From the NCBI RefSeq assembly GCF_000708755.2, contig NZ_JGVU02000006.1, forward strand, positions 1 through 64,000: a DNA stretch of 64,000 nt. Reading direction: 5' to 3'. A program made the position numbers and the translations under genes. Shown here piece after piece: positions 1-64,000 of the stretch. The notes beneath the pieces are model-generated. The model did not search any database, had not been told where the DNA came from, and saw only the letters and a list, made by a program, of their open reading frames with translations. This DNA comes from Metabacillus indicus LMG 22858. GTDB lineage: Bacteria; Bacillota; Bacilli; Bacillales; Bacillaceae. Within the stretch, counting starts at the first letter, position 1. Each line of letters opens with the position of its first letter.

Positions 1-217
1 GTGACAGCCGAAACCGTCTTTGAATGTCAAACCATGCGGTTTGACATAGTATCCGGTATTAGCTCCGGTTTCCCGGAGTTATCCCAGTCTTACAGGCAGG
101 TTGCCCACGTGTTACTCACCCGTCCGCCGCTGACCGCAGATGCGGTCCGCTCGACTTGCATGTATTAGGCACGCCGCCAGCGTTCGTCCTGAGCCAGGAT
201 CAAACTCTCCGAAGAAA
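1..217 (-). rRNA. rrs: 16S ribosomal RNA, 5' end (partial)
   Basis: The reverse complement carries the universal bacterial 16S start (AGAGTTTGATCCTGGCTCAG at 208-189), and the rest matches the 5' domain of a Bacillaceae 16S including the CCACGTGTTACTCACC region. The gene reads off the left edge, so only about 215 nt of the roughly 1.55 kb gene are present. The exact mature 5' end (about 217) is inferred from the usual distance to the primer-27 site. Confidence 0.97.
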
Positions 218-323
218 ATTTGTGACTCATAAATGTTGCTGACTTAAAAATTTAAAACGTTTGGTACGCTTTTGGTTTTGTTTAGTTTTCAAAGATCATT
301 TTCGCTTCCTGCGAAGCTTTATT

Positions 324-352
324 AGAATAACATTTCACCTTTTCAAAGTCAA
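324..352 (-). promoter_or_regulatory. rrn promoter P2
   Basis: On the minus strand TTGACT (352-347) and TATTCT (329-324) are separated by exactly 17 bp. Transcription would start near 317, about 100 nt before the 16S 5' end, which fits the proximal promoter of Bacillus rRNA operons. Confidence 0.8.
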
Positions 353-420
353 GCGTTTTTTTCACTTTTCTTTTTCTCAGGCACCGTTGCTCTCACGCGT
401 TTTTCGCGGCAACGAATAAT

Positions 421-449
421 AATATACCACGCTGATTTCCCCATTGCAA
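421..449 (-). promoter_or_regulatory. rrn promoter P1
   Basis: A second minus-strand promoter has TTGCAA (449-444), a 17-bp spacer and TATATT (426-421), about 97 bp upstream of P2. A tandem promoter pair is the usual arrangement for Bacillus rrn operons. Confidence 0.65.
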
Positions 450-489
450 TAGCATTTTTATCTTTTTGCAAAAAAAAATGTTATAAATG

Positions 490-514
490 AAAACGCGCAG
501 AAATCAGCGCGTTT
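490..514 (-). terminator. thiZ terminator
   Basis: An 8-bp GC-rich stem (AAACGCGC / GCGCGTTT) overlaps the thiZ stop and is followed on the minus strand by TTTTCATTT. It separates the thiamine uptake operon from the rrn promoters. Confidence 0.75.
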
Positions 515-1262
515 CCAGATGATTTTTTGAATGCAGCAAATCCAGGAGTTTTTGTTTAATTGATACAAATTCAGCTGAAGCGAAGAGTTGGTCCGTTCGC
601 GGCCGGCCGAAAGGAATGTCTATATGTTCAATGATCCTGCCAGGTCTCGGGGAAAACACGGCAATCCTGTCAGAAAGAAAAATCGCCTCATCCATATCAT
701 GAGTAATAAACAGGACCGTTTTCCCGGATACCTCGCAAATTCTGATAAACCATTTCTGAAGCTTGTGTCTTGTCATGGCATCAAGCTTTCCAAAAGGCTC
801 GTCCAATAATAGAAGTTCTTTGCCGCTCAAATAAGCCCGGAGGAAGTTCGCTCTCTGCCTCATCCCGCCAGAAAGCATGGAAGGATAGTGTTGTTCAAAT
901 CCCTCAAGCCCAAACTGAGAAAAGAAAGATAGAGCTTCGGAACGCGCTTTTTCTTTCCCTGTCCCCTGCAGCTCCAGCGGAAGTATGACATTATCAAGAA
1001 TTGTTCTCCACGGAAAAAGCACATCGCTTTGAGGCATATACCCGGCGTGGCCTGTTTGATTCGTTATGTCTTTCCCCTTGTAATGAACAATTCCGCCGCT
1101 TGGCTTATTTACCCCTGCAATGATATCAAGAAGAGTGCTTTTGCCGCACCCGCTCGGACCAATGATGCTGACAAATTCCCCTTTTTCTACTATAAGATCA
1201 GATGGAAGCAGGACTGGCTGATCTTTCGAGTAAGTCTTGCTGACTCCTTTTAGTGTCAGCAT
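504..1262 (-). CDS. thiZ: HMP-precursor ABC transporter, ATP-binding protein ThiZ
   Basis: ABC ATPase that powers uptake of a thiamine pyrimidine precursor (HMP or formylaminopyrimidine) together with ThiX and ThiY. Walker A GPSGCGKST lies near residues 35-43, followed by the LSGGMRQR signature and the ELLLLDEPF Walker B. The length of 252 aa is normal for the SsuB/TauB/ThiZ type. The start at 1262 was chosen because it lies one base after the thiY stop and is preceded by CCGGAGG; an upstream in-frame codon at 1292 would run back into thiY. Last gene of the TPP-riboswitch operon. Substrate assignment rests on the operon and riboswitch, because the ATPase alone could equally serve taurine or sulfonate importers. 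Confidence 0.85.
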   Translation of the reverse strand: MLTLKGVSKTYSKDQPVLLPSDLIVEKGEFVSIIGPSGCGKSTLLDIIAGVNKPSGGIVHYKGKDITNQTGHAGYMPQSDVLFPWRTILDNVILPLELQGTGKEKARSEALSFFSQFGLEGFEQHYPSMLSGGMRQRANFLRAYLSGKELLLLDEPFGKLDAMTRHKLQKWFIRICEVSGKTVLFITHDMDEAIFLSDRIAVFSPRPGRIIEHIDIPFGRPRTDQLFASAEFVSIKQKLLDLLHSKNHLETR

Positions 1263-1263
1263 G

Positions 1264-2265
1264 CTACTTTTCAGCCTCCGGAAGGAATTCATTTGTATAA
1301 GCCTCTGCCGGATCTATGTTTTCTTCAATCAGCTTTTGTTGATACATCCAGTCAGCGTACCGTTCCCAAACTTCTTCTTTTTGAATCCCCCATTGCTTTG
1401 CATCACCCTGATACTGCTTGCTGAGCCACTTTTGACTTTCCTTTGCAAGATCTTTATTTATTTCAGGCACATGCTTAATCAGAATATCTGCCGCTTCAAT
1501 CGGCTTATCGATGGCAAACTCGTAACCTTTTGCGGTTGCCTGTACAAAAGCCTGTACCGTATCCTTTTCTTTCTTTATCTTTGTCTCGCTTGCAGCGAGT
1601 ACAGGTGTATAGTAGTTCAATGCTGGATCAAGGTCTTTAAGATAGATGTAATTCAGTTCTATCCCCTTTCTTTTAGCTTCTATCCCGTCCCAGCCCTCAA
1701 AGATCCATTGGAAATCCGTATCCCGGCCGATTGATTTAAAGAAATCAGTTGCACCAAGTGTGACATAATCGACTTTGCCAAAATCTGCGTCATCCTGGTT
1801 CATAACCGCACGAATCACAGCCTCTTCAGTAGGCGATCCCCATCCGCCGTACCGTTTCCCTTCAAAATCTTCAGGCGAGACAATCTCTTCTTCCTTTAAT
1901 GAAGCGAAAGCAGAAGTATTTTCCTGAATAATGGCCGCAATAGAAACGATCGGCACACCTGCTGACCGCGCATGTGTGATGTTTTCCTGGTGGCTGACCG
2001 CAAAATCGACCTCGCCCGATGCAACAATTTGATCTGCGCTGACTCCCTCGCCAGGTTCTACTATCTCAACTTCAAGACCCGCTTCTTTATAGAACCCTTT
2101 TTCAATCGCCGCATAAATGCCTGTATGATTTGTATTCGGAAACCAGTCCAGCATGACCTTCACTTTTTTTGCTTCTTCACTTGAGGCATTCTCAGCAGGA
2201 GCGCATCCTGTTAAAAGGATGGATGTGCTGAATAATATGACGAGCATTCTCCGCAGTTTTTTCAT
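1264..2265 (-). CDS. thiY: HMP/formylaminopyrimidine-binding lipoprotein ThiY
   Basis: Solute-binding lipoprotein of the ThiXYZ importer, 333 aa. A signal peptide ends in the lipobox LLTGC, so the protein should be anchored outside the membrane through its cysteine. The mature part is an NMT1/THI5-like periplasmic-binding fold (VKVMLDWFPNTNHTGIYAA is typical). It sits between the permease and ATPase genes, with 14 bp to thiX and 1 bp to thiZ. Control by the upstream TPP riboswitch supports thiamine-precursor binding rather than taurine or nitrate. Confidence 0.87.
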   Translation of the reverse strand: MKKLRRMLVILFSTSILLTGCAPAENASSEEAKKVKVMLDWFPNTNHTGIYAAIEKGFYKEAGLEVEIVEPGEGVSADQIVASGEVDFAVSHQENITHARSAGVPIVSIAAIIQENTSAFASLKEEEIVSPEDFEGKRYGGWGSPTEEAVIRAVMNQDDADFGKVDYVTLGATDFFKSIGRDTDFQWIFEGWDGIEAKRKGIELNYIYLKDLDPALNYYTPVLAASETKIKKEKDTVQAFVQATAKGYEFAIDKPIEAADILIKHVPEINKDLAKESQKWLSKQYQGDAKQWGIQKEEVWERYADWMYQQKLIEENIDPAEAYTNEFLPEAEK

Positions 2266-2279
2266 CGTATTCCTCCATG

Positions 2280-3065
2280 TCAGTAGTGTTTATTCGCTTT
2301 GTACTTCCAGGGCATCGCCGCTCTTGCCAGCAATTCAATGACTGCAAAAATAACCAGACTTAAAGCAACAATGACGATAATGATGGCAAATACCTTTTCT
2401 GTTAAAAAAGATTGAGAGGATCTAGTAAGGATAATTCCAAGGCCTTGACTCGCTCCCAGCCACTCTCCGATAACCGCTCCCATTACACTGTATGTTCCGG
2501 CTATCTTGAGCCCTGAGAAAAAATACGGCATGGAAGCAGGAATCTTCACCTTCAAGAAGAGCTGACGTTTATTCGCTCCCATGGTCTTCATCAGTTTGAT
2601 CATATCCCTGTCAGCCTGACTGAATCCGTCTGCAAGATTAATGGCTATCGGAAAAAAGCAGACAAGTGCTGTTACGATGACCTTCGGCAAGATCCCGAAT
2701 CCAAACCAGATAATCAGCAGAGGTGCCAGTGCAATAATTGGAACGGTCTGTGAAAGGACAAGGAGCGGTTCAACCGCTTTTCTGATCCAGAGGGAAAGGT
2801 CAATTAAAATGGCAATGGCCACTCCTGCAGCTGCTGCTATCAGGAGGCCGAGAACAGCTTCAGTAAGCGTCTGCAGAACGTGCACTCCGAGCGTTCCTCT
2901 CATTTCAAACAGGGTGATGAAAATGTCTGTCGGTTTTGGCAGGATCCACTTCTCAATTCGAAAAAGCAAGACTGCCATCTCCCAGAGCAGAAGAAAAACG
3001 GCAAGAACGGCTGCAGGCAGCGCTATTCCTGATATAGATTCAGCGATATTTTTGGAGTTTTTCAT
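2280..3065 (-). CDS. thiX: HMP-precursor ABC transporter permease ThiX
   Basis: Membrane permease of the ThiXYZ importer, 261 aa with about six transmembrane helices. The family BPD_transp_1 coupling loop (EAA-like) is visible around the MKTMGANKRQLFLKVKIPAS segment, which contacts the ATPase. Its start overlaps the preceding thiamine-binding gene by 26 bp, so translation is probably coupled. It resembles SsuC/TauC permeases in sequence; the riboswitch context decides the substrate. Confidence 0.85.
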   Translation of the reverse strand: MKNSKNIAESISGIALPAAVLAVFLLLWEMAVLLFRIEKWILPKPTDIFITLFEMRGTLGVHVLQTLTEAVLGLLIAAAAGVAIAILIDLSLWIRKAVEPLLVLSQTVPIIALAPLLIIWFGFGILPKVIVTALVCFFPIAINLADGFSQADRDMIKLMKTMGANKRQLFLKVKIPASMPYFFSGLKIAGTYSVMGAVIGEWLGASQGLGIILTRSSQSFLTEKVFAIIIVIVALSLVIFAVIELLARAAMPWKYKANKHY

Positions 3066-3330
3066 CCATCGTTACTCCTTCGGCAGGGCGGTAGTGAATT
3101 TTGATGTGCGTCATCACTTCACTTGCACCTGCCCCGATACAGGCATCCTGTGCCTGCTTTACAATTTCAAGCAGATGATTGAGTTCCCCCTCCATAACGG
3201 TCTCCATCGCGCCGACTTCATATTTGACACCTGACTGCTGCACAACTTCAATGGCTTTGTCGACAATCTCGTATGTATTTCCGTGTGCTGATTTCGGCAG
3301 TACTTGAAACGCAAGGTTTACACTGGACAT
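3040..3330 (-). CDS. MTH1187/YqgV-type thiamine-binding small protein
   Basis: A 96-residue cytosolic protein of the MTH1187/YkoF-like fold (ferredoxin-like), a family in which several members bind thiamine or its precursors. Recognisable features are LAFQVLPKS at the start, GAMETVMEG in the middle and HIKIHYRP near the end. First gene behind the leftward TPP riboswitch, overlapping thiX by 26 bp. Two adjacent ATG codons (3333 and 3330) follow GGAGGAATTC; 3330 gives the better 8-nt spacing. The role is inferred as a thiamine or HMP sensor or chaperone for the importer. Confidence 0.8.
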   Translation of the reverse strand: MSSVNLAFQVLPKSAHGNTYEIVDKAIEVVQQSGVKYEVGAMETVMEGELNHLLEIVKQAQDACIGAGASEVMTHIKIHYRPAEGVTMDEKLQKYR

Positions 3331-3373
3331 CATGAATTCCTCCCTTTCTTTCTGTGAATCTCTTAGAAAATGC

Positions 3374-3402
3374 AAAAAAAGGCTGCCGGTTAGGGCAGCC
3401 TT
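3374..3402 (-). terminator. Intrinsic terminator of leftward TPP riboswitch
   Basis: A 9-bp stem (AAGGCTGCC / GGCAGCCTT) followed by seven U on the minus strand lies between the TPP aptamer and the first coding start. It is the likely expression platform: TPP binding would favour termination. Confidence 0.85.
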
Positions 3403-3440
3403 AAGCATTCGCAAAGTTCATGGAAAATAGACTCTTTTCC

Positions 3441-3532
3441 TGTATCCCTCCGCTGGCATTACCCAGATCAGGTTAAAGGGTCGATACAAGAATCAGTATC
3501 CTCTCAGCCGAGTTCACTCAGCTCCCCTGCTT
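3441..3532 (-). promoter_or_regulatory. TPP riboswitch (thi box), leftward
   Basis: On the minus strand the THI-box landmarks occur in order: GGGGAGCTGAG, CGGCTGAGAGG, then ACCCTTTAACCTGATCTGGG and TAATGCCAGCGGAGGGA. This is a nearly consensus thiamine pyrophosphate aptamer. Together with the terminator at 3374-3402 it should shut down the thiamine-binding-thiXYZ operon when TPP is plentiful. Confidence 0.95.
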
Positions 3533-3687
3533 CTATAAGATTCATGGAAACTATAGCAAGTTTTACAAGACTTGTAAAGAAAGGAAAAATACTTTCCGCT
3601 ATTTTCTGAAAAAAAATAGAATTTAGGCTTGTCGAATTTTGCAGTTTCCTGTATAGTAGTGTCTAAATCATATATCGCATTTGACCA

Positions 3688-3772
3688 CTTGGGGAGCCGC
3701 CGGCTGAGAGTGAACGTTATGTTCTGACCCGTTGAACCTGTTAAGTTAAAGCTTACGTAGGGATGTGGCGAT
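3688..3772 (+). promoter_or_regulatory. TPP riboswitch (thi box), rightward
   Basis: Plus-strand THI-box elements GGGGAGCCG, GGCTGAGAGTG, ACCCGTTGAACCTG and TACGTAGGGATGTGG occur in the correct order. The P4/P5 part (TTAAGTTAAAGCTTACGTAGGGA) is less canonical than in the leftward copy but is typical of thiT leaders. It precedes a terminator and thiT. Confidence 0.92.
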
Positions 3773-3795
3773 GGATTCAAGTGATAACCCAACCA

Positions 3796-3840
3796 AAGCA
3801 GTGCGTGGAAACCATCCGACATTCCCCGCATTGCTTTTTT
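3796..3840 (+). terminator. Intrinsic terminator of rightward TPP riboswitch
   Basis: AAGCAGTGCG (3796-3805) pairs with CGCATTGCTT (3827-3836) through ten base pairs with one G-U, followed by a U run. It lies between the aptamer and the thiT start, so it is the expected TPP-controlled off switch. Confidence 0.8.
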
Positions 3841-3885
3841 CTATGGAGAAAAGGCCCCGGTCGAATGCCGAAAAGGGGTAAAATC

Positions 3886-4458
3886 ATGCAAACAAATAAG
3901 CGCCTGGTTTTTTTATTGGAAGCAGCGATTCTTGCTGCAATCGCCTTTCTTTTAGATTTAGCGACAAGCTTTATCGGCAAAATGCCGCAGGGAGGATCGA
4001 TTTCACTTGCAATGGTGCCCGTACTGATCATGGGATTTCGCCACGGTCTAAAAGGCGGACTGCTGACAGGCTTTCTCCTCGGCCTGCTGCAGACGGTCAT
4101 GGGCTATACGACCATTGTTCATCCTGTACAGGGTTTTCTGGATTACTTTGTCGCCTTTACAGCGGTTGGTGCCGGAGGTATTTTTTATAAGCAAATTCAG
4201 AACTCTCTCCATTCTTTAAACAAAGGGCGCCTGATTCTTTATGTCACACTTGCCGCTTTCCTTGGAAGCTTCCTGAGATTTGCAGCCCACACACTCGCAG
4301 GCGCTGTCTTTTTCGCTGAGTTTGCAGGAGATCAGCCGGTGCTCCTCTATTCAGCAGGGTACAACGCATCCTACATGATTCCGACATTTATCATCTGTAC
4401 GATCATTCTTGTGCTGATGCTGCTGACATCCAAAGCGCTGATCATAAATAGAAAATAG
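3886..4458 (+). CDS. thiT: Energy-coupled thiamine transporter ThiT
   Basis: Substrate-binding membrane subunit (S component) of an ECF transporter for thiamine; about 190 aa with six transmembrane helices. Family marks include the early LEAAILAAIAFLLDL helix, GGSISLAMVPV, and the GFLDYFVAF and YNASYM segments that line the thiamine pocket in ThiT. The ATG at 3886 follows AAGGGG at good spacing; the longer open frame upstream runs through the riboswitch and is not coding. The EcfA/EcfT partners are not in the window and are expected near ribosomal protein genes. Confidence 0.92.
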   Translation: MQTNKRLVFLLEAAILAAIAFLLDLATSFIGKMPQGGSISLAMVPVLIMGFRHGLKGGLLTGFLLGLLQTVMGYTTIVHPVQGFLDYFVAFTAVGAGGIFYKQIQNSLHSLNKGRLILYVTLAAFLGSFLRFAAHTLAGAVFFAEFAGDQPVLLYSAGYNASYMIPTFIICTIILVLMLLTSKALIINRK

Positions 4459-4460
4459 AG

Positions 4461-4487
4461 AAAAGCACCGGAAATCCGGTGCTTTTT
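4461..4487 (+). terminator. thiT terminator
   Basis: Stem AAGCACCGG / CCGGTGCTT with an AAAT loop and a T run directly after the thiT stop codon. Confidence 0.85.
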
Positions 4488-4550
4488 ATCATAATCTCTT
4501 CTTTTTCAGCATGTATTAGTAGTAATAGATTTCCTATTGGAGGCCATGAA

Positions 4551-4739
4551 ATGAATCTCACATACTCACTCATGCTGTTTGCCTTTTTTCTATCCATCTT
4601 TCATTTTCTGTATGGCTACTTTGAAGCTCTGCGGATCAGCGGCGAAGATGGCCCTGTCAGAGGATGGTCGGTTGTTTTTTCATTTCCGCTCGGATTTGTT
4701 TTTGCCTATTTTGCAGCAGTTTTTAACCAGCAAATCTGA
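4551..4739 (+). CDS. Small two-helix membrane protein, unknown function
   Basis: A 62-residue protein with two predicted transmembrane segments (about residues 5-22 and 39-57) joined by a charged loop containing EALRISGEDGPVRG. The ATG at 4551 has TTGGAGG 8 nt upstream; the open frame extends further upstream but without a better ribosome binding site. Stands alone between the thiT terminator and a REP-like element. Function not recognised. Confidence 0.6.
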   Translation: MNLTYSLMLFAFFLSIFHFLYGYFEALRISGEDGPVRGWSVVFSFPLGFVFAYFAAVFNQQI

Positions 4740-4741
4740 AC

Positions 4742-4858
4742 AAAAGCGCAAGCGCCAAGGCCCGCTCCGATAGGCAGATAAGAATCCGGCGGAAAAGTCC
4801 GGTTTTGACTTTTTTGACGGATTTGTTCTGACAGAGGATCTAGGCGCTGGAGCTTGCC
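4742..4858 (+). repeat. REP-like imperfect palindrome
   Basis: A non-coding, highly foldable element of about 115 bp. Nested inverted repeats can be seen: outer AAGCGCC against GGCGCT plus GCTT, middle AATCCG / CGGATT, inner AAGTC / GACTT. The edge motifs AAGCGC...GCGCC and GGCGCTGGAGCTT resemble a family of short repeats scattered in Bacillaceae intergenic regions. Only one copy lies in this window, so the repeat nature is inferred. Confidence 0.5.
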
Positions 4859-4898
4859 GTTGATAACTTTGTTATGTTATCAACAGCCTTTTATTTTT
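4859..4898 (+). terminator. Hairpin with T-rich tail
   Basis: GTTGATAAC (4859-4867) pairs with GTTATCAAC (4876-4884), followed by a T-rich stretch (CCTTTTATTTTTT). A probable terminator for plus-strand transcription from the small membrane protein gene. Confidence 0.55.
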
Positions 4899-4922
4899 TA
4901 TAATTCCTTTAACAAAAAGCAG

Positions 4923-4951
4923 AACCCGGCATATGTCTGCCGGGTCTTTTT
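4923..4951. terminator. Terminator between opposing transcripts
   Basis: A perfect 9-bp GC-rich stem (AACCCGGCA / TGCCGGGTC with one mismatch at the edge) is followed by CTTTTT on the plus strand. On the minus strand it is followed by CTGCTTTTTG, so it may also end the tRNA-like RNA. Confidence 0.65.
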
Positions 4952-4953
4952 GA

Positions 4954-5145
4954 TGCCTCTGGCGGGATTCGAACCCGCACTCCTTTCGTAAGCATAGGCT
5001 AAGGGGAACACGCTTCCCTACGGATTTTCACCGGCAGGAATTTCACCTGCCTCAGCATAGTTGCTTTTCGGTGCTTCTGAAACCTTTGCCTTGCGACCCG
5101 GTTCTACTGTTTTCCGGCGCTCTTCCCTTCTAGAGCTACAGAGGC
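4954..5145 (-). ncRNA. tRNA-like RNA with ~115-nt expanded middle
   Basis: On the minus strand the 192-nt stretch begins GCCTCTG (5145-5139) and ends CAGAGGC plus A, a perfect 7-bp acceptor-like stem. Next to the 5' strand is TA and a 4-bp D-like arm (GCTC / GAGC with a GGG-containing loop). Next to the 3' strand is a perfect T arm, GCGGG TTCGAAT CCCGC. Instead of a 17-nt anticodon arm there are about 130 nt with their own helices: GGCAAAGG / CCTTAGCC (one mismatch), CACCG / CGGTG, GCAGG / CCTGC and TAGGGAA / TTCCC. CCA is not encoded (ATCA). No open frame of note covers it. It could be an intron-bearing tRNA, a tRNA mimic or a new structured RNA; I do not recognise the family. The missing anticodon arm argues against an ordinary tRNA. 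Confidence 0.6.
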
Positions 5146-5152
5146 TTATTAA

Positions 5153-5176
5153 GAGTCTCTGTTTTCACAGAAACTC
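5153..5176 (-). terminator. Hairpin after the epimerase gene
   Basis: GAGTTTCTGT pairs with ACAGAGACTC (10 bp, one G-U, GAAA tetraloop) on the minus strand just after the epimerase stop. The tail TTAATAAG is only partly T-rich, so it may be a weak terminator or an RNA-stabilising hairpin ahead of the tRNA-like RNA. Confidence 0.45.
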
Positions 5177-5186
5177 CCGCAAGAGT

Positions 5187-6065
5187 TTACAGCAGCTCTT
5201 CTATTAAACTCTCAACATACTCGTTCATGTTCCCAAATGTATATCCTGTCATTTGTGCTTTTGTCACATCCAGCGTCCAGTCACCCGGAAGACCGTACGG
5301 GGACGCGTTTTCTTTTGTCACTTCCCCTGTAATGACTGCGGCTTTGTCTGCAGCACTCTCAATCTTGCCGATCAGTTCCCTCAGGGAAAGATTGTCTTCA
5401 AACGCTATATTATACGCTCCTGTCAGCTTTTCTTTTCCTATAAGAAAAAGAAAACCTGCAGCATCTTCAGATGAAGTGAAGCTGAAAGAAACATTGTCAT
5501 TTTTCGCGCCAATTGGCTCTTCCCTTTTCACTTTGTCTACATGAAATAAAAAGCGCTCGGTGTAATCATCGGTTCCGATAACCAGAGCAGGCCTGACAGC
5601 TGCAACAGGCACTTTTGCATTCTGGAACAGATAAGCTTCGGCACCGCGCTTTGCCTCCTGATAACCGGTCATTCCCCCGTATTCCTTGCGGTCTTTAAAC
5701 GTCGGTTCGAACGAGAGCGGGTTAAAATCCGGTTCCCTTCGTCCTTTGCCGAATTCATAGACTGCCATTGTTGATGTAAAGATGTAATGCCCTACTTTAT
5801 CTTCGAGAGCCTCATAAGCGGTTTTGGCTTCGAGCGGGGAGAAACAGGACTGATCATAGACAGCGTCCCATTGCCTTCCTTCAAAAGCCCGGGTCATTGA
5901 TTCTTTCTTTTCCCGGTCAATGACAAGGCGCTCGACCCTGTCTCCAAAATCATCCCGGGTTCTGCCTCTTGTTGCGACCGTCACAACCACTCCCTCCTCG
6001 AGCAGTTTATGAACAAGCCTCTTCCCAAAAAACTGTGTCCCACCTAGTATTAACGCGGTTTTCAA
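5187..6065 (-). CDS. NAD-dependent epimerase/dehydratase (extended SDR)
   Basis: A Rossmann-fold extended short-chain dehydrogenase of about 292 aa. The N-terminus KTALILGGTQFFGKRLV carries the GxxGxxG-like nucleotide loop, and a YxxxK-type pair is represented by GYQEAKRGAE. Members act on sugar nucleotides, but the substrate cannot be read from the sequence. I chose the TTG at 6065 because AAAGAGGG lies 7 nt upstream and it makes the protein begin like its family (MKTALILGGT). The ATG at 6083 overlaps the preceding stop (TAATG) but lacks a good ribosome binding site. Likely co-transcribed with the acetyltransferase. Confidence 0.8.
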   Translation of the reverse strand: MKTALILGGTQFFGKRLVHKLLEEGVVVTVATRGRTRDDFGDRVERLVIDREKKESMTRAFEGRQWDAVYDQSCFSPLEAKTAYEALEDKVGHYIFTSTMAVYEFGKGRREPDFNPLSFEPTFKDRKEYGGMTGYQEAKRGAEAYLFQNAKVPVAAVRPALVIGTDDYTERFLFHVDKVKREEPIGAKNDNVSFSFTSSEDAAGFLFLIGKEKLTGAYNIAFEDNLSLRELIGKIESAADKAAVITGEVTKENASPYGLPGDWTLDVTKAQMTGYTFGNMNEYVESLIEELL

Positions 6066-6082
6066 TGTATTTCCCTCTTTCA

Positions 6083-6604
6083 TTATGTATTCAGCCTCGC
6101 TGACAAATCCTTGAGATTCCAGCCGTATGCCGTCTCCGGATAATCGGTACCTTCAATCGCGTATGTATCCTCTCCCACTTTTTCAGGGCTGTAGCGCTCA
6201 TAGAATCCCTTTGACGGGTTGGCATTCATCACCCACAGCATCATCGTTTGATAGTTCAGGTTCATCAGCTCCTCTGCTGCCGCACGAACCAGTCTCTTTC
6301 CAACACCTGCACCTTGTGCTTCTTTCAGAAGATAGATGGCGTATAATTCGCCATCATAGCCGAATTCCTGAGATCTGGACGGACCAAATCCCGCAAACCC
6401 GACAATTTTGCCCTCTTCATCTTCTGCAACGAACACAGTATCCGGATTCAGATTCCGCCAGATTTTCTCTTTGCTCTCGTAAGTCAGACTATTTAAAAAT
6501 GAATCTGCTACGATTCCCTTATACGTTGTCCGCCAGCTGTCGACGTGCACAATCGCAATTTGCTTTGCATCTTTTCTGGCAGCTTTTCTTATCAGTATCT
6601 TCAT
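6083..6604 (-). CDS. GNAT-family N-acetyltransferase
   Basis: A 173-aa acetyl-CoA dependent N-acetyltransferase. The acetyl-CoA loop is seen as EAQGAGVGKRLV, preceded by the beta strand YAIYLL and followed by LWVMNANPSKGFYERY, the usual C-terminal motif. ATG at 6604 follows AAGGAGTGTTG. The stop overlaps the possible ATG of the downstream epimerase gene, so the two probably form one operon. The acetylated substrate is unknown. Confidence 0.85.
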   Translation of the reverse strand: MKILIRKAARKDAKQIAIVHVDSWRTTYKGIVADSFLNSLTYESKEKIWRNLNPDTVFVAEDEEGKIVGFAGFGPSRSQEFGYDGELYAIYLLKEAQGAGVGKRLVRAAAEELMNLNYQTMMLWVMNANPSKGFYERYSPEKVGEDTYAIEGTDYPETAYGWNLKDLSARLNT

Positions 6605-6722
6605 TTTTCAACACTCCTTGCTGATGAAAATTCGACAACATTCAATAAAAACCCTGTTTCAAAAGGAGTTTCTTTTTTTGCAGAGAATAAGTTTACTAGA
6701 CCAAATCAATTGGAGGCCTACA

Positions 6723-7787
6723 GTGAAAATCGTACTTCATGCCGTCCTGTCCATTCTTTATATCGTGTACTTCACCGCTGTCTTTTACGTTTTGTTTCTT
6801 TTTTTAAATATCCCGGCATCTGTGATTTCCGGGACCATTATATGCCTGCTGCTCCTTGGCCTCTTTATCTATTCCGTCTACGAAATGATTCACAGCAAAG
6901 AAAGGAATCTTCTTTTTTTCAGAGGGCTGTCAGGAACAATCGCCCTTTCGGTAACAAGCATCAGCCTGATCATTACGCTGTTTTTCGTTGTGCTGATGAA
7001 CATTATGACCACTCATGTAAATTACCAGAGCATCAGTCCGCGCGAAAAATTCGAATTCCAGGTCAATGCCTTCCTGCCGGTTGATCCTTACCAAGAATAC
7101 AAAGACAAAGCACTGACAAAAACAATCTCACATTTAACTGTCTTTTACCCGTCACTGAAGAAAAAGGATCTTGAGCTAGTAGAAAATGAATATAAACAGG
7201 CAAGAGAAATAAGCACTCGCCTGCTCGGCGAGATTGAGGATCAGCCAATAGACCTTATTCTTTTAGACGAATCGCCTGACTCTCTGCACGAGCTTGATTA
7301 TCTGGATTATATGGGTTTCTACGACCACATCAAAAAAACGATGGCTGTTGTCATTCCCGATGAATACAATGCCTCATCTCCTGTTGTGATTGAAACGTTT
7401 TACCACGAGTATTCTCATTATTATTTAGAAAAGACACTGGAGAAGCTCAGCATTGAGCCTTACAAAATCCCGATCTGGTTTAATGAAGGACTGGCTGAAT
7501 ATGCGGGGTATAACGGGAAAGAGGTACTCATCCCCCTGCAGACTACCGTTCCTTTCTACGATCTCATCAATCCGGGAGACTGGGCAAATGCCCTTGAAAA
7601 AAGCACGGAAGCTGACATTTATACTCAAAGCTATTATGCGGTAAAGATGCTTGCCGATGAATTTGGAGAAGAGATCATCCTCCAGCTGCTGAAGGAAACA
7701 AAAGCGGCCGGAAGCTTTGAAGAAGCCCTTAAAAATAAAACCGGATATACGTATGAAGAGTTAGAAAGAAAATTAAAAGAGCAATAA
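6723..7787 (+). CDS. Membrane-bound gluzincin (peptidase MA-like)
   Basis: A 354-aa membrane protein with about three N-terminal transmembrane helices (roughly residues 4-30, 33-52 and 72-93) and an extracytoplasmic protease domain. The zinc motif HEYSH is at 228-232 and the third ligand is in WFNEGLAEY (E255 or E259), the pattern of MA-clan gluzincins. Start: the GTG at 6723 has TTGGAGG with 6-nt spacing; the frame is open further upstream but overlaps the promoter region of the divergent acetyltransferase. Substrate unknown. Stands alone, with a terminator after it. Confidence 0.75.
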   Translation: MKIVLHAVLSILYIVYFTAVFYVLFLFLNIPASVISGTIICLLLLGLFIYSVYEMIHSKERNLLFFRGLSGTIALSVTSISLIITLFFVVLMNIMTTHVNYQSISPREKFEFQVNAFLPVDPYQEYKDKALTKTISHLTVFYPSLKKKDLELVENEYKQAREISTRLLGEIEDQPIDLILLDESPDSLHELDYLDYMGFYDHIKKTMAVVIPDEYNASSPVVIETFYHEYSHYYLEKTLEKLSIEPYKIPIWFNEGLAEYAGYNGKEVLIPLQTTVPFYDLINPGDWANALEKSTEADIYTQSYYAVKMLADEFGEEIILQLLKETKAAGSFEEALKNKTGYTYEELERKLKEQ

Positions 7788-7792
7788 AATGG

Positions 7793-7827
7793 AAAGAGCA
7801 CCAGGGAACAGCCCGGGTGCTCTTTTC
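7793..7827. terminator. Bidirectional terminator
   Basis: AAAGAGCACC / GGTGCTCTTT stem with T-rich flanks on both strands between the convergent peptidase and DMT transporter genes. Confidence 0.8.
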
Positions 7828-7831
7828 CGTT

Positions 7832-8734
7832 TTACACGGCTTGTTGTTCAGGAATTTCCGCTCCTGTTTTTTTCTCAGTCATAAAAAGAAGCACACCGGC
7901 AACAATGATTCCGCCACCAATCACCTGCGTAAGGAGAACCGTCTCAGCCAAAAAGAAATAGGCCAGGATAATCGAGCCCACCGGTTCAAACAGAATGGCG
8001 ACCGAGATGACATTTGTCGAAATCCACTTCAGCGACCAGTTAAACAGCGAATGCCCAAGCAGGGTCGGGACTAACGCAAGCAGAAGAAAATATATCCAGT
8101 CCTGTTGCGGATAGCCGCCGAGCGGATACTTCAGAGCCAGACAGTAGATTAGAAGTGTCACGGAGCTGACGGCATAGACGATGAACGTATAAAGCGTCAG
8201 AGAGTGCCTTTTCCTCACTCCCTGGCCAAAAAGAAGGTACGCCGTGACCATCGCACAGGCTGCCAGAGCAAGAAAGTCTCCGAACAGAGCAAGACCGCTG
8301 ATTCTGAAATCTCCCCAGCTGATAACAGCACTGCCGGCAATCGCCAGCAGGGCACTGATTACTCCCCTGATTGAAACTCTTTCTTTAAAAAAGAAATACG
8401 TTCCGATAAAAGCAAACAGCGGCTGAAGCGTCACGAGAACAACCGAACTTGCCACAGACGTGTAGTTAAGGGATTCAAACCAGAGGATAAAATGAAAGGC
8501 AAGCAGCACCCCGGCCAGAGCGGAATAGCTCCAGTCTTTCCGTGACATCGTCTTTAGCTGCGGCAGACATTTTGCCAGAAAAAGAGGCAGAACAAGCAGC
8601 GTGGAAAAAAAGAGCCTGTAAAAGGCAATAACCGGCGCAGGAGCAGATGTCAGTTTTACAAAGATAGCGGATGTTGAAACAGCCGCAACCCCCACAGCAA
8701 GTGCGATATATGGATACAAAGTGGTTTTATTCAT
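7832..8734 (-). CDS. EamA/DMT-family transporter
   Basis: A 300-aa inner-membrane protein with ten predicted helices arranged as two EamA repeats (about residues 10-140 and 155-285). FYRLFFSTLLVLPLF in the first repeat and FEPVGSIILAYFFLAETV in the second are typical. DMT proteins export metabolites, amino acids or drugs; the substrate is not evident. The start at 8734 is preceded by GAAGGAGAAAAAAC. Monocistronic. Confidence 0.85.
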   Translation of the reverse strand: MNKTTLYPYIALAVGVAAVSTSAIFVKLTSAPAPVIAFYRLFFSTLLVLPLFLAKCLPQLKTMSRKDWSYSALAGVLLAFHFILWFESLNYTSVASSVVLVTLQPLFAFIGTYFFFKERVSIRGVISALLAIAGSAVISWGDFRISGLALFGDFLALAACAMVTAYLLFGQGVRKRHSLTLYTFIVYAVSSVTLLIYCLALKYPLGGYPQQDWIYFLLLALVPTLLGHSLFNWSLKWISTNVISVAILFEPVGSIILAYFFLAETVLLTQVIGGGIIVAGVLLFMTEKKTGAEIPEQQAV

Positions 8735-8828
8735 GTTTTTTCTCCTTCACCATTCACTCATTTCCATTATACTGCATGATGGACCCGGCAATTTGCAGAA
8801 TATTATTTTCAAAACTTTCAAAAAATAG

Positions 8829-8836
8829 TTATAATG
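8829..8836 (+). promoter_or_regulatory. Probable -10 region of acyl-CoA synthetase promoter
   Basis: A perfect TATAAT (around 8829-8834) lies about 40 bp before the start of the acyl-CoA synthetase gene. An upstream TTTTCA with 18-bp spacing could be the -35. No clear FadR site was found. Confidence 0.4.
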
Positions 8837-8870
8837 AAAGCGTAACCATTTTAATGTTCCGGGAGGTCCT

Positions 8871-10520
8871 ATGCAATCACTTAAAAACAAAACCATCGGC
8901 CAATTATTGAAAGACACTGTTTCTGCATACGGAAATAGAGATGCAGTCGTCTATTCAAAGGAAAACATCCGCTATACCTATGATGAGTTCTATCGCGAGA
9001 CAACTAAACTCGCAAAAGCGTTAATCGGACTCGGCGTAAAAAAAGGCGAAAACATTGCCATATGGGCTACGAATGTTCCTGAATGGCTGCTCCTTCAGTT
9101 TGCATCTGCCCGCATTGGGGCCGTGCTTGTCACTGTCAACACCAGCTATCAAAGCAGTGAACTCAAGTATTTGCTGCAGCAGTCAGACTCTGCCGCTCTC
9201 TTTCTGATTGACGGCTATAAAGGAACATCTTACGTTGATCTGGTCCGCTCCATCACGACTGAAACCTCTTCAGAAAACAGCTCACAGCCTGCACTCCCTT
9301 ACTTGAAGAATCTCATTTACATAGGACAGAATGAAGCACCGGAGGGAATGCTCAGCTGGAACGACCTTCTCCTCCGCGGCATGAAAGTGACCGATGAAGA
9401 ACTTGCAGAACGTGAGAGCCTGCTCACACCTGAAGGCGTTATAAATATGCAGTATACGTCAGGTACAACCGGTTTTCCGAAAGGTGTTATGCTGACGCAT
9501 CATAATATCGTCAACAACGGGTTTTTGGTGGCAAGTGCGATGAATTTGACTCATGAAGACCGCCTGTGTATTCCTGTCCCGTTTTTCCACTGCTTCGGCT
9601 GCGTTCTCGGCGTGCTTGCCTGCGTTTCGGTCGGGGCGGCAATGGTTCCGATTGTGGAATTCGACCCTGACCTTGTTCTTCAGACGGTTGAGAAAGAAAA
9701 ATGCACCGGGCTGCATGGCGTGCCAACGATGTTTATCGCGGTGCTGAACTCTCCAAATTTCAAAAAATACGATCTCTCCACGTTAAGAACAGGCATTATG
9801 GCTGGCTCCACCTGTCCGATTGAGGTGATGAAAAAAGTGATGAACGACATGGGTATGTCGGAAATCACAATCGCCTACGGACAAACAGAAGCCTCTCCTG
9901 TTATTACGCAGACGACAGTAACAGATTCCATCGAACGCAAAGTGGAAACGGTCGGCAAGGCACATCCGCATGTGGAAGTAAAAATTATCGATCCCGTTAC
10001 AGGAGAAGAAGTGCCAAGAGGCGTGCAGGGCGAGCTTTGCACAAGAGGGTATCTTGTCATGAAAGGGTATTACAAAATGCCGGAGGCTACTGAGGAAGCT
10101 ATTGATAAACAAGGCTGGCTTCATACCGGCGACCTGGCAACAATGGATGAGCACGGCTATATTGTCATCACCGGACGCCTCAAGGATATGATTATCCGCG
10201 GGGGCGAGAATGTCTATCCTCGTGAAATTGAAGAGTTCCTTTACCGTCACGAAGACATTATGGACGTTCAGGTGATTGGTGTTCCGGATGAAAAATACGG
10301 AGAAAGAGTGGCAGCCTGCATCGTTTTAAAAGAAGGCGCAGCACTTACTGCTGATGACGTAAAAGCCTTCTGCAGAGGACAGCTGTCCCATTATAAAATC
10401 CCTGAATACTACACCTTTGTCAAAGACTATCCAATGACCGCTTCAGGAAAAATCCAAAAATACAAACTCAGGGAGCAAGTGAAAAACGCATTGGCAAGGG
10501 AACTGTCTGAGAAAAGCTGA
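8871..10520 (+). CDS. Acyl-CoA synthetase (AMP-binding, FadD/YngI-like)
   Basis: A 549-aa ATP-dependent fatty acyl-CoA ligase: acid + ATP + CoA to acyl-CoA + AMP + PPi. The AMP-binding P-loop [11 protein letters not shown] lies near residue 193. [10 protein letters not shown] (A5-like), [16 protein letters not shown] (A7) and the C-terminal lysine in [13 protein letters not shown] (A10) are all present, so the enzyme should be active. It resembles the medium/long-chain YngI group more than acetyl-CoA synthetase. ATG at 8871 follows GGGAGG. The DinB gene begins 57 bp later and may share the transcript. Chain-length preference is not readable. Confidence 0.88.
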
Positions 10521-10576
10521 AAAGAGATTTCCTGCAGGCAAGTTTGATAGAATAACGGCAGAAGGGAGAGATCACC

Positions 10577-11065
10577 ATGCTCGACTATACATTGAACGTA
10601 AGAGAAGAACTGATCAGAGAAACAGAACAAATGACAGATGAACAGCTGAACATGAAACCCTCACAGGATGTCTGGAGTCCTGGACAGATTCTCGACCATC
10701 TGTATCTGATGGAAACCGTCATCACAGGCGGCCTCAAGCACGTATTGATGAACGGCGAAAAAAAAGAGGCCTCTGAAAAACCGCTCCAACTGGTCATTGA
10801 CCGCTCACGCAAAGTGCCGGCACCTGAAAACCTGAAGCCGGCAGAAGGCCCATTTTCAAAAGAAGAACTATTCTCAAAGCTTGACCGCTCGCGGCGTGAA
10901 CTCATCAACTTTGCAGAAACAGCTCCTGAACAGGAACTGGAAGAAAAGGCGATGAAGCATCCGCATCTCGGAGACCTTTCTCTCAAGCAATGGATCGAAT
11001 TCATCGGCTATCATGAGAAAAGACACCTGCTTCAGCTGCTCGAAGTGCGGAGTGCAGTTTCCTAA
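10577..11065 (+). CDS. DinB-family metal-binding protein
   Basis: A 162-aa four-helix-bundle protein of the DinB/YfiT superfamily. The expected metal triad is present: His41 in ILDHLYLM, and His146 and His150 in GYHEKRHLLQL. Superfamily members include bacillithiol and mycothiol S-transferases. Bacilli make bacillithiol, so a thiol-transfer role is plausible but unproven. GAAGGGAGAG precedes the ATG. A strong terminator follows at 11092. Confidence 0.85.
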   Translation: MLDYTLNVREELIRETEQMTDEQLNMKPSQDVWSPGQILDHLYLMETVITGGLKHVLMNGEKKEASEKPLQLVIDRSRKVPAPENLKPAEGPFSKEELFSKLDRSRRELINFAETAPEQELEEKAMKHPHLGDLSLKQWIEFIGYHEKRHLLQLLEVRSAVS

Positions 11066-11091
11066 AAGAGAGACTTCTACAGAAACGCACT

Positions 11092-11121
11092 AAAAGCGCA
11101 GACATTGTCTGCGCTTTTTTT
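11092..11121 (+). terminator. Terminator after DinB gene
   Basis: AAAAGCGCAGACA / TGTCTGCGCTTTT stem with a TTG loop and a run of seven T. Confidence 0.9.
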
Positions 11122-11146
11122 GTTCCTGATTATGTATTCAGGAGCC

Positions 11147-11518
11147 TCACCAGCAGTACCACTTCTTCCAGATTTCCCATGACTCTTTAGGAATTTGCGG
11201 GAAACAGTCTTCCCATTCTTTCTTCGTATACTTTTTCCAGCCCCATCCCCACCAGAACTTGGTCCAGCAATAATAATACTTGCCGTCATATTTGACGGTA
11301 TTCGGCTGGTACTGATTCTGCTGACTGTTTCCATAGTCATAGTTCTTCGTCTTATCCCCGAAGAAATAAGAGAAAACCGAATCCAGCAACGAATCAAACG
11401 AGTTTTGCTGCGGCTGTGAGTAATTGTAGCCTGTCGCTGAAGCGTAAGTCGGAGCAAAAAGGACAGAAATCATAATAAAAGCGATAACAGCATGTTTCCA
11501 TCTTTTCAGGGTATTCAC
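11147..11518 (-). CDS. Secreted Trp-rich small protein, unknown function
   Basis: About 120 aa with a clear signal peptide (HAVIAFIMISVLFAPTYASA) and a short Q/N/Y-rich middle. The C-terminal 45 residues contain ten tryptophans, several tyrosines and three cysteines (for example FWWGWGWKK and IWKKWYCW). No known domain was recognised. Start uncertain: the GTG at 11518 abuts AAAGGAA with no spacing, while a CTG 9 nt further would be better spaced but is a rare start codon. Lone gene with opposite orientation to its neighbours. A secreted, surface-active or membrane-binding role is possible; that is inference only. Confidence 0.65.
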   Translation of the reverse strand: MNTLKRWKHAVIAFIMISVLFAPTYASATGYNYSQPQQNSFDSLLDSVFSYFFGDKTKNYDYGNSQQNQYQPNTVKYDGKYYYCWTKFWWGWGWKKYTKKEWEDCFPQIPKESWEIWKKWYCW

Positions 11519-11693
11519 TTCCTTTACAAAGTTTTCCTGACACTAGTAGTTTACACGATAAGTTCTCAATAGAGAACAAAATAGTTTAATAAGACTATGT
11601 AAATTTTCATTCTTTTCACTCATAACAGCCCCAATCACAACCATTAATGGTATTATTTAATAGGTAGTACTTACATAAAAGGAGCTTGGAACT

Positions 11694-12194
11694 GTGAAAA
11701 AAGGACTTAAAATTGCAGCTGCAGCTGTCATGGTGATGCTTGCGGCCGGGGTCATCGGCGTCTGGACAATGGTTTACTTGAAAAACACCAGTGCTGAAGA
11801 AAATTCTACCGCCGCTGAAACCAACTGGCGCCCTCAGCAAGTGCAGGATTATGGGGACACAGAAAATCCGGAATACGCTGATGCAGGTGAATTCATCAAA
11901 AAATTTCATGAGTTCTACAATCAAACAACCGGCTGGGAAAGAATCAATGATCTGAACATGCCTGACCAAATTGCCCGGGCTGAAGCAGCAAAGGCCTATG
12001 CCGGCCATTTCATTCCGCTGACGGAAGATCCTGCTTTAAAAAACGATCTTGAAGCCATCATCATGCATGCCGACAGTGTCATCGCAGGAAACACTGAGAC
12101 CGTCCTGACTCTTCATCGTTATTTTCATGATTTAGATATTGCTGTAAACGGATATGTCCATGAGCAAATTTTCGGAGTCACCGAAAGCAAATAA
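11694..12194 (+). CDS. Signal-anchored hypothetical protein
   Basis: A 166-aa protein with an N-terminal membrane anchor or uncleaved signal (about residues 5-28) and a soluble, mostly helical extracytoplasmic domain. The domain carries FIKKFHEFYNQTTGWERI and a His-containing tail (LTLHRYFHDLDIAV). GTG start with AAAGGAG 9 nt upstream. No family recognised. Followed by its own terminator. Confidence 0.65.
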   Translation: MKKGLKIAAAAVMVMLAAGVIGVWTMVYLKNTSAEENSTAAETNWRPQQVQDYGDTENPEYADAGEFIKKFHEFYNQTTGWERINDLNMPDQIARAEAAKAYAGHFIPLTEDPALKNDLEAIIMHADSVIAGNTETVLTLHRYFHDLDIAVNGYVHEQIFGVTESK

Positions 12195-12231
12195 AAAACA
12201 GTCAAAACTTTTTTCGTTTTGACTGTTTTTT
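12194..12231 (+). terminator. Terminator
   Basis: AAAACAGTCAAAAC / GTTTTGACTGTTTT stem with a T run right after the preceding stop. Confidence 0.88.
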
Positions 12232-12234
12232 CTA

Positions 12235-12263
12235 TTGCAACATAGTGAATCACGGAGTATAAT
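12235..12263 (+). promoter_or_regulatory. tRNA-Ala promoter
   Basis: TTGCAA (12235-12240), a 17-bp spacer and a perfect TATAAT (12258-12263) lie about 40 bp before the tRNA. Confidence 0.8.
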
Positions 12264-12302
12264 TTAGTATATCGCCAGGAACAACTGGCACTAATTTTAT
12301 AC

Positions 12303-12375
12303 GGGGCATTAGCTCAGCTGGGAGAGCGCTACGCTGGCAGCGTAGAGGTCATCGGTTCGATCCCGTTATGCTCCA
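12303..12375 (+). tRNA. tRNA-Ala (anticodon GGC)
   Basis: Canonical cloverleaf: acceptor GGGGCAT / ATGCTCC containing the G3-U70 alanine identity pair, D arm GCTC/GAGC, anticodon stem CTACG/CGTAG with loop CTGGCAG (anticodon GGC, reads GCC), and T loop TTCGATC. CCA is not encoded. It is a single-gene transcript with its own promoter and terminator, unlike the large tRNA clusters typical of Bacillus. Confidence 0.95.
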
Positions 12376-12382
12376 TATCCGG

Positions 12383-12414
12383 AAACCCTTGTGCAGCAAG
12401 GGTTTCTTTTTTTT
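12383..12414 (+). terminator. tRNA-Ala terminator
   Basis: AAACCCTTG / CAAGGGTTT stem followed by C and eight T. Confidence 0.88.
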
Positions 12415-12430
12415 GCACTCTTTAAAAGCC

Positions 12431-12468
12431 AAAAGACAGGAAGCACATCATGCGCTCCCTGTCTTTTC
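12431..12468 (-). terminator. Chemoreceptor gene terminator
   Basis: AAAAGACAGG / CCTGTCTTTT imperfect hairpin with internal mismatches, placed 20 bp after the chemoreceptor stop on the minus strand. Symmetric enough to work in both directions. Confidence 0.7.
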
Positions 12469-12488
12469 TATTCGTTTCAGCTCTTCTA

Positions 12489-14192
12489 TTAAAACTTAAA
12501 CTTCTTCAATTCTTCCTGAAGCTCTCCCGCAATATGACTCAGTGAGGCGGCAGAAGCAGAAACTTCCTGCATGGCTGTCAATTGTTCTTTTGAGGACACT
12601 GCAGCGTTTTGCGAATTTAAGGATGTATCTGTTGCTGCGTTTGCAAGCGAATGGATTCTTCCGTTTACGTGCTTTGAGTCACCCGCCATTTTCTTTGCGG
12701 ATCTTGAAACTTCTTCGATTTTTTCTGAGACCAGGTGAATGGAAGCGATGATATTTTTAAATGCATGTCCGGCCTCATTCATCGCATCCGTCCCTTTTTT
12801 CACTTCGCCTTCACCTTGTGCCATTGATGAGATCGCTGTACTGGCATCGTTTTGAATGTGGCCGATTAATTCATCTATTTGATCTGCTGATTCTTTCGAC
12901 TGCTCGGCAAGCTTCCTTACTTCATCAGCAACAATGGCAAATCCCCGTCCGTGTTCTCCTGCACGAGCAGCTTCAATTGCAGCGTTCAAAGATAACAGGT
13001 TTGTCTGCTCTGCAATCCCTGTAATCATCTCGGCTATTTTCCCGATTTCTTTTGAACGGTTTCCTAAATTAGATAAAAGGTGTGATGTCGTTGCAACTGA
13101 TGTCTGGATGGCCCCCATTTGCTCAACGGCTTTGTCTACAAGAATATTACCGTCAGAAGCCTGTTTCGCTGCGGTCTGCGACTCTCTGGAAACATCTTCG
13201 GATGATTCGGCAATCTGGTAAACTCCTTTCGCCATTTCCTCCATCGACCGCACAGATTCATTGGCACTTTCAGAAGAGGTATTGGCATCTTCGGCAATTC
13301 CCTGAATTGTTGCCGTTACTTGCAGGGCAGACGCAGAAGAATGCTCTGCTGATGCGTCGAGCTGCTGAGAGGCTGCCGCTACCTGTCCTGATGTGTCTGA
13401 GACTCTCTGCATAAACGCCTTTAAATTGACCGACATTGTATTTGAAGCCACAATGAGGCGGCCGATTTCATCCTGGGACTGCGTCTGAATAAGATCGCCT
13501 TTGAGGTCTCCTTTAGAGATGGTTTCGAGTCTGTCCACGATGAGGGCAGCAGCCTTTGAAATTCCATTGGCATTTAAAAGACCAATAATGAGAGCTGCTG
13601 CAAAAGCGATCACAGAAGCAATAACAATGATTATTTTAGATTGGTTTGAAGACTCAATCGTTTCAGATGTCTGATCACTTGTAATCTTATTTTGTATTTT
13701 TACAACTTCTGCCCAAGCATCAATCGCTTCCTGACTGTACGGGAGACATTTCTCCTCCATCAGCTGCAGGGCTTTCTCTCGTTCTCCGCTGTCATATAGA
13801 GGGATAATTTCTTCAGTAACTAGCGTCCTCCATTTGATCGTCTTTTCATCCGCTTCCGAGAGAGCAGATTCCACTTCTTTTGAAATCTTTCCGTTTTGGA
13901 TAGCCTCTTGCAATACTTTTTCGGTTTCGATCGCTTTTTCCGTTTCTTCTAAAAATTGCTTTTTGAACTCTTCCCTGTCAAATAAAATATAATCACGCGC
14001 AATTTTTGCCCTGTACGCCACGCTGAATGTCATCGAATTTGAAGATTCCAGAAACGCCAAATCATTTGCGGTGATCTCCTCTACATCATCAGAGATCCGG
14101 TTTATCGTCATATAACTGAACACGGCAATGATGACCAATAAAAGTAAAACAATCGCATAGCTCATTAAGATTTTCCATTTTATACTCTTCAT
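12489..14192 (-). CDS. Methyl-accepting chemotaxis protein
   Basis: A 567-aa transmembrane chemoreceptor. Order: TM1 (about 8-28), an extracellular four-helix-bundle sensor (30-185), TM2 (about 187-207), HAMP (208-262), and a long cytoplasmic signalling coiled coil. The hairpin tip, which binds CheA and CheW, carries the conserved EQTNLLSLNAAIEAARAGE. The ligand cannot be predicted. ATG at 14192 with GGGGG 6-7 nt upstream. A sigma-D type promoter 160 bp upstream places it in the motility regulon. Confidence 0.92.
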   Translation of the reverse strand: MKSIKWKILMSYAIVLLLLVIIAVFSYMTINRISDDVEEITANDLAFLESSNSMTFSVAYRAKIARDYILFDREEFKKQFLEETEKAIETEKVLQEAIQNGKISKEVESALSEADEKTIKWRTLVTEEIIPLYDSGEREKALQLMEEKCLPYSQEAIDAWAEVVKIQNKITSDQTSETIESSNQSKIIIVIASVIAFAAALIIGLLNANGISKAAALIVDRLETISKGDLKGDLIQTQSQDEIGRLIVASNTMSVNLKAFMQRVSDTSGQVAAASQQLDASAEHSSASALQVTATIQGIAEDANTSSESANESVRSMEEMAKGVYQIAESSEDVSRESQTAAKQASDGNILVDKAVEQMGAIQTSVATTSHLLSNLGNRSKEIGKIAEMITGIAEQTNLLSLNAAIEAARAGEHGRGFAIVADEVRKLAEQSKESADQIDELIGHIQNDASTAISSMAQGEGEVKKGTDAMNEAGHAFKNIIASIHLVSEKIEEVSRSAKKMAGDSKHVNGRIHSLANAATDTSLNSQNAAVSSKEQLTAMQEVSASAASLSHIAGELQEELKKFKF

Positions 14193-14356
14193 ATTTTCCC
14201 CCTTTTACCTTCATGCTTACCCTTACTCAATGCTTTTGCTATTTCAGTCCATCAGTCCCGTCTGTGCTGGCCGGTTGCGCTACTTGCTCCCGATCGTTAA
14301 AGCGCCCAATTATAAACGATCAATCTCTGCATTCCACTTATTACTTTCTACCTATA

Positions 14357-14383
14357 TTATCGGACGGAAAAATCCTCTATTTA
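14357..14383 (-). promoter_or_regulatory. Sigma-D (motility) promoter of chemoreceptor gene
   Basis: On the minus strand TAAA (14383-14380), a 15-bp spacer and TCCGATAA (14364-14357) match the B. subtilis sigma-D consensus TAAA-N15-GCCGATAA at all but one base. The resulting leader is about 155 nt; it contains an ATCGTT/AACGAT hairpin and a GC-rich stretch (14265-14300) not assigned to any riboswitch. The rest of the 14193-14521 interval holds only the downstream terminator of the next gene. Confidence 0.8.
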
Positions 14384-14470
14384 GCGGACAGCGCGTGAAA
14401 GCATAAAAAATTCTGAAATTAGTTAAGGCAGTTTTGAACCTGAGAGTTCAAAAAATTGAAAGCAAAAGGG

Positions 14471-14496
14471 GAGGACGGCTATAAAGTGCCGTCCTC
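14471..14496 (-). terminator. Terminator of NHL-repeat gene
   Basis: GAGGACGGC / GCCGTCCTC 9-bp stem after the stop at 14522, followed on the minus strand by CCCCTTTTGCTTTC. Confidence 0.65.
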
Positions 14497-14521
14497 AGTT
14501 AGAAGAGATAATCCGATGTTT

Positions 14522-15604
14522 CTAGTTAAACGACTTTCTTGAAAACTCTTGTAATCTTTTATTGCCAAGCTCAGCTACATACAAATTCCCGCTCTCATCA
14601 ACAGCAATATCATGCGGAATTTTCATCTGGCCTTCTTTGCTGCCCCAAGTGCCGAATCGCTCCAGTATCGTTCCTTCTTTGTCTAAAACAATGACCTGGC
14701 TTGTAAAATTTCCTTCTGCGCCGTTCAGGGAATCGCCGCCGTCAACAACGTAAATGTTTCCGTCACTCGCAGCTTCTACACCAAACGGCCTGCCGATCTC
14801 CGGCATGTCCCAGCGGTCAAGATACTGTCCATTTTTATCAAATACCTGTATGCGTGCATTGCTTCGGTCTGCGACATAGATTCTGCCTTCGCTGTCGCTG
14901 CTGATTCCGTGCGGCAAGTTGAATTCTCCCGGCTCGTCTCCATGCTGATTAATCTGCCATTCCAGTTTTCCTTCTTTATCAAATTTAGCTATTCTCCGGT
15001 TTCTGTAGCCGTCCGAAACAGCGAATGAGCCGTCATCCATGACCGTTACATCTGTAGGGCGCGCAAATGTGTATTCGTCCATGAAAACAGGAAAGTTTGG
15101 AAGCAGATTTCGAATGCGGAGACTCCATTCCATACCCGTCCGGTACTCATTTCCGAATGATTGCATAAGCTTACCTTCCGGACTCAATTTAAAAACCTTA
15201 TTTAAAGAAACGTCTGTCACCCAGATGTTATCCTCGCTGTCGATTTCAAGACCATGCGGAGATTTGAACATGCCTTCTCCCAAAGTTCTCTTAACTTTTT
15301 TTGTTTTTCCGTCCAAAACGACAATCGTTGGTTCTTTAATAACATCTTTTCCGCTGTACTCTCCGCTTGCTCTGTGAAAATAGTAAATATCTCCTTCAGA
15401 GTTAACCGCCACACCGCTTGCTTCACCAGCTGCGCTTTTCTCTTCAGGCGTTTTCGGCCAGAGAACTTCAGCTGAGTAAGTTTTTGTTTCCGGTATTTCA
15501 ACCGGCTTTTCTTTAAAAATAACGTCTGATCCTCCCTGGCTGAACCATACGATTAATCCTGTGATGCTGAGTGCCGCCAAAAAGAACGAGTTCTTTTTAT
15601 TCAT
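14522..15604 (-). CDS. NHL-repeat protein, peptidyl-alpha-hydroxyglycine lyase-like
   Basis: A 360-aa exported or membrane-anchored beta-propeller (TM or signal near residues 7-22) made of NHL repeats. It looks like the lyase half of peptide-amidating monooxygenase, which cleaves hydroxyglycine-extended peptides to amidated peptide plus glyoxylate. The lyase residues have counterparts: Arg78 (FHR), Tyr200 (SDGYRNRRI), and zinc-type His117 (SPHG), His232 (LPHG) and His331 (IPHD). The spacings resemble those of rat lyase Arg533, His585, Tyr654, His690 and His786. No monooxygenase partner is nearby, so the natural substrate is unknown. Lone gene between a chemoreceptor and a surface esterase. 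Confidence 0.75.
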   Translation of the reverse strand: MNKKNSFFLAALSITGLIVWFSQGGSDVIFKEKPVEIPETKTYSAEVLWPKTPEEKSAAGEASGVAVNSEGDIYYFHRASGEYSGKDVIKEPTIVVLDGKTKKVKRTLGEGMFKSPHGLEIDSEDNIWVTDVSLNKVFKLSPEGKLMQSFGNEYRTGMEWSLRIRNLLPNFPVFMDEYTFARPTDVTVMDDGSFAVSDGYRNRRIAKFDKEGKLEWQINQHGDEPGEFNLPHGISSDSEGRIYVADRSNARIQVFDKNGQYLDRWDMPEIGRPFGVEAASDGNIYVVDGGDSLNGAEGNFTSQVIVLDKEGTILERFGTWGSKEGQMKIPHDIAVDESGNLYVAELGNKRLQEFSRKSFN

Positions 15605-15729
15605 TTGAAATATTCCTCCATATAAAATAGTAGTGCTTATCTCTTTGCACAGCCTATGATATCGCGGGATACAGCTTCCTGAAACGGACGCGGGATTGAA
15701 CCGTTCTAAGACCTGAGTTGCAGAACAAT

Positions 15730-15758
15730 AAAGCCCTCCTCACAAAGAGAAGGGCTTT
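15730..15758 (-). terminator. Terminator of GDSL esterase gene
   Basis: AAAGCCCT / AGGGCTTT stem extended by CTC/GAG inside, located 38 bp after the stop at 15796. Confidence 0.6.
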
Positions 15759-15795
15759 CACAAGAGGTATTCTGCTATTCAAACAGGTATAGGAG

Positions 15796-17157
15796 TCAAT
15801 TTACCCGAGCTCTTCTCCTGCTAAACAGCATCGTTCCTGCTCCAATCATAATCATGACTGCTCCAGCAGCTGTATAATTGTAAGTGGCGGTAGCTGTATC
15901 AGGCAGTTCATTTTTCTTAACAGTAACAACCGGAGTCGCGCTTTCTTCTGTTACCGGAGTTTTTTCATCTTTTTCCGTTTCGTTAACAGGTGTTTCTTCC
16001 TGAGGTTGTTCTGTCACAGGTTGCTCCTCAGCCGGCTCTTCTTCTTTTGGCGGTTCTTCTTGTGCCGGAGGTTCCTCAGCCGGAGGCTCTTCCACTGGCG
16101 GTTCTTCTTCTGCCGGCGGCTCCTCTTCTTCTTTAGAAAGGATGTTTTCGATCTTAAACGTTTTGACAGCTTCAAGCTGCTCCTGCGTTTTAACATACAC
16201 TGTATAAGTGCCGTTTTCAGGTACATCGAATGTGTTTCCGTTAATTACATTTCCTGCTGCTGAAAATTTATCAGCTGTCTGCTCGCCTGGAAGCCACTTC
16301 ATCTCTAGTACGTCCTGGTCTGCCGTTACTGTTACCTTGACAGGACCCTCTGTTTTTTCTGTTGTCGAGAAAACTATTTCTACAGTTGGAGCTGCAGGAA
16401 CCAATGATGCCAGGGCTTGATCAGCAAGTGCTCCAAGAACCTGATGTCCTGCTGCATTAGGGTGGATGTCACCCGGAATGATATAGGCAGCTTGATTACC
16501 GGAAAAAGCGCTGTATGTATCCACAAGCAATGACCCTGATGCTGCTGCGATCGGATTTAATACTTGCTGATTAACAGTTAGAGTAATTTGCTCCCCTGCT
16601 TGATGCAGCGAAAGTAAAAAGGGATCTTCACTTGCTCCAAAGGGATTGTACATGTTGTAAAAAACGACAGGTGCGGTTTGATTGTTCTGTCTGATTGTTT
16701 GCAGGATGTTTTGAAGGTTCTGAGATAGCTGTGCAGATGCTGCAGCAATCTTCTGCTGAAGTTCTGGTGTGAATTCGATAGGAGTTTGGTTTTCGATCAA
16801 TTCCTGCAGGCCTATTGCCTGAAGGTAATCGTTGCTTCCAATATTCAATGTGATGACATCTGCCTGCTGCAGAGCGAGTAAGGTTTCCTGGTTAGAGAGT
16901 GCTCCAAGAAGCTGTAATGATGTCCAGCCCGGAAAGCTGATATTGGCGACTTCTGCATTGCCTTCGTTAATCAAGTAAGGAAATGCCTGGCTTGAAGGCT
17001 TTGTTTTATCTTCCTGAAGGTTGTAGCCAAAGGTGATTGAATCTCCTAAAGCTGCGACAAATAGCTTGTCCTTCCCGCTTTCCTGCGCAAAGCCGATAGA
17101 TGCTGCAAAACTGCTCAGCAACAAGATGAAAACAAAAAGCAATGATCCTTTTTTCAT
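15796..17157 (-). CDS. Sortase-anchored SGNH/GDSL esterase
   Basis: A 453-aa surface protein. A signal peptide (1-24) is followed by an SGNH hydrolase domain (about 30-255) with block I GDSIT (Ser40), block III IGSND and block V GDIHPNAAGH carrying the Asp-His pair. After a small beta domain (260-345) comes a Pro/Glu-rich EEPP-type spacer (346-415). The end is a sorting signal: LPDTA at 418-422, a hydrophobic stretch and RRRARVN. The enzyme should therefore be an esterase or lipase attached to peptidoglycan by sortase A. Substrate unknown. ATG at 17157 follows GGGGGATAAAGAA. Confidence 0.88.
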   Translation of the reverse strand: MKKGSLLFVFILLLSSFAASIGFAQESGKDKLFVAALGDSITFGYNLQEDKTKPSSQAFPYLINEGNAEVANISFPGWTSLQLLGALSNQETLLALQQADVITLNIGSNDYLQAIGLQELIENQTPIEFTPELQQKIAAASAQLSQNLQNILQTIRQNNQTAPVVFYNMYNPFGASEDPFLLSLHQAGEQITLTVNQQVLNPIAAASGSLLVDTYSAFSGNQAAYIIPGDIHPNAAGHQVLGALADQALASLVPAAPTVEIVFSTTEKTEGPVKVTVTADQDVLEMKWLPGEQTADKFSAAGNVINGNTFDVPENGTYTVYVKTQEQLEAVKTFKIENILSKEEEEPPAEEEPPVEEPPAEEPPAQEEPPKEEEPAEEQPVTEQPQEETPVNETEKDEKTPVTEESATPVVTVKKNELPDTATATYNYTAAGAVMIMIGAGTMLFSRRRARVN

Positions 17158-17304
17158 TCTTTCTTTATCCCCCCATATTCACATTTTTTGCAAAGCCTCT
17201 TTCATTATAGAGTTAGATTTCAGAATATTCAATACTAATTGCGCATACTTCATGCCATTTCTTCCATTCTTTTTTTCCTATAAATAAAGGATTTATACAT
17301 ACAG

Positions 17305-17330
17305 AAAAGCAGCGCCCAAAGAACGCTGCC
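17305..17330 (-). terminator. inhA terminator
   Basis: GCAGCG / CGCTGC stem 12 bp after the inhA stop, followed by TTTTCTG on the minus strand. Confidence 0.65.
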
Positions 17331-17340
17331 CTTCAATGTT

Positions 17341-19737
17341 TTATTTGCGAATCCAAACCGCACCGGCGGAGTTGTCTTTCGCTTCTCCTACTACCTGGAA
17401 TTTCAGGCCGTAGTTTGGAACTTTGCGCCCTGCATCCGGAATGACATCATTGATGTAGGATCTTGAATCATCAAAGAATGTTACTCCCTTTAGTCCGTTG
17501 TAGCTGTATTCGCCGCGTGTCGGGCTGTCTACATACCATGAAGGTGACTTGTCATACGAGAATGCTGCATCTGCAATCTGGTAGCGTGTTGATTGAGTAG
17601 TTGTCAGTTTGCCGTCAAGCTGGCCGTACAGAGGAAGCGGATGAGAATCTACCACTCCAAGGAACCCTTCACCTGGATGTTCGCCGACCCAGTTGTCTGT
17701 GAAGCTGTCATCTGCATACCACACGACCATGCCTGTGTTGTATTTTGGTCCGCGTGAGAACGCAAGAGCTTTATCAGAACCTGCATAGTTTCTCCACTCA
17801 AGATAGTAGTGATGTTTAGCAAGATACGTCCCGTCAAATGCGTGGAAACCGTTTAATGTAAACTTCGCTGCACCTTCTGCGTCATCGCTGAAAAGCTGTT
17901 CGCCGTCAGCCGTTAAGACCGCGTTGTCGAGTGCAAAACCTTCAGGCGCAAGTCCTCCGTCTGTCGAGTAATCAAAGACAAGCTTCACTTTTTTGCCTGC
18001 GAATTCGCTCAAGTCGTATGACTTGTTGATCCATTTGCCGGCAGTTGTTCCTTTAGTAGCATCTCCGTCTGTTACATCTCCGCCGAGGATTTCAAGAACT
18101 TTGCTTCCGTCAGCTGTTTCTGCTTTTACAGTTAAAGCATCACATGCACAGCCGTATTCAATTTCATAATTTGCTTTGAAAGTGAATGCTGCACTTGTTT
18201 TGCCTGAAAGATCAAATTGGGGTGTTTCCATTACAGTGTGTACGTTATCACCTTTCGTACTGTGATAGTACTTTTCGCCAAACTGCGGCTGAATTGTACT
18301 TTTCACTTCTTTTTCAGGAAGGTTTACTTTCACAATACCAGGATTGTTTGACTTCGTTACACTTTGGTCGATGAATGATGCCGTTCCTTCAGCCGTTACG
18401 TCCTTGTAATTGATTTCGTGAATGTTGGCCCAGTTTCCGCCCATCATCGTCTGGAAGAATTCTTTATTCTGGGGAGAAAAACTTGTCGGTTCTGTTCCGG
18501 CAATCTCTCCGTTCCAGCTCCCTCCGCTCATGATAGACCATGAAGCAACCGGTTCACCCTGGCCTGAATACTGCGTATCATACTCATCTGGAAGGCCTAA
18601 ATCGTGTCCGAATTCATGGGCAAAAACGCCGACTGCCCCGTCTTCAGGCTGGATTGTGTAATCAAATGCAGCCATATTTCCGCCCCAGTAATCCACATCA
18701 GCCTCGGTGCCAGGTACAGGGAATACACCGTCTAATGTCCAGCGGTGTGACCAGATTGCGTTGCTCTCAAGCTTTCCGCCGCCTGCTTCCTGTCCTGTTC
18801 CCGCATGGACAATCATCAAGTGGTCGACAAGACCGTCCGGCTCATTTTGATTGCCGTCACCGTCAAGGTCATACAAATCAAATTCATCATAGTCTGCGAG
18901 ATTCATGCCTGATGAGGCTGCAGCTTTTAGAGATTCTTTTACAAGATCACGAGGTCCAAGCGGGGCAAGGTTATCGTGTCCCCCTGCCGGATTATCATCT
19001 CCGTAGTCAGCAGCTTTTCCCGGAACCGTCAGCCACTCAGAAACCGTACCGTCTACTGTGTAGCTGCCGCCGGATTGCTCTTCATAGAATTGCTTAAAGG
19101 TAGGAACTTTCTTTCCGTCCAGAAGCTGAAACGGCTTGTCCCCAAACAGCATGTTTTCATAATGCTCCTTGCTGAAATCATTTGAATACATGTAGCCTTC
19201 TTCTTTAATGATATTGTTGTGTTTAAAATCTTCAAATTCAACAAGCAAAATCAAGACTTTATCTTCTCTGACTGCACCGTTATAACCTGCTTGTTTTGCA
19301 GGTTTCACATTAACAAAACCGTCTTTTTTGCCTTTTTTCAGCTTTTCATGCCCTTTAGCAAGCTGCTTTGTCAGCTGCTTTTTTTGTTTGGTTAAGAAGT
19401 CTTTTGATTTTTCATCCAGATCATATTCTCCATGTGAATGACCGTCTTCTTCTGTATGCAAATCAGCAGCAGGCTTTTCACCTTGCTTTTTTTCAATATA
19501 GTTTTTCACAGCTGCGGCAGTCTCTTTGTCGCTTGCCTTTTTCGGGATGATTCCCTGTTTCTTCAAAGCGTCAGCCAGACGCTCTTCATTAATAATATTC
19601 ATATCAATCGGCGCAGACAAAGCCGTTTGTGTGTTTTCCTGCACGGGCTGCTTGGCGAAAGCTGCCGGTGCAAACAGGCCTGCCGTCAAGCTTGCAGCCA
19701 GAATCGACGTTCCAAGTTTCTTGCTCCAGTTATTCAA
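17341..19737 (-). CDS. inhA: Immune inhibitor A, M6 metalloprotease
   Basis: A secreted zinc metalloprotease of about 798 aa that in related bacilli degrades host antimicrobial peptides and matrix proteins. A signal peptide ([21 protein letters not shown]) is followed by a propeptide. The catalytic domain has [14 protein letters not shown] (HExxHxxGxxD) at about 374-387, and the VEG/MAM-like beta domains follow. The TTG at 19737 is chosen because GGGAGGGG lies 7 nt before it; the longer frame from 19767 adds residues ahead of the signal peptide. Length and domain order fit InhA/Ina. In a soil Bacillus it may be nutritional rather than virulent. Confidence 0.9.
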
Positions 19738-20020
19738 GTGCGGTCCCCTCCCAATTTGTAAGAACATGTAGAATTTTCTGTTTTTTCTACACGTATAAAG
19801 ATACCATACTATGAAAAACTTGGAATTGGCCTATTATCCTATAATCGGAAATATTTTACTAGTATAATAGATCATCCGATTGGAAAAAGAACTGAAACAA
19901 TGGACCTACTATAACCTTAAGGCATGAGGGAAAAAGGAAGCATAATCCATCTGCCACCCCCAGAAAATCCGCCTTTTCCTTCAATAGTGTATTGAAATAG
20001 ACGATGCTTGGAGGGAAACG

Positions 20021-20338
20021 ATGGAGTCCTACGTAAAAGATTCTCTGCAAAAATGGAAAGAAGACATGCTGCAGCAAAAAAATGAAATTGATGCTGAGTA
20101 CGAGAAAGTAAAAAGCGAGCTTCAGCTGTATTCCTATAAGTTCGGCATTACGAAACAAGTGATTCAATCCACGATCAATGACGAGATCATCAGCACGATC
20201 AAAACCACTTACCAGAAGCCATTTGAAGAAAAGTTCAATGAACTGAAACTGTACATAAAAGAATTGGATGAAAAGCGAAGAGTCTATCAGATGTTTGTAG
20301 AGAAGATTGAAAAGGTAAGTGAGACGGACGAAAATTAA
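20021..20338 (+). CDS. Small coiled-coil protein, unknown function
   Basis: A 105-aa acidic/basic helical protein with extensive coiled-coil character (KWKEDMLQQKNEIDAEYEKV and KFNELKLYIKELDEKRRVYQ). No signal peptide or membrane segment. ATG at 20021 has GGAGGG 5-6 nt upstream. No family recognised. Transcribed alone towards a terminator shared with the convergent hydrolase gene. Confidence 0.65.
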   Translation: MESYVKDSLQKWKEDMLQQKNEIDAEYEKVKSELQLYSYKFGITKQVIQSTINDEIISTIKTTYQKPFEEKFNELKLYIKELDEKRRVYQMFVEKIEKVSETDEN

Positions 20339-20371
20339 GCAGATATCCCTGAGGCGGATTTCTGCTTTTTA
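20337..20371 (+). terminator. Terminator
   Basis: AGCAGATATCC / GGATTTCTGCT imperfect stem followed by TTTTT, immediately after the coiled-coil gene. Confidence 0.75.
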
Positions 20372-20377
20372 TTTACG

Positions 20378-20401
20378 AAAAAAAGCCGGTTTCCCGGCTT
20401 T
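20378..20401 (-). terminator. Terminator of MBL hydrolase gene
   Basis: AAAGCCGG / CCGGCTTT stem followed by a U run on the minus strand; it overlaps the stop codon of the hydrolase gene. Confidence 0.75.
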
Positions 20402-21239
20402 AATGAAGATACTTTCCATGACCTGGAATGGCCAGCTTTTCAAAGTCCCTGCTCAAAAGGGCAAGACCTTCACGCAGTTCTTCTCCAGATACCGGCACAC
20501 CATGCCCCGTTATTGCTGTGGAAGGCTTTAAGGATTCCAGTGTTTTGACAGATTCCCATGCCGCCTGCCAATCTGTGGTGAAGTATCTTGGCGGACCTGA
20601 GATTTCCTGTTTTTGTGTAAACACTTTGTAGAGGGAGTCCTGCCTCACGGTTACAAACGCATCCCCTGCGATCAGCGTTCGGTCGGATTCCCTGAAAAAT
20701 GAGACATGTCCTGGTGTGTGGCCGGGAGTATGAACCCATTTCCAATCTGACAGCCCAGGAATCATCCCGTCTGGTTCAAACGGCTTGATCCGGTCCTTAA
20801 GATTGATGGATTCGTTCGGAAACATTTTTGACAGTTTCGCGACCATTCCGCCTTCTGCACTTGGGTCCGGTTCTGGATAATCTTTCTGGCCTGTTAAAAA
20901 AGGAATTTCCAGTTCATGAGCATACACCGGCACCTGCCATTGTTCAACAAGTTCCACAATTCCACCTACATGGTCAAAATGCCCGTGTGTCAGCAGAATC
21001 GCTTTTGGAGCAGCATCAATTCCGCCATGTGCTTCAAACGCTTTTTTAATGGCGTCTGCAGAGTGGGGCATCCCTGCATCAATGACATACCAGTCGTCCC
21101 CGCTTCTCATAAATACTACGTTTACCACCTGGTTTGTATAGCAGTAAATCCCGGGAAGCACATCCATTTCAAGTCCGCTCATGACAGATGTTACCGGGAT
21201 GAACTTATGCTCAAAAGGGCTCTCCATGTTATCGTCCAT
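20400..21239 (-). CDS. Metallo-beta-lactamase-fold hydrolase
   Basis: A 279-aa MBL-fold enzyme. The binuclear metal motif THGHFDHVGG (HxHxDH) is in the first half. Further ligands are probably HTPGHTPGHVSF, the Asp in LIAGDAFV and a C-terminal TGHG. The family covers glyoxalase II-like thioesterases, lactonases and others; no specific substrate is apparent. The ATG at 21239 follows AGGAGG with 8-nt spacing, better than an in-frame codon 27 nt upstream. Monocistronic. Confidence 0.85.
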   Translation of the reverse strand: MDDNMESPFEHKFIPVTSVMSGLEMDVLPGIYCYTNQVVNVVFMRSGDDWYVIDAGMPHSADAIKKAFEAHGGIDAAPKAILLTHGHFDHVGGIVELVEQWQVPVYAHELEIPFLTGQKDYPEPDPSAEGGMVAKLSKMFPNESINLKDRIKPFEPDGMIPGLSDWKWVHTPGHTPGHVSFFRESDRTLIAGDAFVTVRQDSLYKVFTQKQEISGPPRYFTTDWQAAWESVKTLESLKPSTAITGHGVPVSGEELREGLALLSRDFEKLAIPGHGKYLH

Positions 21240-21295
21240 CGCTGATACCTCCTGATTTTCATTCAAGAAGATAGTATCCTCACGACCCTGACAAT

Positions 21296-22249
21296 CTATT
21301 CACAGACAAGAACCTGTCTTGAGAACATTTGTTTTCGGACAGTGCATCTGTCGATGATGGCAAAGCCTGCTTCGATAATCATGTGATCCATCGTTTCACT
21401 CGTGACAATGACTGCGCGATCTGCAATGCGTCTTGCGTGCCTGATGATATCAAGCTGCTCTTCAGGGGTAGCATGTGTATAAAGATTGTAAGGCATATCG
21501 ATGATGGCCGCGTCATACTTTCCATTTACCTCTGCAATCGGAGATACTTTCACATCACACTCATAGCCGAAATGGGCAATATTTTCTCTGGAGCCATCCA
21601 CGACAAGAGGGTTGATGTCACGGCCGGCAATATTAATTCCCATTGAAAGAGCTTCAACGAGCACTGTCCCTATTCCACAGCATGGATCGATTGCCTTTAC
21701 TCCTGCCGGATGCGGGACCGCAATGTTAGCCGCTGCTCTGGCAACCCTTGTACTGAGAGCGGTTGAATATTCCCTGGGCTTTTTCACATGGTGCAGATAT
21801 ACAGGTTCGGCTTTAGTATAGTTTCCAAAATACCAGCGTCCTTCGTGTACTGTAATCCCAAAAACCTGATCAGGATTCCGGACATCTGCTTCTGCTTTAA
21901 ACGGCCAGCCTACTCTGCGTTCAATCTTCCGCCGTTCGTCATAACTGATTTGTTCTGAGTCATCGAGGTCATTGATTTTAAGAAAAATAATCTTAAACGT
22001 ATCCGGCCCAATATCAATCTCGCCAACCTGCTGAACGATATCTTCTACTTCATTTCCTTCATATAAAATCTCTATGCGCTCTTTCATAAAAGGGCTTCTG
22101 CTTGGATCAATGCAGGTGCTGCTTTTCAGGCAGTGTCCTTCCGGCTGAACGCCAAAAAAAGACCGCATTTCCAGCTTGCATAGTTCAAGCTCTTCTTGTG
22201 TGCTTGCAAACGTATAAATATAGGCCGGTTTCCGGCTTTGATTCTGCAA
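21296..22249 (-). CDS. TRM11-like RNA methyltransferase
   Basis: A 317-aa SAM-dependent methyltransferase. An N-terminal THUMP-like region (about 10-150) is followed by a Rossmann domain with the SAM loop DPCCGIGTV (188-196) and the catalytic-type motif DMPYNLY (251-257), the D/NPPY equivalent of base-amine methyltransferases. This matches the bacterial TRM11/TrmG10-like group, which modifies guanine N2 in tRNA in archaea and eukaryotes; the RNA target in Bacillus is not established. Start is TTG with AAAGGATGGG upstream. Lone gene. Confidence 0.8.
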   Translation of the reverse strand: MQNQSRKPAYIYTFASTQEELELCKLEMRSFFGVQPEGHCLKSSTCIDPSRSPFMKERIEILYEGNEVEDIVQQVGEIDIGPDTFKIIFLKINDLDDSEQISYDERRKIERRVGWPFKAEADVRNPDQVFGITVHEGRWYFGNYTKAEPVYLHHVKKPREYSTALSTRVARAAANIAVPHPAGVKAIDPCCGIGTVLVEALSMGINIAGRDINPLVVDGSRENIAHFGYECDVKVSPIAEVNGKYDAAIIDMPYNLYTHATPEEQLDIIRHARRIADRAVIVTSETMDHMIIEAGFAIIDRCTVRKQMFSRQVLVCE

Positions 22250-22384
22250 TCATTTCCCATCCTTTAGCGTTAAAAATATGCATCTATAAAACCATAGCTG
22301 TATTCTAAAAGAAAAGCAATTCTTCCGGCGCGTAAAAATGACTTTCCAGGAGAATCCTACGGATAAAAGGAGAGTGATCGTTCA

Positions 22385-22576
22385 ATGAGAGATAAACACG
22401 CTCAAACGTCCGAAGGATTAAATCAAATCGTTGAAATCATTAATGCAAAAGGCGATCAAGGAGAACTGACAGACATCGTGAATCAGGCTGAAGAACATCT
22501 CCTCTGCAGCGACGACCTTTTCGACCGGCAGCTTTTTGCAATCGTGGACGATACTGTCAGCGAAAAGGAAGAATGA
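22385..22576 (+). CDS. Small acidic hypothetical protein
   Basis: A 63-residue acidic protein with no signal or membrane segment and a helical middle (GLNQIVEIINAKG, DIVNQAEEHLL). ATG at 22385 has AAAGGAG 12 nt upstream, a slightly long spacing. A terminator follows closely, supporting an independent transcript. Family not recognised. Confidence 0.6.
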   Translation: MRDKHAQTSEGLNQIVEIINAKGDQGELTDIVNQAEEHLLCSDDLFDRQLFAIVDDTVSEKEE

Positions 22577-22596
22577 AAGAGACTGGGCAGAGAACC

Positions 22597-22632
22597 AAAA
22601 AATCCGAACTGTGAAAATAGTTCGGATTTTTT
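22597..22632 (+). terminator. Terminator
   Basis: AAAATCCGAACT / AGTTCGGATTTT stem with a T run. Confidence 0.88.
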
Positions 22633-22659
22633 GTAATGGATTAGCTTTCTCGGATCTTT

Positions 22660-22698
22660 ATAACCCTTCAGCTCTCACACATCCGCATGAAGGGTTAT
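22660..22698 (-). terminator. dbpA terminator
   Basis: ATAACCCTTCA / TGAAGGGTTAT 11-bp stem with a long loop, 34 bp after the helicase stop codon. Confidence 0.6.
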
Positions 22699-22731
22699 TT
22701 CTCAGATTCTAATGCCATTCTCCAAAATCAT

Positions 22732-24174
22732 TCACTTTTTTGCTTCATGTACCTTCAGAAGTTTCCCTTTAACAGTGGTCGTTTTCATGGCTTTTAAGAC
22801 GGAGGGCCCTTTTCCGTTCAGTATATCTACGTATGAAACATTTTCCTGTATGGAAATGATCCCAATGTCATCCGCCGTGATGCCGGGAAGGTTTGAAATC
22901 GTCCCGACAAAATCAACGGCTCTGATTTTCTTTTTCTTTCCGCCGTTAAAATAAAGTTTCATGATGCCTTTATTCAACTGCGCACTTTTATCTTTTTTCA
23001 TTACAGGCTTTGACGTTCGTTTTTCTTCAAAAGCCGGTTTGGCAGCTGCCGTTTCTTCATGAGTTGGAGCATCTGTTCTGCGGATGGCGAATCCGATATA
23101 GTCCTCAATCTCCGCTGTCATTCTTTCTTCATTTGGCACGGCAAACGTTATGGCCTTTCCTTTTTTCCCTGCTCTTCCGGTCCTGCCTGTTCTGTGAACA
23201 TAGCTTTCTTTTTCAAGGGGAAGATCGTAATTGATGACAAGGGATACGTTGTCAACGTCGATTCCCCTTGCCGCGACATCTGTTGCAATTAAGTAGCGGA
23301 ATGCTCCTTTTTTGAAATCATCCATGACAGAAAAACGATCTTCCTGAACGAGTCCGCCATGAATTTTTCCGCATGGATAGCCAGCACGGCTGAGCTTCCT
23401 CTCGAGTAAATCCACTCTCTCCTGCGTTCTGCAAAAAAGAATGCAGCTGTCAGGATTTTCGATCACCGTTACTGCTTTAGCAAGTGAAAACTTATCATCC
23501 TCTGAAACAGTGATCAGCGAATGGTCAATGTCAGACGTCGTTAATCCTGATGCCTTTATTTCAATTTGGACCGGATCGTTCATATATTTGTCGCACAGCT
23601 TTTCAACATCATCAGGAAGCGTAGCTGAAAAGAGCATCGATATCCGCTCTTTCGGCAGTTCTTCCATAATGGCCGCCACTTGATCGATAAACCCCATATT
23701 CAGCATCTCATCAGCTTCATCTATAATTAAAAAGCGCAATTTCTCGAGAGGAAAAGTGCCTTTTTCAATGTGATCAAGAACTCTTCCGGGTGTTCCCGCA
23801 ACGATGTGCGTCTTCTGCTTCAATTCTGTTTTTTGACGTTCAAATGGCTGTTTCCCATAAATAGCCGCTGCTTTAATTCGTTTGAATCTCCCAATATTTG
23901 TGAGATCTTCTTTTATTTGTGCCGCAAGTTCCCTTGTCGGAGTCAAAACCAGCGCCTGGGGCTTATTCTCCTCCCATTCAACAAGCTCACACAGAGGAAT
24001 GCCGAACGCTGCTGTTTTCCCGCTGCCTGTCTGGGATTTAACCACCAGATCTTTTTGCTGCAGGGCAGCAGGGATCACTTGTTTCTGTACTTCAGTCGGC
24101 TGGGTATAGCTTAATTTATCTAAAGCTTTAAGCAGATTAGAGCTTAATTTGTAATCTGAAAATCCGTTTTTCAT
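22732..24174 (-). CDS. dbpA: DEAD-box RNA helicase DbpA (YxiN-type)
   Basis: A 480-aa ATP-dependent RNA helicase acting in 50S ribosome assembly. It has the Q motif (YTQPTEVQ), Walker [10 protein letters not shown], Walker B IDEADEML, motif III SAT, and motif [15 protein letters not shown]. The C-terminal about 75 residues ([19 protein letters not shown]) form the DbpA RNA-binding domain, which in DbpA/YxiN recognises hairpin 92 of 23S rRNA. That domain separates it from CshA and CshB. Monocistronic, between convergent and co-directional genes. Confidence 0.92.
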
Positions 24175-24269
24175 TTGTCCTGAACCTCAATTTCATTTGT
24201 TTTATCACGTGTGCTTCGGGTAAATATTCATTATACCCTTTATTAGACGGAATTAGATTTATGACCGCA

Positions 24270-24308
24270 AAAAAAAATACCGTAAATCTCCTGGGAGATT
24301 CACGGTAT
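24270..24308 (-). terminator. Terminator of YocH-like gene
   Basis: ATACCGTAAATCTCC / GGAGATTCACGGTAT 15-bp stem (one mismatch) followed by a run of U on the minus strand, 12 bp after the stop. Confidence 0.9.
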
Positions 24309-24319
24309 CTATCAATCTA

Positions 24320-25090
24320 TCAGTTTAAAACTTTCACATTTACTTCGCGCTTGCCAAATGCAACTGCTGCATCTTGTGTAGGAATGAACACATCAATGCG
24401 GTCGCCTTTAATCGCTCCGCCAGTATCCTCTGCTGTTGCATAGCCGTAGCCCTCAACATATACTTTCGAGCCAAGCGGAATCACATTAGGATCAACTGCA
24501 ATTACTTTCTTGTCAGGATTTGCTCTTAAATCAACGCCTGTAGCCGTTGTTCCTGAGCAGCCGTCACAAAAAGCGGTATAAGCTGTTGCTGTAACTGTCA
24601 TTTCTTTTGCAACGCTCTCTTCTTTTACATCATTTTCTGAAACCGCGCTTGCAGAAGCCTCATTTACAGACGGGTTTGTGTCCTTAGGCTTTTCGCTAGC
24701 TTTTGCAGGAGCAGGGGCAGGCTTGCCATTATCTGCATCACTGTAAACCACCAATTCCTGTCCAGGGTGGATCAGGTCGCTTTGAAGATCGTTTTTACCT
24801 TTAATATGTTCAACACTTGCTCCGAATTTTTCTCCGATGCTCCATAAAGTGTCTCCGGCAACGACTGTGTAAACTTCCTCATCTGATACTTTTAATGTAT
24901 TGTCTGCCATGATTATGTCTGATGATAATCCGTTCCAGCTTTTAATATCTTCTACTGAAACGTTATGTTCTTTGGATAGGCTGTAAAGAGTGTCACCCTT
25001 CTCCACTACGACCTCTTCTGCCTGTGCGCTAAATCCTGCTGTCGTTGTTAGTGCAGCTGCTGCTGCTAATGAAAAGATTGTTTTTTTCAT
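24320..25090 (-). CDS. YocH-like cell-wall protein (LysM x2 + 3D domain)
   Basis: A 256-aa secreted peptidoglycan-binding, probably lytic protein. Signal peptide (1-24), two LysM modules (about 28-70 and 73-117, each starting VEKGDTLYSLS or VVAGDTLWSIG), an Ala/Pro/Glu-rich linker, and a C-terminal 3D domain of the MltA/RlpA double-psi barrel type with its three aspartates in AEDTGGAIKGDRIDVF. B. subtilis YocH has the same order and is a WalKR-controlled muramidase-like protein. The ATG at 25090 follows GGAGGAGGAAAAATA. Upstream, TGTTAC and TGTAAT half-sites occur but with 3 rather than 5 bp spacing. Confidence 0.85.
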   Translation of the reverse strand: MKKTIFSLAAAAALTTTAGFSAQAEEVVVEKGDTLYSLSKEHNVSVEDIKSWNGLSSDIIMADNTLKVSDEEVYTVVAGDTLWSIGEKFGASVEHIKGKNDLQSDLIHPGQELVVYSDADNGKPAPAPAKASEKPKDTNPSVNEASASAVSENDVKEESVAKEMTVTATAYTAFCDGCSGTTATGVDLRANPDKKVIAVDPNVIPLGSKVYVEGYGYATAEDTGGAIKGDRIDVFIPTQDAAVAFGKREVNVKVLN

Positions 25091-25431
25091 TATTTTTCCT
25101 CCTCCTTCAGCAATCGATGTTTCCCATCTTAGCATAAAAAAGAGGCTTGTAAAAAACAGTGAGATAATAAATCCATTACAAATGTAACAGCACGATAACA
25201 ATCACCTTACTAAATAACTGAAAATTCCCACTATATTCCTTAGTTTCCTGCAAAAAATCAGCAGAAATAGTTCGTTTTTCACCATATTCAAATACTAAAT
25301 TTCTTCTTATCAGGACCTATGATATGGCCCTATATAAGGGATGCATCCTAAAATTTCTTCTCTTTATTTGAAACAAACCGCCATGAAAATCCGTCTTATA
25401 TGTAAGAAGAAAAAACAAAGGGGAAATGAAA

Positions 25432-25533
25432 ATGGGGAAATTACTTAAAAAGCTGGATATGACAAAACAAGACCTTCTGTTTGGCATTGCAGGGTCATTG
25501 CTGATAGCTTCATTCGTGCAGTTTATCGCTTAA
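25432..25533 (+). CDS. 33-residue membrane peptide
   Basis: A very short gene encoding a basic N-terminus (MGKLLKKLDMTKQD) and a single hydrophobic helix (LLFGIAGSLLIASFVQFIA). The ATG at 25432 has AAAGGGG with 8-nt spacing, and a strong terminator begins 8 bp after the stop, so it looks like a real monocistronic gene. It could be a small membrane regulator or a toxin-like peptide; no family was recognised and no antisense RNA was identified. Confidence 0.6.
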   Translation: MGKLLKKLDMTKQDLLFGIAGSLLIASFVQFIA

Positions 25534-25540
25534 AAACGTC

Positions 25541-25569
25541 AAAAACCCCTTGAACAAAAGGGGTTTTTT
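25541..25569 (+). terminator. Terminator of membrane-peptide gene
   Basis: AAAAACCCCTT / AAGGGGTTTTT stem with an ACAA-type loop and T run. A-rich on the other strand, so it may also end the convergent TauE gene. Confidence 0.88.
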
Positions 25570-25573
25570 CTTT

Positions 25574-26458
25574 TTATGAGACCACTGCCGCTTCCTCGGA
25601 TCTTCCTCTGTTGCGTTTCACGGCATATGCTACCGCCGCAGCCCAGCCGATAATGATAAATCCATAAACAAATGGTGTAATCGATGCGTCCGTGTCCCAC
25701 GTTGTCAGGAGCGTTCTTGCGTTAGTCAGCACGATAAATCCTCCTACAAGGACGCCAAGGAGGTGGCCGGGAAGCTTCCTTACAAGCCAGGCCGCAATCG
25801 GGGCTGCGAAGATTCCTCCGATCATTAATGCTCCAACCCACAGCCAGTTCACCTGCTCCCATCCAAGAGAAAGCAAAAATCCAAGTGTTGCAGATACGGC
25901 TATGGCAAATTCACTCGTATCGACCGTCCCTACCACCTTGCGTGCTGAAGCTCCCTTTTGTGAAAGCAGCACTGGTGTTGCAATCGGCCCCCATCCGCCC
26001 CCGCCGGTTGCATCAGCGAACCCTGCAATCAGCCCAAGGGGAATTGATTTTTTTCTTGTCAGTGCAAGGGATTGATTTTTTTCCCTTTCTTCAAAATGAA
26101 ATAAGAAACGGACAAGAACATAAAGCCCTAAAGCAAGCAGGAAAACAGCGATAAACGGTTTTGCCAGATCTCCGGGCAAATTACTTAGAAAGCACGCTCC
26201 TGCAAATGCTCCGATTGAGCCTGGGATGATCAGTTTATAGACGGCCTGCTTATCCACGTTTCCAAACTTAATGTGCGAAGCGCCGGATGCTGCTGTAGTG
26301 ACTACTTCTGCCAAATGCACAGATGCCGAGGCAACAGCAGGAGCAATCCCGAAAGTCAAAAGCAGTGTAGTAGATGTGACCCCGTACGCCATCCCCAGTG
26401 AACCATCAATTAACTGAGCCAAAAAACCGATAAATGCAAAAATAATGAGCTTTCTCAA
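25574..26458 (-). CDS. TauE/SafE-family sulfite exporter-like protein
   Basis: A 294-aa membrane protein with about eight helices, of the TauE/SafE/YfcA family that moves sulfite, sulfoacetate or other organosulfur anions. The first helix motif GFLAQLIDGSLGMAYG and the second-half repeat GLIAGFADATGGGGWGP are characteristic. TTG start preceded by GGGGGAGAAGG. A separate promoter and a leader with an intrinsic terminator lie upstream (26484-26589), so expression may be attenuated. Substrate unknown. Confidence 0.85.
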   Translation of the reverse strand: MRKLIIFAFIGFLAQLIDGSLGMAYGVTSTTLLLTFGIAPAVASASVHLAEVVTTAASGASHIKFGNVDKQAVYKLIIPGSIGAFAGACFLSNLPGDLAKPFIAVFLLALGLYVLVRFLFHFEEREKNQSLALTRKKSIPLGLIAGFADATGGGGWGPIATPVLLSQKGASARKVVGTVDTSEFAIAVSATLGFLLSLGWEQVNWLWVGALMIGGIFAAPIAAWLVRKLPGHLLGVLVGGFIVLTNARTLLTTWDTDASITPFVYGFIIIGWAAAVAYAVKRNRGRSEEAAVVS

Positions 26459-26483
26459 CGCCTTCTCCCCCTTCTGAATGAAA

Positions 26484-26515
26484 AAAGGTCCTTAACAGAG
26501 TTGTTAAGGACCTTT
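26484..26515 (-). terminator. Terminator in leader of TauE gene
   Basis: A perfect 13-bp stem AAAGGTCCTTAAC / GTTAAGGACCTTT with U run (minus strand) ends 26 bp before the TauE start. It is downstream of a good promoter (26562-26589). It is either an attenuator for TauE or the delayed terminator of the acyltransferase gene. Confidence 0.8.
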
Positions 26516-26561
26516 GGTTATCCAATCAGTCAAATTTTTATAATTTTCAGTTTGCAATTTT

Positions 26562-26589
26562 ATTATACATAATTCCTATGAGTTTACAA
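26562..26589 (-). promoter_or_regulatory. Candidate promoter of TauE gene
   Basis: Minus-strand TTGTAA (26589-26584), a 16-bp spacer and perfect TATAAT (26567-26562). It lies inside an inverted repeat CATAATTCCT / AGGAATTATG (26569-26598), which may be an operator. Confidence 0.55.
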
Positions 26590-26631
26590 GGAATTATGCG
26601 ATTATTTTTTACTCCTAATCTTTTTGATTAC

Positions 26632-27744
26632 CTAGCTCGCTTTTTTAGCTTTTACCTGAAGCTGTGAAGCCGTGTTCTTTTTTATTGCAGGAACAGGAAC
26701 GATTAAGTTGTTGAGAGGAAGTAACTGAATAATCCGGATAAGAAGTGTAGAATATAGCATCACTGCTGCAAAAAGCAATGGCAGGTACTCCACCGTCCAA
26801 TACTGCTGTGGAATTAATTTTGACAATCCAAATAATATTAATGGATGTACTAAATAAATGCCCATTGAATATTTCCCAATAGCAGTTAATGGTTTCTTAA
26901 TGAAACTAAATTTGGAAAGAAACGGATATAAGCCCACAAGTGATATACAAAGCAAAGGTATATTTAAGATATTCGTAAGTCTCCTATTAGAGACGTATCC
27001 AACAACCTTATACTCAACAATTGTACCTATTGTAATCAATAAGGTAATGCCCAAAAAAATCCATGGGTTTTTCCTGGTGAAAGAAAGAATTTCCTCCCAG
27101 TAATTAGCCAATATGCAGCCAAAAACAAAATAAAAAATCCATACAGGAAGAAATGCCTTACTCGTAAGAAATTCACCGAGCATCCCGCTTACATTAGGAT
27201 CAAATTCGTAAAAGGCAACACTTATTACAAGAGAGACTGCAGCTGTGAGAAAGATCAGAATTTTACTTGAAATTAGCTTTTGAACTATTGGAAAGACGAG
27301 GTAGAATTGCAGGACAATCGCAACAAAATACAGGTGATAATATGAATTTCCAAGTAAAAGATTAACCGTTTCAGAAGCTGGATCGCCAAAGCTTTTTTCT
27401 TCAAAAGCATAACCAAGGAGCCTGTATACGACACTCCAGACAAGAAAAGGAATCAATATTTTTGTGAAACGCGATTTAATAAACTTCCCAAGCATAAATC
27501 CTCTTCTTTTAACTTGATAGAACAGCAAAAAACCACTTAAAACAGCAAAAATAGTTGTGCCGAATCGGCCATACTGGTTAAAGAAATACGATAGCCAGTG
27601 CCAAGGCTGATCGAGTATCCCATAGTGAGTTGCTGTCAAATGGACTCCTACCACTCCCATACATGCAAGTGCTCTGAGGAAATGTATTTCAAACAAATAC
27701 GTTCGGTTATTTTGATTTGTCTGAGCAAAGGGTTGAGTAGACAT
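26632..27744 (-). CDS. Acyltransferase 3 family membrane protein
   Basis: A 370-aa integral membrane O-acyltransferase of the OafA/YrhL type, about ten helices. The catalytic-type N-terminal segment YLFEIHFLRALACMGVVGVH carries the conserved His-Arg region, and RFGTTIFAVLSGFLLFY is the second signature. Such enzymes acetylate cell-surface polysaccharides or antibiotics. ATG at 27744 follows AAAGGAGG with 8-nt spacing; the longer frame is not needed. The gene is visibly more A+T-rich than its neighbours, hinting at acquisition by transfer. Confidence 0.82.
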   Translation of the reverse strand: MSTQPFAQTNQNNRTYLFEIHFLRALACMGVVGVHLTATHYGILDQPWHWLSYFFNQYGRFGTTIFAVLSGFLLFYQVKRRGFMLGKFIKSRFTKILIPFLVWSVVYRLLGYAFEEKSFGDPASETVNLLLGNSYYHLYFVAIVLQFYLVFPIVQKLISSKILIFLTAAVSLVISVAFYEFDPNVSGMLGEFLTSKAFLPVWIFYFVFGCILANYWEEILSFTRKNPWIFLGITLLITIGTIVEYKVVGYVSNRRLTNILNIPLLCISLVGLYPFLSKFSFIKKPLTAIGKYSMGIYLVHPLILFGLSKLIPQQYWTVEYLPLLFAAVMLYSTLLIRIIQLLPLNNLIVPVPAIKKNTASQLQVKAKKAS

Positions 27745-28087
27745 ATTTATATCCTCCTTTTCAGTACATATAGAGTGTATTGTATATGCCAAAGCGTTAC
27801 AAGTGTCGATTTTTGTCAAAATAAGTACTAATGAACGAAATTGGAATGCGTGACATTTCCTGCATGATTTTCAATAATCCTTTCAATACCAGTATGTCAG
27901 TGCCTGAGCGTATTTCCTCATAAAAGAAGACTTCCGGAAAAATGAATAACAGGACCCTCTTTTATGTAAAAAGTTTCTAGGAATAACTTCCCGGTTTAAT
28001 TCCTGCTAAGAGAAAAGACTTACGTGTGAATGAGGTTGTTTAATTGAAGCATCCTATAGTCTATACATAACCGAAGGCGTGTTGCTG

Positions 28088-28996
28088 ATGAACGAGATTT
28101 ACGAGTGTTTGATTATTGGGGCAGGGATTGCCGGGCTTCAGGCAGCTATTCAGCTTGGACGCTACAAAAGAAATGTACTTGTCATTGATTCCGGTGAAGG
28201 ACGTTCTTCCCTTTGCAGAAGTTACCGCAATATTCTGGGCTGGCCTGACGGAATCAGCGGAGAGGAACTGAGAGCGCTTGGAAAAACACAAGCTGAAAAA
28301 ACAGGTGTGCACTTTTTAAGCGGCCGCGTTGTCGGGCTGAAAAAAGGAGAAAATGCTTTTGAGGCTGAAACGGCGTCAGGAGCCGTCTATTACGCAAAGA
28401 GAATTCTGCTTTCGACTGGCCTATCTGACAGAATGCCCGAGCTTCCCGGTCTAAAAGCATGCCTTGGCCTCAGTGTTTATGTGTGTCCAGATTGCGACGG
28501 CTATGAGGTCAGGGATAAAAAAACCATTGTGCTCGGCGCGGGAGCTGCCGGTGCAAACATGGCGCTGACCCTTTCTTATTGGACCGATTCTATTGTGTAT
28601 GTCAATCATGAACAGCAATCCATTCCTGAAGACCTGATTTTGAAACTTACACACAAAGGAATTATGACCGTGGATAAGAAAGCTGATGAAGTTTTGACGG
28701 AAAACAAATCTGTGTTTAAGGGAATTCGTTTTGCAGACGGGACGCTGCTTGAGGGTGACCGCGGCTTTCTTGCTTTCGGAGGGAACACTGTCCACACCGG
28801 GCTTGCAGCAATGCTCGGGGCTGAACGGCTTGAAAATAAGCATGTCCTGACAAATCCCCGGACGAAGGAAACAAGTGTAAAATATGTATGGGCTGCAGGC
28901 GATGCAGGCGTGCATTCTGAGCAGGTGACCATTGCTATGGGAGAAGGATGTCAGGCTGCGGTCTGGATCCATAAAAGCCTGATGGACGGAGAATAG
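28088..28996 (+). CDS. Thioredoxin-reductase-like FAD oxidoreductase
   Basis: A 302-aa pyridine nucleotide-disulfide oxidoreductase. It has the FAD loop IIGAGIAGLQAA (GxGxxG), a CPDCDGYE redox-type CxxC near residues 137-140, the NAD(P) loop VLGAGAAGANMA, and a C-terminal FAD motif WAAGDAGV. It is close to the class of short TrxR-like proteins found beside thiol or regulatory genes; whether it reduces thioredoxin is uncertain. The start at 28088 is chosen with GAAGG upstream; a GTG 9 nt earlier is in frame. Confidence 0.82.
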   Translation: MNEIYECLIIGAGIAGLQAAIQLGRYKRNVLVIDSGEGRSSLCRSYRNILGWPDGISGEELRALGKTQAEKTGVHFLSGRVVGLKKGENAFEAETASGAVYYAKRILLSTGLSDRMPELPGLKACLGLSVYVCPDCDGYEVRDKKTIVLGAGAAGANMALTLSYWTDSIVYVNHEQQSIPEDLILKLTHKGIMTVDKKADEVLTENKSVFKGIRFADGTLLEGDRGFLAFGGNTVHTGLAAMLGAERLENKHVLTNPRTKETSVKYVWAAGDAGVHSEQVTIAMGEGCQAAVWIHKSLMDGE

Positions 28997-29174
28997 CAGC
29001 GGGCTGCTGTTCTCTTTTGTTTTGCAGGTGTCATTACGGTGTCTTGAAATCGCACCTTATCATTGAAAAAATAGTTTAAAAGACTTAGTATTTAAAGAGA
29101 GTGATTTTTTACTAATTTTACATAATTTAAGCAACTTTACAGAAACCTATTTAACTTAAGGAGTGGATGGACGT

Positions 29175-30593
29175 ATGGGTGTGACGCTCAGTAAAGGTCA
29201 AAAAGTGGATCTAACAAAATCAAATCCCGGCCTTCAGAACGTAATTGTCGGACTTGGATGGGATGTAAGCAGGCACGGGGCTTCCTACGATCTTGATGCA
29301 TCAGCATTCCTGGTCGGTCAATCCGGCAAGGTGGGCAGCGATCAGGATTTTGTTTTTTACAACAATCCCTCAGGCGGAAACGGTTCGATTCTGTACACGG
29401 GAGATAACAGGACAGGTGCAGGGCATCAGGATGATGAGCAGATTCAGATTAATTTAAGCGCTGTCCCTCAGCACATTCACCGCATTGCATTTACAATTAC
29501 AATCCATGATGCACAAGCAAAGCAGCAGAATTTCGGACAGGTTGAAAATGCCTATGTCCGCATTTTCAATCCGCTAAACAATGATGAGCTGATCAGGTTT
29601 AATCTTGGCAGAGATTTTACTGTCGAAACCGCGATTGTTGCAGCTGAGCTCTACCGCCACAACGGCGAGTGGAAATTTAATGCAATCGCAAGCGGATTTC
29701 AGGGCGGCCTTGCAGCCTTGTGCCGCAACTTTGGGGTAACGGTTGATGACGAACCGGCACCGGCACCGGCAGCGGGAATTCATTCAAGCGGATTTCAGCC
29801 GCAGCAGCCAAGCTATTCCCAGCAGAATACGTATCAGCCGCCGCAGCCAGCCTATTCTCAGCAGTCCGCGCCATCGTACACTCAGTCTACTCCGGCCTAT
29901 TCTCAGCAAAGCTACAGCCAGCCGCAGCAGACATATGGTCAAGGTTCGCAGACATACGGCGGGGAAACAATCAGCTGCACACGCTGCAGTTCAACGAACG
30001 TACGCACAGGCGAAAAGGGCTTCGGTCTTGGAAAAGCTGCTGTAGGCGGTTTGATTCTTGGTCCTGTAGGACTGCTTGGAGGATTTATCGGAAAAAACAA
30101 GCTGAAGTTCACGTGCAACAGCTGCGGTAATTCCTGGTCTCCAAATCAGACGGATTACGCCGAGTGGGCTAATCAGCAAAAAAACAAGGCTATGGAGCTT
30201 TTCCAGAAATATAAGAGTCAGGACGTGCTTGAAGCCGTTGTTGCCGCCTGTGCACTCGTAGGCACGGCAGATGGCCGCCTTGATCAGACTGAACGCCAAA
30301 AAATGATTGAGTTTGTGAATCAAAGTGAAGAGCTTCGTGTTTTTGACACAAATAAAGTCATTCAGCAATTTAACGTATATGTTCAAAAAATGGAAAGAGA
30401 TCCAATCATCGGGCGTGCTGAAGCCTTTAAGGCGCTTGGAAGAGTGCGCACGAAACCGGAAATCGCGAGGCTTGTTGCCCGCTACTGCATCGCCATCGGC
30501 TATGCGGACGGCCACTTCGATCAGAATGAACAAAAAGCTGTTGCAGATATCTGCTATGAGCTTGGACTGAATCCGAACGAGTTTTTGGCCTGA
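29175..30593 (+). CDS. TerD domain-zinc ribbon-TerB fusion protein
   Basis: A 472-aa protein of the tellurite/general-stress Ter group. The N-terminal TerD domain (1-190) has the Ca-binding style VGLGWDVS, DLDASAFL and DDEQIQINL. A low-complexity Gln/Pro/Tyr/Ser linker (200-262) follows, then two CxxC pairs (CTRC 268-271 and CNSC 314-317) flank a glycine-rich hydrophobic hairpin (GFGLGKAAVGGLILGPVGLL) that may insert in a membrane. A C-terminal TerB-like helical domain (about 350-472) repeats the ADGRLDQTE and ADGHFDQNE motifs. The ATG at 29175 has AAGGAG 11 nt upstream. No other ter genes are adjacent, so its role outside a ter operon is unknown. Confidence 0.8.
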   Translation: MGVTLSKGQKVDLTKSNPGLQNVIVGLGWDVSRHGASYDLDASAFLVGQSGKVGSDQDFVFYNNPSGGNGSILYTGDNRTGAGHQDDEQIQINLSAVPQHIHRIAFTITIHDAQAKQQNFGQVENAYVRIFNPLNNDELIRFNLGRDFTVETAIVAAELYRHNGEWKFNAIASGFQGGLAALCRNFGVTVDDEPAPAPAAGIHSSGFQPQQPSYSQQNTYQPPQPAYSQQSAPSYTQSTPAYSQQSYSQPQQTYGQGSQTYGGETISCTRCSSTNVRTGEKGFGLGKAAVGGLILGPVGLLGGFIGKNKLKFTCNSCGNSWSPNQTDYAEWANQQKNKAMELFQKYKSQDVLEAVVAACALVGTADGRLDQTERQKMIEFVNQSEELRVFDTNKVIQQFNVYVQKMERDPIIGRAEAFKALGRVRTKPEIARLVARYCIAIGYADGHFDQNEQKAVADICYELGLNPNEFLA

Positions 30594-30595
30594 TT

Positions 30596-30637
30596 AAAAA
30601 AATGCCTGCGGGACTTTGTCCCGCGGGCATTTTTTTC
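30596..30637 (+). terminator. Terminator
   Basis: AAAAAATGCCTGCGGGAC / GTCCCGCGGGCATTTTTT long stem with TTT loop after the TerD-fusion gene. Confidence 0.9.
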
Positions 30638-30724
30638 ACGCTGAAAACTTCGTCATATAATCTCACAAACTAGAAGTCTTTCTGATTTTTCTATTGTAGA
30701 ATAAAAGAAAAAGAAAAAATTTTT

Positions 30725-30943
30725 TTATCCTTCCCTTACCATATATACTCCTCTTCTCGGTTTTACGACTGAAGGATACCGTTCAATTACCTTTACCATG
30801 AATGCGGATGGAGACGATACCCGTTTTCCGGTCTGCGCTTCCAGATCGTCTGCAATTTGTTTGGGTGTGGCCACTTTCCTGGCCCTGAGCAGATGAAAAG
30901 CAGCCGCAATCAATTCATTAGACTCTTTTTTCGTATATCTCAC
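30725..30943 (-). CDS. Small winged-helix-like hypothetical protein
   Basis: A 72-aa basic protein whose middle (ATPKQIADDLEAQTGKRVSSPSAFMVKVIERYP) looks like a helix-turn-helix or RNase HI-type recognition fold, with a C-terminal RGVYMVREG wing. GTG start with GGAG four nt upstream. Could be a small DNA-binding regulator; this is inference. Stands alone. Confidence 0.55.
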   Translation of the reverse strand: MRYTKKESNELIAAAFHLLRARKVATPKQIADDLEAQTGKRVSSPSAFMVKVIERYPSVVKPRRGVYMVREG

Positions 30944-31193
30944 AGTTCTCCATTCCCTTCTGATAATTGTGCTATTTCATTTATTTTACTTTGAATGGCG
31001 CCTTAAATCTACAACGTTTTAAACCACTAAAGCGTCAAATGGATTATTTACTATACTCCTATATTTTCTAAGGGCAGCCCTTTATGGGAAAATTTAATAG
31101 GCCAATGCTATGAACAGATTTGACAGAATCAGGTATAATAGGTTCATCACAAACAGAAATGGGTGACAGATTCTGAAAGAATTTATTCTTCTC

Positions 31194-31598
31194 ATGGCAG
31201 AAGCTGTGAATAATATACACGACCTCATCAATTCAATGGCCTATCAGACCTTTGGGTTAAATGTGACGGACAAAGACCTTCACTTCTGGATTATGGGCTT
31301 CATTGGAATGGCTGTGTTTCTCTTTGTCTATCTTCTTTCGAAATGGCTGTCAAAGCTTCCTTTTGGAATAACAGCTCTTTCCTTTCTATACACAATGACG
31401 TTTATGTTCGTTCTTGTTTTCGGCATTGAAATTCAGCAGGCTCTTACAAGGCGCGGGAACATGGAGTTTATTGATGCCATTGTCGGACTGTGGGGCTTTG
31501 TCGCACTATTTTTAGTTTATATAGCGCTCATCATCGTTGGTTTGGTGATTAGAAGTCTTTTCAGAAGAATAACCAATAAAGACGATATAGATGCATAA
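31194..31598 (+). CDS. Membrane protein, unknown function
   Basis: A 134-aa protein with three predicted helices (about 31-52, 56-77 and 95-120) and an amphipathic N-terminus. The ATG at 31194 lacks a clear ribosome binding site; an in-frame CTG at 31173 is preceded by GGGTGACAG and could be the true start, adding seven residues. A terminator follows at once. No family recognised with confidence. Confidence 0.6.
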   Translation: MAEAVNNIHDLINSMAYQTFGLNVTDKDLHFWIMGFIGMAVFLFVYLLSKWLSKLPFGITALSFLYTMTFMFVLVFGIEIQQALTRRGNMEFIDAIVGLWGFVALFLVYIALIIVGLVIRSLFRRITNKDDIDA

Positions 31599-31602
31599 TC
31601 GT

Positions 31603-31629
31603 AAGCCCTCAAATAGAGGGCTTTTTTTG
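31603..31629 (+). terminator. Terminator
   Basis: AAGCCCTC / GAGGGCTT stem and seven T. Confidence 0.88.
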
Positions 31630-31713
31630 TATGGAGATTTTTCCGATTGCTCACGGAGTGTTACAAACTGAGTGAAAAAGCCGCATCTATGCCGCCTCTG
31701 CCTGAGCAGAGCA

Positions 31714-32184
31714 CTACTTCCTTATCAGACCCTTCCGGAACCAGATATAGAATATGCGGATAATGATGATGATGGAAAGGTTAATGAAGAATGTCAGAAA
31801 CCAATGATACTTCCTGTACTCCATTAAATCTGTATACTCTGCAAGAAGCCAGGCCATGAGCTGGATGCCTAATGCGCTCGCGATGAAATATGCTGCTTTC
31901 AGTGAAAGCCTTTTTTGTTCCGGATAATTCAGGTTAAACCAAACGGCAATTGCAGGATAAAATAAATAGAAGAGCGTCAGGCTCATCTTTGTCGCATCCG
32001 GAAACTCCCTGAACGGAAAAACCATTCTGCCTGACAGGGTTTGGATGTACACATACAGCCAGCCTACAGACTGTGAAAACAGGAAGATTATTTGAGCGTC
32101 TCTTCGTTTGCCTTTTGGAACCTTCAGCAGGAGATACAGAATGGCAGCTCCCCAAAGAGCAGCAAGGACAATGATTTCACGCAT
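31714..32184 (-). CDS. CBO0543-like membrane protein, copy 2
   Basis: About 156 aa with five hydrophobic helices and conserved aromatic features (AEYTDLMEYRKYHWFLTFF and YIWFRKGL). It is a paralogue of the next gene, which has AYTNLVKYDEWKWHWTFF and YVKWFRKGM at the same places. Both look like the CBO0543 family of small membrane proteins seen in endospore formers, function unknown. ATG at 32184 is chosen with GGGCGG 8 nt upstream; a GTG at 32193 is in frame. Overlaps the upstream copy's stop, so they are translationally linked. Confidence 0.7.
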   Translation of the reverse strand: MREIIVLAALWGAAILYLLLKVPKGKRRDAQIIFLFSQSVGWLYVYIQTLSGRMVFPFREFPDATKMSLTLFYLFYPAIAVWFNLNYPEQKRLSLKAAYFIASALGIQLMAWLLAEYTDLMEYRKYHWFLTFFINLSIIIIIRIFYIWFRKGLIRK

Positions 32185-32689
32185 GACTGTCACCGCCCGA
32201 AACCATTCCCTTTCTGAACCATTTTACGTACTGGTGGTTTAGCATCAGCACAAGCAAGACGGAAAAAAAAGTCCAGTGCCATTTCCATTCGTCATATTTG
32301 ACTAAGTTTGTATAGGCCTCCAATATGACTTCTGCAACGGTGAATACCCCGGAAAAGACAATAGCGTAGACCCATTTTACAATCAGGCTTTTCCGTGATG
32401 GATAATGGATGCTGAAAAGAATGGCCAGCACGGGAAATAAGAAAAACTCAAACGTAAAGCTTGATTCGTTCACTTTGTTTTCGATGCTTAAAAGCTGCAC
32501 CGGGTAATGGATCCAGCCCTTTTCGACAACAAAAAGGCCTGCAATCCACGTAATGGAGCCCAGGGAAAGAAACGGAACCCATGCTTCCCTTGCCCTCTCT
32601 TTCGGTACAAACTTTCCTATTAATAGGATGCTGAGCACAATGGCTCCGGCAATAATCCATCTCTCATGTATCATAGCGGCCCTGTCCAT
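32177..32689 (-). CDS. CBO0543-like membrane protein, copy 1
   Basis: A 170-aa five-helix membrane protein, first gene of a tandem paralogue pair. The C-terminal third is most conserved between the copies (tyrosine-rich TNLVKYDEWKWHWTFF). The start is uncertain: the ATG at 32689 has AGAGGA 16 nt away, while an in-frame ATG at 32674 has AGGG 5 nt away. Function unknown; members of this family are common in sporulating Firmicutes. Confidence 0.7.
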   Translation of the reverse strand: MDRAAMIHERWIIAGAIVLSILLIGKFVPKERAREAWVPFLSLGSITWIAGLFVVEKGWIHYPVQLLSIENKVNESSFTFEFFLFPVLAILFSIHYPSRKSLIVKWVYAIVFSGVFTVAEVILEAYTNLVKYDEWKWHWTFFSVLLVLMLNHQYVKWFRKGMVSGGDSHA

Positions 32690-32775
32690 TTCTGTTTTTG
32701 TTCATTCCTCTTTAACCATCTGTCATTAGAGGAGGATCCTGGTTTTCCTCTGTTTTATTACTATTGGTTCATCTT

Positions 32776-32804
32776 TTGACAATTATGTGAGAATAAAATA
32801 GGAT
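32776..32804 (+). promoter_or_regulatory. Promoter of RsbR paralogue
   Basis: TTGACA (32776-32781), 17-bp spacer and TAGGAT (32799-32804), about 65 bp before the start codon. A housekeeping sigma-A form. Confidence 0.6.
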
Positions 32805-32871
32805 GTTGGAATTTTTTATGATAAAGTGAGGGTACAAAGGGCTTTTACTTTTTGATACGGGAGAGAAGTTG

Positions 32872-33699
32872 ATGAAGACTAAGGCTTTGTGTCAGTTTTT
32901 AAGAGAGCAGTCTGGATCTATGTCAGACAAATGGCTCAGTGCAAGAACCATTGAACCAGTATCTGTTTATTCCATTAATGTACCTGATAAAGTCACAGCA
33001 GATCTTCGCGAACAGAATCAGCATTTCATTCATACCCTTATCAATCTCCTTGAGAACCCCGCAGCTGACCGTATGAGCAGCTGGGCTCAGGAAATCGCTG
33101 TAAAACGCGCCGCTTCAGAAACTCCTCTGTACCGTACCATTCAGCAATTCAGGCGCTTCAGGCTGATTTTTCTGGAAACTGCCGAAGCCTATATCTTAAG
33201 CCATGAAGACGAATTTTCCATCCATGACCTTCTATCATTCAGCAAACAAGTTCACTCAGCGTTTGATCACGCTATTGAACTCTTTACCCGCTATTATCAT
33301 CAAGTATCAGACGCAAGAATGGAAGCCCATAAAACCATGATTTACAAGCAGACAACGCCCGTTATTCCAATCTCGGATGAAATCGGGGTTTTGCCCATTG
33401 TCGGTGATCTTGATATGCACCGCGCGGCAATGATTACAGAAAGTGCCATTTCAAAAGCAGAACAGCTTAACCTGTGCCGCATTGTGATTGACCTCTCCGG
33501 CGTTTTGGTCATTGACACGATGGTTGCAGGGCAGCTTTTTAAAATGATGCAGATGCTGAAGCTGCTAGGAATTCAGGTAACCATTACGGGCATCCGTCCC
33601 GAAATCGCTCAAACTTCTATCCAGCTTGGAATTGATTTTGGAGATCTCGCTACATTTGGACAGCTTAAGCATGCACTGAAGTATTTATATAAGGAATGA
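32872..33699 (+). CDS. RsbR paralogue (stressosome STAS protein)
   Basis: A 275-aa stressosome component. The N-terminal non-haem globin-like sensor (about 1-145) is followed by a linker helix and a C-terminal STAS domain (about 160-275) with VIDLSGVLVIDTMVAGQL. In B. subtilis RsbRA, RsbT phosphorylates Thr171 and Thr205. Here the second site is kept (Thr216 in DTMVA), but the residue 34 positions before it is Met182 (GDLDMHRA) instead of Thr, so one regulatory phosphosite appears lost. No rsbS or rsbT is adjacent, as for other scattered RsbR paralogues. TTG-ATG start with GGGAG upstream. Confidence 0.85.
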   Translation: MKTKALCQFLREQSGSMSDKWLSARTIEPVSVYSINVPDKVTADLREQNQHFIHTLINLLENPAADRMSSWAQEIAVKRAASETPLYRTIQQFRRFRLIFLETAEAYILSHEDEFSIHDLLSFSKQVHSAFDHAIELFTRYYHQVSDARMEAHKTMIYKQTTPVIPISDEIGVLPIVGDLDMHRAAMITESAISKAEQLNLCRIVIDLSGVLVIDTMVAGQLFKMMQMLKLLGIQVTITGIRPEIAQTSIQLGIDFGDLATFGQLKHALKYLYKE

Positions 33700-33805
33700 T
33701 CCCTTTCTAAACTGCAGCCCCATAACTCCTTCTGCGAAAGCAGATTCTTCACGCTGTTCCCTTCTCCAGAAAAGTGATAGATTAATAGGAAAGGAGGAGA
33801 ACCGA

Positions 33806-34696
33806 ATGATTCTTACTGGAATGATCCTTGATACTGAAACGACAGGCCTGTCCCCTGTTAATGATGAAATAATCGAGATTGGCTATGTCCTTTTCACTTA
33901 TGATGATGAGCGGGACCTTTACTTAGATACACTGGAAGAAGGCACTTATCTAAGAGAACCGCTCTCTGCCTCTGCCAGAAAAAATTATCCATTCGCTTTC
34001 CGCATTCATTCCATTCCGTTTGAAGACGTGAAAGGCAAGTCATTTGATGATGAAAAAGTAAAAGCGGCCATTAAAAAAGCAGATTTTATCATTGCCCACA
34101 ATGCTTCGTTCGACAAAAGCTTTACGGTCAAAATGTACCCTGAGCTATTTTCAAAAAAGTGGTACTGCTCCGCCCGTAACATCCCTTGGAAAACATACGG
34201 ATACTATAGCGCGAAGCTTATCAGCCTGCTGCACAGCCATAAGCTTGCATCTTCGCAGACTCACCGTGCCCTTGATGATGTCAGGCAGCTGAAGCAGCTG
34301 CTCATGAGTTCCAATTATGAGGGGAAATCCTATTTGAAGGTTGCCCTTTCCTCTGCATCGCCTGTGAACAAGACGGTCAAGTGCCCGCTCTCAGGCGTAA
34401 AGCAAAAACAGGCAGACGGGACGAGCCCTCAGACTTATATTCCTTCTCTTTCCGCAAAAGACATCCTTTCTCTGCTTAAAGAGGAAGGAAAAGACCGGTA
34501 TCTTGTCTACACGGAAACTGGCCGCTATATCGGCTTTATCGGCGCAGCAAAAAGCAGACAAATAGAAGCCTCACTTCGTGAAGGTTTGGGGATGAAGGCA
34601 GAAGTAAAAGAGCTCTCGGTGAATGAAAAAGGAGAGCATCACTGCTTGATTTCGGTTACCATTGAGCCTGTTAAGAAAAAAGAGGCTGCGCGGTAA
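33806..34696 (+). CDS. DEDDh 3'-5' exonuclease (DnaQ-like) with C-terminal extension
   Basis: A 296-aa protein with an N-terminal DnaQ-like exonuclease domain (1-170): DTETTG (Asp9, Glu11), AHNASFD, and the H...D pair in HRALDD. These are the four acidic residues plus His of the DEDDh class, so it should be catalytically able. The C-terminal 110 residues (DILSLLKEEGKDRYLVYTE) are not recognised and may bind nucleic acid or a partner. AAAGGAGGAG precedes the ATG. A bidirectional terminator separates it from the convergent HxlR gene. Confidence 0.82.
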   Translation: MILTGMILDTETTGLSPVNDEIIEIGYVLFTYDDERDLYLDTLEEGTYLREPLSASARKNYPFAFRIHSIPFEDVKGKSFDDEKVKAAIKKADFIIAHNASFDKSFTVKMYPELFSKKWYCSARNIPWKTYGYYSAKLISLLHSHKLASSQTHRALDDVRQLKQLLMSSNYEGKSYLKVALSSASPVNKTVKCPLSGVKQKQADGTSPQTYIPSLSAKDILSLLKEEGKDRYLVYTETGRYIGFIGAAKSRQIEASLREGLGMKAEVKELSVNEKGEHHCLISVTIEPVKKKEAAR

Positions 34697-34741
34697 TTGG
34701 ACGAAAGTCTTTTTACAGACAGGCCGCATGCCTGTAGATAC

Positions 34742-34774
34742 AAAAAGATCGGTGCATCGGCACCGATCTTTTTT
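34742..34774. terminator. Bidirectional terminator
   Basis: AAAAAGATCGGTGC / GCACCGATCTTTTT near-perfect palindrome between the convergent exonuclease and HxlR genes. Confidence 0.88.
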
Positions 34775-35138
34775 ACTGCTCGTTCAGGATGTTTTCTTCA
34801 AGCACAGCCGACTTGTCACCATACACTCTTTCAATATGCTGCAGACCCCATGCAGACAGCGATTCTAGAATGCCTGTTACTGACCAGCCGTATTCTGTAA
34901 GCTCATATTCGACTTTTGGCGGCACCTGATTGTAGATGATCCGGTTTATGATCCCGTCCTCTTCAAGCTCCCTGAGCTGTTGTGTCAGCATTTTCTGGGT
35001 AATGCCTGTCATCAGCTTTTTCAGCTCTCCTGTCCGCTTTTTCCCCCTCATTAAATGGCAGAGAATCACACATTTCCATTTACCGCCAATGACTTCAAGA
35101 GCAGCTTCTACGGGAATGTTGTACCGCTTTGCTTTCAC
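34773..35138 (-). CDS. HxlR-family transcriptional regulator
   Basis: A winged-helix regulator of about 121 aa. NIPVEAALEVIGGKWKCVILCHL is the HxlR signature, followed by the recognition region ITQKMLTQQLRELEEDGII and wing VPPKVEYELTEYG. The single Cys in KWKCVIL is typical of thiol- or aldehyde-sensing members. I prefer the GTG at 35138 (GGAGG 9 nt upstream, and a family-like start KAKRYNIP) over the ATG at 35156. It follows the dehydrogenase gene by about 22 bp, so it may be the operon's own regulator. Confidence 0.85.
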   Translation of the reverse strand: MKAKRYNIPVEAALEVIGGKWKCVILCHLMRGKKRTGELKKLMTGITQKMLTQQLRELEEDGIINRIIYNQVPPKVEYELTEYGWSVTGILESLSAWGLQHIERVYGDKSAVLEENILNEQ

Positions 35139-35160
35139 CTGATCCTGCCTCCGCATTCAC

Positions 35161-36147
35161 TTATTTTTTATCTGCCGGGTAAACGACGCCGATTTGTTTT
35201 CTTGCTTCATCCATTACGTTCATTACGGAAATTGAATGTTTATAAGTGTTGATCGTCGATTCATAAAGGTCATTTTGAATCAAATCAATAAATTCCTTCA
35301 TTTCATAATACATCGTTTCTTCTTTCTGCGGACGCGTAATGTCTTCGATTCTGCCGTCGCGGTAGTGGATCTCCACTTTCCCGATTGTGCTGATTCTGTC
35401 AATGACGATCGTCCCGTCCTCTCCCTGTATTTCTGAAGGAAGGGCGGAATCAGATATTTTCGAGTACATCATGACAGCGTCCATGTCCTTGTATTGAAGA
35501 AGGATGCTTCCTTCTCCGTCAACGCCGGATTCGAGCATCATCCCGCTTGCTTTAATCGTCTCCGGTTCACCGAACAGCACAAGGGAAGGATACAGCGCAT
35601 AAATACCAATATCCATAAGAGAACCATTCGAGAATTCGGGTTTGAATGCATTCAGAACTGTTCCCGAGCGGTATGCGTCATACCTTGAAGAATACTGGCA
35701 GTAGCTTGCCGTGTATCTTCTTACCGTTCCGATTTTATGAAGGTTTTCCTGGATGGCTTTAAAGTTTGGCAGGAAGGTGGATTTCATTGCTTCCATGAGC
35801 AGGACACGGTTTTCTTTTGCTGCCTCAATCATCTTTGTCACTTCTGCCGTGTTGGAAGCGAGCGGCTTTTCACAAAGAACATGCTTTTTATGATTCATAA
35901 ATAAAATGGCCTGCTCTCCATGCAGCGAATTTGGACTTGCTATGTAAACGGCATCAATCTCATCGCTTTTTGCCATGCTTTCTAAATCTGTGAATGTTGT
36001 TTTCACGTTATATTTTGCCGCAAATTCTTCCGCTTTTTCGCTTGATCTTGAGTAGACGGCAGTCAGCGAAAAATCTTCAACCTGCATAGCTGCCTGAAGC
36101 AGGCGGTCTGTAATCCAGTTGGTTCCGATAATTCCAAAGCGTATCAA
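35161..36147 (-). CDS. Gfo/Idh/MocA-family oxidoreductase
   Basis: A 328-aa NAD(P)-dependent dehydrogenase. The N-terminal Rossmann domain starts IRFGIIGTNWITDRLL and contains the family hallmark HVLCEKPLA near residue 90. The C-terminal alpha/beta domain binds the substrate, usually a sugar, inositol or trans-dihydrodiol. TTG start with GGGAGG 8 nt upstream. Transcribed with the downstream HxlR regulator. Substrate not predictable. Confidence 0.87.
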   Translation of the reverse strand: MIRFGIIGTNWITDRLLQAAMQVEDFSLTAVYSRSSEKAEEFAAKYNVKTTFTDLESMAKSDEIDAVYIASPNSLHGEQAILFMNHKKHVLCEKPLASNTAEVTKMIEAAKENRVLLMEAMKSTFLPNFKAIQENLHKIGTVRRYTASYCQYSSRYDAYRSGTVLNAFKPEFSNGSLMDIGIYALYPSLVLFGEPETIKASGMMLESGVDGEGSILLQYKDMDAVMMYSKISDSALPSEIQGEDGTIVIDRISTIGKVEIHYRDGRIEDITRPQKEETMYYEMKEFIDLIQNDLYESTINTYKHSISVMNVMDEARKQIGVVYPADKK

Positions 36148-36222
36148 CGTTAGTTCCTCCCAAAAATCGATTTCTGTAATACCTTACCATATGTATGGGC
36201 AAACGTCTCCGCTGACGCCTGC

Positions 36223-36918
36223 TTAAATTAATTCCACCTCTACAGATTCAATGCCCTCAACTCTTTTTATATCTTCATACACATCAGACGTATAGCGGTC
36301 ATTTTTTATCAGCAGGATCAAGTCAACGGTTCTCATTTCGCGGTCAACAACATCCTTGATTTTGACATATTTGATTTTCATATCGTAATCACGGAGAATT
36401 TTCAGCACGTCAGATATACTTACGTTCACCGGCACGGTCAGTTTTACTTTCAGTTCTTTAAGGCGCAGTGTGCGGGGTCCGAGCTTCTTCACCAGCGGCG
36501 CAATGATTTCAATTGAACCAATCATAAAAACAAGCGCAATTAAAGCCTCCTGATAAAAACCTGCACCAATGGCAATTCCAAGCCCTGCAGCTCCCCAGAT
36601 CATCGCTGCAGTCGTCAGGCCGCTGATGACATCATTGCTTCTCCGGAGGATCGCACCTGCACCAAGAAAACCTACTCCTGATACAATTTGAGCGGCAAGT
36701 CTCAGCGGGTCCATCGGCCGGTTGTAATCACTTGAAAAGGTATAGGCTGCCTCTATTGAAATAACGGTCAACAGACACGAGCTTACTGCGATAATAATGG
36801 TCGTTTTAAGTCCGAGAGGCTTTTTCTTAATCTCACGCTCAAGCCCGATGATAATTCCGACAAGCAAAGATAAAAACAATTTAAGAATGGTATGCTGATG
36901 AACGATGATATCCTCCAA
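36223..36918 (-). CDS. MgtC/SapB-family membrane protein
   Basis: A 231-aa protein with four to five N-terminal helices carrying the MgtC motif GLEREIKKKPLGLKTT and VSGVGFLGAGAILR, then a soluble C-terminal ACT-like domain (about 145-231). In pathogens MgtC inhibits the F-type ATPase and is tied to Mg2+ limitation; in Bacillus the role is not settled. TTG start after GAGGGGG. No Mg2+ riboswitch was seen upstream. Confidence 0.88.
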   Translation of the reverse strand: MEDIIVHQHTILKLFLSLLVGIIIGLEREIKKKPLGLKTTIIIAVSSCLLTVISIEAAYTFSSDYNRPMDPLRLAAQIVSGVGFLGAGAILRRSNDVISGLTTAAMIWGAAGLGIAIGAGFYQEALIALVFMIGSIEIIAPLVKKLGPRTLRLKELKVKLTVPVNVSISDVLKILRDYDMKIKYVKIKDVVDREMRTVDLILLIKNDRYTSDVYEDIKRVEGIESVEVELI

Positions 36919-37041
36919 CTCTTTTCCCCCTCTCTCTTTTTTATAGTGTACTCATTTAATGTTTGAAACATTATACCATTCGCAGGCATGTGAATATATG
37001 TGATTTTACAAATAAGGCCGCATATTCTCATGACAGACAGC

Positions 37042-37068
37042 AAAAAGACACCCTGCATCGCAGGGTGC
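37042..37068 (-). terminator. Terminator downstream of swrC
   Basis: CACCCTGC / GCAGGGTG stem followed by CTTTTT on the minus strand, 13 bp after the swrC stop. Confidence 0.85.
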
Positions 37069-37080
37069 CTTGCGTACCGC

Positions 37081-40000
37081 TTATTCTTCTTCAGCGATTG
37101 CTGGTTTTTTACGCTTGAATTTGCTCATGATTTCATAAACGATCGGTACGATGATGAGAGTAAGAAGCGTTGAACTTGTCAGTCCTCCGATAACCGTTAC
37201 TCCAAGTCCTTTTGAAATAATGCCGCTTCCGCCTTCAATGCCGATGGCAAGAGGGATCAGCGCTCCGATCGTAGCGATGGCGGTCATCAGAATCGGGCGC
37301 AGACGTGTTGTTCCTGCTTCAAGCAGTGCTTCTCTTGTTGAAAGTCCCTCACGTTCTTTGTGAATAACGCGGTCAATCAGCACGATTGCATTCGTTACAA
37401 CAATCCCTATCAGCATTAGAGCTCCGATCATGGAGTTGATGCTGATTGTTTCTCCCGCAATCCAAAGTCCAACTAGAGCTCCGATTACTGTAAACGGAAG
37501 AGAGAACAGAATTGCGAACGGCGCAAGTCCTCCCCCAAAGGTAATGACAAGCACAAGATATACGATGGCAACAGCTGCAAGCATCGCCAGGCCAAGCTGA
37601 GTAAAGGATTCCTGAATATCTTCTGTTACCCCGCCTGTGTCGATATCAGCGCCTGTTGGCAAGGAGAGTTTATCCACTTCCTTCTGTACTTCACCCGATG
37701 CTTTTGCCACATCATCAGTTGTCAGTTCTCCGGAAACCTGAACGTAAATTCGTCCGTCGCGGCGTGTCACTGTATCAGAGGTTTTCCCCTCTTCAACTGA
37801 GACAACATCTCCGATTTTCACTTCTTGACCCAGTGGGGACATAATGGTTTTTTCCGTCATGTCGTCTACATCTTCGAATGTTTCTTTTTCTGTCTGCAGA
37901 TAGACGTTGATGTCTTCCCCGTCTTTTTCAACCTGAGTAAGAACCGGACGGTCGCGCTGAGGCATTAGTTCCATGCCGATTTGACCGGCAGTCAGCCCAA
38001 GCTTGCCGAGTTCCTCCTGGTTTGCGACAAGAGTGAACTCATCGTATGTTTCAGCAAGACTTGAACTTACGTTTTTAAAGCTGCCATTGTCCTTCATGAT
38101 CTTTTCAATCTCTCCGACAGTCGGTTCAATGTCTTTCAGTTCGTTGCCATACACGAAGAACTGAACTTCATTGCTTCCGGCGCTTTGAGTGAAATCCTGT
38201 GCAGCCCACTCGCCTTGTTCTGTGTCTGCCTGAAGGTCTTCAATGACTTTCTCTTTTTCTTTTTCGAAGTTTTCTGTGTCGTCTTCATATTCAATGAAGA
38301 ATATCGCACTGTTCGTATCTCCCGGATTCATCGGGTTTTCGCTTCCAAGCGAGTATTGGACAAGCGAAACGTTTTTGCGGTCAAGCAGCATGCTTTCTGC
38401 GTTTGCGACTACATCTTCAACCTGTTCCTCTGTTTCGCCAGGTGCAGGTTTATACGTCGCATAAACAAGCTTCTGTTCTTCAGAAGGCAGGAAGCTGACT
38501 CCGATGACAGGCACCAGGAACAAGCTTCCGACAAGAACCAGGACCGCAAGAATGGATGTGATCCATTTGTGGTTCAAGGTCCAGTTCAAAATACTTCTGT
38601 AGGCAGCCGTCATTTTCCCCGGCTTATGTTCATCATGTTTTTTAGCGGTCTCTCCGTACAGTCCTTTCTTAAAGAAACTGTGTGCAAGCATCGGCACGAT
38701 TGTGACAGCTACAACAAGAGAGGCAAGGAGGGCAAAGACAATCGTTAAGGCAAATGGAAGGAATAATTCTCCGATGACTCCATTTACAAGTGCAAGCGGA
38801 AGGAACACCGCGATTGTTACGATCGTTGAAGACATAATCGGAACAAACATTTCTTTGGTTGCTTCTCTTACAAGCGCCATGCCTTTCAGTTTTTCACCCT
38901 GCAGAGACATTCTGCGGTAAATATTCTCGATGACGACGATCGAGTCATCGACGACACGTCCGATGGCAACGGTCATCGCTCCAAGTGTCATAATGTTCAA
39001 TGTTATGTCCATTTGTTTCAATAAGAGAATCGCAATCAATAAAGAAAGCGGAATGGATACAACCGAGATTAGCGTTGATTTTATATCCCTCAGGAATAAA
39101 AGGATAATAATGACGGCAAATATTGCTCCAAAAGCCGCTTTGCTCAGCATCGTGCTTACGGATTCCTCGATCGGCTCTGCCTGGTCAAGAGTCGTCTGCA
39201 CATCAAGGTTTTTGTATTCCTTTTCGTATGTTTTAAGTTCTTTCTTAACAGCATTTGCTACATCAACTGTATTTGCATCAGCAGATTTTACAACCTGAAT
39301 GCCGATTGCTTCTTTGCCGTTTGTACGGGAAATCGATTCGGCCTTCCCGACTGATTGAATGTCTGCAATCTCTGAAAGTTTTACTGTCGGCAGCTCGGCA
39401 GTCTGAGGAGCCTGTGCTCCGGGTGCTGTCTGAGTCTGTCCTGCAGGAGGCGCTCCTCCAGCAGGTGCCTGTGCACCAGGGTTCTGCCCTGCAACAGGGT
39501 TCTGTCCTGCCCCAGGTGCTGCCTGCTGCATGCCGGCATCTGCTCCTTTAGGCGTGACAGGAATTTCAAGGTTTTTAAGGTCATCTATTGTGACGATATT
39601 TCCATCAACGACAACAGACTGCTCTTTCTCCCCAAACGTATAAAGCCCAAGCGGGAAGTTAACATCTGCGCCTTTAATGATATTCTGGACCGTTTCCTGA
39701 TCCAAATTGTATTCTTCAAGCTTATCTTCTTTAAAGGTGAACTGAACTTCTTCTACCTGCTGGCCGGATACCTGAACAGAAGAAACGCCGTCAAGACCCT
39801 TCAAAGAAGGCACGATGTCATCCTCCACGAGTGTTGTTAATTCGCTGAGTGACTCCCCATCCTCTGAAATGCTTAATGCAAGAATAGGAAATGCGTTAAT
39901 GCTTAGTCTTGAAATATCCGATTCATTGACTCCTTCAGGAAAAGACAAGTCTGCTACAGTGCTTTTCACTTCTTCTTCAGCTTTATCCATATCTTTTTCA

Positions 40001-40293
40001 AACTCATATTCAATTTGAATGGATGAGGCGTTCTGGAAGGATGTGGAGCTTACTACGTTTACTCCGCCAAGATTCTGGACTGCCTGTTCAATCGGTTCTG
40101 TTACTTTTTCAGCAACTTCTTCAGGAGTAGCTCCAGGATAAACCGTTGTCACGGTTACAATGGGAGTTGTAATATTCGGGATTGTCTCAAGCTTCATGTT
40201 TATGCCTGAGTAGAGTCCTGCCACTGTCACAATAATGGTCAGCAGCCATACAGCAAATTTGTTCTTCAGGACAAAATTAATGATGGAATTCAT
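37081..40293 (-). CDS. swrC: RND-family efflux permease SwrC
   Basis: A 1070-aa resistance-nodulation-division pump with twelve transmembrane helices and two large extracytoplasmic loops, driven by protons. In B. subtilis SwrC (YerP) exports surfactin and is needed for swarming. Helix 4 contains the charged proton-relay region (GRVVDDSIVVIENI). An Ala/Gly/Gln/Pro-rich insertion at residues 251-298 (PGAGQNPVAGQ-like) interrupts the first porter loop. CGGAGG precedes the ATG. The divergent TetR gene and an operator overlapping its promoter show local repression, as for YerO-YerP. Confidence 0.85.
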   Translation of the reverse strand: MNSIINFVLKNKFAVWLLTIIVTVAGLYSGINMKLETIPNITTPIVTVTTVYPGATPEEVAEKVTEPIEQAVQNLGGVNVVSSTSFQNASSIQIEYEFEKDMDKAEEEVKSTVADLSFPEGVNESDISRLSINAFPILALSISEDGESLSELTTLVEDDIVPSLKGLDGVSSVQVSGQQVEEVQFTFKEDKLEEYNLDQETVQNIIKGADVNFPLGLYTFGEKEQSVVVDGNIVTIDDLKNLEIPVTPKGADAGMQQAAPGAGQNPVAGQNPGAQAPAGGAPPAGQTQTAPGAQAPQTAELPTVKLSEIADIQSVGKAESISRTNGKEAIGIQVVKSADANTVDVANAVKKELKTYEKEYKNLDVQTTLDQAEPIEESVSTMLSKAAFGAIFAVIIILLFLRDIKSTLISVVSIPLSLLIAILLLKQMDITLNIMTLGAMTVAIGRVVDDSIVVIENIYRRMSLQGEKLKGMALVREATKEMFVPIMSSTIVTIAVFLPLALVNGVIGELFLPFALTIVFALLASLVVAVTIVPMLAHSFFKKGLYGETAKKHDEHKPGKMTAAYRSILNWTLNHKWITSILAVLVLVGSLFLVPVIGVSFLPSEEQKLVYATYKPAPGETEEQVEDVVANAESMLLDRKNVSLVQYSLGSENPMNPGDTNSAIFFIEYEDDTENFEKEKEKVIEDLQADTEQGEWAAQDFTQSAGSNEVQFFVYGNELKDIEPTVGEIEKIMKDNGSFKNVSSSLAETYDEFTLVANQEELGKLGLTAGQIGMELMPQRDRPVLTQVEKDGEDINVYLQTEKETFEDVDDMTEKTIMSPLGQEVKIGDVVSVEEGKTSDTVTRRDGRIYVQVSGELTTDDVAKASGEVQKEVDKLSLPTGADIDTGGVTEDIQESFTQLGLAMLAAVAIVYLVLVITFGGGLAPFAILFSLPFTVIGALVGLWIAGETISINSMIGALMLIGIVVTNAIVLIDRVIHKEREGLSTREALLEAGTTRLRPILMTAIATIGALIPLAIGIEGGSGIISKGLGVTVIGGLTSSTLLTLIIVPIVYEIMSKFKRKKPAIAEEE

Positions 40294-40332
40294 GTGATCC
40301 TCCGGAGATGATTTTTTTAAAGTTTATTGACT

Positions 40333-40369
40333 GACTGGTCATAATAATTAATAATATAAATGACCAGTC
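40333..40369. promoter_or_regulatory. TetR operator dyad
   Basis: GACTGGTCA (40333-40341) and TGACCAGTC (40361-40369) form a perfect 9-bp inverted repeat. The right arm lies in the spacer of the swrC promoter and the left arm just beyond its start point, so binding would block RNA polymerase. A partial extra half (TGACTGAC) precedes the left arm. Confidence 0.75.
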
Positions 40370-40381
40370 GTTTGCAGTCAA
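40353..40381 (-). promoter_or_regulatory. swrC promoter
   Basis: Minus strand: TTGACT (40381-40376), 17-bp spacer, TATATT (40358-40353). It overlaps the TetR operator arm at 40361-40369. Confidence 0.7.
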
Positions 40382-40508
40382 TTATAACAAGCTAGTTCCA
40401 GTATGAATTTTATGTAAATGTGAACATTCAGTCATAAATCAGCTGTACTTCAGGAACATTATGGTGAGAACAGAAGACGGCCAATGCACGTGTAAGGAGA
40501 ATCAGCGA

Positions 40509-41351
40509 ATGAAGGAAAAAGAAAAACGGATCATTGAAGCGGCGATGAGCCTTTTTGCCAAAAAGGGTGTAACCTCAACTTCCATTCAGGATATCGTCAA
40601 TGAATGCGGTATTTCAAAAGGGGCTTTCTACCTTTACTTTAAATCCAAGGACGCTCTTTTGCTTGAGACGTTCAAGTATCATTTTGAGCTCATCCATTCA
40701 AAAATGCAGTCTGTCCGAGAAGAAAATCTTGAACCCCGCGCACTCTTGATTAAGCAATTATCCTGCCAGTTCAGTGAAATTAATAAACATAAAGATTTCA
40801 TCATTATGCAAATGCGTGAAAATGCCGTGCCGAACAATCCGTCTGTCGCAGCATTTATTCAGAAAATGAATGCTGAAGCAAGTCTCCTTGTTAAAAATGG
40901 ACTGGCTTCTATTTACGGAGACTCCATAAATCCATTCATCTGGGATATGACGGCAATCCTGCAGGGGATGATCCATTCCTATTTGAAGTACATTATTTTC
41001 GATAAAGCGGAGCTAAATTTTGAAGCACTCTCTGTTTTTCTTGTAAACCGGATCGATGATATGGTTTCAGGACTGATCCGTTCAGACGAAAAGCCTATTC
41101 TTTCGGGAGATGAACTGACTCTTTTTTCTCCATGCTCGGGTATTAGCAAAGAGGATCTGATCCATGCTATATCCCACTATAAACAAAAAGTTTCAGGAGA
41201 CTTGCTTGTGACACTGGAAGTTCTTGAGGCGGAAATACAGGAACCCGAACCGAGAACAGCCGTTATTCAAGGGATGCTTGCAAACTTCAGCCAGGATTCT
41301 GCTTTATCTGAATTAAAAGAGAGCATTGCTTATTATTTCCAAATTAAGTAG
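40509..41351 (+). CDS. TetR-family repressor (YerO-like)
   Basis: A 280-aa regulator. The N-terminal TetR helix-turn-helix (about 1-50) reads RIIEAAMSLFAKKGVTSTS, then IVNECGISKGAFYLYFKSKD. The long C-terminal ligand-binding domain of about 230 aa resembles YerO, which lies beside yerP/swrC in B. subtilis. The ATG at 40509 has AAGGAG 9 nt upstream; the open frame extends 48 nt further without a better site. The divergent gene order and dyad operator support repression of swrC, with an amphiphilic inducer as the likely ligand. Confidence 0.88.
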   Translation: MKEKEKRIIEAAMSLFAKKGVTSTSIQDIVNECGISKGAFYLYFKSKDALLLETFKYHFELIHSKMQSVREENLEPRALLIKQLSCQFSEINKHKDFIIMQMRENAVPNNPSVAAFIQKMNAEASLLVKNGLASIYGDSINPFIWDMTAILQGMIHSYLKYIIFDKAELNFEALSVFLVNRIDDMVSGLIRSDEKPILSGDELTLFSPCSGISKEDLIHAISHYKQKVSGDLLVTLEVLEAEIQEPEPRTAVIQGMLANFSQDSALSELKESIAYYFQIK

Positions 41352-41358
41352 CAAAAAA

Positions 41359-41400
41359 ACAAGAGAGGCCTCTTCTATTTCCTGAGATCTCTCTTTTTTT
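41359..41400 (+). terminator. Terminator of TetR gene
   Basis: AAGAGAG...CTCTCTT hairpin with internal mismatches, followed by a T run that overlaps the end of the convergent kinase-like gene. Confidence 0.7.
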
Positions 41401-42013
41401 ATGGAGCTAATGGAATCAGCTTCTTTTTATAAAGTGCAGCAATGACGTTCATTAAAGCTGCAGGAATTTTTTTAGGGAAATATGCTTTTCTGTAATATTT
41501 GTGAAAAGCGGTTTTCAGGTCATTCCACTGTGTACAGTCTTTCTTTTGGCGAAACCTGGCAACATCAATCATCATGATGCTGCCGTCTGACGTGATGAAA
41601 ATGTTGCGGAGGTGAATATCGGACGGATTTAATCCTCGCATTTTTGCAGACAAAAGGGCACTGTCCACTTCTGCAATGTGTTCGTCTGTAATGGAGATTC
41701 CGCTGCTGACACATTCAAACAGGGTGCTTCCTTCAATGTAATCGATGACCAGAAAGTTTTTACCTGCTTCATACAAGGAGGGATAGTACTTAATTCCTTG
41801 TAGTGTCCTGTAAATGTCAGCTTCCTCCTGTGCAATATGTGTAAAATCAGGAAAGAATACTTTTAACGCTTTTTCTTCGCCGCTGAGCTTAAAGACGAAT
41901 GCACTCCTGCCTGCTCCAATGAACGTCAGGGACGGGTCGTGGCCCAAAAGCTTTGCTCTCGTTCCTCTGCCGCCGATTTTCACGCTGTCAGCGAGCTTGC
42001 TCCAGACTGTCAT
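41399..42013 (-). CDS. Protein-kinase-like protein (YrzF-type)
   Basis: A 204-aa short kinase-fold protein with a degenerate but recognisable set of motifs: glycine loop FIGAGRSAFVF (32-41), ATP-binding Lys51 in ALKVFF, a catalytic-loop form SDIHLRN (Asp132, Asn137) lacking the usual HRD, and the metal-binding Asp150 in DVARF in place of DFG. The C-lobe is truncated. Similar to B. subtilis YrzF, annotated as a Ser/Thr kinase-like protein. Whether it phosphorylates protein or a small molecule is unknown. TGGAGG precedes the ATG. Confidence 0.78.
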   Translation of the reverse strand: MTVWSKLADSVKIGGRGTRAKLLGHDPSLTFIGAGRSAFVFKLSGEEKALKVFFPDFTHIAQEEADIYRTLQGIKYYPSLYEAGKNFLVIDYIEGSTLFECVSSGISITDEHIAEVDSALLSAKMRGLNPSDIHLRNIFITSDGSIMMIDVARFRQKKDCTQWNDLKTAFHKYYRKAYFPKKIPAALMNVIAALYKKKLIPLAP

Positions 42014-42077
42014 AGGAAAACCTCCATTCGTTTTAAACGTCTTTTACAAAGTGCGATCATTGCGGGATACCGTTCTA

Positions 42078-42524
42078 TTACGATCCAAGCTGCTCGATCT
42101 GATCCAGAATCTGCTTCATTTCATTTATATTTCTCATCATTTCTGAGTCTTCCAGCATCTGCAGGGTATATTCTCCGTTCTCCACCTGCTGCAGAGCTGA
42201 ATCAATGCCGCTTTCGAGTGATTCACTGTACTTTATGAGCTGACTGTGGGCATCCTGAGCTGCACCAGGTGCCTCAATCTCTTTAAAGGTTTGTATTTCT
42301 TCTTTCATATCCAGGAGGCTTTGCTTCAAATCCTCTCTTGCCTGAATGCTCCCTGCTGCTTTTTCAGCAAGCGCAGGTGCCTCTTCAGCAAAAGCTGCTG
42401 CCTCGTTCATGTAATCTTTTGCCTCATTGGCGTACTCAAGCGTTGAATTAACCTCCTGGAGAAAAGAACATCCGCTTAGTAATACGACGGTTAAAACAGC
42501 CGTAAGTTTCATCATCCATTTCAT
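42078..42524 (-). CDS. yybP: YybP-like lipoprotein under Mn2+ riboswitch
   Basis: A 148-aa lipoprotein: signal peptide with lipobox LLSGC, then an Ala/Glu-rich, largely helical domain (YANEAKDYMNEAAAFAEEAP). The size and coiled-coil nature fit YybP of B. subtilis, the gene that gave its name to the yybP-ykoY riboswitch. That RNA is found directly upstream here (42572-42730). GAAGGGAG precedes the ATG. Role in manganese homeostasis is inferred from the regulation; the molecular function is not known. Confidence 0.75.
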   Translation of the reverse strand: MKWMMKLTAVLTVVLLSGCSFLQEVNSTLEYANEAKDYMNEAAAFAEEAPALAEKAAGSIQAREDLKQSLLDMKEEIQTFKEIEAPGAAQDAHSQLIKYSESLESGIDSALQQVENGEYTLQMLEDSEMMRNINEMKQILDQIEQLGS

Positions 42525-42571
42525 TTAAACCGCTCCCTTCTTTTATACACCTGCTATTCCATCTGTAAATG

Positions 42572-42613
42572 CAAAAAGACGCTGCGGCCGATGAATTGGC
42601 CGAGCGTCTTTTT
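42572..42613 (-). terminator. Terminator of Mn2+ riboswitch
   Basis: AAAAAGACGCTCGGCCAA pairs with a matching 3' strand ending GCGTCTTTTT (minus strand) between the aptamer and the yybP start. Expression platform of the riboswitch. Confidence 0.85.
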
Positions 42614-42636
42614 AAAAGAGACTTCACCAATAAATC

Positions 42637-42730
42637 GGCAAAGGTCTCGCTAACAGCGGATGCTGCCAGCAAAGCCGGGGAAACGGTCCCGTAATGACGA
42701 CTTTGCTGTTAAAGCTACTCCCCTTTAAGG
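42637..42730 (-). promoter_or_regulatory. yybP-ykoY manganese riboswitch aptamer
   Basis: On the minus strand AAAGGGGAGTAGC (42726-42714) and GAGACCTTTGCC (42648-42637) are the two invariant parts of the family; AAAGG and CCTTT form P1. The terminator just downstream suggests that Mn2+ binding turns yybP on by preventing termination, as known for this family. Confidence 0.93.
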
Positions 42731-42797
42731 AATAGATATGATGTTGCTTTTATTATACCGTGAATGACCAGAATCAGTCAATTTCGGCCTCTCTGAA

Positions 42798-43100
42798 TCA
42801 CACAGTTACTTTTTCGCCCATGACAAAATAAAAACCTGAAGATCTCATATCACTTGCTACGCTGTGAAGTCCTTCTTCCTCAAGTTTTGAACACAGCTTT
42901 TCAGCATTCTGAAGATCAAATGCAAGCATCTCTTCTTTACCGAGACCTGAGATCCGGACATCGTCCAGAAGATGAGTAAAGTCTTCATCTGCAAATACAT
43001 TGATGCCCACTTCATACGCAATTGCTCCAGTATCAGAGCCGTTAAGATTGATTTCTTCTGATTTTAAATACCAGAAATCGTAATAGATAATGTCAGACAT
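42798..43100 (-). CDS. Hypothetical cytosolic protein
   Basis: A 100-aa acidic protein without signal or membrane segment. It starts DIIYYDFWYLKSEEINLNG and ends SGFYFVMGEKVTV; an alpha/beta fold is likely. ATG at 43100 has ATGGAGG 9 nt upstream, a good site. Lone gene between yybP and the fructose operon. Family not recognised. Confidence 0.65.
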   Translation of the reverse strand: MSDIIYYDFWYLKSEEINLNGSDTGAIAYEVGINVFADEDFTHLLDDVRISGLGKEEMLAFDLQNAEKLCSKLEEEGLHSVASDMRSSGFYFVMGEKVTV

Positions 43101-43160
43101 AATCGCATTCCTCCATGAATGGTTGGTGAATGCATTGTACCAGAAAAAGGGCCGGTGTGT

Positions 43161-43194
43161 AAAAAACTGGCGCCGGTTCGTTCAGCGCCAGTTT
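43161..43194 (-). terminator. fruRKA operon terminator
   Basis: AAACTGGCGC / GCGCCAGTTT stem and U run on the minus strand, 6 bp after the fruA stop. Confidence 0.9.
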
Positions 43195-43199
43195 CAGGA

Positions 43200-45068
43200 T
43201 TATTCTTTTGCGTCTTTCTTGAGGACTCCAACCATTACTGCCGTGATGACGGATCCTGTTAAAATAGCCGCGATGTAAAGCAATGGATTTCCGTCAACAA
43301 TCGGAATGACAAATGCTCCTCCGTGCGGGGCACGAAGTCCGATGCCGAAGATCATTGTCAGTGCTCCTGCAGCAGCAGAACCAATGACAGCTGCCGGAAT
43401 GACTCTGGCAGGATCTGAGGCTGCAAACGGGATCGCTCCTTCTGTAATAAAGGTTGCTCCCATTACATAATTTGTTTTCCCGGCTTCTCTTTCAGCTTTT
43501 GTAAACTTCTTTTTAAAGAATGTCGTAGAAAGGGCAAGCCCAAGCGGAGGCACCATTCCGCCTGCCATAATAGCGGCATGAGGAGCAAAGTTGCCGGCAT
43601 CGATCATGGCGATTCCAAAGGTGAAGGCCGCTTTGTTAATTGGGCCTCCCATATCAACTGCCATCATGCCTCCAAGAACCAGTCCAAGCAAGACGAGGTT
43701 GCCTGTTCCCATGCCTTTCAGCCAGACAGTCAGCCCGTCATTAATGGCCTTTACCGGTTCAACGACAACAAACATCATAATCAGTCCGGTCAAAAGGATG
43801 CCAAACAACGGATATAGAAGCACCGGTTTAATTCCTTCAAGGGAACCCGGCAGACCGCTGAACGCCTTTTTGAGTCCGACAACAAGATAACCTGCAAGAA
43901 ATCCGGCAATAAGCCCCCCAAGGAACCCGGCTCCGCCAGTTGCCGCCATCAGGCCTCCGACCATACCAGGTGCAAATCCCGGCCTGTCGGCAATACTCAT
44001 CGCGATGAAGCCTGCAAGTACAGGAATCATGAGATAAAACGCATTGCCTCCGCCAATCGTGCTGAGCGCTTCTGCAATGGGATGATAGGAAGGATCTTTC
44101 GGGTCAGCCGCATTAATGCCAAAAACGAACGAAAGGGCTATTAAAATCCCGCCTCCGACTACAAACGGCAGCATGTTGGAAACACCGCTCATTAAATGCT
44201 TATAAAAACCGGATCTTCCGGACTTGCCTTCTGCAGATTTTTTTGGTTCTCCGCTTGCTTTGAAAATTGGAGCATCCTGGTCAAGAGCTTTTTGAATGAG
44301 CTCCTGCGGCTTGCGGATACCTTGTGCGACAGGAACCTGTATCACATGCTTGCCTGCAAACCGGTCCATCTCCACCTGTTTGTCTGCAGCGACAATAATG
44401 GCGGCAGCTTCTGCGATTTCTTCCTCTGTCAGAGCATTTTTTATTCCGCCTGAACCGTTTGTTTCTACTTTGATGGGGACATTCATTTCTTTTGCTTTCG
44501 CCTTGAGGGCATCAGCTGCCATGTACGTGTGGGCAATTCCTGTCGGACAGGCAGTTACGGCAAGAATCATTTTTCCTGAAGCAGCAGGTTCTGAAGCTTC
44601 CTCCTCTTCCATTTCCTGTTCTTTTTCATTGATTGCGTTCAAGATTTCCTCTTCTGTTTCGGCATCCTCAAGCTTCTTCTTAAAAGCAGGATCCATCAGA
44701 AAGCCGGACAGTCTGGAAAGCGTTTGCAAATGCTCGTTATTTGCGCCCTCAGAAGCAGCAATCATAAAGAACAAATGGGCAGGCTGACCGTCGAGAGATT
44801 CATAGTCTGCTCCCTGCCTGGAACGGCCAAAGGCGATAGCCGGTTCTGCCACTGCATTCGTCTTCGCGTGAGGAATGGCAATTCCTTCGCCGATTCCTGT
44901 TGTACTTTGTTCCTCTCTGGCCAGAATTGCTTTTTTATACGCTTCTTTATCTTTAAGTTTTCCAGAGTTGTGAAGAATCTCAATTAATTCATCTATCACT
45001 GCCGGTTTTGTGTCGGCGCGCAAATCCAGAATGATTGTATCCCGTGTCAATAAATCTGTAATTTTCAT
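43200..45068 (-). CDS. fruA: PTS fructose-specific enzyme IIABC (FruA)
   Basis: A 622-aa fructose transporter that imports fructose as fructose-1-phosphate. The order is EIIA (1-150, phospho-His67 in GEGIAIPHAKTN), EIIB (about 166-265, phospho-Cys174 in AVTACPTGIAHT) and EIIC (about 285-622, eight or more helices). All phosphorylation residues are present. Last gene of fruRKA, 21 bp after fruK. The product is passed to FruK. Confidence 0.95.
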   Translation of the reverse strand: MKITDLLTRDTIILDLRADTKPAVIDELIEILHNSGKLKDKEAYKKAILAREEQSTTGIGEGIAIPHAKTNAVAEPAIAFGRSRQGADYESLDGQPAHLFFMIAASEGANNEHLQTLSRLSGFLMDPAFKKKLEDAETEEEILNAINEKEQEMEEEEASEPAASGKMILAVTACPTGIAHTYMAADALKAKAKEMNVPIKVETNGSGGIKNALTEEEIAEAAAIIVAADKQVEMDRFAGKHVIQVPVAQGIRKPQELIQKALDQDAPIFKASGEPKKSAEGKSGRSGFYKHLMSGVSNMLPFVVGGGILIALSFVFGINAADPKDPSYHPIAEALSTIGGGNAFYLMIPVLAGFIAMSIADRPGFAPGMVGGLMAATGGAGFLGGLIAGFLAGYLVVGLKKAFSGLPGSLEGIKPVLLYPLFGILLTGLIMMFVVVEPVKAINDGLTVWLKGMGTGNLVLLGLVLGGMMAVDMGGPINKAAFTFGIAMIDAGNFAPHAAIMAGGMVPPLGLALSTTFFKKKFTKAEREAGKTNYVMGATFITEGAIPFAASDPARVIPAAVIGSAAAGALTMIFGIGLRAPHGGAFVIPIVDGNPLLYIAAILTGSVITAVMVGVLKKDAKE

Positions 45069-45089
45069 TGTTTCTTCCCCTTTCCCTCT

Positions 45090-46001
45090 TTATATCTCTC
45101 TGACTGTTATCTTTTCTATTAATTGCCGGACAAGTTCCTCTTTTGCCAGATCCTCTGAAAAGGCAGTAGCACTTCCGGCTGCAACTCCCTGACGGAATGC
45201 TTTTTTCACATCGCCGTGCATCGTATATCCTGCAAGAAAACCAGCTACAACTGAGTCCCCGGCTCCTACTGAATTTTTTACTTCTCCAGCTGGTACATTT
45301 GCAATGAACGCCGATTCCTGATTGATAAATACAGCACCGTCTCCCGCCATGGAAACAATGACATTCTGAACACCCTCTTCAAGAAGCATGCGACCGTATT
45401 TTACAGCCTCATCTGCACTGTGTATGTCTGTGCCGAACAATTCCCCAAGCTCATGATGATTCGGCTTGATCAGAAACGGTTTCATGCTGAACGTGTTCTT
45501 TAATGCATTGCCGAAGGCATCTATCACCGTTTTTGCACCGGCATCCCGGGCAATTCGTGATGCCTCTCTGTAAAAATCTTCTCCAAGGCTTTTTGGTATG
45601 CTGCCTGCAAGGACAAGAATATCCCCCTCCTGCAAGCCAGATATTTTCTTCAGCAGCTCCTGCTTTTGGGTTTCCCGGATTTCCGGACCTTGACCGTTTA
45701 TTTCCGTTTCAGCGCTGGATTTGAGTTTAATATTTATCCGCGAATAACCATCTGCAGGGATAAAATGGCTTGTGATTTGTTCTTCAGCCAGAAAATCCTC
45801 TATAAAGTTGCCGGTAAATCCTGCGGTAAAGCCGATGGCCGTGCTGTCTGCCCCCTGGCGCTTCAGCATCCTTGATACGTTGATGCCTTTTCCGCCCGGA
45901 AACATATTCTCGTTTTTCGTGCGGTTAATTTGACCTTCCTTAAAATCATCCACCCCTATCACGTAATCGATGGAGGGATTCAGCGTACATGTATAAATCA
46001 T
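45090..46001 (-). CDS. fruK: 1-phosphofructokinase (FruK)
   Basis: A 303-aa PfkB-family kinase: fructose-1-phosphate + ATP to fructose-1,6-bisphosphate. It begins MIYTCTLNPSIDYVI as in the LacC/FruK group, has GGKGINVSRML for substrate binding, and the catalytic anion hole GAGDSVVAGF near the C-terminus. Its ATG overlaps the fruR stop (ATGA), giving coupled translation. Confidence 0.94.
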   Translation of the reverse strand: MIYTCTLNPSIDYVIGVDDFKEGQINRTKNENMFPGGKGINVSRMLKRQGADSTAIGFTAGFTGNFIEDFLAEEQITSHFIPADGYSRINIKLKSSAETEINGQGPEIRETQKQELLKKISGLQEGDILVLAGSIPKSLGEDFYREASRIARDAGAKTVIDAFGNALKNTFSMKPFLIKPNHHELGELFGTDIHSADEAVKYGRMLLEEGVQNVIVSMAGDGAVFINQESAFIANVPAGEVKNSVGAGDSVVAGFLAGYTMHGDVKKAFRQGVAAGSATAFSEDLAKEELVRQLIEKITVREI

Positions 46002-46750
46002 GGTGCCACAACCTTTATCACTGTTTTTTCCACATATTCATAAGCTGCATCTTCTTCAAGTTCATTTGTGAGAATAACAGCCTCACTGAGGTCTGCAATT
46101 TTTGCAAAAGACCATTCGTTGAACTTCGACTCATCTGCAAGTACATATGCCTCCTGAGACAGAGAAACAGCAAGCCTCTTCATTGCCGCTTCTTCCGGGT
46201 CTGGAGTCGTAAATCCCGCTTCGGGGTGAATGCCGTTCACACCCATGAAACACTTATCAAAACGGTACGAACTTAACCCTTTCTGAGCTTCACTGCCAAT
46301 TAATGCCCTTGTCTTAGGCTTAACCATTCCTCCTGTCAGGAAAGTCGGAATGCCCTGTTCAAGGAGCGGTTCGAGATGGGAAACCCCATTTGTCACAACT
46401 GTTATCTCTTTATCCTTCAAGTAGGGAATCATCTGCATTGTCGTCGTTCCCGCGTCTATATAAATACTGTCGCCGTTCTTCACAATCGCCGCGGCTGCTT
46501 TGGCAATCCGCTCTTTTTCTTCCGAATTTCTCAGGGCCTTTTCGCTTACACTGAGTTCTTCGCCCTTTTGATGGAGAAGAGATGCCCCCCCATGAACACG
46601 CTTAAGCTTTTTTTCTTTCTGAAGCTGGCTCAAATCCCGTCTGATGGTTGATTCTGATGAATCTGTCGCATCTACCAGCTCCTGAATAGTCGCTACTTGC
46701 TTCTCCTGCAAAACCGACAGGATCAAGCGGTGCCGTTCTTGTGTAATCAT
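45998..46750 (-). CDS. fruR: DeoR-family fructose operon repressor (FruR)
   Basis: A 250-aa DeoR-type regulator. The N-terminal winged helix (ATIQELVDATDSSESTIRRD) is followed by a phosphosugar-binding DeoRC domain with DAGTTTMQMI. First gene of the operon, so it is probably autoregulated; fructose-1-phosphate is the expected inducer. A 10-bp-phased repeat array lies upstream at 46801-46880 as a candidate operator. GGAGGGGCGCT precedes the ATG. Confidence 0.92.
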   Translation of the reverse strand: MITQERHRLILSVLQEKQVATIQELVDATDSSESTIRRDLSQLQKEKKLKRVHGGASLLHQKGEELSVSEKALRNSEEKERIAKAAAAIVKNGDSIYIDAGTTTMQMIPYLKDKEITVVTNGVSHLEPLLEQGIPTFLTGGMVKPKTRALIGSEAQKGLSSYRFDKCFMGVNGIHPEAGFTTPDPEEAAMKRLAVSLSQEAYVLADESKFNEWSFAKIADLSEAVILTNELEEDAAYEYVEKTVIKVVAP

Positions 46751-46800
46751 AGCGCCCCTCCGTCTGTTTCAACTTTATGCCCTAATAGTAACGTAAGCCC

Positions 46801-46880
46801 TTTCAAAAATCAATCAAAAACATCCAAAAACAATCAAAAATGTTCATAATATTTTATAATGCGGTCAAAATCAATCAAAA
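46801..46880. promoter_or_regulatory. Phased 10-bp repeats, candidate FruR operator
   Basis: Four consecutive 10-mers (TTTCAAAAAT, CAATCAAAAA, CATCCAAAAA, CAATCAAAAA) occupy 46801-46840, and another TCAATCAAAA is at 46871. The 10-bp phase matches one helical turn, as expected for a DeoR-family array. A minus-strand promoter (TTGATT, 16 bp, TAAAAT near 46850-46876) lies between them. Confidence 0.55.
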
Positions 46881-46906
46881 AAAACTGTCCGATCTCTCAG
46901 ACAGTT
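46877..46906 (-). terminator. bmrA terminator
   Basis: AACTGTC / GACAGTT stem containing the bmrA stop, followed by eight U. The U run overlaps the upstream edge of the fruRKA control region. Confidence 0.8.
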
Positions 46907-48657
46907 CCATTTAATCCTATATTCTGAAGCTTCAGCTGCTGAACAGCAAATTCTCTGTACATCGCATGCGATTCGAGCAATTCTTCATGTGTTCCCGAAC
47001 CGGTCACTTTTCCTTTGTCCAAAAAGATGATTTTATCAGCATCAATAACCGTTGACAGTCTGTGGGCAATAACGAGCGTTGTTCTGCCCATCATCAAATT
47101 GCCGAGTGCTTTTTGAACGACGATTTCTGAGTGGCTGTCAAGGCTTGATGTTGCTTCGTCAAGGAGCAGGAGCTTCGGATCGCGCAGCAGTGCTCTTGCA
47201 ATTCCGATCCGCTGCCGCTGTCCGCCGGAGAGCTTGACGCCTCTCTCTCCGACCTGTGTATGATAACCTTCCGGAAATTCTTCAATAAACTGGTGGGCAT
47301 ACGCCATTTCAGCAGCCCGGATGATTTCTTCGTCTTTCGGCTCACGGGTTAATCCGTAGCAAATGTTTTCTTTGACCGTCCCTGATGTAATGGGACTTTC
47401 CTGCGGAACATACCCGATTTGCTCTCTCCATGACTGTAGGGAAAACTCTTCAATTCGATTTTCTCCAAGGATGATTGCTCCGCCGGTTGGCTTGTAGTAG
47501 CGTTCCATCAATGAAAATAACGTTGTTTTGCCGCTTCCGCTCGGACCTACAATGGCGGTCGTTTTTCCAGGTTCAATTTCCATTGCCACTTTGGTTAGTA
47601 TCGGGTCATTTTTATAGGCGAAATCAACATCATGAAAGATGATCGGCTTTGCAATGCTCTTTACTTCTTTTCCTGCAGATAAGCTTTCTTCTTCTTCCCC
47701 AAGGATCTCAATCATGCGCTCTGAGGCTCCCATTGCTTTTTGAAGCTGAGTAAAAAACGCCGTAAACTGAGTCATCGGGATGACAATTTGAAACAAGTAG
47801 AGAATAAACGCGACGAGATCTCCGGATGAGATGGCGCCGGACTGCACTCTGAGTCCGCCGTATCCGAGGATAATGACTAACAGCGTCATAATGACAAAAG
47901 AAATCAGCGGTCCGATCAGTGCATGAATTTTTGCTTCTGAGAGGCCGAAGGTAAACAGGCGGAAAGCTCCCTCTTTACCTGATTCATATTCTTTTGTTTC
48001 AGCGTTCGATGATTTCACGAGGCGCACATGGGACAGCACTTCACTTAACAGAGAAGTAAACCGTGCTGTTTCATCCTGAAGCCCTTTTGATACCTTGTAC
48101 ATTTTTCTTCCAAGCGGAAGCAGAATCAGGATTGAGAGAGGAATCAGGGCAAGCATAATCAGCGTCATCTGCCAGTCAAGGTAAAGCAGAATGCCGAACG
48201 AGCCGATTATGGCGATGATGCCTGTAAAAAAATTGGTGATGTGATCTGTGATCAGTCCTTTTAAAATGGCTGTATCATTTGTCATCCGGCTGATCATTTC
48301 ACCTGTCTTATGCTGATCGTAAAATGAAACCGGAAGATGAATGTGCTTCTTCCATAAACGTTCTCTAAGCTTTGCAACCACATGCTGTCCGACATAATTC
48401 AAAAGATATATGGAAATGCCGCTCGTAATCGCCTGTGCGACAAAGGCTGATAACAAGAGCAAAATATGGAACGCTCCAATGCTCTCAAAACTGAAATCGT
48501 CAATCAGATTTTTTGTAAAAAGCGGAATAACAAGACCTGCAAGCGTGGAAATAACGCTTAGAATGCCTGCAGCAGCCATTCTCTCTTTCGACGGTTTTGT
48601 GTCGCGTATCAGTTCATAAAAAAGCCGCAGTCTGTCACCGTATCTTTGTTCTTTCAT
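46897..48657 (-). CDS. bmrA: Multidrug ABC half-transporter BmrA
   Basis: A 586-aa homodimeric exporter. Six helices (about 25-320) precede an ATPase domain (about 345-570) with Walker A GPSGSGKTT, signature LSGGQRQR, Walker B LLLLDEATSSLD and H-loop IAHRLS. The sequence follows B. subtilis BmrA closely, including YALNY/LLNYVGQ-type and AFILYLFQIVIPM segments. Exports hydrophobic drugs. GGGGG 9 nt before the ATG. Monocistronic upstream of the fructose operon. Confidence 0.88.
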   Translation of the reverse strand: MKEQRYGDRLRLFYELIRDTKPSKERMAAAGILSVISTLAGLVIPLFTKNLIDDFSFESIGAFHILLLLSAFVAQAITSGISIYLLNYVGQHVVAKLRERLWKKHIHLPVSFYDQHKTGEMISRMTNDTAILKGLITDHITNFFTGIIAIIGSFGILLYLDWQMTLIMLALIPLSILILLPLGRKMYKVSKGLQDETARFTSLLSEVLSHVRLVKSSNAETKEYESGKEGAFRLFTFGLSEAKIHALIGPLISFVIMTLLVIILGYGGLRVQSGAISSGDLVAFILYLFQIVIPMTQFTAFFTQLQKAMGASERMIEILGEEEESLSAGKEVKSIAKPIIFHDVDFAYKNDPILTKVAMEIEPGKTTAIVGPSGSGKTTLFSLMERYYKPTGGAIILGENRIEEFSLQSWREQIGYVPQESPITSGTVKENICYGLTREPKDEEIIRAAEMAYAHQFIEEFPEGYHTQVGERGVKLSGGQRQRIGIARALLRDPKLLLLDEATSSLDSHSEIVVQKALGNLMMGRTTLVIAHRLSTVIDADKIIFLDKGKVTGSGTHEELLESHAMYREFAVQQLKLQNIGLNGTV

Positions 48658-48809
48658 TGTTTTCTTCCCCCATCATGCATACTCATCATCTATTATACAG
48701 ATATCTCCAGAAAAGAATAAATACAAGCCCTTCTGCCTTCCTGCATGTATTCCATAATTAAGGAAATGATAGTACTCAAGTATAACTAACCAAGAAAGCA
48801 GCGTAGAAG

Positions 48810-49589
48810 ATGGAAAATTTCACTGGATCCAATCAGCACAGGCGGTATAAAGCTCATTTGAGCATGTTTGGGACAACTCAATTCCACTTAAGAAACCCAT
48901 ACATTATTGCATGGTGGTCCGCGGCTTTTCCCGGATTCGGCCATCTCCTTCTGTCCAAATATTTCAGGGGGCTGCTCCTTTTCGTATGGGAAGTCTTTAT
49001 TAATATGCAGTCTCATTTGAACATCGCGATGGTTTATTCGTTCTGCGGAGAAATTGATAAAGCGCGCGAAGCCCTTGATTACCGGTGGACCCTCTTATAT
49101 ATTCCCGTCTACATATTTGCCATCTGGGACAGCTACCGCACAACAGTCGATTCCAACCGGGTCTATCTGCTTGCCGAACGTGAAAACGCACCCTTTAACA
49201 CCTTTACAATCGGAGCCATGGAAATCAACTATTTAGACAAGCGCAATCCCCGAATGGCTGTCGTCTGGTCCTTTCTGATGCCTGGAACCGGGCAGCTGTA
49301 TATTCACCGCCTTATTACCGGATTTTTCGCCCTGATCTGGACGGTTGTTTTCGTCTATTATTCCAAGTGCCTTCTCGCTGTTCATTTTCTGTTTTTGGGA
49401 GAGATTGAGCAGGCAACAAACATACTGAATCCATCATGGCTGATGTTTGTTCCCTCTGTATACGGATTCGCTGTTTATGACTCATACATCAATACAGTCG
49501 AGAACAACAAGCTGTTTATAGATGAACAAAGAAATTTTTTGATGACTAATTACCAGAAATACCGGGTCAGCTTTCCTGACAGAGTTTGA
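48810..49589 (+). CDS. Internally duplicated membrane protein
   Basis: A 259-aa membrane protein made of two similar halves. FPGFGHLLLSKYFRGLLLFVW, GEIDKAREAL and IFAIWDSYRTTVD in the first half correspond to MPGTGQLYIHRLITGFFALIW, GEIEQATNIL and GFAVYDSYINTVE in the second. Each half has about two helices and a DSY motif, resembling TM2-type modules. Weak ribosome binding site; ATG at 48810. Followed at 13 bp by a second membrane gene, so they are likely one operon. Function unknown. Confidence 0.7.
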   Translation: MENFTGSNQHRRYKAHLSMFGTTQFHLRNPYIIAWWSAAFPGFGHLLLSKYFRGLLLFVWEVFINMQSHLNIAMVYSFCGEIDKAREALDYRWTLLYIPVYIFAIWDSYRTTVDSNRVYLLAERENAPFNTFTIGAMEINYLDKRNPRMAVVWSFLMPGTGQLYIHRLITGFFALIWTVVFVYYSKCLLAVHFLFLGEIEQATNILNPSWLMFVPSVYGFAVYDSYINTVENNKLFIDEQRNFLMTNYQKYRVSFPDRV

Positions 49590-49602
49590 GGGGTGATTTC
49601 CA

Positions 49603-50067
49603 TTGCAAGTATTTGCTGCGTTTGATCACTGCACATATCTGGAGCTCGCGATTTCCAAAATCGAGCAAGAAGGTATACATAAAGAAAGAATCCTTGCTGT
49701 GCCTTTAAAGGCGAATGATGATTCCGTCAAATTGATGGATTCTATCCATCACTCGGATGGCATCAGTCTTTTTGATACAGGTGCAGCCCTTGCTACTGCA
49801 TTTGCCGTCATTGGCGTCAGCATAGGGTTTAAGCTGGCATGGGGACCTGTTTACTGGGGACTGATAGGGGCAGGCAGCGGGCTGCTTTTGGGTTTTGCCA
49901 TCAATTTGTTCTACTATACGGTCATAAAAAAAAGAAAACTTAAAATTGGCGGGAGCGCCAAAAAAACCGAAGTCGTCCTGGTTATTGAATGCCGCGAGGA
50001 AGTGTTTTCACGCGTGGAAAAAATATTGAAAGAACACTATGCACTGGGGATTGGCTATATAAAATAA
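49603..50067 (+). CDS. Glycine-zipper-type membrane protein
   Basis: A 154-aa protein with a soluble N-terminus (ISKIEQEGIHKERILAVPL), two hydrophobic helices rich in glycine and alanine (about 58-78 and 84-107), and a ferredoxin-like soluble C-terminus (KKTEVVLVIECREEVFSRV). TTG start with AGGGGTGA 6 nt upstream. Pairs with the preceding duplicated membrane protein. No function recognised. Confidence 0.65.
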   Translation: MQVFAAFDHCTYLELAISKIEQEGIHKERILAVPLKANDDSVKLMDSIHHSDGISLFDTGAALATAFAVIGVSIGFKLAWGPVYWGLIGAGSGLLLGFAINLFYYTVIKKRKLKIGGSAKKTEVVLVIECREEVFSRVEKILKEHYALGIGYIK

Positions 50068-50100
50068 AAAAGGCAGCCGCAATAAATCCGGCTGCCTTTC
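50066..50100. terminator. Terminator between convergent genes
   Basis: AAAGGCAGCCG / CGGCTGCCTTT stem. The T run is stronger on the minus strand (TTTTTTATTTTA), so it mainly ends tcyP. Confidence 0.8.
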
Positions 50101-50133
50101 TGTGTGTTCTAAATCGTTAAAATGGCTGCTGCA

Positions 50134-51525
50134 TCAGGCTTCAAGTTCAACTTGAGAAGAATCGCCGTTATACACATCCGTATCAAGTTCATTTGTCGCT
50201 TTTCCAGTAAGCACTCCGGCTGTCATGCTTCCACTGACATTCAGCGCTGTACGGCCCATGTCAATTAAAGGTTCAACTGAAATTAAAAGCCCTGCTAAAG
50301 CAATCGGCATATTCATGGTTGAAAGAACGAGAATGGCCGCAAATGTAGCCCCTCCCCCAACGCCTGCAACACCGAATGAACTGATGGCCACAACTGCAAT
50401 CAGGGTGAAAATAAATGACGGGCTGAGCGGATCAATCCCCACTGTCGGCGCAATCATAACCGCCAGCATGGCCGGATAAATGCCGGCACATCCATTTTGC
50501 CCGATTGTAAGACCAAATGAACCTGCAAAGTTTGCAATACCTTCAGGCACACCAAGCTTTTTCGTCTGCGTGCTGATATTAAGCGGCAGAGTACCTGCAC
50601 TTGTACGTGAAGTAAACGCAAATGTAAGGACAGGAAATACTTTTCTGACATACGTAACCGGGTTTAACCCTGCAAGTGTAAGCAGAAGCAAGTGGATAAT
50701 AAACATAACGAGAAGTGCGACATATGAAGCGATAACAAATTTTCCAAGCTTCAAGATGGAATCAAGGTCACTTGAAGCAACTGTTTTCGTCATAATAGCA
50801 AGCACGCCATATGGAGTCAGACGCAGAATCAATGTAACGACGCGCATAATGACGGCATAAAAAGCATCCACAATTTTAGCAAACAGCTCTGCATGCTGAG
50901 GCTCTTTGCGTTTTACTCCAAGAAATGCAAGTCCAAGAATAGCTGCAAAGATCACAACTGCAATGGTTGAAGTCGGACGGGCACCTGTGAAATCAAGGAA
51001 CGGATTGCCCGGAAGAAGTTCAAGAACCTTCTGCGGGAAGGTCTGATCCTGAATTTCCGTATATGTAGCGTCAAGGGCTTCCCCTCTGGCTGTCTCAGCC
51101 TCTCCCTGCTCAATTTGAACTGCTTCTAAATTAAATCCAAGCGACGTTCCAATGCCGATTGCGGCGGAAATGGCTGTTGTTCCAACGAGAATCCCCAAAA
51201 TCAGGATGCTGATTTTTCCGATATTTCCCGAAAGCTTCAGTTTCGTAAACGCACTGAGGATTGAGATGAAGACAAGAGGCATCACAATCATTTGAAGCAG
51301 CTTGACATAACCGCTCCCCACGATGCTGTACCAGCCGATTGATTCAAGAAGAACCTCGTTTTCCGGCCCATAAATAAATTGAAGGGCAAAGCCCAGCACA
51401 ATCCCGAGACCAAGAGCTGCAAACACCCTTTTAGAAAACGAAACGTGTTTCTTTTGCATATAAAAAAGCAAGAATATGAGTCCAAGAAGAACGGCAATAT
51501 TCACAATTAACAAAAATGCTGACAT
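50134..51525 (-). CDS. tcyP: L-cystine symporter TcyP
   Basis: A 463-aa DAACS-family transporter, the same length as B. subtilis TcyP, which takes up L-cystine with Na+ or H+. Conserved blocks include GSGYVKLLQMIVMPL, the re-entrant loop FAFTSRTSAGTLPLN, and NGCAGIYPAMLA plus ISSFGVAGVGGGATFA. GGGGGG precedes the ATG. Likely under sulfur control (CymR in B. subtilis), but no certain operator was identified. It is divergent from tgl. Confidence 0.9.
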   Translation of the reverse strand: MSAFLLIVNIAVLLGLIFLLFYMQKKHVSFSKRVFAALGLGIVLGFALQFIYGPENEVLLESIGWYSIVGSGYVKLLQMIVMPLVFISILSAFTKLKLSGNIGKISILILGILVGTTAISAAIGIGTSLGFNLEAVQIEQGEAETARGEALDATYTEIQDQTFPQKVLELLPGNPFLDFTGARPTSTIAVVIFAAILGLAFLGVKRKEPQHAELFAKIVDAFYAVIMRVVTLILRLTPYGVLAIMTKTVASSDLDSILKLGKFVIASYVALLVMFIIHLLLLTLAGLNPVTYVRKVFPVLTFAFTSRTSAGTLPLNISTQTKKLGVPEGIANFAGSFGLTIGQNGCAGIYPAMLAVMIAPTVGIDPLSPSFIFTLIAVVAISSFGVAGVGGGATFAAILVLSTMNMPIALAGLLISVEPLIDMGRTALNVSGSMTAGVLTGKATNELDTDVYNGDSSQVELEA

Positions 51526-51712
51526 AGCATTTCCCCCCTAACTTTTTCCTTAAGTATTAGAAAAATATAAAGCAATTAAACCAATCAGTCAAGTAGGAAT
51601 TACCGGTGGCCAACACTCAAAGGTTATGTCCGCTTTTAAGGAATTATGCCTTAATGGTTCCGCTTCAGCCCGCAATCTCATAATTTATGAGAGCAGCTTT
51701 AAAAGGAGGCGC

Positions 51713-52549
51713 GTGTCTGACGTGATAAAAATTAAAAACGCCTATCAAAATGACAATATCTTAAATACGAGTGTATTAACCGCCGAGCAGAAAGAGATTC
51801 TTGATCTGATGGTAAAATATGAAGAGGTTTATTCATATGAGCATTTCAGCCAGTTTAAATTCGAAATGGATCTGCGGACCGAAATTGTAAAAGCATCCTC
51901 TGCCCTCTATCAGAGCGGGGTCAAGTTTACGACGTTTGAGTATTCCAAATGCAATCCGGCTTTTTGGGACCTGACGAGCCAGGGAGCCATAGTCATCAAA
52001 CCCGGCGTTCCTCCTTCAGCCGCCTTGATGGACGTCTACAATAATGGGACCATGTATGCATTTGAATGTGCGACTGCCATGGTAGCCGTTTTTTACAGAG
52101 CCGTACTGGAAATGATTGAAGAGCCCTACTTCAACCGCCTGTTTGACGGGATGATTCTATACGACTGGCACTATGATGACGATCTTGGAGTTTTTACGAG
52201 AAGAGGAAATGACTATCTTCCAGGTGATTGCCTGTACTTTAAAAATCCTGATTTTGACCCTGAAAAGCCGCAGTGGCGCGGGGAAAATACAATCGACCTC
52301 GGCTATGATCTTTACTACGGACATGGCATCGGCATTAAAGATTCTGAGGGCATCATAACCTCCCTCAACAAATACAGAAAACAGGGAGCTACGAGATCAG
52401 CCTACCTTCTTTCCCAGGTAACGCGCCTCGATTATAGATACTTGTATCCGTATAAACGGAGTGACAGAGAAGAAACAGGCGCCTATCCGCTTGCAGATGG
52501 AACCATTACGGCAACGAGACTTGGGGACGTATACTATTTAAGAGCGTAA
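51713..52549 (+). CDS. tgl: Protein-glutamine gamma-glutamyltransferase Tgl
   Basis: A spore-coat crosslinking transglutaminase, 278 aa from the chosen start. The catalytic Cys119 lies in MYAFECATAMV, matching Cys116 of B. subtilis Tgl, and ILYDWHYD, GDCLYFKNPDFDP and SAYLLSQVTRLD follow as in the family. The C-terminus is about 30 residues longer than B. subtilis Tgl (245 aa). GTG at 51713 or 51722 both follow AAAAGGAGG (3 or 12 nt spacing), so the exact start is unsure. Its presence implies an endospore former. The product makes epsilon-(gamma-glutamyl)lysine bonds in coat proteins. Confidence 0.9.
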   Translation: MSDVIKIKNAYQNDNILNTSVLTAEQKEILDLMVKYEEVYSYEHFSQFKFEMDLRTEIVKASSALYQSGVKFTTFEYSKCNPAFWDLTSQGAIVIKPGVPPSAALMDVYNNGTMYAFECATAMVAVFYRAVLEMIEEPYFNRLFDGMILYDWHYDDDLGVFTRRGNDYLPGDCLYFKNPDFDPEKPQWRGENTIDLGYDLYYGHGIGIKDSEGIITSLNKYRKQGATRSAYLLSQVTRLDYRYLYPYKRSDREETGAYPLADGTITATRLGDVYYLRA

Positions 52550-52565
52550 TTTACCACCAAAAAAA

Positions 52566-52592
52566 AGCCGCCATTATTTCGGCAGCTTCAGC
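52566..52592 (-). terminator. Terminator
   Basis: AAGCTGCC / GGCGGCTT stem followed by eight U on the minus strand, overlapping the stop of the small gene at 52574. Confidence 0.75.
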
Positions 52593-52834
52593 TGATCATT
52601 ATGAAAATATTTGCGCTGCAAGTAGTACTGTTCACGCCCAAGATATTTATTTACCATCAGCTCCATTTCGCCAAGGTCAATTCTTGTCACGAGCGGATCG
52701 AGCTGATTCCACTTTACAACTCTAATAAAGTAATAGTCTTTAATGGGGGTGAACACAACAGGGGAATTCGGCCATTGATCAAACCAGAATTCAATTCTTC
52801 CCCTTTTCTTGTACGAATAATGAATAATCTTCAT
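52574..52834 (-). CDS. Small hypothetical protein
   Basis: About 86 aa, basic, no signal or membrane helix. RGRIEFWFDQWPNSPVVFTPIKDYYFIR suggests a beta-rich N-terminal half and a helical, Tyr/Gln-rich end. Of several in-frame starts, the ATG at 52834 has AGGTG at 6 nt and is preferred; ATG at 52840 and GTG at 52843 are also possible. Neighbours tgl (spore coat) but is convergent to it. Family not recognised. Confidence 0.55.
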   Translation of the reverse strand: MKIIHYSYKKRGRIEFWFDQWPNSPVVFTPIKDYYFIRVVKWNQLDPLVTRIDLGEMELMVNKYLGREQYYLQRKYFHNDQLKLPK

Positions 52835-52883
52835 TTTCATCACCTGTTATAAGAATACATGTTCTGATTTGAAAAAGAAAGCT

Positions 52884-53513
52884 TTAATCGGCTGACCCGC
52901 TTCTTAGGATCGCTCTGACCGGACTTCCGTCACCGTCCGTAAGTTTCAGCGGCAAAGCAATCAGCTCATAGCTTCCTTCTTCAGCCGAAGTCAGGTCCAG
53001 CCCCTCTAGAATAAAGATGGACTGCTGAAAAAACGAGTGATGGGCAGGCAATTCTTTGCTTTTCATAAAATCGACCGATGGGACATCCACTCCGATCAGC
53101 TTAATGCCAAGACTTCCAAGGTACTCTGCAGCATCGGGGTGAAAATAAGTGAACTCTTCGGGAAACCTGTTTGAATCCTCCCAGGAATCAGTCCGGATGA
53201 GCAGACGTTCTGTTCCCGCAAGATCCATTTTCTTTAGAATATGAGCAGTAATGACCTCCTGGCCTCGAATGTGAATGACTTTTGCTGTGCCGCAGTAAAT
53301 GGAGAGATCAAGTTCATGAATCCGTTTCCCTTCCGAGTCAAAATGATAGGGGGCATCTACATGAGTTCCTGTATGGGTGCTCATCTCCACCTTTCCGACA
53401 TTAACGGACCCGCTCGCTTCTTTCGTCCACATAAGTTCAAAATCAAATGGAGTATCCCCCGGCCAGACAGGCGTGCTGTTTTGCAGCGGTCTTGAAATAT
53501 CAATGATTTTCAT
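52884..53513 (-). CDS. kynB: Kynurenine formamidase KynB
   Basis: A 209-aa bacterial-type arylformamidase (cyclase fold): N-formyl-L-kynurenine to kynurenine plus formate. The metal-binding [12 protein letters not shown] motif (His47, His51, Asp53 region) and VWPGDTPF are diagnostic. Its ATG overlaps the kynU stop by 4 bp (ATGA). Last gene of a three-gene operon. It works directly upstream of kynureninase in tryptophan breakdown. Confidence 0.93.
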
Positions 53514-54778
53514 GCAATCACCTCCCGAATATTTTCAAACTGCTCATATCGTTTTTCCCTCATTATCGTTTTTAGAAACTGCACAGTCTTCCAAATCTCT
53601 CCATAAGAAGTGTAAAAAGGTGCAGGGGCCAGCCTGATAATATTCGGAGACCTGTAGTCTGGAATCACTCCATCCTGTTTCAGCGCTTTGCAGATTCTTG
53701 CAGCCTCAGGATGCATGAGAGCAACATGTCCTCCGCGCCGTGCATCTTCTTTCGGGTTGACAATCTCAAAAGAAAAACCTGAAAGCTCTTCTTCGATTAA
53801 ATCCATCATCACCCTGGTCATACTCAGCGATTTCCTGCGGATGGCAGCCATCGTTGCTTCCCTGAACATGTCAAGAGAAGCAGATAAGGGCGCCGAACTG
53901 AAAATATGCGGAGTTCCAATCTGATAGGCTCCTGCAGTGTCTGCCGGCGTAAAAGTATGCTCCATATCAAACTGCTGCTCTTTATTTGAGCCAAACCAGC
54001 CGCCAAGCCCCGGTCTCTTTTTGCCAAGATGCTTTTCATGGACAAACAGTCCTGCTGCGGCACCGGGTCCTCCATTGACATATTTATAGTTGCACCAGTA
54101 AGCAAAATCAGTCCCCCATTTGTGCATCTCATGTGGAATTGCCCCCACTGAATGGCAGCCGTCAAAGCCGATGATAATCCCCCGTTCGTGAGCGGCTTTC
54201 GTAAGCCTTTCAATATCAAGCAGCTGGCCGCTTCTGTACAGAACAGTCGGCAGAACAGCCATCGCCACATCTTCTGTCATGCAGGCAATAATATCGTCTT
54301 CATCAAGCGTCTGACCGTCTTTGCTTTTCACCTTGACTAAGTGTGTATCAGGATCTAATCCTTTCAGAGACAGCTGACTTTGAAGAGCGTATATGTCAGA
54401 AGGGAAATTCAGTTCATCCGCAAGAATCTTTGTCCTTTTTCCTTCCGGCTTAAAAAAACTGGCTGCAAGCTGATGGAGGTTTACCGTAGTAGAACCTGTC
54501 ACAATGACCTCATGCGGCTTTGCCCCCACTAAAAAAGCCGATTGCCCGCCAAGTGTTTCAGACAGGTAGTACCAAGGTTTATCGCCTTTCGTCCAGCCGT
54601 CAATTCCGTGCTCCTTCCAGGCCTCAAGCATTTCAAGCAACGCAGCTTCAGTCCGCTTTGAAGGGAGGCCAAGAGAATTGCCATCCATATAGATAACGCC
54701 TTCTTTTAAATAAAACTCCTGTCTGTAGCAGGCAAGTTCATCCTGCTTATCAAGTGCTGCCGCTTTATCTGGATCCAT
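53510..54778 (-). CDS. kynU: Kynureninase KynU
   Basis: A 422-aa PLP enzyme: kynurenine to anthranilate plus alanine. Family marks are [31 protein letters not shown], the PLP lysine in [10 protein letters not shown] (Lys232) and RRGGHVAL. The start overlaps the upstream oxidoreductase gene by 14 bp. No tryptophan 2,3-dioxygenase (kynA) gene is in the operon, unlike the usual Bacillus kynABU arrangement. Confidence 0.93.
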
Positions 54779-55853
54779 AGCGGGAAGCCTCCTTCATCCT
54801 GATTTCAGTTTGACTGATTAACTGATTTAAAAAAACGTCTGCCGGCACTTTTTCATGAATCATCCTTAAACCCTGGCCAGCCCAGACAGACATATTTTCA
54901 GTGTTTCCCGCTTCAGCAGCCTCGCTCCTAAGCCGCTTTGTCAGATTGTTTTGCAGAGGATAAGGGAGGACATCTGATTCATGCGGCTCCATTTTCCGGA
55001 TAAAATCATTTGTAATTCCCCGCGCATATTTTCCTGAGAATGCTTTCGTCAGTACCGTCTGATCTTCTGTGCTTGAGACTATTTTGTCTTTATAAGCTTC
55101 CGCTGCACCGCTTTCAGTACATGGAATAAACGCGCTCCCCATCTGCACTCCTTCTGCACCGAGCATAAATGCCGCTGCCATTCCTCTTCCATCAGCTATG
55201 CCGCCGGCAGCAATCACCGGCACCCGAAGCGCATCTGCTGCCTGCGGAATAAGTGACATGGTTCCGACCCCTGCATCCTGAGAGTGATGGAAGGTTCCGC
55301 GGTGACCTCCTGCTTCACTGCCCTGCATGACAATCAAATCTGCTCCAAGTTCTTCAAACATAAGCGCCTCGTCAACGGATGTCGCCGTACCAATTACTGT
55401 CCTGCCTGCTTTTTTCAATTCTGCTGCAGCTTCTTTTGAAGGCAGCCCGAAAGTAAATGAACAGACAGGCACCCCCTGCTGAAGAATGACTTCAAGCTGC
55501 TGTTCATAATTATGGCGGTTTTCTTCATTTGAATAAGAAAGGTACTCCACAGGAAGTCCCCATTGCTTAAATCGATCCGTCATCCTTTTTATCTCTGCCT
55601 CACTGGCATAGACCTCTTTTTCAGGCACAAAAAGATTGACGCTGAACGGTTTCCTCGTCAAACCCTTTATTTTCACAACATGCTCCTTAAGCTGTTCCGC
55701 CGTTAAATAACCTGCTCCGACAGACCCCATCGCCCCGAAGCCGCTGACAGCAGCCGCCAGTTGGGGTGAACTAATTCCTCCCGCCATCGGTGCCTGAATA
55801 ACCGGATAGGTGATGCAAAGCTTGCGGCTTACAGCTGTTTCATTCCATCCCAC
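54765..55853 (-). CDS. Nitronate monooxygenase-like FMN enzyme
   Basis: A 362-aa TIM-barrel FMN oxidoreductase of the NMO/2-nitropropane dioxygenase family. It has [20 protein letters not shown] at the N-terminus, the catalytic-type His in GSEAGGHRG, and [19 protein letters not shown] for FMN phosphate. First gene of the kynurenine operon and overlapping kynU, so its product is made with the kynurenine enzymes. A direct role there is unknown; it may detoxify nitronates such as propionate 3-nitronate or act on another substrate. Confidence 0.88.
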
Positions 55854-56019
55854 GCATACTCCTCCTCATCCAGAAGTGAACTGCCTACCTTCTTCTACAA
55901 GCATGCAGCCGTTCCCTGCCGGATTCAGGAGGAATGATCCGGAGCAAAATCCGTTCTCCTTTTACCCGGTTGTGCTAAAATGGTAAAAAATAGACACTCA
56001 AAGATAGGAGCTGTTGAAG

Positions 56020-56424
56020 TTGGATGAGCTGTGTCCCCTTTGTAATCCTCAAATGATAGAAGATCAGAAAATTGTCCTGTCCAACGACCATTGTCTCTTT
56101 CTTCAGATGCCCCAAAACATCCTTATTGGATCAGGCCTGATCGTACCAAGAGAGCACCGCCCTACCATGTTTGATTTAACGCAGGATGAATGGAATGCTA
56201 CATACAGTCTGCTTCAGGAAGTGAAGGAACTGCTCGATCAAGAGCACGAGCCTGATGGCTATACAATCGGCTGGAATACAAACGAGGCCGGAGGGCAGCA
56301 TATTTTTCACACTCACCTTCATATCATCCCCCGCTTCAAAGACGAAACGTATGCCGGAAAAGGCATCAGATCCTGGCTGAAGGGCAAAGAGAATTTGCGG
56401 CCTTCCCTCTCGGACGAAGATTAA
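56020..56424 (+). CDS. HIT-family nucleotide-binding protein
   Basis: A 134-aa histidine-triad hydrolase or transferase. The triad reads HTHLHIIP near residues 102-109, and a CPLC pair at the N-terminus may bind zinc. It resembles the Bacillus Hit branch more than galactose uridylyltransferase. TTG at 56020 has AGGAG at 9 nt; another TTG 6 nt earlier is too close. Substrate probably an adenosine 5'-phosphoramidate or dinucleotide. Confidence 0.85.
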   Translation: MDELCPLCNPQMIEDQKIVLSNDHCLFLQMPQNILIGSGLIVPREHRPTMFDLTQDEWNATYSLLQEVKELLDQEHEPDGYTIGWNTNEAGGQHIFHTHLHIIPRFKDETYAGKGIRSWLKGKENLRPSLSDED

Positions 56425-56480
56425 AATGGACCGAACTTGGGTAAAAAAAGAGAAAGACCGCTGACAAAGGAGTGTTACCG

Positions 56481-56813
56481 ATGATCATTGTATACATAAG
56501 CATTGCGCTTGTTGTCCTTGCCCTTATCTATCTAGGTGTCTCATCCATCCGCACCTTCAAAAAATCACAGCCTGTGCTGCAGGACCTTCAGGAAACGGCA
56601 AACCGCCTCCAAAAACAAACCGAAAGCATTCAAAATGAAACAACCAGACTCTCCGCCACCCAGGAAAAAATCATGTCTGACGTAGAGTACAAAAAGAAAA
56701 CCGTTCAGGAAACAATCGAAATTGCGAAAGAAACACCGGAAACTTTGAAAAGCTTTAAAGAGTTTATACCATCTAAAAAAGAAGAACGCGCCGCACACAG
56801 AGTTCGGGGCTGA
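56481..56813 (+). CDS. DUF948 small membrane protein
   Basis: A 110-aa protein with one N-terminal helix (VYISIALVVLALIYLGVS) and a coiled-coil cytoplasmic or periplasmic domain (QDLQETANRLQKQTESIQ). This is the DUF948 layout found in Bacillus general-stress proteins. ATG at 56481 has AAAGGAG 8 nt upstream. A terminator follows at 56820. Confidence 0.78.
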   Translation: MIIVYISIALVVLALIYLGVSSIRTFKKSQPVLQDLQETANRLQKQTESIQNETTRLSATQEKIMSDVEYKKKTVQETIEIAKETPETLKSFKEFIPSKKEERAAHRVRG

Positions 56814-56819
56814 GAGGTG

Positions 56820-56847
56820 CAGATCACTTTGGTGGTCTGTTTTTTTG
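56820..56847 (+). terminator. Terminator of DUF948 gene
   Basis: CAGATCAC / GTGGTCTG stem (one G-U) followed by seven T. Confidence 0.85.
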
Positions 56848-56911
56848 TGTGGTGGAGGAGCTGTCGGAGATGATATTAAACCAGGTACTAAGTTTTAGTT
56901 CTACCATGCTT

Positions 56912-57500
56912 CTGTTGATGGTTCTTATCACGCTGTTGAGTGCCATCAATCACGAGTTTTTTTCTGTTGGTGGTTCTTATCACGCTGTTAAGTGCCATCA
57001 AGCACGAGATTTTTTCTGTTGGTGGTTCTTATCAAGCTCTTAAGTACCATCAAGCACAAGATCTTCTCTGTTGATGGTTCTTATCAAGCTGTTGAGTGCC
57101 ATCAAGCACGAGATTTTTTCTGTTGGTGGTTCTTATCACGCTGTTAAGTGCCATCAAGCACGAGATTTTTTCTGTTGGTGGTTCTTATCAAGCTCTTAAG
57201 TACCATCAAGCACAAGATCCTCTCTGTTGGTGGTTCTTATCACGCTGTTAAGTGCCATCAAGCACTAGATCTTCTCTGTTGGTGGTTCTTATCAAGCTCT
57301 TAAGTACCATCAAGCACAAAATCTTCTCTGTTGGTGGTTCTTATCACGCTGTTAAGTGCCATCAAGCACAAGATTTCTCCTGTTGATGGTTCTTATTAGA
57401 CTTATTAATTCCATCAAACTCGAAATCTTTCCGGTTGATGGTTCTTGTCCTGCTGTTTTCTGCCAACAACCTCAGGCTCCTTCCCCGATGATGGTTTTAT
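56912..57500 (+). repeat. 52-bp tandem repeat array (about 11 units)
   Basis: Units begin at 56912, 56964, 57016, 57068, 57120, 57172, 57224, 57276, 57328, 57380 and 57432, exactly 52 bp apart. The first nine are highly similar and the last two decayed; a remnant sits at 57484. Each unit holds TTGGTGG or TTGATGG, then CTTA...TAAG, then CCATCAA, so each can fold into a hairpin on the plus strand. Two variants alternate: type A has ATCACGCTGTTAAGTG and type B has ATCAAGCTCTTAAGTA. Units 4-6 echo 1-3, showing growth by multi-unit duplication. 52 is not a multiple of 3, and frames are broken, so it is non-coding. There are no unique spacers, so it is not CRISPR. Confidence 0.92.
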
Positions 57501-57511
57501 TTTTCCACAAC

Positions 57512-57540
57512 AAAAAGAGCACTGAATCTCATCAATGCTC
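57512..57540 (-). terminator. Terminator of MBL hydrolase gene
   Basis: GAGCA / TGCTC short stem with a 14-nt loop and CTTTTTG tail on the minus strand, at the stop of the hydrolase gene. Confidence 0.5.
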
Positions 57541-58456
57541 ATACCCACCATGTTTCACCAATTTTCATTACGTTTAGCTTTTCCGGGTCAAGTGCACGCT
57601 TTTCCCATTCTGCAAGCAGCCTCTCCAAAGCTTCAGGTCCTGTATCGTCGGCCAGCCTGAATGCACCGTAATGCATGGGAACAAATGGCCCTTTCGCGTT
57701 CAGATCAATGTACGCCGTGACTGCATCCTCTGGATTGATGTGCGATACCTTCATAAACCACTCAGGCTCATAAGCTCCGATGGGCATCAGGACGGCATCG
57801 ACAGACATTTTTTCACCGATTTCTTTAAAGCCGCGGAAGTATCCGGAGTCACCGGCAAAATAAATGGAGTGGCCTTTGTGTTCAATGACCCAACCTCCCC
57901 AGTGGGAAGTATTCGTATCCCACAGGGTTCTGCGCGTCCAGTGCTGGGCAGGAACGAATGTAAATCTGACGTCCTCTTTATCAAACACATCCCACCATGC
58001 AGCTTCTTTCACGTTCTTATACCCTCTTCTTCTGAAGGAAGCACCGAGGCCTTCGGGCACGTAAAAAACCGGGTCTCCCTTGAGCTTTCTGATTGATGCA
58101 AAATCCAGGTGATCATAATGTCCGTGAGAAATCAGAACAGCGTCGATTTCCGAGAGTGCCCGGATTGGCATGCCCGGTTTCGTCAATCTCCTCTGCATGC
58201 CCATCCGCTCTGCCCAGACCGGGTCAGTAAGGATATTGATGCCGCCCGTCTGAATCAGAAACGTAGAATGGCCGATCCAGGTCAAACTGGTTTTTGAACG
58301 GTTAGCCGACACTTCTTCCGTCTGAGGATTATCCAGCCTTTCAATGGAGACCGACATATCCTTCTTTTTCGCTTTTCGCTCCTTCATCCACTTTCTGAAA
58401 TCCGAAAAGCTTTTGGTGTTTTCAACCCCGTCCAAGTTATGATATTTCTTGCCCAT
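57539..58456 (-). CDS. MBL-fold hydrolase (NAPE-PLD/UlaG-like)
   Basis: A 305-aa metallo-beta-lactamase-fold enzyme with SHGHYDHLD as metal motif, [17 protein letters not shown] and PMHYGAF supplying further ligands. [22 protein letters not shown] at the N-terminus is typical of the N-acyl-phosphatidylethanolamine phospholipase D-like group. Substrate in Bacillus unknown, possibly a phospholipid. Its start overlaps the yjbQ stop by 20 bp, so the two genes form an operon. AAAGGTG lies 10 nt before the ATG. Confidence 0.82.
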
Positions 58457-58853
58457 CTGCCTGCACCTTTACATAAAATGTCCGGGTTCTCGGCCCGTCA
58501 AATTCACAGAAATAGACTCCCTGCCATGTTCCAAGCAGGAGGTGCCCTCCAGTGATAATGACATGCTGCGAGGAGCCGACTGTGCTTGCTTTCATATGCG
58601 CAGCAGTATTCCCTTCGGCATGCCTGTCCTTATCGTCAAACCATGGATAGACTTCATCAAAGCGTCTGATCATGTCTGTTTTCACGTCAGGATCCGCATT
58701 TTCATTGATTGTGATTCCTGCAGTGGTGTGCGGACAATAGATTAAGGCTGTGCCTTCTACTGTGCCGGTTTCATTCACAAAATCTTCGATCAGGGCTGTT
58801 GTGTCGAGCATCTCATCGCGTGCTGATGTCCTAATCGTGAATTTTTTCAGCAT
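58437..58853 (-). CDS. YjbQ-family (UPF0047) secondary thiamine-phosphate synthase
   Basis: A 138-aa protein with the UPF0047 hallmarks [37 protein letters not shown] and [17 protein letters not shown]. coli YjbQ can replace thiamine-phosphate synthase when overproduced, but the true function is uncertain. AAAGGAGG precedes the ATG. Co-transcribed with the downstream MBL hydrolase. Confidence 0.88.
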
Positions 58854-58894
58854 TCTATCAGCCTCCTTTTTTAAATTGTACCATTATCAGCATG

Positions 58895-58928
58895 CAAAAA
58901 CCCCGTAACGGCACAGGCTGTCTCGGGG
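58895..58928 (-). terminator. Terminator of alpha-glucosidase gene
   Basis: CCCCG / CGGGG stem with inner pairing and a TTTTTG tail on the minus strand, 10 bp after the glucosidase stop. Confidence 0.7.
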
Positions 58929-58937
58929 ATTGCATGT

Positions 58938-60599
58938 TTAGAACAAGTATACTCGTGTTTCAAAAGGTTTCATTGTAAAGGAAGTCACATGTTTGTGGCC
59001 TTCTGTTTCGTAGTTTTGCAGCACCAGGCTTTCGCTTGAAAGCGGAAGCTTGCTGTACTGATAGAATGCATTTTTGTTGCTTATGTTCGAAATGACAAGG
59101 GCTGTTTTGCCTTCAAACGTACGTGTATAAGCGTAAATTTGTTTATCCTTTGGAAGGATTAAGTCATATGTCCCGTAAACAAGGACATCGTTTTCTTTTC
59201 GCAGGTCAATCATTCTTTTGTAGAAATGGTAGACAGAGTTCTCATCTTTCAGCTGCTTTTCAACGTTTGTTTCCTTGTAGTTTTCATTAGCGCCGAACCA
59301 AGGAGTTCCTGTTGAGAAACCGCCGTTTTTCTCGTCATTCCATTGCATTGGCGTACGTGAATTATCACGGCCTTTATGCCAGATGATTTCCATGATTTCT
59401 TCGTGTGAGCGTCCTTTTGCCGTTTCAATGCGGTAAAGGTTTTTCATGGCAACATCGTCGTAATCATCGATGGACGGAAGATGAACATTTTTCATGCCGA
59501 GCTCCTGTCCCTGGTAAATGAATGGTGTACCCTGCATCATAAAGTACATAGCGCCAAGTGCTTTTGCACTTTCTACAAGACAATCCTTGTCATCGCCCCA
59601 TGTTGAAACAGAACGCGGCTGATCATGATTTTCAAGGAAAAGAGCATTCCAGCCATTTCCATCAAGCCCCTTCTGCCACTTCGTAAGAGTTTCTTTCAGT
59701 TTGACAAGATCAACCGATCCTTCAAGTCCATTGTCCCAAAGGCCAAGGTGCTCAAACTGGAAAATCATGTTGAAGATTCCGTCCGTATCTCCGACCCAGT
59801 CCTCTGCCTGTTCAAGCTTAACCCCGTTCGCTTCGCCGACTGTCATGATGTCGTAACGTGCAAACGTTTGCGCTTTCAGCTCGCTCAAATGCTCCATAAT
59901 GCCCTCTACGTTCATGTGGTAATCAAATGATGAAACGTAATCAAGGCCGTTTGGATTTGGAAGATCAGGGAATCCTTCTTTTTTGTTGATGTGTGAAATT
60001 GCATCTACACGGAAGCCGTCGATTCCTTTATCAAGCCACCAGTTGATCATTTCATAAACAGCTTGTCTCATGTCCTGGTTTTTCCAGTTCAAGTCAGGCT
60101 GTTTTGTTGCGAATACATGCATATAATACTGGTCTGTTTTTTCATCATATTCCCACGCAGAACCGCTGAAAATACTTTCCCAGTTGTTTGGCTCTTTGCC
60201 GTTTTTGCCGTCGCGCCAGATGTACCAGTCGCGCTTTTCATTGTCTTTTGACTCGCGTGATTCAATGAACCATGGATGCTCATCACTTGTATGATTGACA
60301 ACAAGATCCAAGATCAGCTTCATGTCTCTTTTATGGACTTCTTCTAAAAGTTCGTCAAAGTCTTCCATTGTTCCGAAATCAGCCATGATGTCCTGATAAT
60401 CACTGATATCATATCCATTATCTGCATTTGGAGAAGAGAAAATCGGACAAATCCAGATGACATCGATTCCAAAATCCTTCAAATAATCCAGTTTAGAAAT
60501 AATTCCGCGGATATCACCGATTCCGTCCCCATTCGAATCCATAAAGCTTCTTGGGTAGATCTGGTAGGCAACTGCTTCTTTCCACCACATTTTTTTCAT
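58938..60599 (-). CDS. Alpha-glucosidase, GH13
   Basis: A 553-aa cytosolic GH13 enzyme that removes glucose from the non-reducing end of oligosaccharides. Conserved regions: DLVVNHTSDEHPWF, GFRVDAISH (nucleophile Asp), VGEANGV (acid/base Glu) and LENHDQPR (transition-state Asp), with QPDLN as in the oligo-glucosidase subfamilies. After the nucleophile it has Ala (DAI) instead of Val (DVI), a position that in this group favours alpha-1,4 over alpha-1,6 bonds. ATG at 60599 has AAAGGAG at 8 nt. No PTS or ABC sugar importer is adjacent. A candidate CcpA site is upstream. Confidence 0.88.
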   Translation of the reverse strand: MKKMWWKEAVAYQIYPRSFMDSNGDGIGDIRGIISKLDYLKDFGIDVIWICPIFSSPNADNGYDISDYQDIMADFGTMEDFDELLEEVHKRDMKLILDLVVNHTSDEHPWFIESRESKDNEKRDWYIWRDGKNGKEPNNWESIFSGSAWEYDEKTDQYYMHVFATKQPDLNWKNQDMRQAVYEMINWWLDKGIDGFRVDAISHINKKEGFPDLPNPNGLDYVSSFDYHMNVEGIMEHLSELKAQTFARYDIMTVGEANGVKLEQAEDWVGDTDGIFNMIFQFEHLGLWDNGLEGSVDLVKLKETLTKWQKGLDGNGWNALFLENHDQPRSVSTWGDDKDCLVESAKALGAMYFMMQGTPFIYQGQELGMKNVHLPSIDDYDDVAMKNLYRIETAKGRSHEEIMEIIWHKGRDNSRTPMQWNDEKNGGFSTGTPWFGANENYKETNVEKQLKDENSVYHFYKRMIDLRKENDVLVYGTYDLILPKDKQIYAYTRTFEGKTALVISNISNKNAFYQYSKLPLSSESLVLQNYETEGHKHVTSFTMKPFETRVYLF

Positions 60600-60665
60600 A
60601 TACAGCACTCCTTTATTTCAACCTTAACGTCCAGTAAGACGAACGGGTAAGTGTTTCAAGTAAAA

Positions 60666-60679
60666 AGTATTCGCTTACA
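60666..60679. promoter_or_regulatory. Candidate CcpA (cre) site
   Basis: The minus-strand TGTAAGCGAATACT fits the cre consensus TGWAANCGNTNWCA with two mismatches. It lies about 35 bp downstream of the predicted transcription start, a position where CcpA would block elongation. Suits a catabolic glucosidase. Confidence 0.45.
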
Positions 60680-60708
60680 TTTATGCTAAGTTTTCATTTC
60701 TAAAAAGT

Positions 60709-60737
60709 ATTATACTCTAATTGTGTTAAAGATTGAA
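60709..60737 (-). promoter_or_regulatory. Promoter of alpha-glucosidase gene
   Basis: Minus-strand TTCAAT, 17-bp spacer and perfect TATAAT (60714-60709). Confidence 0.55.
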
Positions 60738-60819
60738 CAATTTCCTTTGAATTCCTCAAAAAACGCTGAGTGCAGAGGAGAAACTGCCTGTATAGCCACA
60801 TCATTTTGCATAAAAAAGA

Positions 60820-60847
60820 AAAAAGCTATCCGCTCCGGATAGCTTTC
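60820..60847 (-). terminator. Terminator of DAACS transporter gene
   Basis: AAAGCTATCCG / CGGATAGCTTT 11-bp stem with U run on the minus strand, just after the stop at 60856. Confidence 0.88.
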
Positions 60848-60855
60848 TCCTCTAG

Positions 60856-62091
60856 TCACGCAATTTTAGAGCTGACTTCAGCTGTTTTCTTCTTCAGCCA
60901 GTTCTTGCCTTCGACCATGCGGGAGACCATCATGCTGCTGACGTTATCGCCTGTCGCATTCAGCATGGTTGCAGGAGGATCAATGATCGTTGAGATCGCC
61001 GCAATAATCGGCAGCGCTTCAGGCGGGAACCCGTAAAGCGTAAGAATAAGCATTTCGCCGATCATTCCCCCGCTCGGGATCGCTCCCATGACCGTTCCGA
61101 CAAGGATGGCTACTAGTATCACGCTTGTGATCGTGCCGAATCCTGAAAAGCTCATGTCAAAAATACCGAATAAGAACACAATTTTCAGGACGCCGCCAAG
61201 AACGGAACCATCTTTATGAAGAGCGGCACCAAGTGGCACTGTCGTTTCCCTGATATCTGCACTGACACCCATTTTTTTCGTCGCCTCAAGGTTAACCGGG
61301 ATGGATGCTGCACTGCTGCATGTTGCAAGTGAAGTGATTGTAGGAGACAGCATGTTTTTCCAGAAAACATTCACTCCCTGTTTCTTGCCGGCGATGAATG
61401 CGTAAACCGTAAACGCAATGATAAAGTAAATAAAGGCTGCTGCATAATACATCACACCTGCTCTGAAATAAGTGCCAAGGAGCATCGGGCCGTATTCTCC
61501 AACAAGAGTTGCGAAATAAGCGCCAAGTCCGATCGGTGCATAGTACATAATGATGGAGACAAGTTTCATCAGCACTTCAGAACCGGACGAGAGAAAGCTT
61601 GCAAACGGCTTTCCTTTTTCCCCGATCATGGAAACGGAAAGACCGACCAATACAGAGAAAACGATCATCGCAAGCATGTTGTTTCTTGAGAACAGCTCGA
61701 CAAAATCAGGAACCGTAAACGTGCTGACAATCTGATCAGCCAGTGTTACATCCTCCATCGCCTCCGGCTTTTCAAGCTGCAGCGTCACACCTTGTGCAGG
61801 AGGGATGATTTTTACGACAGCCGTCATGTAAATCGCTGCAATTAATCCTGTAAACAGGAACACAGCGAGCATGCTGCCCATAATCTTTCCAAGCCGCTTC
61901 GTTCCTCCCATATTTGCAATGGATGAAGCAATCGTAAAGAAGACAAGCGGTACAACAACCGTAAACATGGCATTTAAAAACAAATCGCCGAACGGCTTTA
62001 AAAACACAGCTTTTTCGCCAAACATCAGTCCGATAATACCGCCAATCACGACTGATGAAAGCAGAATAAGCGGAAAACGGTATGCTTTCAT
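60856..62091 (-). CDS. Dicarboxylate/amino acid:cation symporter (DAACS)
   Basis: A 411-aa transporter of the GltP/SstT superfamily with eight helices and two re-entrant loops. The serine-rich loop appears as SLATCSSAASIPVNLEA, and the second loop and binding region as GAIPSGGMIGEM and IIDPPATMLNATGDN. The Asp/Asn/Thr in the last block coordinate substrate and cation in this family. It transports an acidic or small neutral amino acid, or a C4-dicarboxylate; which one is not clear. Unlike TcyP in this window it is only distantly similar. Monocistronic. Confidence 0.87.
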   Translation of the reverse strand: MKAYRFPLILLSSVVIGGIIGLMFGEKAVFLKPFGDLFLNAMFTVVVPLVFFTIASSIANMGGTKRLGKIMGSMLAVFLFTGLIAAIYMTAVVKIIPPAQGVTLQLEKPEAMEDVTLADQIVSTFTVPDFVELFSRNNMLAMIVFSVLVGLSVSMIGEKGKPFASFLSSGSEVLMKLVSIIMYYAPIGLGAYFATLVGEYGPMLLGTYFRAGVMYYAAAFIYFIIAFTVYAFIAGKKQGVNVFWKNMLSPTITSLATCSSAASIPVNLEATKKMGVSADIRETTVPLGAALHKDGSVLGGVLKIVFLFGIFDMSFSGFGTITSVILVAILVGTVMGAIPSGGMIGEMLILTLYGFPPEALPIIAAISTIIDPPATMLNATGDNVSSMMVSRMVEGKNWLKKKTAEVSSKIA

Positions 62092-62186
62092 GTTAAAATC
62101 CCTCTTTCATATCAATAAGAACCAACTAATGCTATCAGAGGAATGGACTTTTTTCAAGAATGGTTTACTGGAATTTTCAGCGGCAC

Positions 62187-62217
62187 AAAAAAACAGGCAA
62201 TCACTCAGGATCGCCTG
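62187..62217 (-). terminator. Terminator of CorC-like gene
   Basis: CAGGCGATCC-type stem against the matching GCCTG strand with TTTTTTTG on the minus strand. It overlaps the stop of the CorC-like gene. Confidence 0.7.
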
Positions 62218-63514
62218 CGGCTGTTTCAATTTTCTTTTTGGCTTCAAGTGTTATGATGTGATGGCCTTCCATATCCGTTACAGTAAATTCATAGCCGTCT
62301 GCGGTGATTTTATCTCCTTTTTGAACGTCAATCATTTCGGTGAGGATCCATCCGCCGATTGTATCCACATCTTCGGAATCAATGTTTGTCTGAAGAAGAT
62401 CATTTACTTCCTCAATAAGCGCTTTTCCGTCAAAAATGTAGTGGGTATCGCTTTTCTTCTGCACATTCGGGAGTTCATCGATGTCAAATTCATCGCGGAT
62501 CTCACCGACAATTTCTTCAAGAATATCCTCAACTGTCACAAGTCCGGCTGTTCCGCCGTATTCATCGACAAGAATGGCCATATGAATCCGGTCCTTTTGC
62601 ATTCTTAGGAGCAGATCCTGAATCGGGATTGTCTCAATTACTTTTATGACCGGCCGGATGTAATTTTTAAGGAGCACGCCGTCTTTTGACATATACAGCG
62701 CATCAAGCACTTCCTTAATGTTCACAAGACCGATGATGTTGTCTTTGTCTTCGTGTTCAAGCGGATACCTGGTGTATCTTTCGCTTCTCATGATTTCAAG
62801 GTTTTCTTCGAATGAATCTTCCAGTGCAACAGTAACCATTTCTGTTCTTGGGACCATGATTTCTTTTGCAATCCGGTTATCAAATTCAAATATTTTGTTC
62901 ACATACTTATACTCGGACTGATTGATTTCCCCGCTTTTCAAGCTTTCTGACAAGATGATGCGGAGCTCCTCTTCCGTATGGGCCATCTCGTGTTCAGATG
63001 CCGGATGCAGGCCAAACATTTTGACAATCATCTGGGCAGACCCATTCAGTGTTTTAATAAAGGGAAACATGATTTTATAAAAAAGAATAAGCGGCCTCGA
63101 AAGATTCATCGTGACCCATTCCGCCTTCTGAATGGCAAGGGTCTTTGGGGCAAGCTCCCCAATGACCACATGCAGATACGTGATCGCCACAAAAGCAAGG
63201 ACGAACGATAAAATTCCTGACAGCGACGGATTGACTCCCCATGAATCAAACAGTGGATGAAGAAGCCGTTCGATGGTCGGCTCCCCAAGCCATCCCAGAC
63301 CGAGAGCTGTAATTGTAATCCCAAGCTGGCAGGCTGAAAGATATTCATCAAGACTTCCCGTTACTTTTTTGGCAGCAATCGCTTTTTTATTTCCTTCTCC
63401 TACGAGCTGATCAATTCTTGAGCTTCTTACCTTTACAATGGCAAACTCTGCAGCGACAAAAAAGCCTGTAGCTGCAATTAAAAGGGCGACTAGAAGTAGA
63501 TTTGTGGCAATCAA
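62201..63514 (-). CDS. HlyC/CorC-family (CNNM-like) transporter
   Basis: A 437-aa membrane protein: DUF21/CNNM domain with about four helices (1-190), a CBS pair (about 205-335; [12 protein letters not shown] and [15 protein letters not shown]), and a C-terminal CorC/HlyC domain. Homologues move Mg2+ or Co2+ or help cells tolerate Mg2+ excess; several paralogues exist in B. subtilis (YhdP, YugS and others). The only usable start is a TTG at 63514 (GAGGGAA upstream), because an in-frame stop lies just before it. A tiny upstream reading frame with a perfect ribosome binding site ends on this start codon. Confidence 0.87.
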
Positions 63515-63540
63515 AGAGTTCCCTCATTCTTCATGGACAA
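63511..63540 (-). CDS. Possible 9-codon leader peptide
   Basis: TTG at 63540 is preceded at 6 nt by AAAGGAGGTGA (63554-63544), a full match to the 16S 3' end. The frame encodes MSMKNEGTL and stops with a TGA that overlaps the TTG start of the CorC-like gene (TTGA). An ATG at 63534 is in the same frame. It looks built for translational coupling. Confidence 0.45.
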
Positions 63541-63626
63541 GGGTCACCTCCTTTCATAAGGTGAAACCCGGATTCCTTTTTATTTGCTTTTATTCTTTGC
63601 TTTTTCGCGTTACTTTAGCATTTTAT

Positions 63627-64000
63627 TTATTTCCAGGTTCTTTTCAGCCTGAAAACCTCCTGAAAGTATCCCCAGACGGAAACAGGAGCCATGATCAGCT
63701 GGTAGCTTAAAACGAAGAAAAAGAAGCCTGTAATATTTTTTCTTACTTTTAAATCAAGTTCTCTGAACACTTTTTTCTGATAGGTATAGATGCTCAAATA
63801 GCTGATCAGGGTAAGAGGCAGAACAAAAAGGGTCATCGGCCCGACAATCCAGTAATGACCGAAAAAAGCGAGAATCAGGCCGGGAATCCAGAAAACGGTA
63901 TACGTAAAATCCAGATACGGCATGATGAAATTAATGCCCGTCAGGAATTTCGCGAAAATGGCCGGCTGATGCCAAGGCTTCATTTCCTTCAGTGCTTCAA
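63627..64000 (-). CDS. Glycosyltransferase-like membrane protein, C-terminal part
   Basis: The reading frame is open through the right edge (preceded by EALKE before MKPW), so this is the C-terminal roughly 124 residues of a longer protein. It has about three helices (FIMPYLDFTYTVFWIPGLIL, YWIVGPMTLFVLPLTL and ITGFFFFVLSYQLIMAPVSV) and a basic end. The layout fits the membrane tail of processive family-2 glycosyltransferases (cellulose/hyaluronan synthase-like, as in exopolysaccharide clusters). The catalytic part lies outside the window, so the assignment is tentative. Confidence 0.55.
   Translation of the reverse strand, partial: EALKEMKPWHQPAIFAKFLTGINFIMPYLDFTYTVFWIPGLILAFFGHYWIVGPMTLFVLPLTLISYLSIYTYQKKVFRELDLKVRKNITGFFFFVLSYQLIMAPVSVWGYFQEVFRLKRTWK

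Follow-up and report, generated by a model that had tools for sequence, protein, structure and literature searches.

The 64,000-nt stretch of the Metabacillus indicus LMG 22858 genome analyzed here (contig NZ_JGVU02000006.1, positions 1 to 64,000; hereafter, the window) contains, on the minus strand, a locus for a 192-nt RNA (4954..5145; position 1 of the RNA is nucleotide 5145 and the discriminator A is nucleotide 4954), the fold of which is supported by covariation. An earlier note on this DNA had described here the acceptor stem GCCTCTG/CAGAGGC, a D arm and the T arm GCGGG-TTCGAAT-CCCGC, and all three elements are indeed present, with the coordinates exact (5145..4954, minus strand), in the order GCCTCTG-TA-GCTC..GAGC-G ... 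GCGGG-TTCGAAT-CCCGC-CAGAGGC-A. The acceptor, D and T stems and the TTCRANY-type T loop are traits of the tRNA family (RF00005), and the D and T arms are separated by 140 nt. The sole tRNA called by ARAGORN in the window lies elsewhere, with no call on the 192-nt RNA, and comparison of the RNA with Rfam 15, a check proposed in the same note, yielded no family at the gathering score and only sub-threshold matches at E values up to 10, hence no clean match to a known family. Folded as a single sequence, the RNA shows only a moderate excess of stability over shuffled sequences (z -2.33; 5 of 200 shuffles fold equally well and 195 less well).

Upstream of the RNA lies a 298-aa ORF, for which the earlier note supplied the name SDR (name only), with its stop codon 41 nt before the RNA start. 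A hairpin situated between this stop codon and the RNA (5153..5176, minus strand), identified by eye, is kept with base changes in the congener G050 but is not part of the RNA family. Downstream, an intrinsic-terminator-like hairpin is followed by a T-rich tail (4923..4946, minus strand); the hairpin is also found in G050, but lacks the T-rich tail in that genome. An interspersed repeat of ~146 nt (4745-4890) adjoins the RNA and has 48 matches in the genome of the window, itself included.

Fold of the RNA and its covariation

Relatives of the RNA were aligned by sequence, and 54 distinct full-length sequences were retained after the removal of partial or decayed copies (L022-L028, L036, L070-L073) and identical rows. 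A structure of ten helices and 49 pairs was drawn with an RNAalifold prediction (45 pairs) and the alignment in view. The stems, the conservation of which in homologs the earlier note had proposed to examine, are conserved: 99.1% of the 2602 cells are paired, against 95.4% in shuffles, with changes on both sides of 13 pairs (6.3 in shuffles) and in 93 cells (23.1 in shuffles). The covariation score is 0.132, compared with 0.062 in shuffles, none of the 500 shuffles matched the observed value for any of the five measures, and sliding the structure by 1-3 columns left 34-50% paired, although these controls call for caution because the sequences share ancestry and were themselves the source of the structure. 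A second, less constrained test computed mutual information with APC correction for pairs of columns in an alignment of 89 sequences built from sequence alone (of 92 distinct; L023, L070 and L071 dropped). The five top-ranking pairs, 158-163, 96-112, 32-45, 61-144 and 6-186, all belong to the proposed structure, as do 4-188, 31-46, 5-187 and 95-113 among the top 45 listed, for a total of nine of the 45; the other 36, mostly with few standard pairs, are taken as noise or relatedness. Two further candidates were set aside, namely, the pair 38-66 (weighted counts AU 25.3, GC 2, GG 1), which depends on three divergent sequences and which we do not claim, and a pseudoknot GTTTCAG/CTGAGAC noticed by eye, which is unsupported, its strands being nearly invariant and column 104 varying without column 70.

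Both-side changes occur in the acceptor stem, the hairpin at the anticodon position, the long helix, the H3 hairpin and the GNRA-capped hairpin, and are absent, in the main group of sequences, from the D stem, the T stem (one-sided changes only) and the CACC/GGTG, AGC/GCT and TCC/GGA helices. In the acceptor stem (5' strand GCCTCTG, 5139..5145; 3' strand CAGAGGC, 4955..4961; both on the minus strand, as are all elements that follow), 99.7% of the cells are paired and three pairs changed on both sides. The relatives carry compensated variants, namely, GCCTCAG/CTGAGGC, GCCTCCG/CGGAGGC, GCCCCTG/CAGGGGC, GCCACTG/CAGTGGC and GCCCTCG/CGAGGGC, in addition to GCCTCTG/CAGAGGC, so chance pairing of this stem is excluded. 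The D arm (5119..5136), with a 4-bp stem and a loop containing GGG, is 98.6% paired, and is preceded by T8 and A9, for which the mean majority frequency across 89 sequences is 1.0. The T arm (4962..4978) is 99.3% paired.

The D arm is followed by the anticodon-position hairpin, CCGG-12-nt loop-CCGG (5098..5117), in which two of the four pairs covary (GC, UA, UG, AU). In the window copy, the loop is AAAACAGTAGAA, that is, 12 nt on 4 bp, which departs from the tRNA norm of 5 bp and 7 nt with U33, there being no U33-type loop. Both strands of the hairpin are occupied by letters in 53 of the 54 aligned sequences, the exception being L069; of the divergent relatives, L163 lacks a clear hairpin, and L162 has at this position the arm GGAGA-AAACGGA-TCTCC, with 5 bp and a 7-nt loop, again without U33. 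The expanded part of the RNA comprises 119 nt (positions 49-167) and is located after this hairpin. Thus, the earlier description of an anticodon arm replaced by about 130 nt stands with respect to the large insert, and not with respect to the replacement: the 119-nt domain follows the hairpin and abuts the T stem, so it is the variable region that is expanded. Class II tRNAs likewise carry their variable arm directly before the T stem.

The domain is entered through the joining strand GUCGCAA (5091..5097), the last A of which pairs in the next helix; this strand is present in 87 of the 94 loci (mean majority frequency 0.978 in 89 sequences) and is kept in L162 and absent from L163. In the long helix that comes next (5' strand AGGCAAAGG, 5083..5091; 3' strand CCTTAGCCT, 4996..5004), three of the eight pairs covary, one of them as GC/AU/CG, and one pair (alignment columns 66-156) is broken in 4 of the 54 sequences. 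The strands CACC (5070..5073) and GGTG (5029..5032) are nearly invariant in the 54 sequences; their pairing is supported because the strands are swapped, to GGTG/CACC, in both L162 (93.9 bits) and L163 (71.5 bits). The small hairpin AGC..GCT (5054..5065) is invariant in all 54 sequences and accordingly is beyond the reach of covariation. The H3 hairpin, GGCAGG-TGAAATT-CCTGCC (5033..5051), has a loop of the UGNAA type, and four of its six pairs covary; this hairpin is absent from 6 of the 54 sequences. The hairpin TCC-GTAG-GGA (5015..5024), a proposal of the alignment fold, lies within the most conserved stretch (mean majority frequency 0.991) and displays no covariation. Finally, the hairpin GCUUAC-GAAA-GGAGU (4979..4993), capped by a GNRA loop, abuts the T stem, and its closing pair, 158-163, is the one that tops the covariation scan.

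Among the helices proposed previously in the insert, GGCAAAGG/CCTTAGCC and GCAGG/CCTGC covary, and CACC/GGTG is backed by the two divergent relatives, but TAGGGAA/TTCCC was not kept. The GGGAA/TTCCC part of the latter appears in the minimum-energy fold of the single sequence, but its 3' strand is lost in relatives (GTGTTG, GTGTTA), and the alignment fold places TCC-GTAG-GGA there instead, a hairpin so nearly invariant that covariation cannot reach it. The two copies of GGTGAAANTCC reported in the insert are both found, the first within a hairpin that is missing in 6 of the 54 sequences. The earlier note likened this short stretch to part of the cobalamin riboswitch core; the echo faded on comparison, with no cobalamin match up to an E value of 10, and, unlike such riboswitches, the window RNA is free-standing, without a fixed downstream gene. 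The GGTGAAANTCC stretch may reflect a shared UGNAA loop motif.

The joining strands GUCGCAA, UUUCAGAAG and GAAA and the stretches UCCGUAGGGA and AGCGUGUUC show mean majority frequencies of 0.97-0.99 in 89 sequences, which equals the conservation of the T arm and the CACC/GGTG helix and exceeds that of the other stems; among the unpaired parts, lower values were obtained for the anticodon-position loop (0.886) and for AAAN (0.865).

Distribution, genomic neighborhood and mobility

A BLAST search at the family level detected a match in 26 of 80 genomes, with fragments and decayed copies counted, and yielded 21 full-length copies of 181-202 nt. At the order level, matches were found in 38 of 397 genomes and 16 of 135 genera (fragments counted), and the covariance model R1 detected the RNA in 32 of 299 genomes; the genome sets used for the order, class and phylum (397, 299, 398 and 398 genomes) overlap. 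In the class, the R1 search reported 195 of 398 genomes at an E value of 0.01, and among the matches listed, ten places scored at least 71 bits; the match in G044 (35 bits) represents a decayed copy, and the remaining matches listed, at no more than 29.4 bits, are mostly tRNA-sized. By eye, six weak loci from this search are four tRNAs, a 5S rRNA-tRNA region (L169) and a decayed copy (L164). The phylum search identified 6 of 398 genomes at an E value of 1e-5, with four full relatives and two tRNA-sized matches (72 and 84 nt). In the orders to which the divergent relatives belong, the RNA was found in 2 of 42 genomes (G592 and G774) and in 1 of 6 (G461). A 26-base pattern matched 70 stretches in named records, from the Bacillus pumilus group, Metabacillus, Priestia, Lysinibacillus, Kurthia, Peribacillus, Cytobacillus, Shouchella, Jeotgalibacillus, Domibacillus and others. 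The RNA is a widespread mobile class in Bacilli in which a tRNA shell holds a giant variable-region domain, and is real rather than a one-genome oddity.

Loss of the RNA is tolerated, as indicated by the decayed copies L023, L025 and L026 at the B. pumilus-group site, where decay is seen in several relatives. At this site (L009-L015, L020, L021, L023, L025, L026), the RNA, decayed in some copies, lies a few dozen nucleotides upstream of an ORF with a ribosome-binding-type sequence. Degenerate second copies (L070, L071) were found in genomes G259 and G426, which also hold a full copy, and in L076, a 3'-only fragment (8303-8376) precedes a full copy (10419-10614) by ~2 kb on the same contig.

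The nearest ORFs, compared for 87 loci (84 of them full-length), vary between genera. Recurring neighbors form clusters of at most six members, the largest coming from a single Peribacillus-type site, and the clusters that span genera are small. Downstream, the closest ORF runs on the opposite strand at 52 of the 87 loci and on the same strand at 29, and the remaining 6 have none. Hence a position downstream of the SDR gene, from which the earlier note had proposed to collect homologs, is not the general context: neighbors differ by genus, and all five searched congeners lacking the RNA keep the SDR gene. In these five genomes, the upstream gene (a partial match in G049) is closely followed by the next gene, with a terminator-like hairpin, identified by eye, in between; in the genome of the window and in G050, the interval after the upstream gene is occupied by the RNA and its hairpin.

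A perfect TATAAT starting 10-34 nt upstream of the RNA is present in 60 of the 94 loci distinct by their flanks (shuffles: mean 7.1, maximum 16), at least five of its six bases in 76 of 94 (40.9 in shuffles), and a terminator-like hairpin within 80 nt downstream in 19 of 94 (2.85 in shuffles), with the proviso that the 94 loci are related, so these are not independent events. The many unrelated sets of neighbors, together with the TATAAT box in 60 of 94 loci, show that the RNA is an autonomous gene. The window copy and its counterpart in G050 have no good -10 box (3 of 6 bases), which counts against their having a promoter of their own; the window copy, therefore, may depend on read-through from the SDR gene.

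The RNA is also carried by plasmids: 18 of 72,556 plasmid records match, 17 of these over at least 80% of the query, and they come from Listeria (8), Cytobacillus (5), Peribacillus (2), Bacillus (2) and Priestia (1). That no annotated feature underlies any of the 18 matches is uninformative because the plasmid table holds no RNA genes. Among 50,697 phage records there was no match, and in viral contigs two loci, which joined the sequence pool, were found with one pattern and none with another. Between a Listeria plasmid (L029) and two Kurthia loci (L122 and L141), the RNA, the 85-95 nt before it and the 44-45 nt after it are 93-94% identical, and no further similarity was detected within the 1500-nt flanks; presumably, the promoter region, the RNA and the terminator region moved as one unit.

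Integrases commonly use the 3' ends of tRNA genes as attachment sites, and tmRNA genes also serve in this capacity. In the Listeria plasmid pCFSAN008100, a phage-like block of ~17 kb (by annotated coordinates) with a tyrosine integrase starts at the 3' end of the RNA; the 10-mer CCGTCAGAGG, which includes the CAGAGG of the acceptor 3' strand, is found at both ends of the block, and the acceptor strand ends in A in place of C. L029 is the unoccupied counterpart of this integration site. A Listeria case of integration at a tRNA 3' end is described in PMC7272582. In a search for integrases among the loci, matches of 21-28% identity, besides the query loci, were obtained in L070, L155, L165 and L179, of which L070 contains a degenerate copy of the RNA and L155 a 3' fragment. 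In L220/L221 (NZ_CP011399.1), the phage-like block inside the Listeria plasmid, with its 10-bp repeat, lies between the RNA (~5.2 kb) and the integrase (56.2-57.4 kb).

The block integrated at the 3' end with its 10-bp repeat and the existence of 3'-only fragments could indicate that the gene persists merely through the use of its tRNA-like 3' end by integrases, the RNA itself being idle. However, selection is exerted across the entire fold, including parts distant from the 3' end, and covariation within the domain disfavors such a relic. Moreover, conservation at four shared sites is higher in the RNA than in either the upstream or the downstream flank (0.951 vs 0.749 and 0.613 at the Peribacillus-type site, 7 loci; 0.948 vs 0.794 and 0.809 at the B. 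pumilus-group site, 9 loci; 0.988 vs 0.823 and 0.679, 4 loci; 0.954 vs 0.833 and 0.835, 2 loci), and we consider a relic highly improbable.

In genome G461, an array (L187:8068-8535) consists of tRNA-Glu, tRNA-Ile(UAU), tRNA-Trp and then the divergent RNA L162 with an encoded CCA; a tRNA-Ile with the UAU anticodon is unusual in bacteria. Genes near the array match a Toprim/zinc-ribbon primase-like protein, RecD2, NusG, DUF5131 and IS605 OrfB. No Rfam or ARAGORN call was obtained on the copies L162, L163 and L161 within L187-L189. The conserved TTCGAAT T loop, the location of L162, with its CCA, in a tRNA array and the phage attachment at the 3' end jointly suggest that the RNA is handled in the manner of a tRNA, against which we count the finding that CCA is encoded in only 2 of the 94 loci.

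Carriage on plasmids and the position of the G461 copy at the end of a tRNA array, near genes for a RecD2-type helicase and primase-like and NusG-like proteins, would also be compatible with a decoy for tRNA-attacking toxins or nucleases, borne by plasmids and phage-like elements beside tRNA arrays. Such a role appears quite unlikely, given that the length of the anticodon-position loop varies and that no neighbor family recurs widely (neighbors were compared as clusters, without toxin or defense annotation).

Relationship to known RNAs and possible function

The RNA shares with class II tRNAs (RF00005) the acceptor stem, T8 and A9, the D arm, the T arm and a hairpin directly before the T stem, and its ends would be suited to RNase P and CCA addition. 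It differs from them in the 119-nt multi-helix variable region, in the 12-nt anticodon-position loop without U33, and in giving no tRNA call or Rfam match. In the Rfam 15 search of the window RNA, there was no match to a group I intron at the gathering score or at E values up to 10, a group II intron was rejected as an identity, the only match being group-II-D1D4-4 at 12.3 bits where 49 are needed, and the match to RNase P class A (6.8 bits vs 100) falls outside the RNA.

The earlier note also entertained an intron-bearing tRNA. A functional tRNA with a small self-splicing intron would account for the canonical ends and could seem compatible with the 5 bp/7 nt arm of L162 at the anticodon position. 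This proposal is not supported: no group I or group II family matches at threshold, the insert comes after the anticodon-position hairpin, and its removal (splice sites were sought by eye only) would leave a 12-nt loop without U33. We consider an intron highly improbable.

Combinations of tRNA-like ends with additional domains bring to mind tmRNA (RF00023), in which such ends are joined to a large extra domain, and YrlA (RF02553), a bacterial ncRNA with a tRNA-like module. Unlike tmRNA, the window RNA has a D stem and an anticodon-position hairpin, and the match amounts to the 17-nt T arm, with 13 bits vs the gathering score of 47; the match to YrlA reaches 17.5 bits vs 69. The longest closed ORF inside the RNA has a median of 15 aa per locus and a maximum of 40, with at least 20 aa in 19 of the 94 loci. 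The TROVE (Ro60-type) domain was found in one of the 11 genomes tested, G592, which carries the divergent L163, and was not found in the genome of the window or in the RNA-bearing genomes G050, G461, G774 and G462. A molecule of the tmRNA or Y RNA type, toward which the tRNA-like end, the extra helices, the two weak matches and the single TROVE-positive genome would point, is rejected as an identity in view of scores far below gathering and the absence of TROVE from the genome of the window; the short ORFs may also tell against it, and it is the least probable of the alternatives. As described in part of PMC3399842, tRNA-Other of Bacillus cereus resembles the RNA in being a tRNA-like element in a larger, island-linked Bacillus RNA, and is set apart by its description as a pseudo-tRNA within longer transcripts, the longest 5' end being 565 nt upstream.

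No description of the RNA was found in the literature covered, which did not extend to subscription journals and nearly all preprints; "undescribed" here means unmatched in Rfam 15 and not found in the literature searched. In the parts of two ncRNA surveys that were accessible (PMC11109978, PMC8632094), the term 'tRNA-like' is absent and nothing resembles the RNA. Plasmids have been searched for known ncRNAs with Infernal and Rfam, and the names in the table, in the part of PMC9484302 at hand, include rli28, RatA, NiCo and fluoride elements.

The best-conserved parts of the RNA include several joining strands (0.97-0.99), which argues for a binding role. The joints are near-invariant in many families, which suggests contact of the domain with a conserved molecule, or a core for ligand binding or catalysis, in preference to pairing with mRNAs that vary. 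Near-invariant junction strands are typical of riboswitch or ribozyme cores, and the domain is built around several helices and small hairpins; these features underlie the main rival explanation, a ligand-binding or catalytic RNA in which activity resides in the variable-region domain and the tRNA ends are there for processing and stability only. Nevertheless, no Rfam family matched at the gathering score and no riboswitch at E values up to 10, the only ribozyme-type matches were group-II-D1D4-4 and RNase P class A, and there is no fixed downstream gene to regulate; we view this alternative as serious but unlikely. With regard to pairing with the 16S and 23S rRNAs of the same organism, the longest Watson-Crick complementarities are 9 and 8 nt (11 and 13 nt with G-U pairs), as in shuffles. 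A likeness to the 690 region of 16S rRNA was attributed to chance (local score of 16 vs a shuffled mean of 13.7 and maximum of 19).

The RNA has a conserved fold, no fixed neighbor, a promoter-like box in most copies and carriage on plasmids, and its 3' end is used by a phage-like element in one plasmid. Both the 'new structured RNA class' and the 'tRNA mimic' that the earlier note had offered fit this evidence. The near-invariant joints, the lack of extended rRNA complementarity and the absence of Ro60 from the genome of the window lead us to favor a tRNA mimic that targets a conserved tRNA-handling machine: the RNA would constitute a free-standing, mobile class in Bacilli that acts in trans by docking on such a machine of the host, a tentative explanation that we rate slightly below an even chance. 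The tRNA-shaped shell (acceptor stem, D arm, anticodon-position hairpin and T arm) carries a strongly conserved domain of ~120 nt where a tRNA has its variable loop. The transcript would begin with a short leader, RNase P would cleave it to form the 5' end, CCA would be added to the 3' end as in tRNAs, and the RNA would work in trans. In what is the weakest step of this scheme, the shell would dock on the conserved machine and the variable-region domain would block or retune it. Mobile elements would carry the RNA as an accessory gene, as they do with tRNA genes. We count against this explanation the fact that the RNA is dispensable, with a match (fragments counted) in no more than 26 of the 80 family genomes. 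A related reading, possible if somewhat doubtful, is a new, non-decoding 'giant-variable-arm' class of tRNA spread through Bacilli by plasmids and phage-like elements, a pseudo-tRNA that would join the tRNA traffic of the host and the 120-nt arm of which might block or reprogram one step of it (charging, EF-Tu delivery, ribosome entry or tRNA decay).

Few tRNA-like RNAs carry extra domains, and ribosome rescue was revealed by tmRNA, the best known among them. The present RNA is common (roughly a tenth of the genomes of the order, in the overlapping sets above), strongly constrained, small and genetically tractable; it offers a defined bait for the purification of partners, and genomes, plasmids and existing transcriptomes could be re-read for it.

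The window harbors other structured RNAs, recognized with Rfam 15. Two TPP riboswitches (3427-3538, minus strand; 3680-3780, plus strand) lie on opposite strands, facing away from each other, and a c-di-GMP-II riboswitch (14260-14341, minus strand) precedes a 567-aa ORF that resembles a chemotaxis receptor, the protein name coming from reading only.
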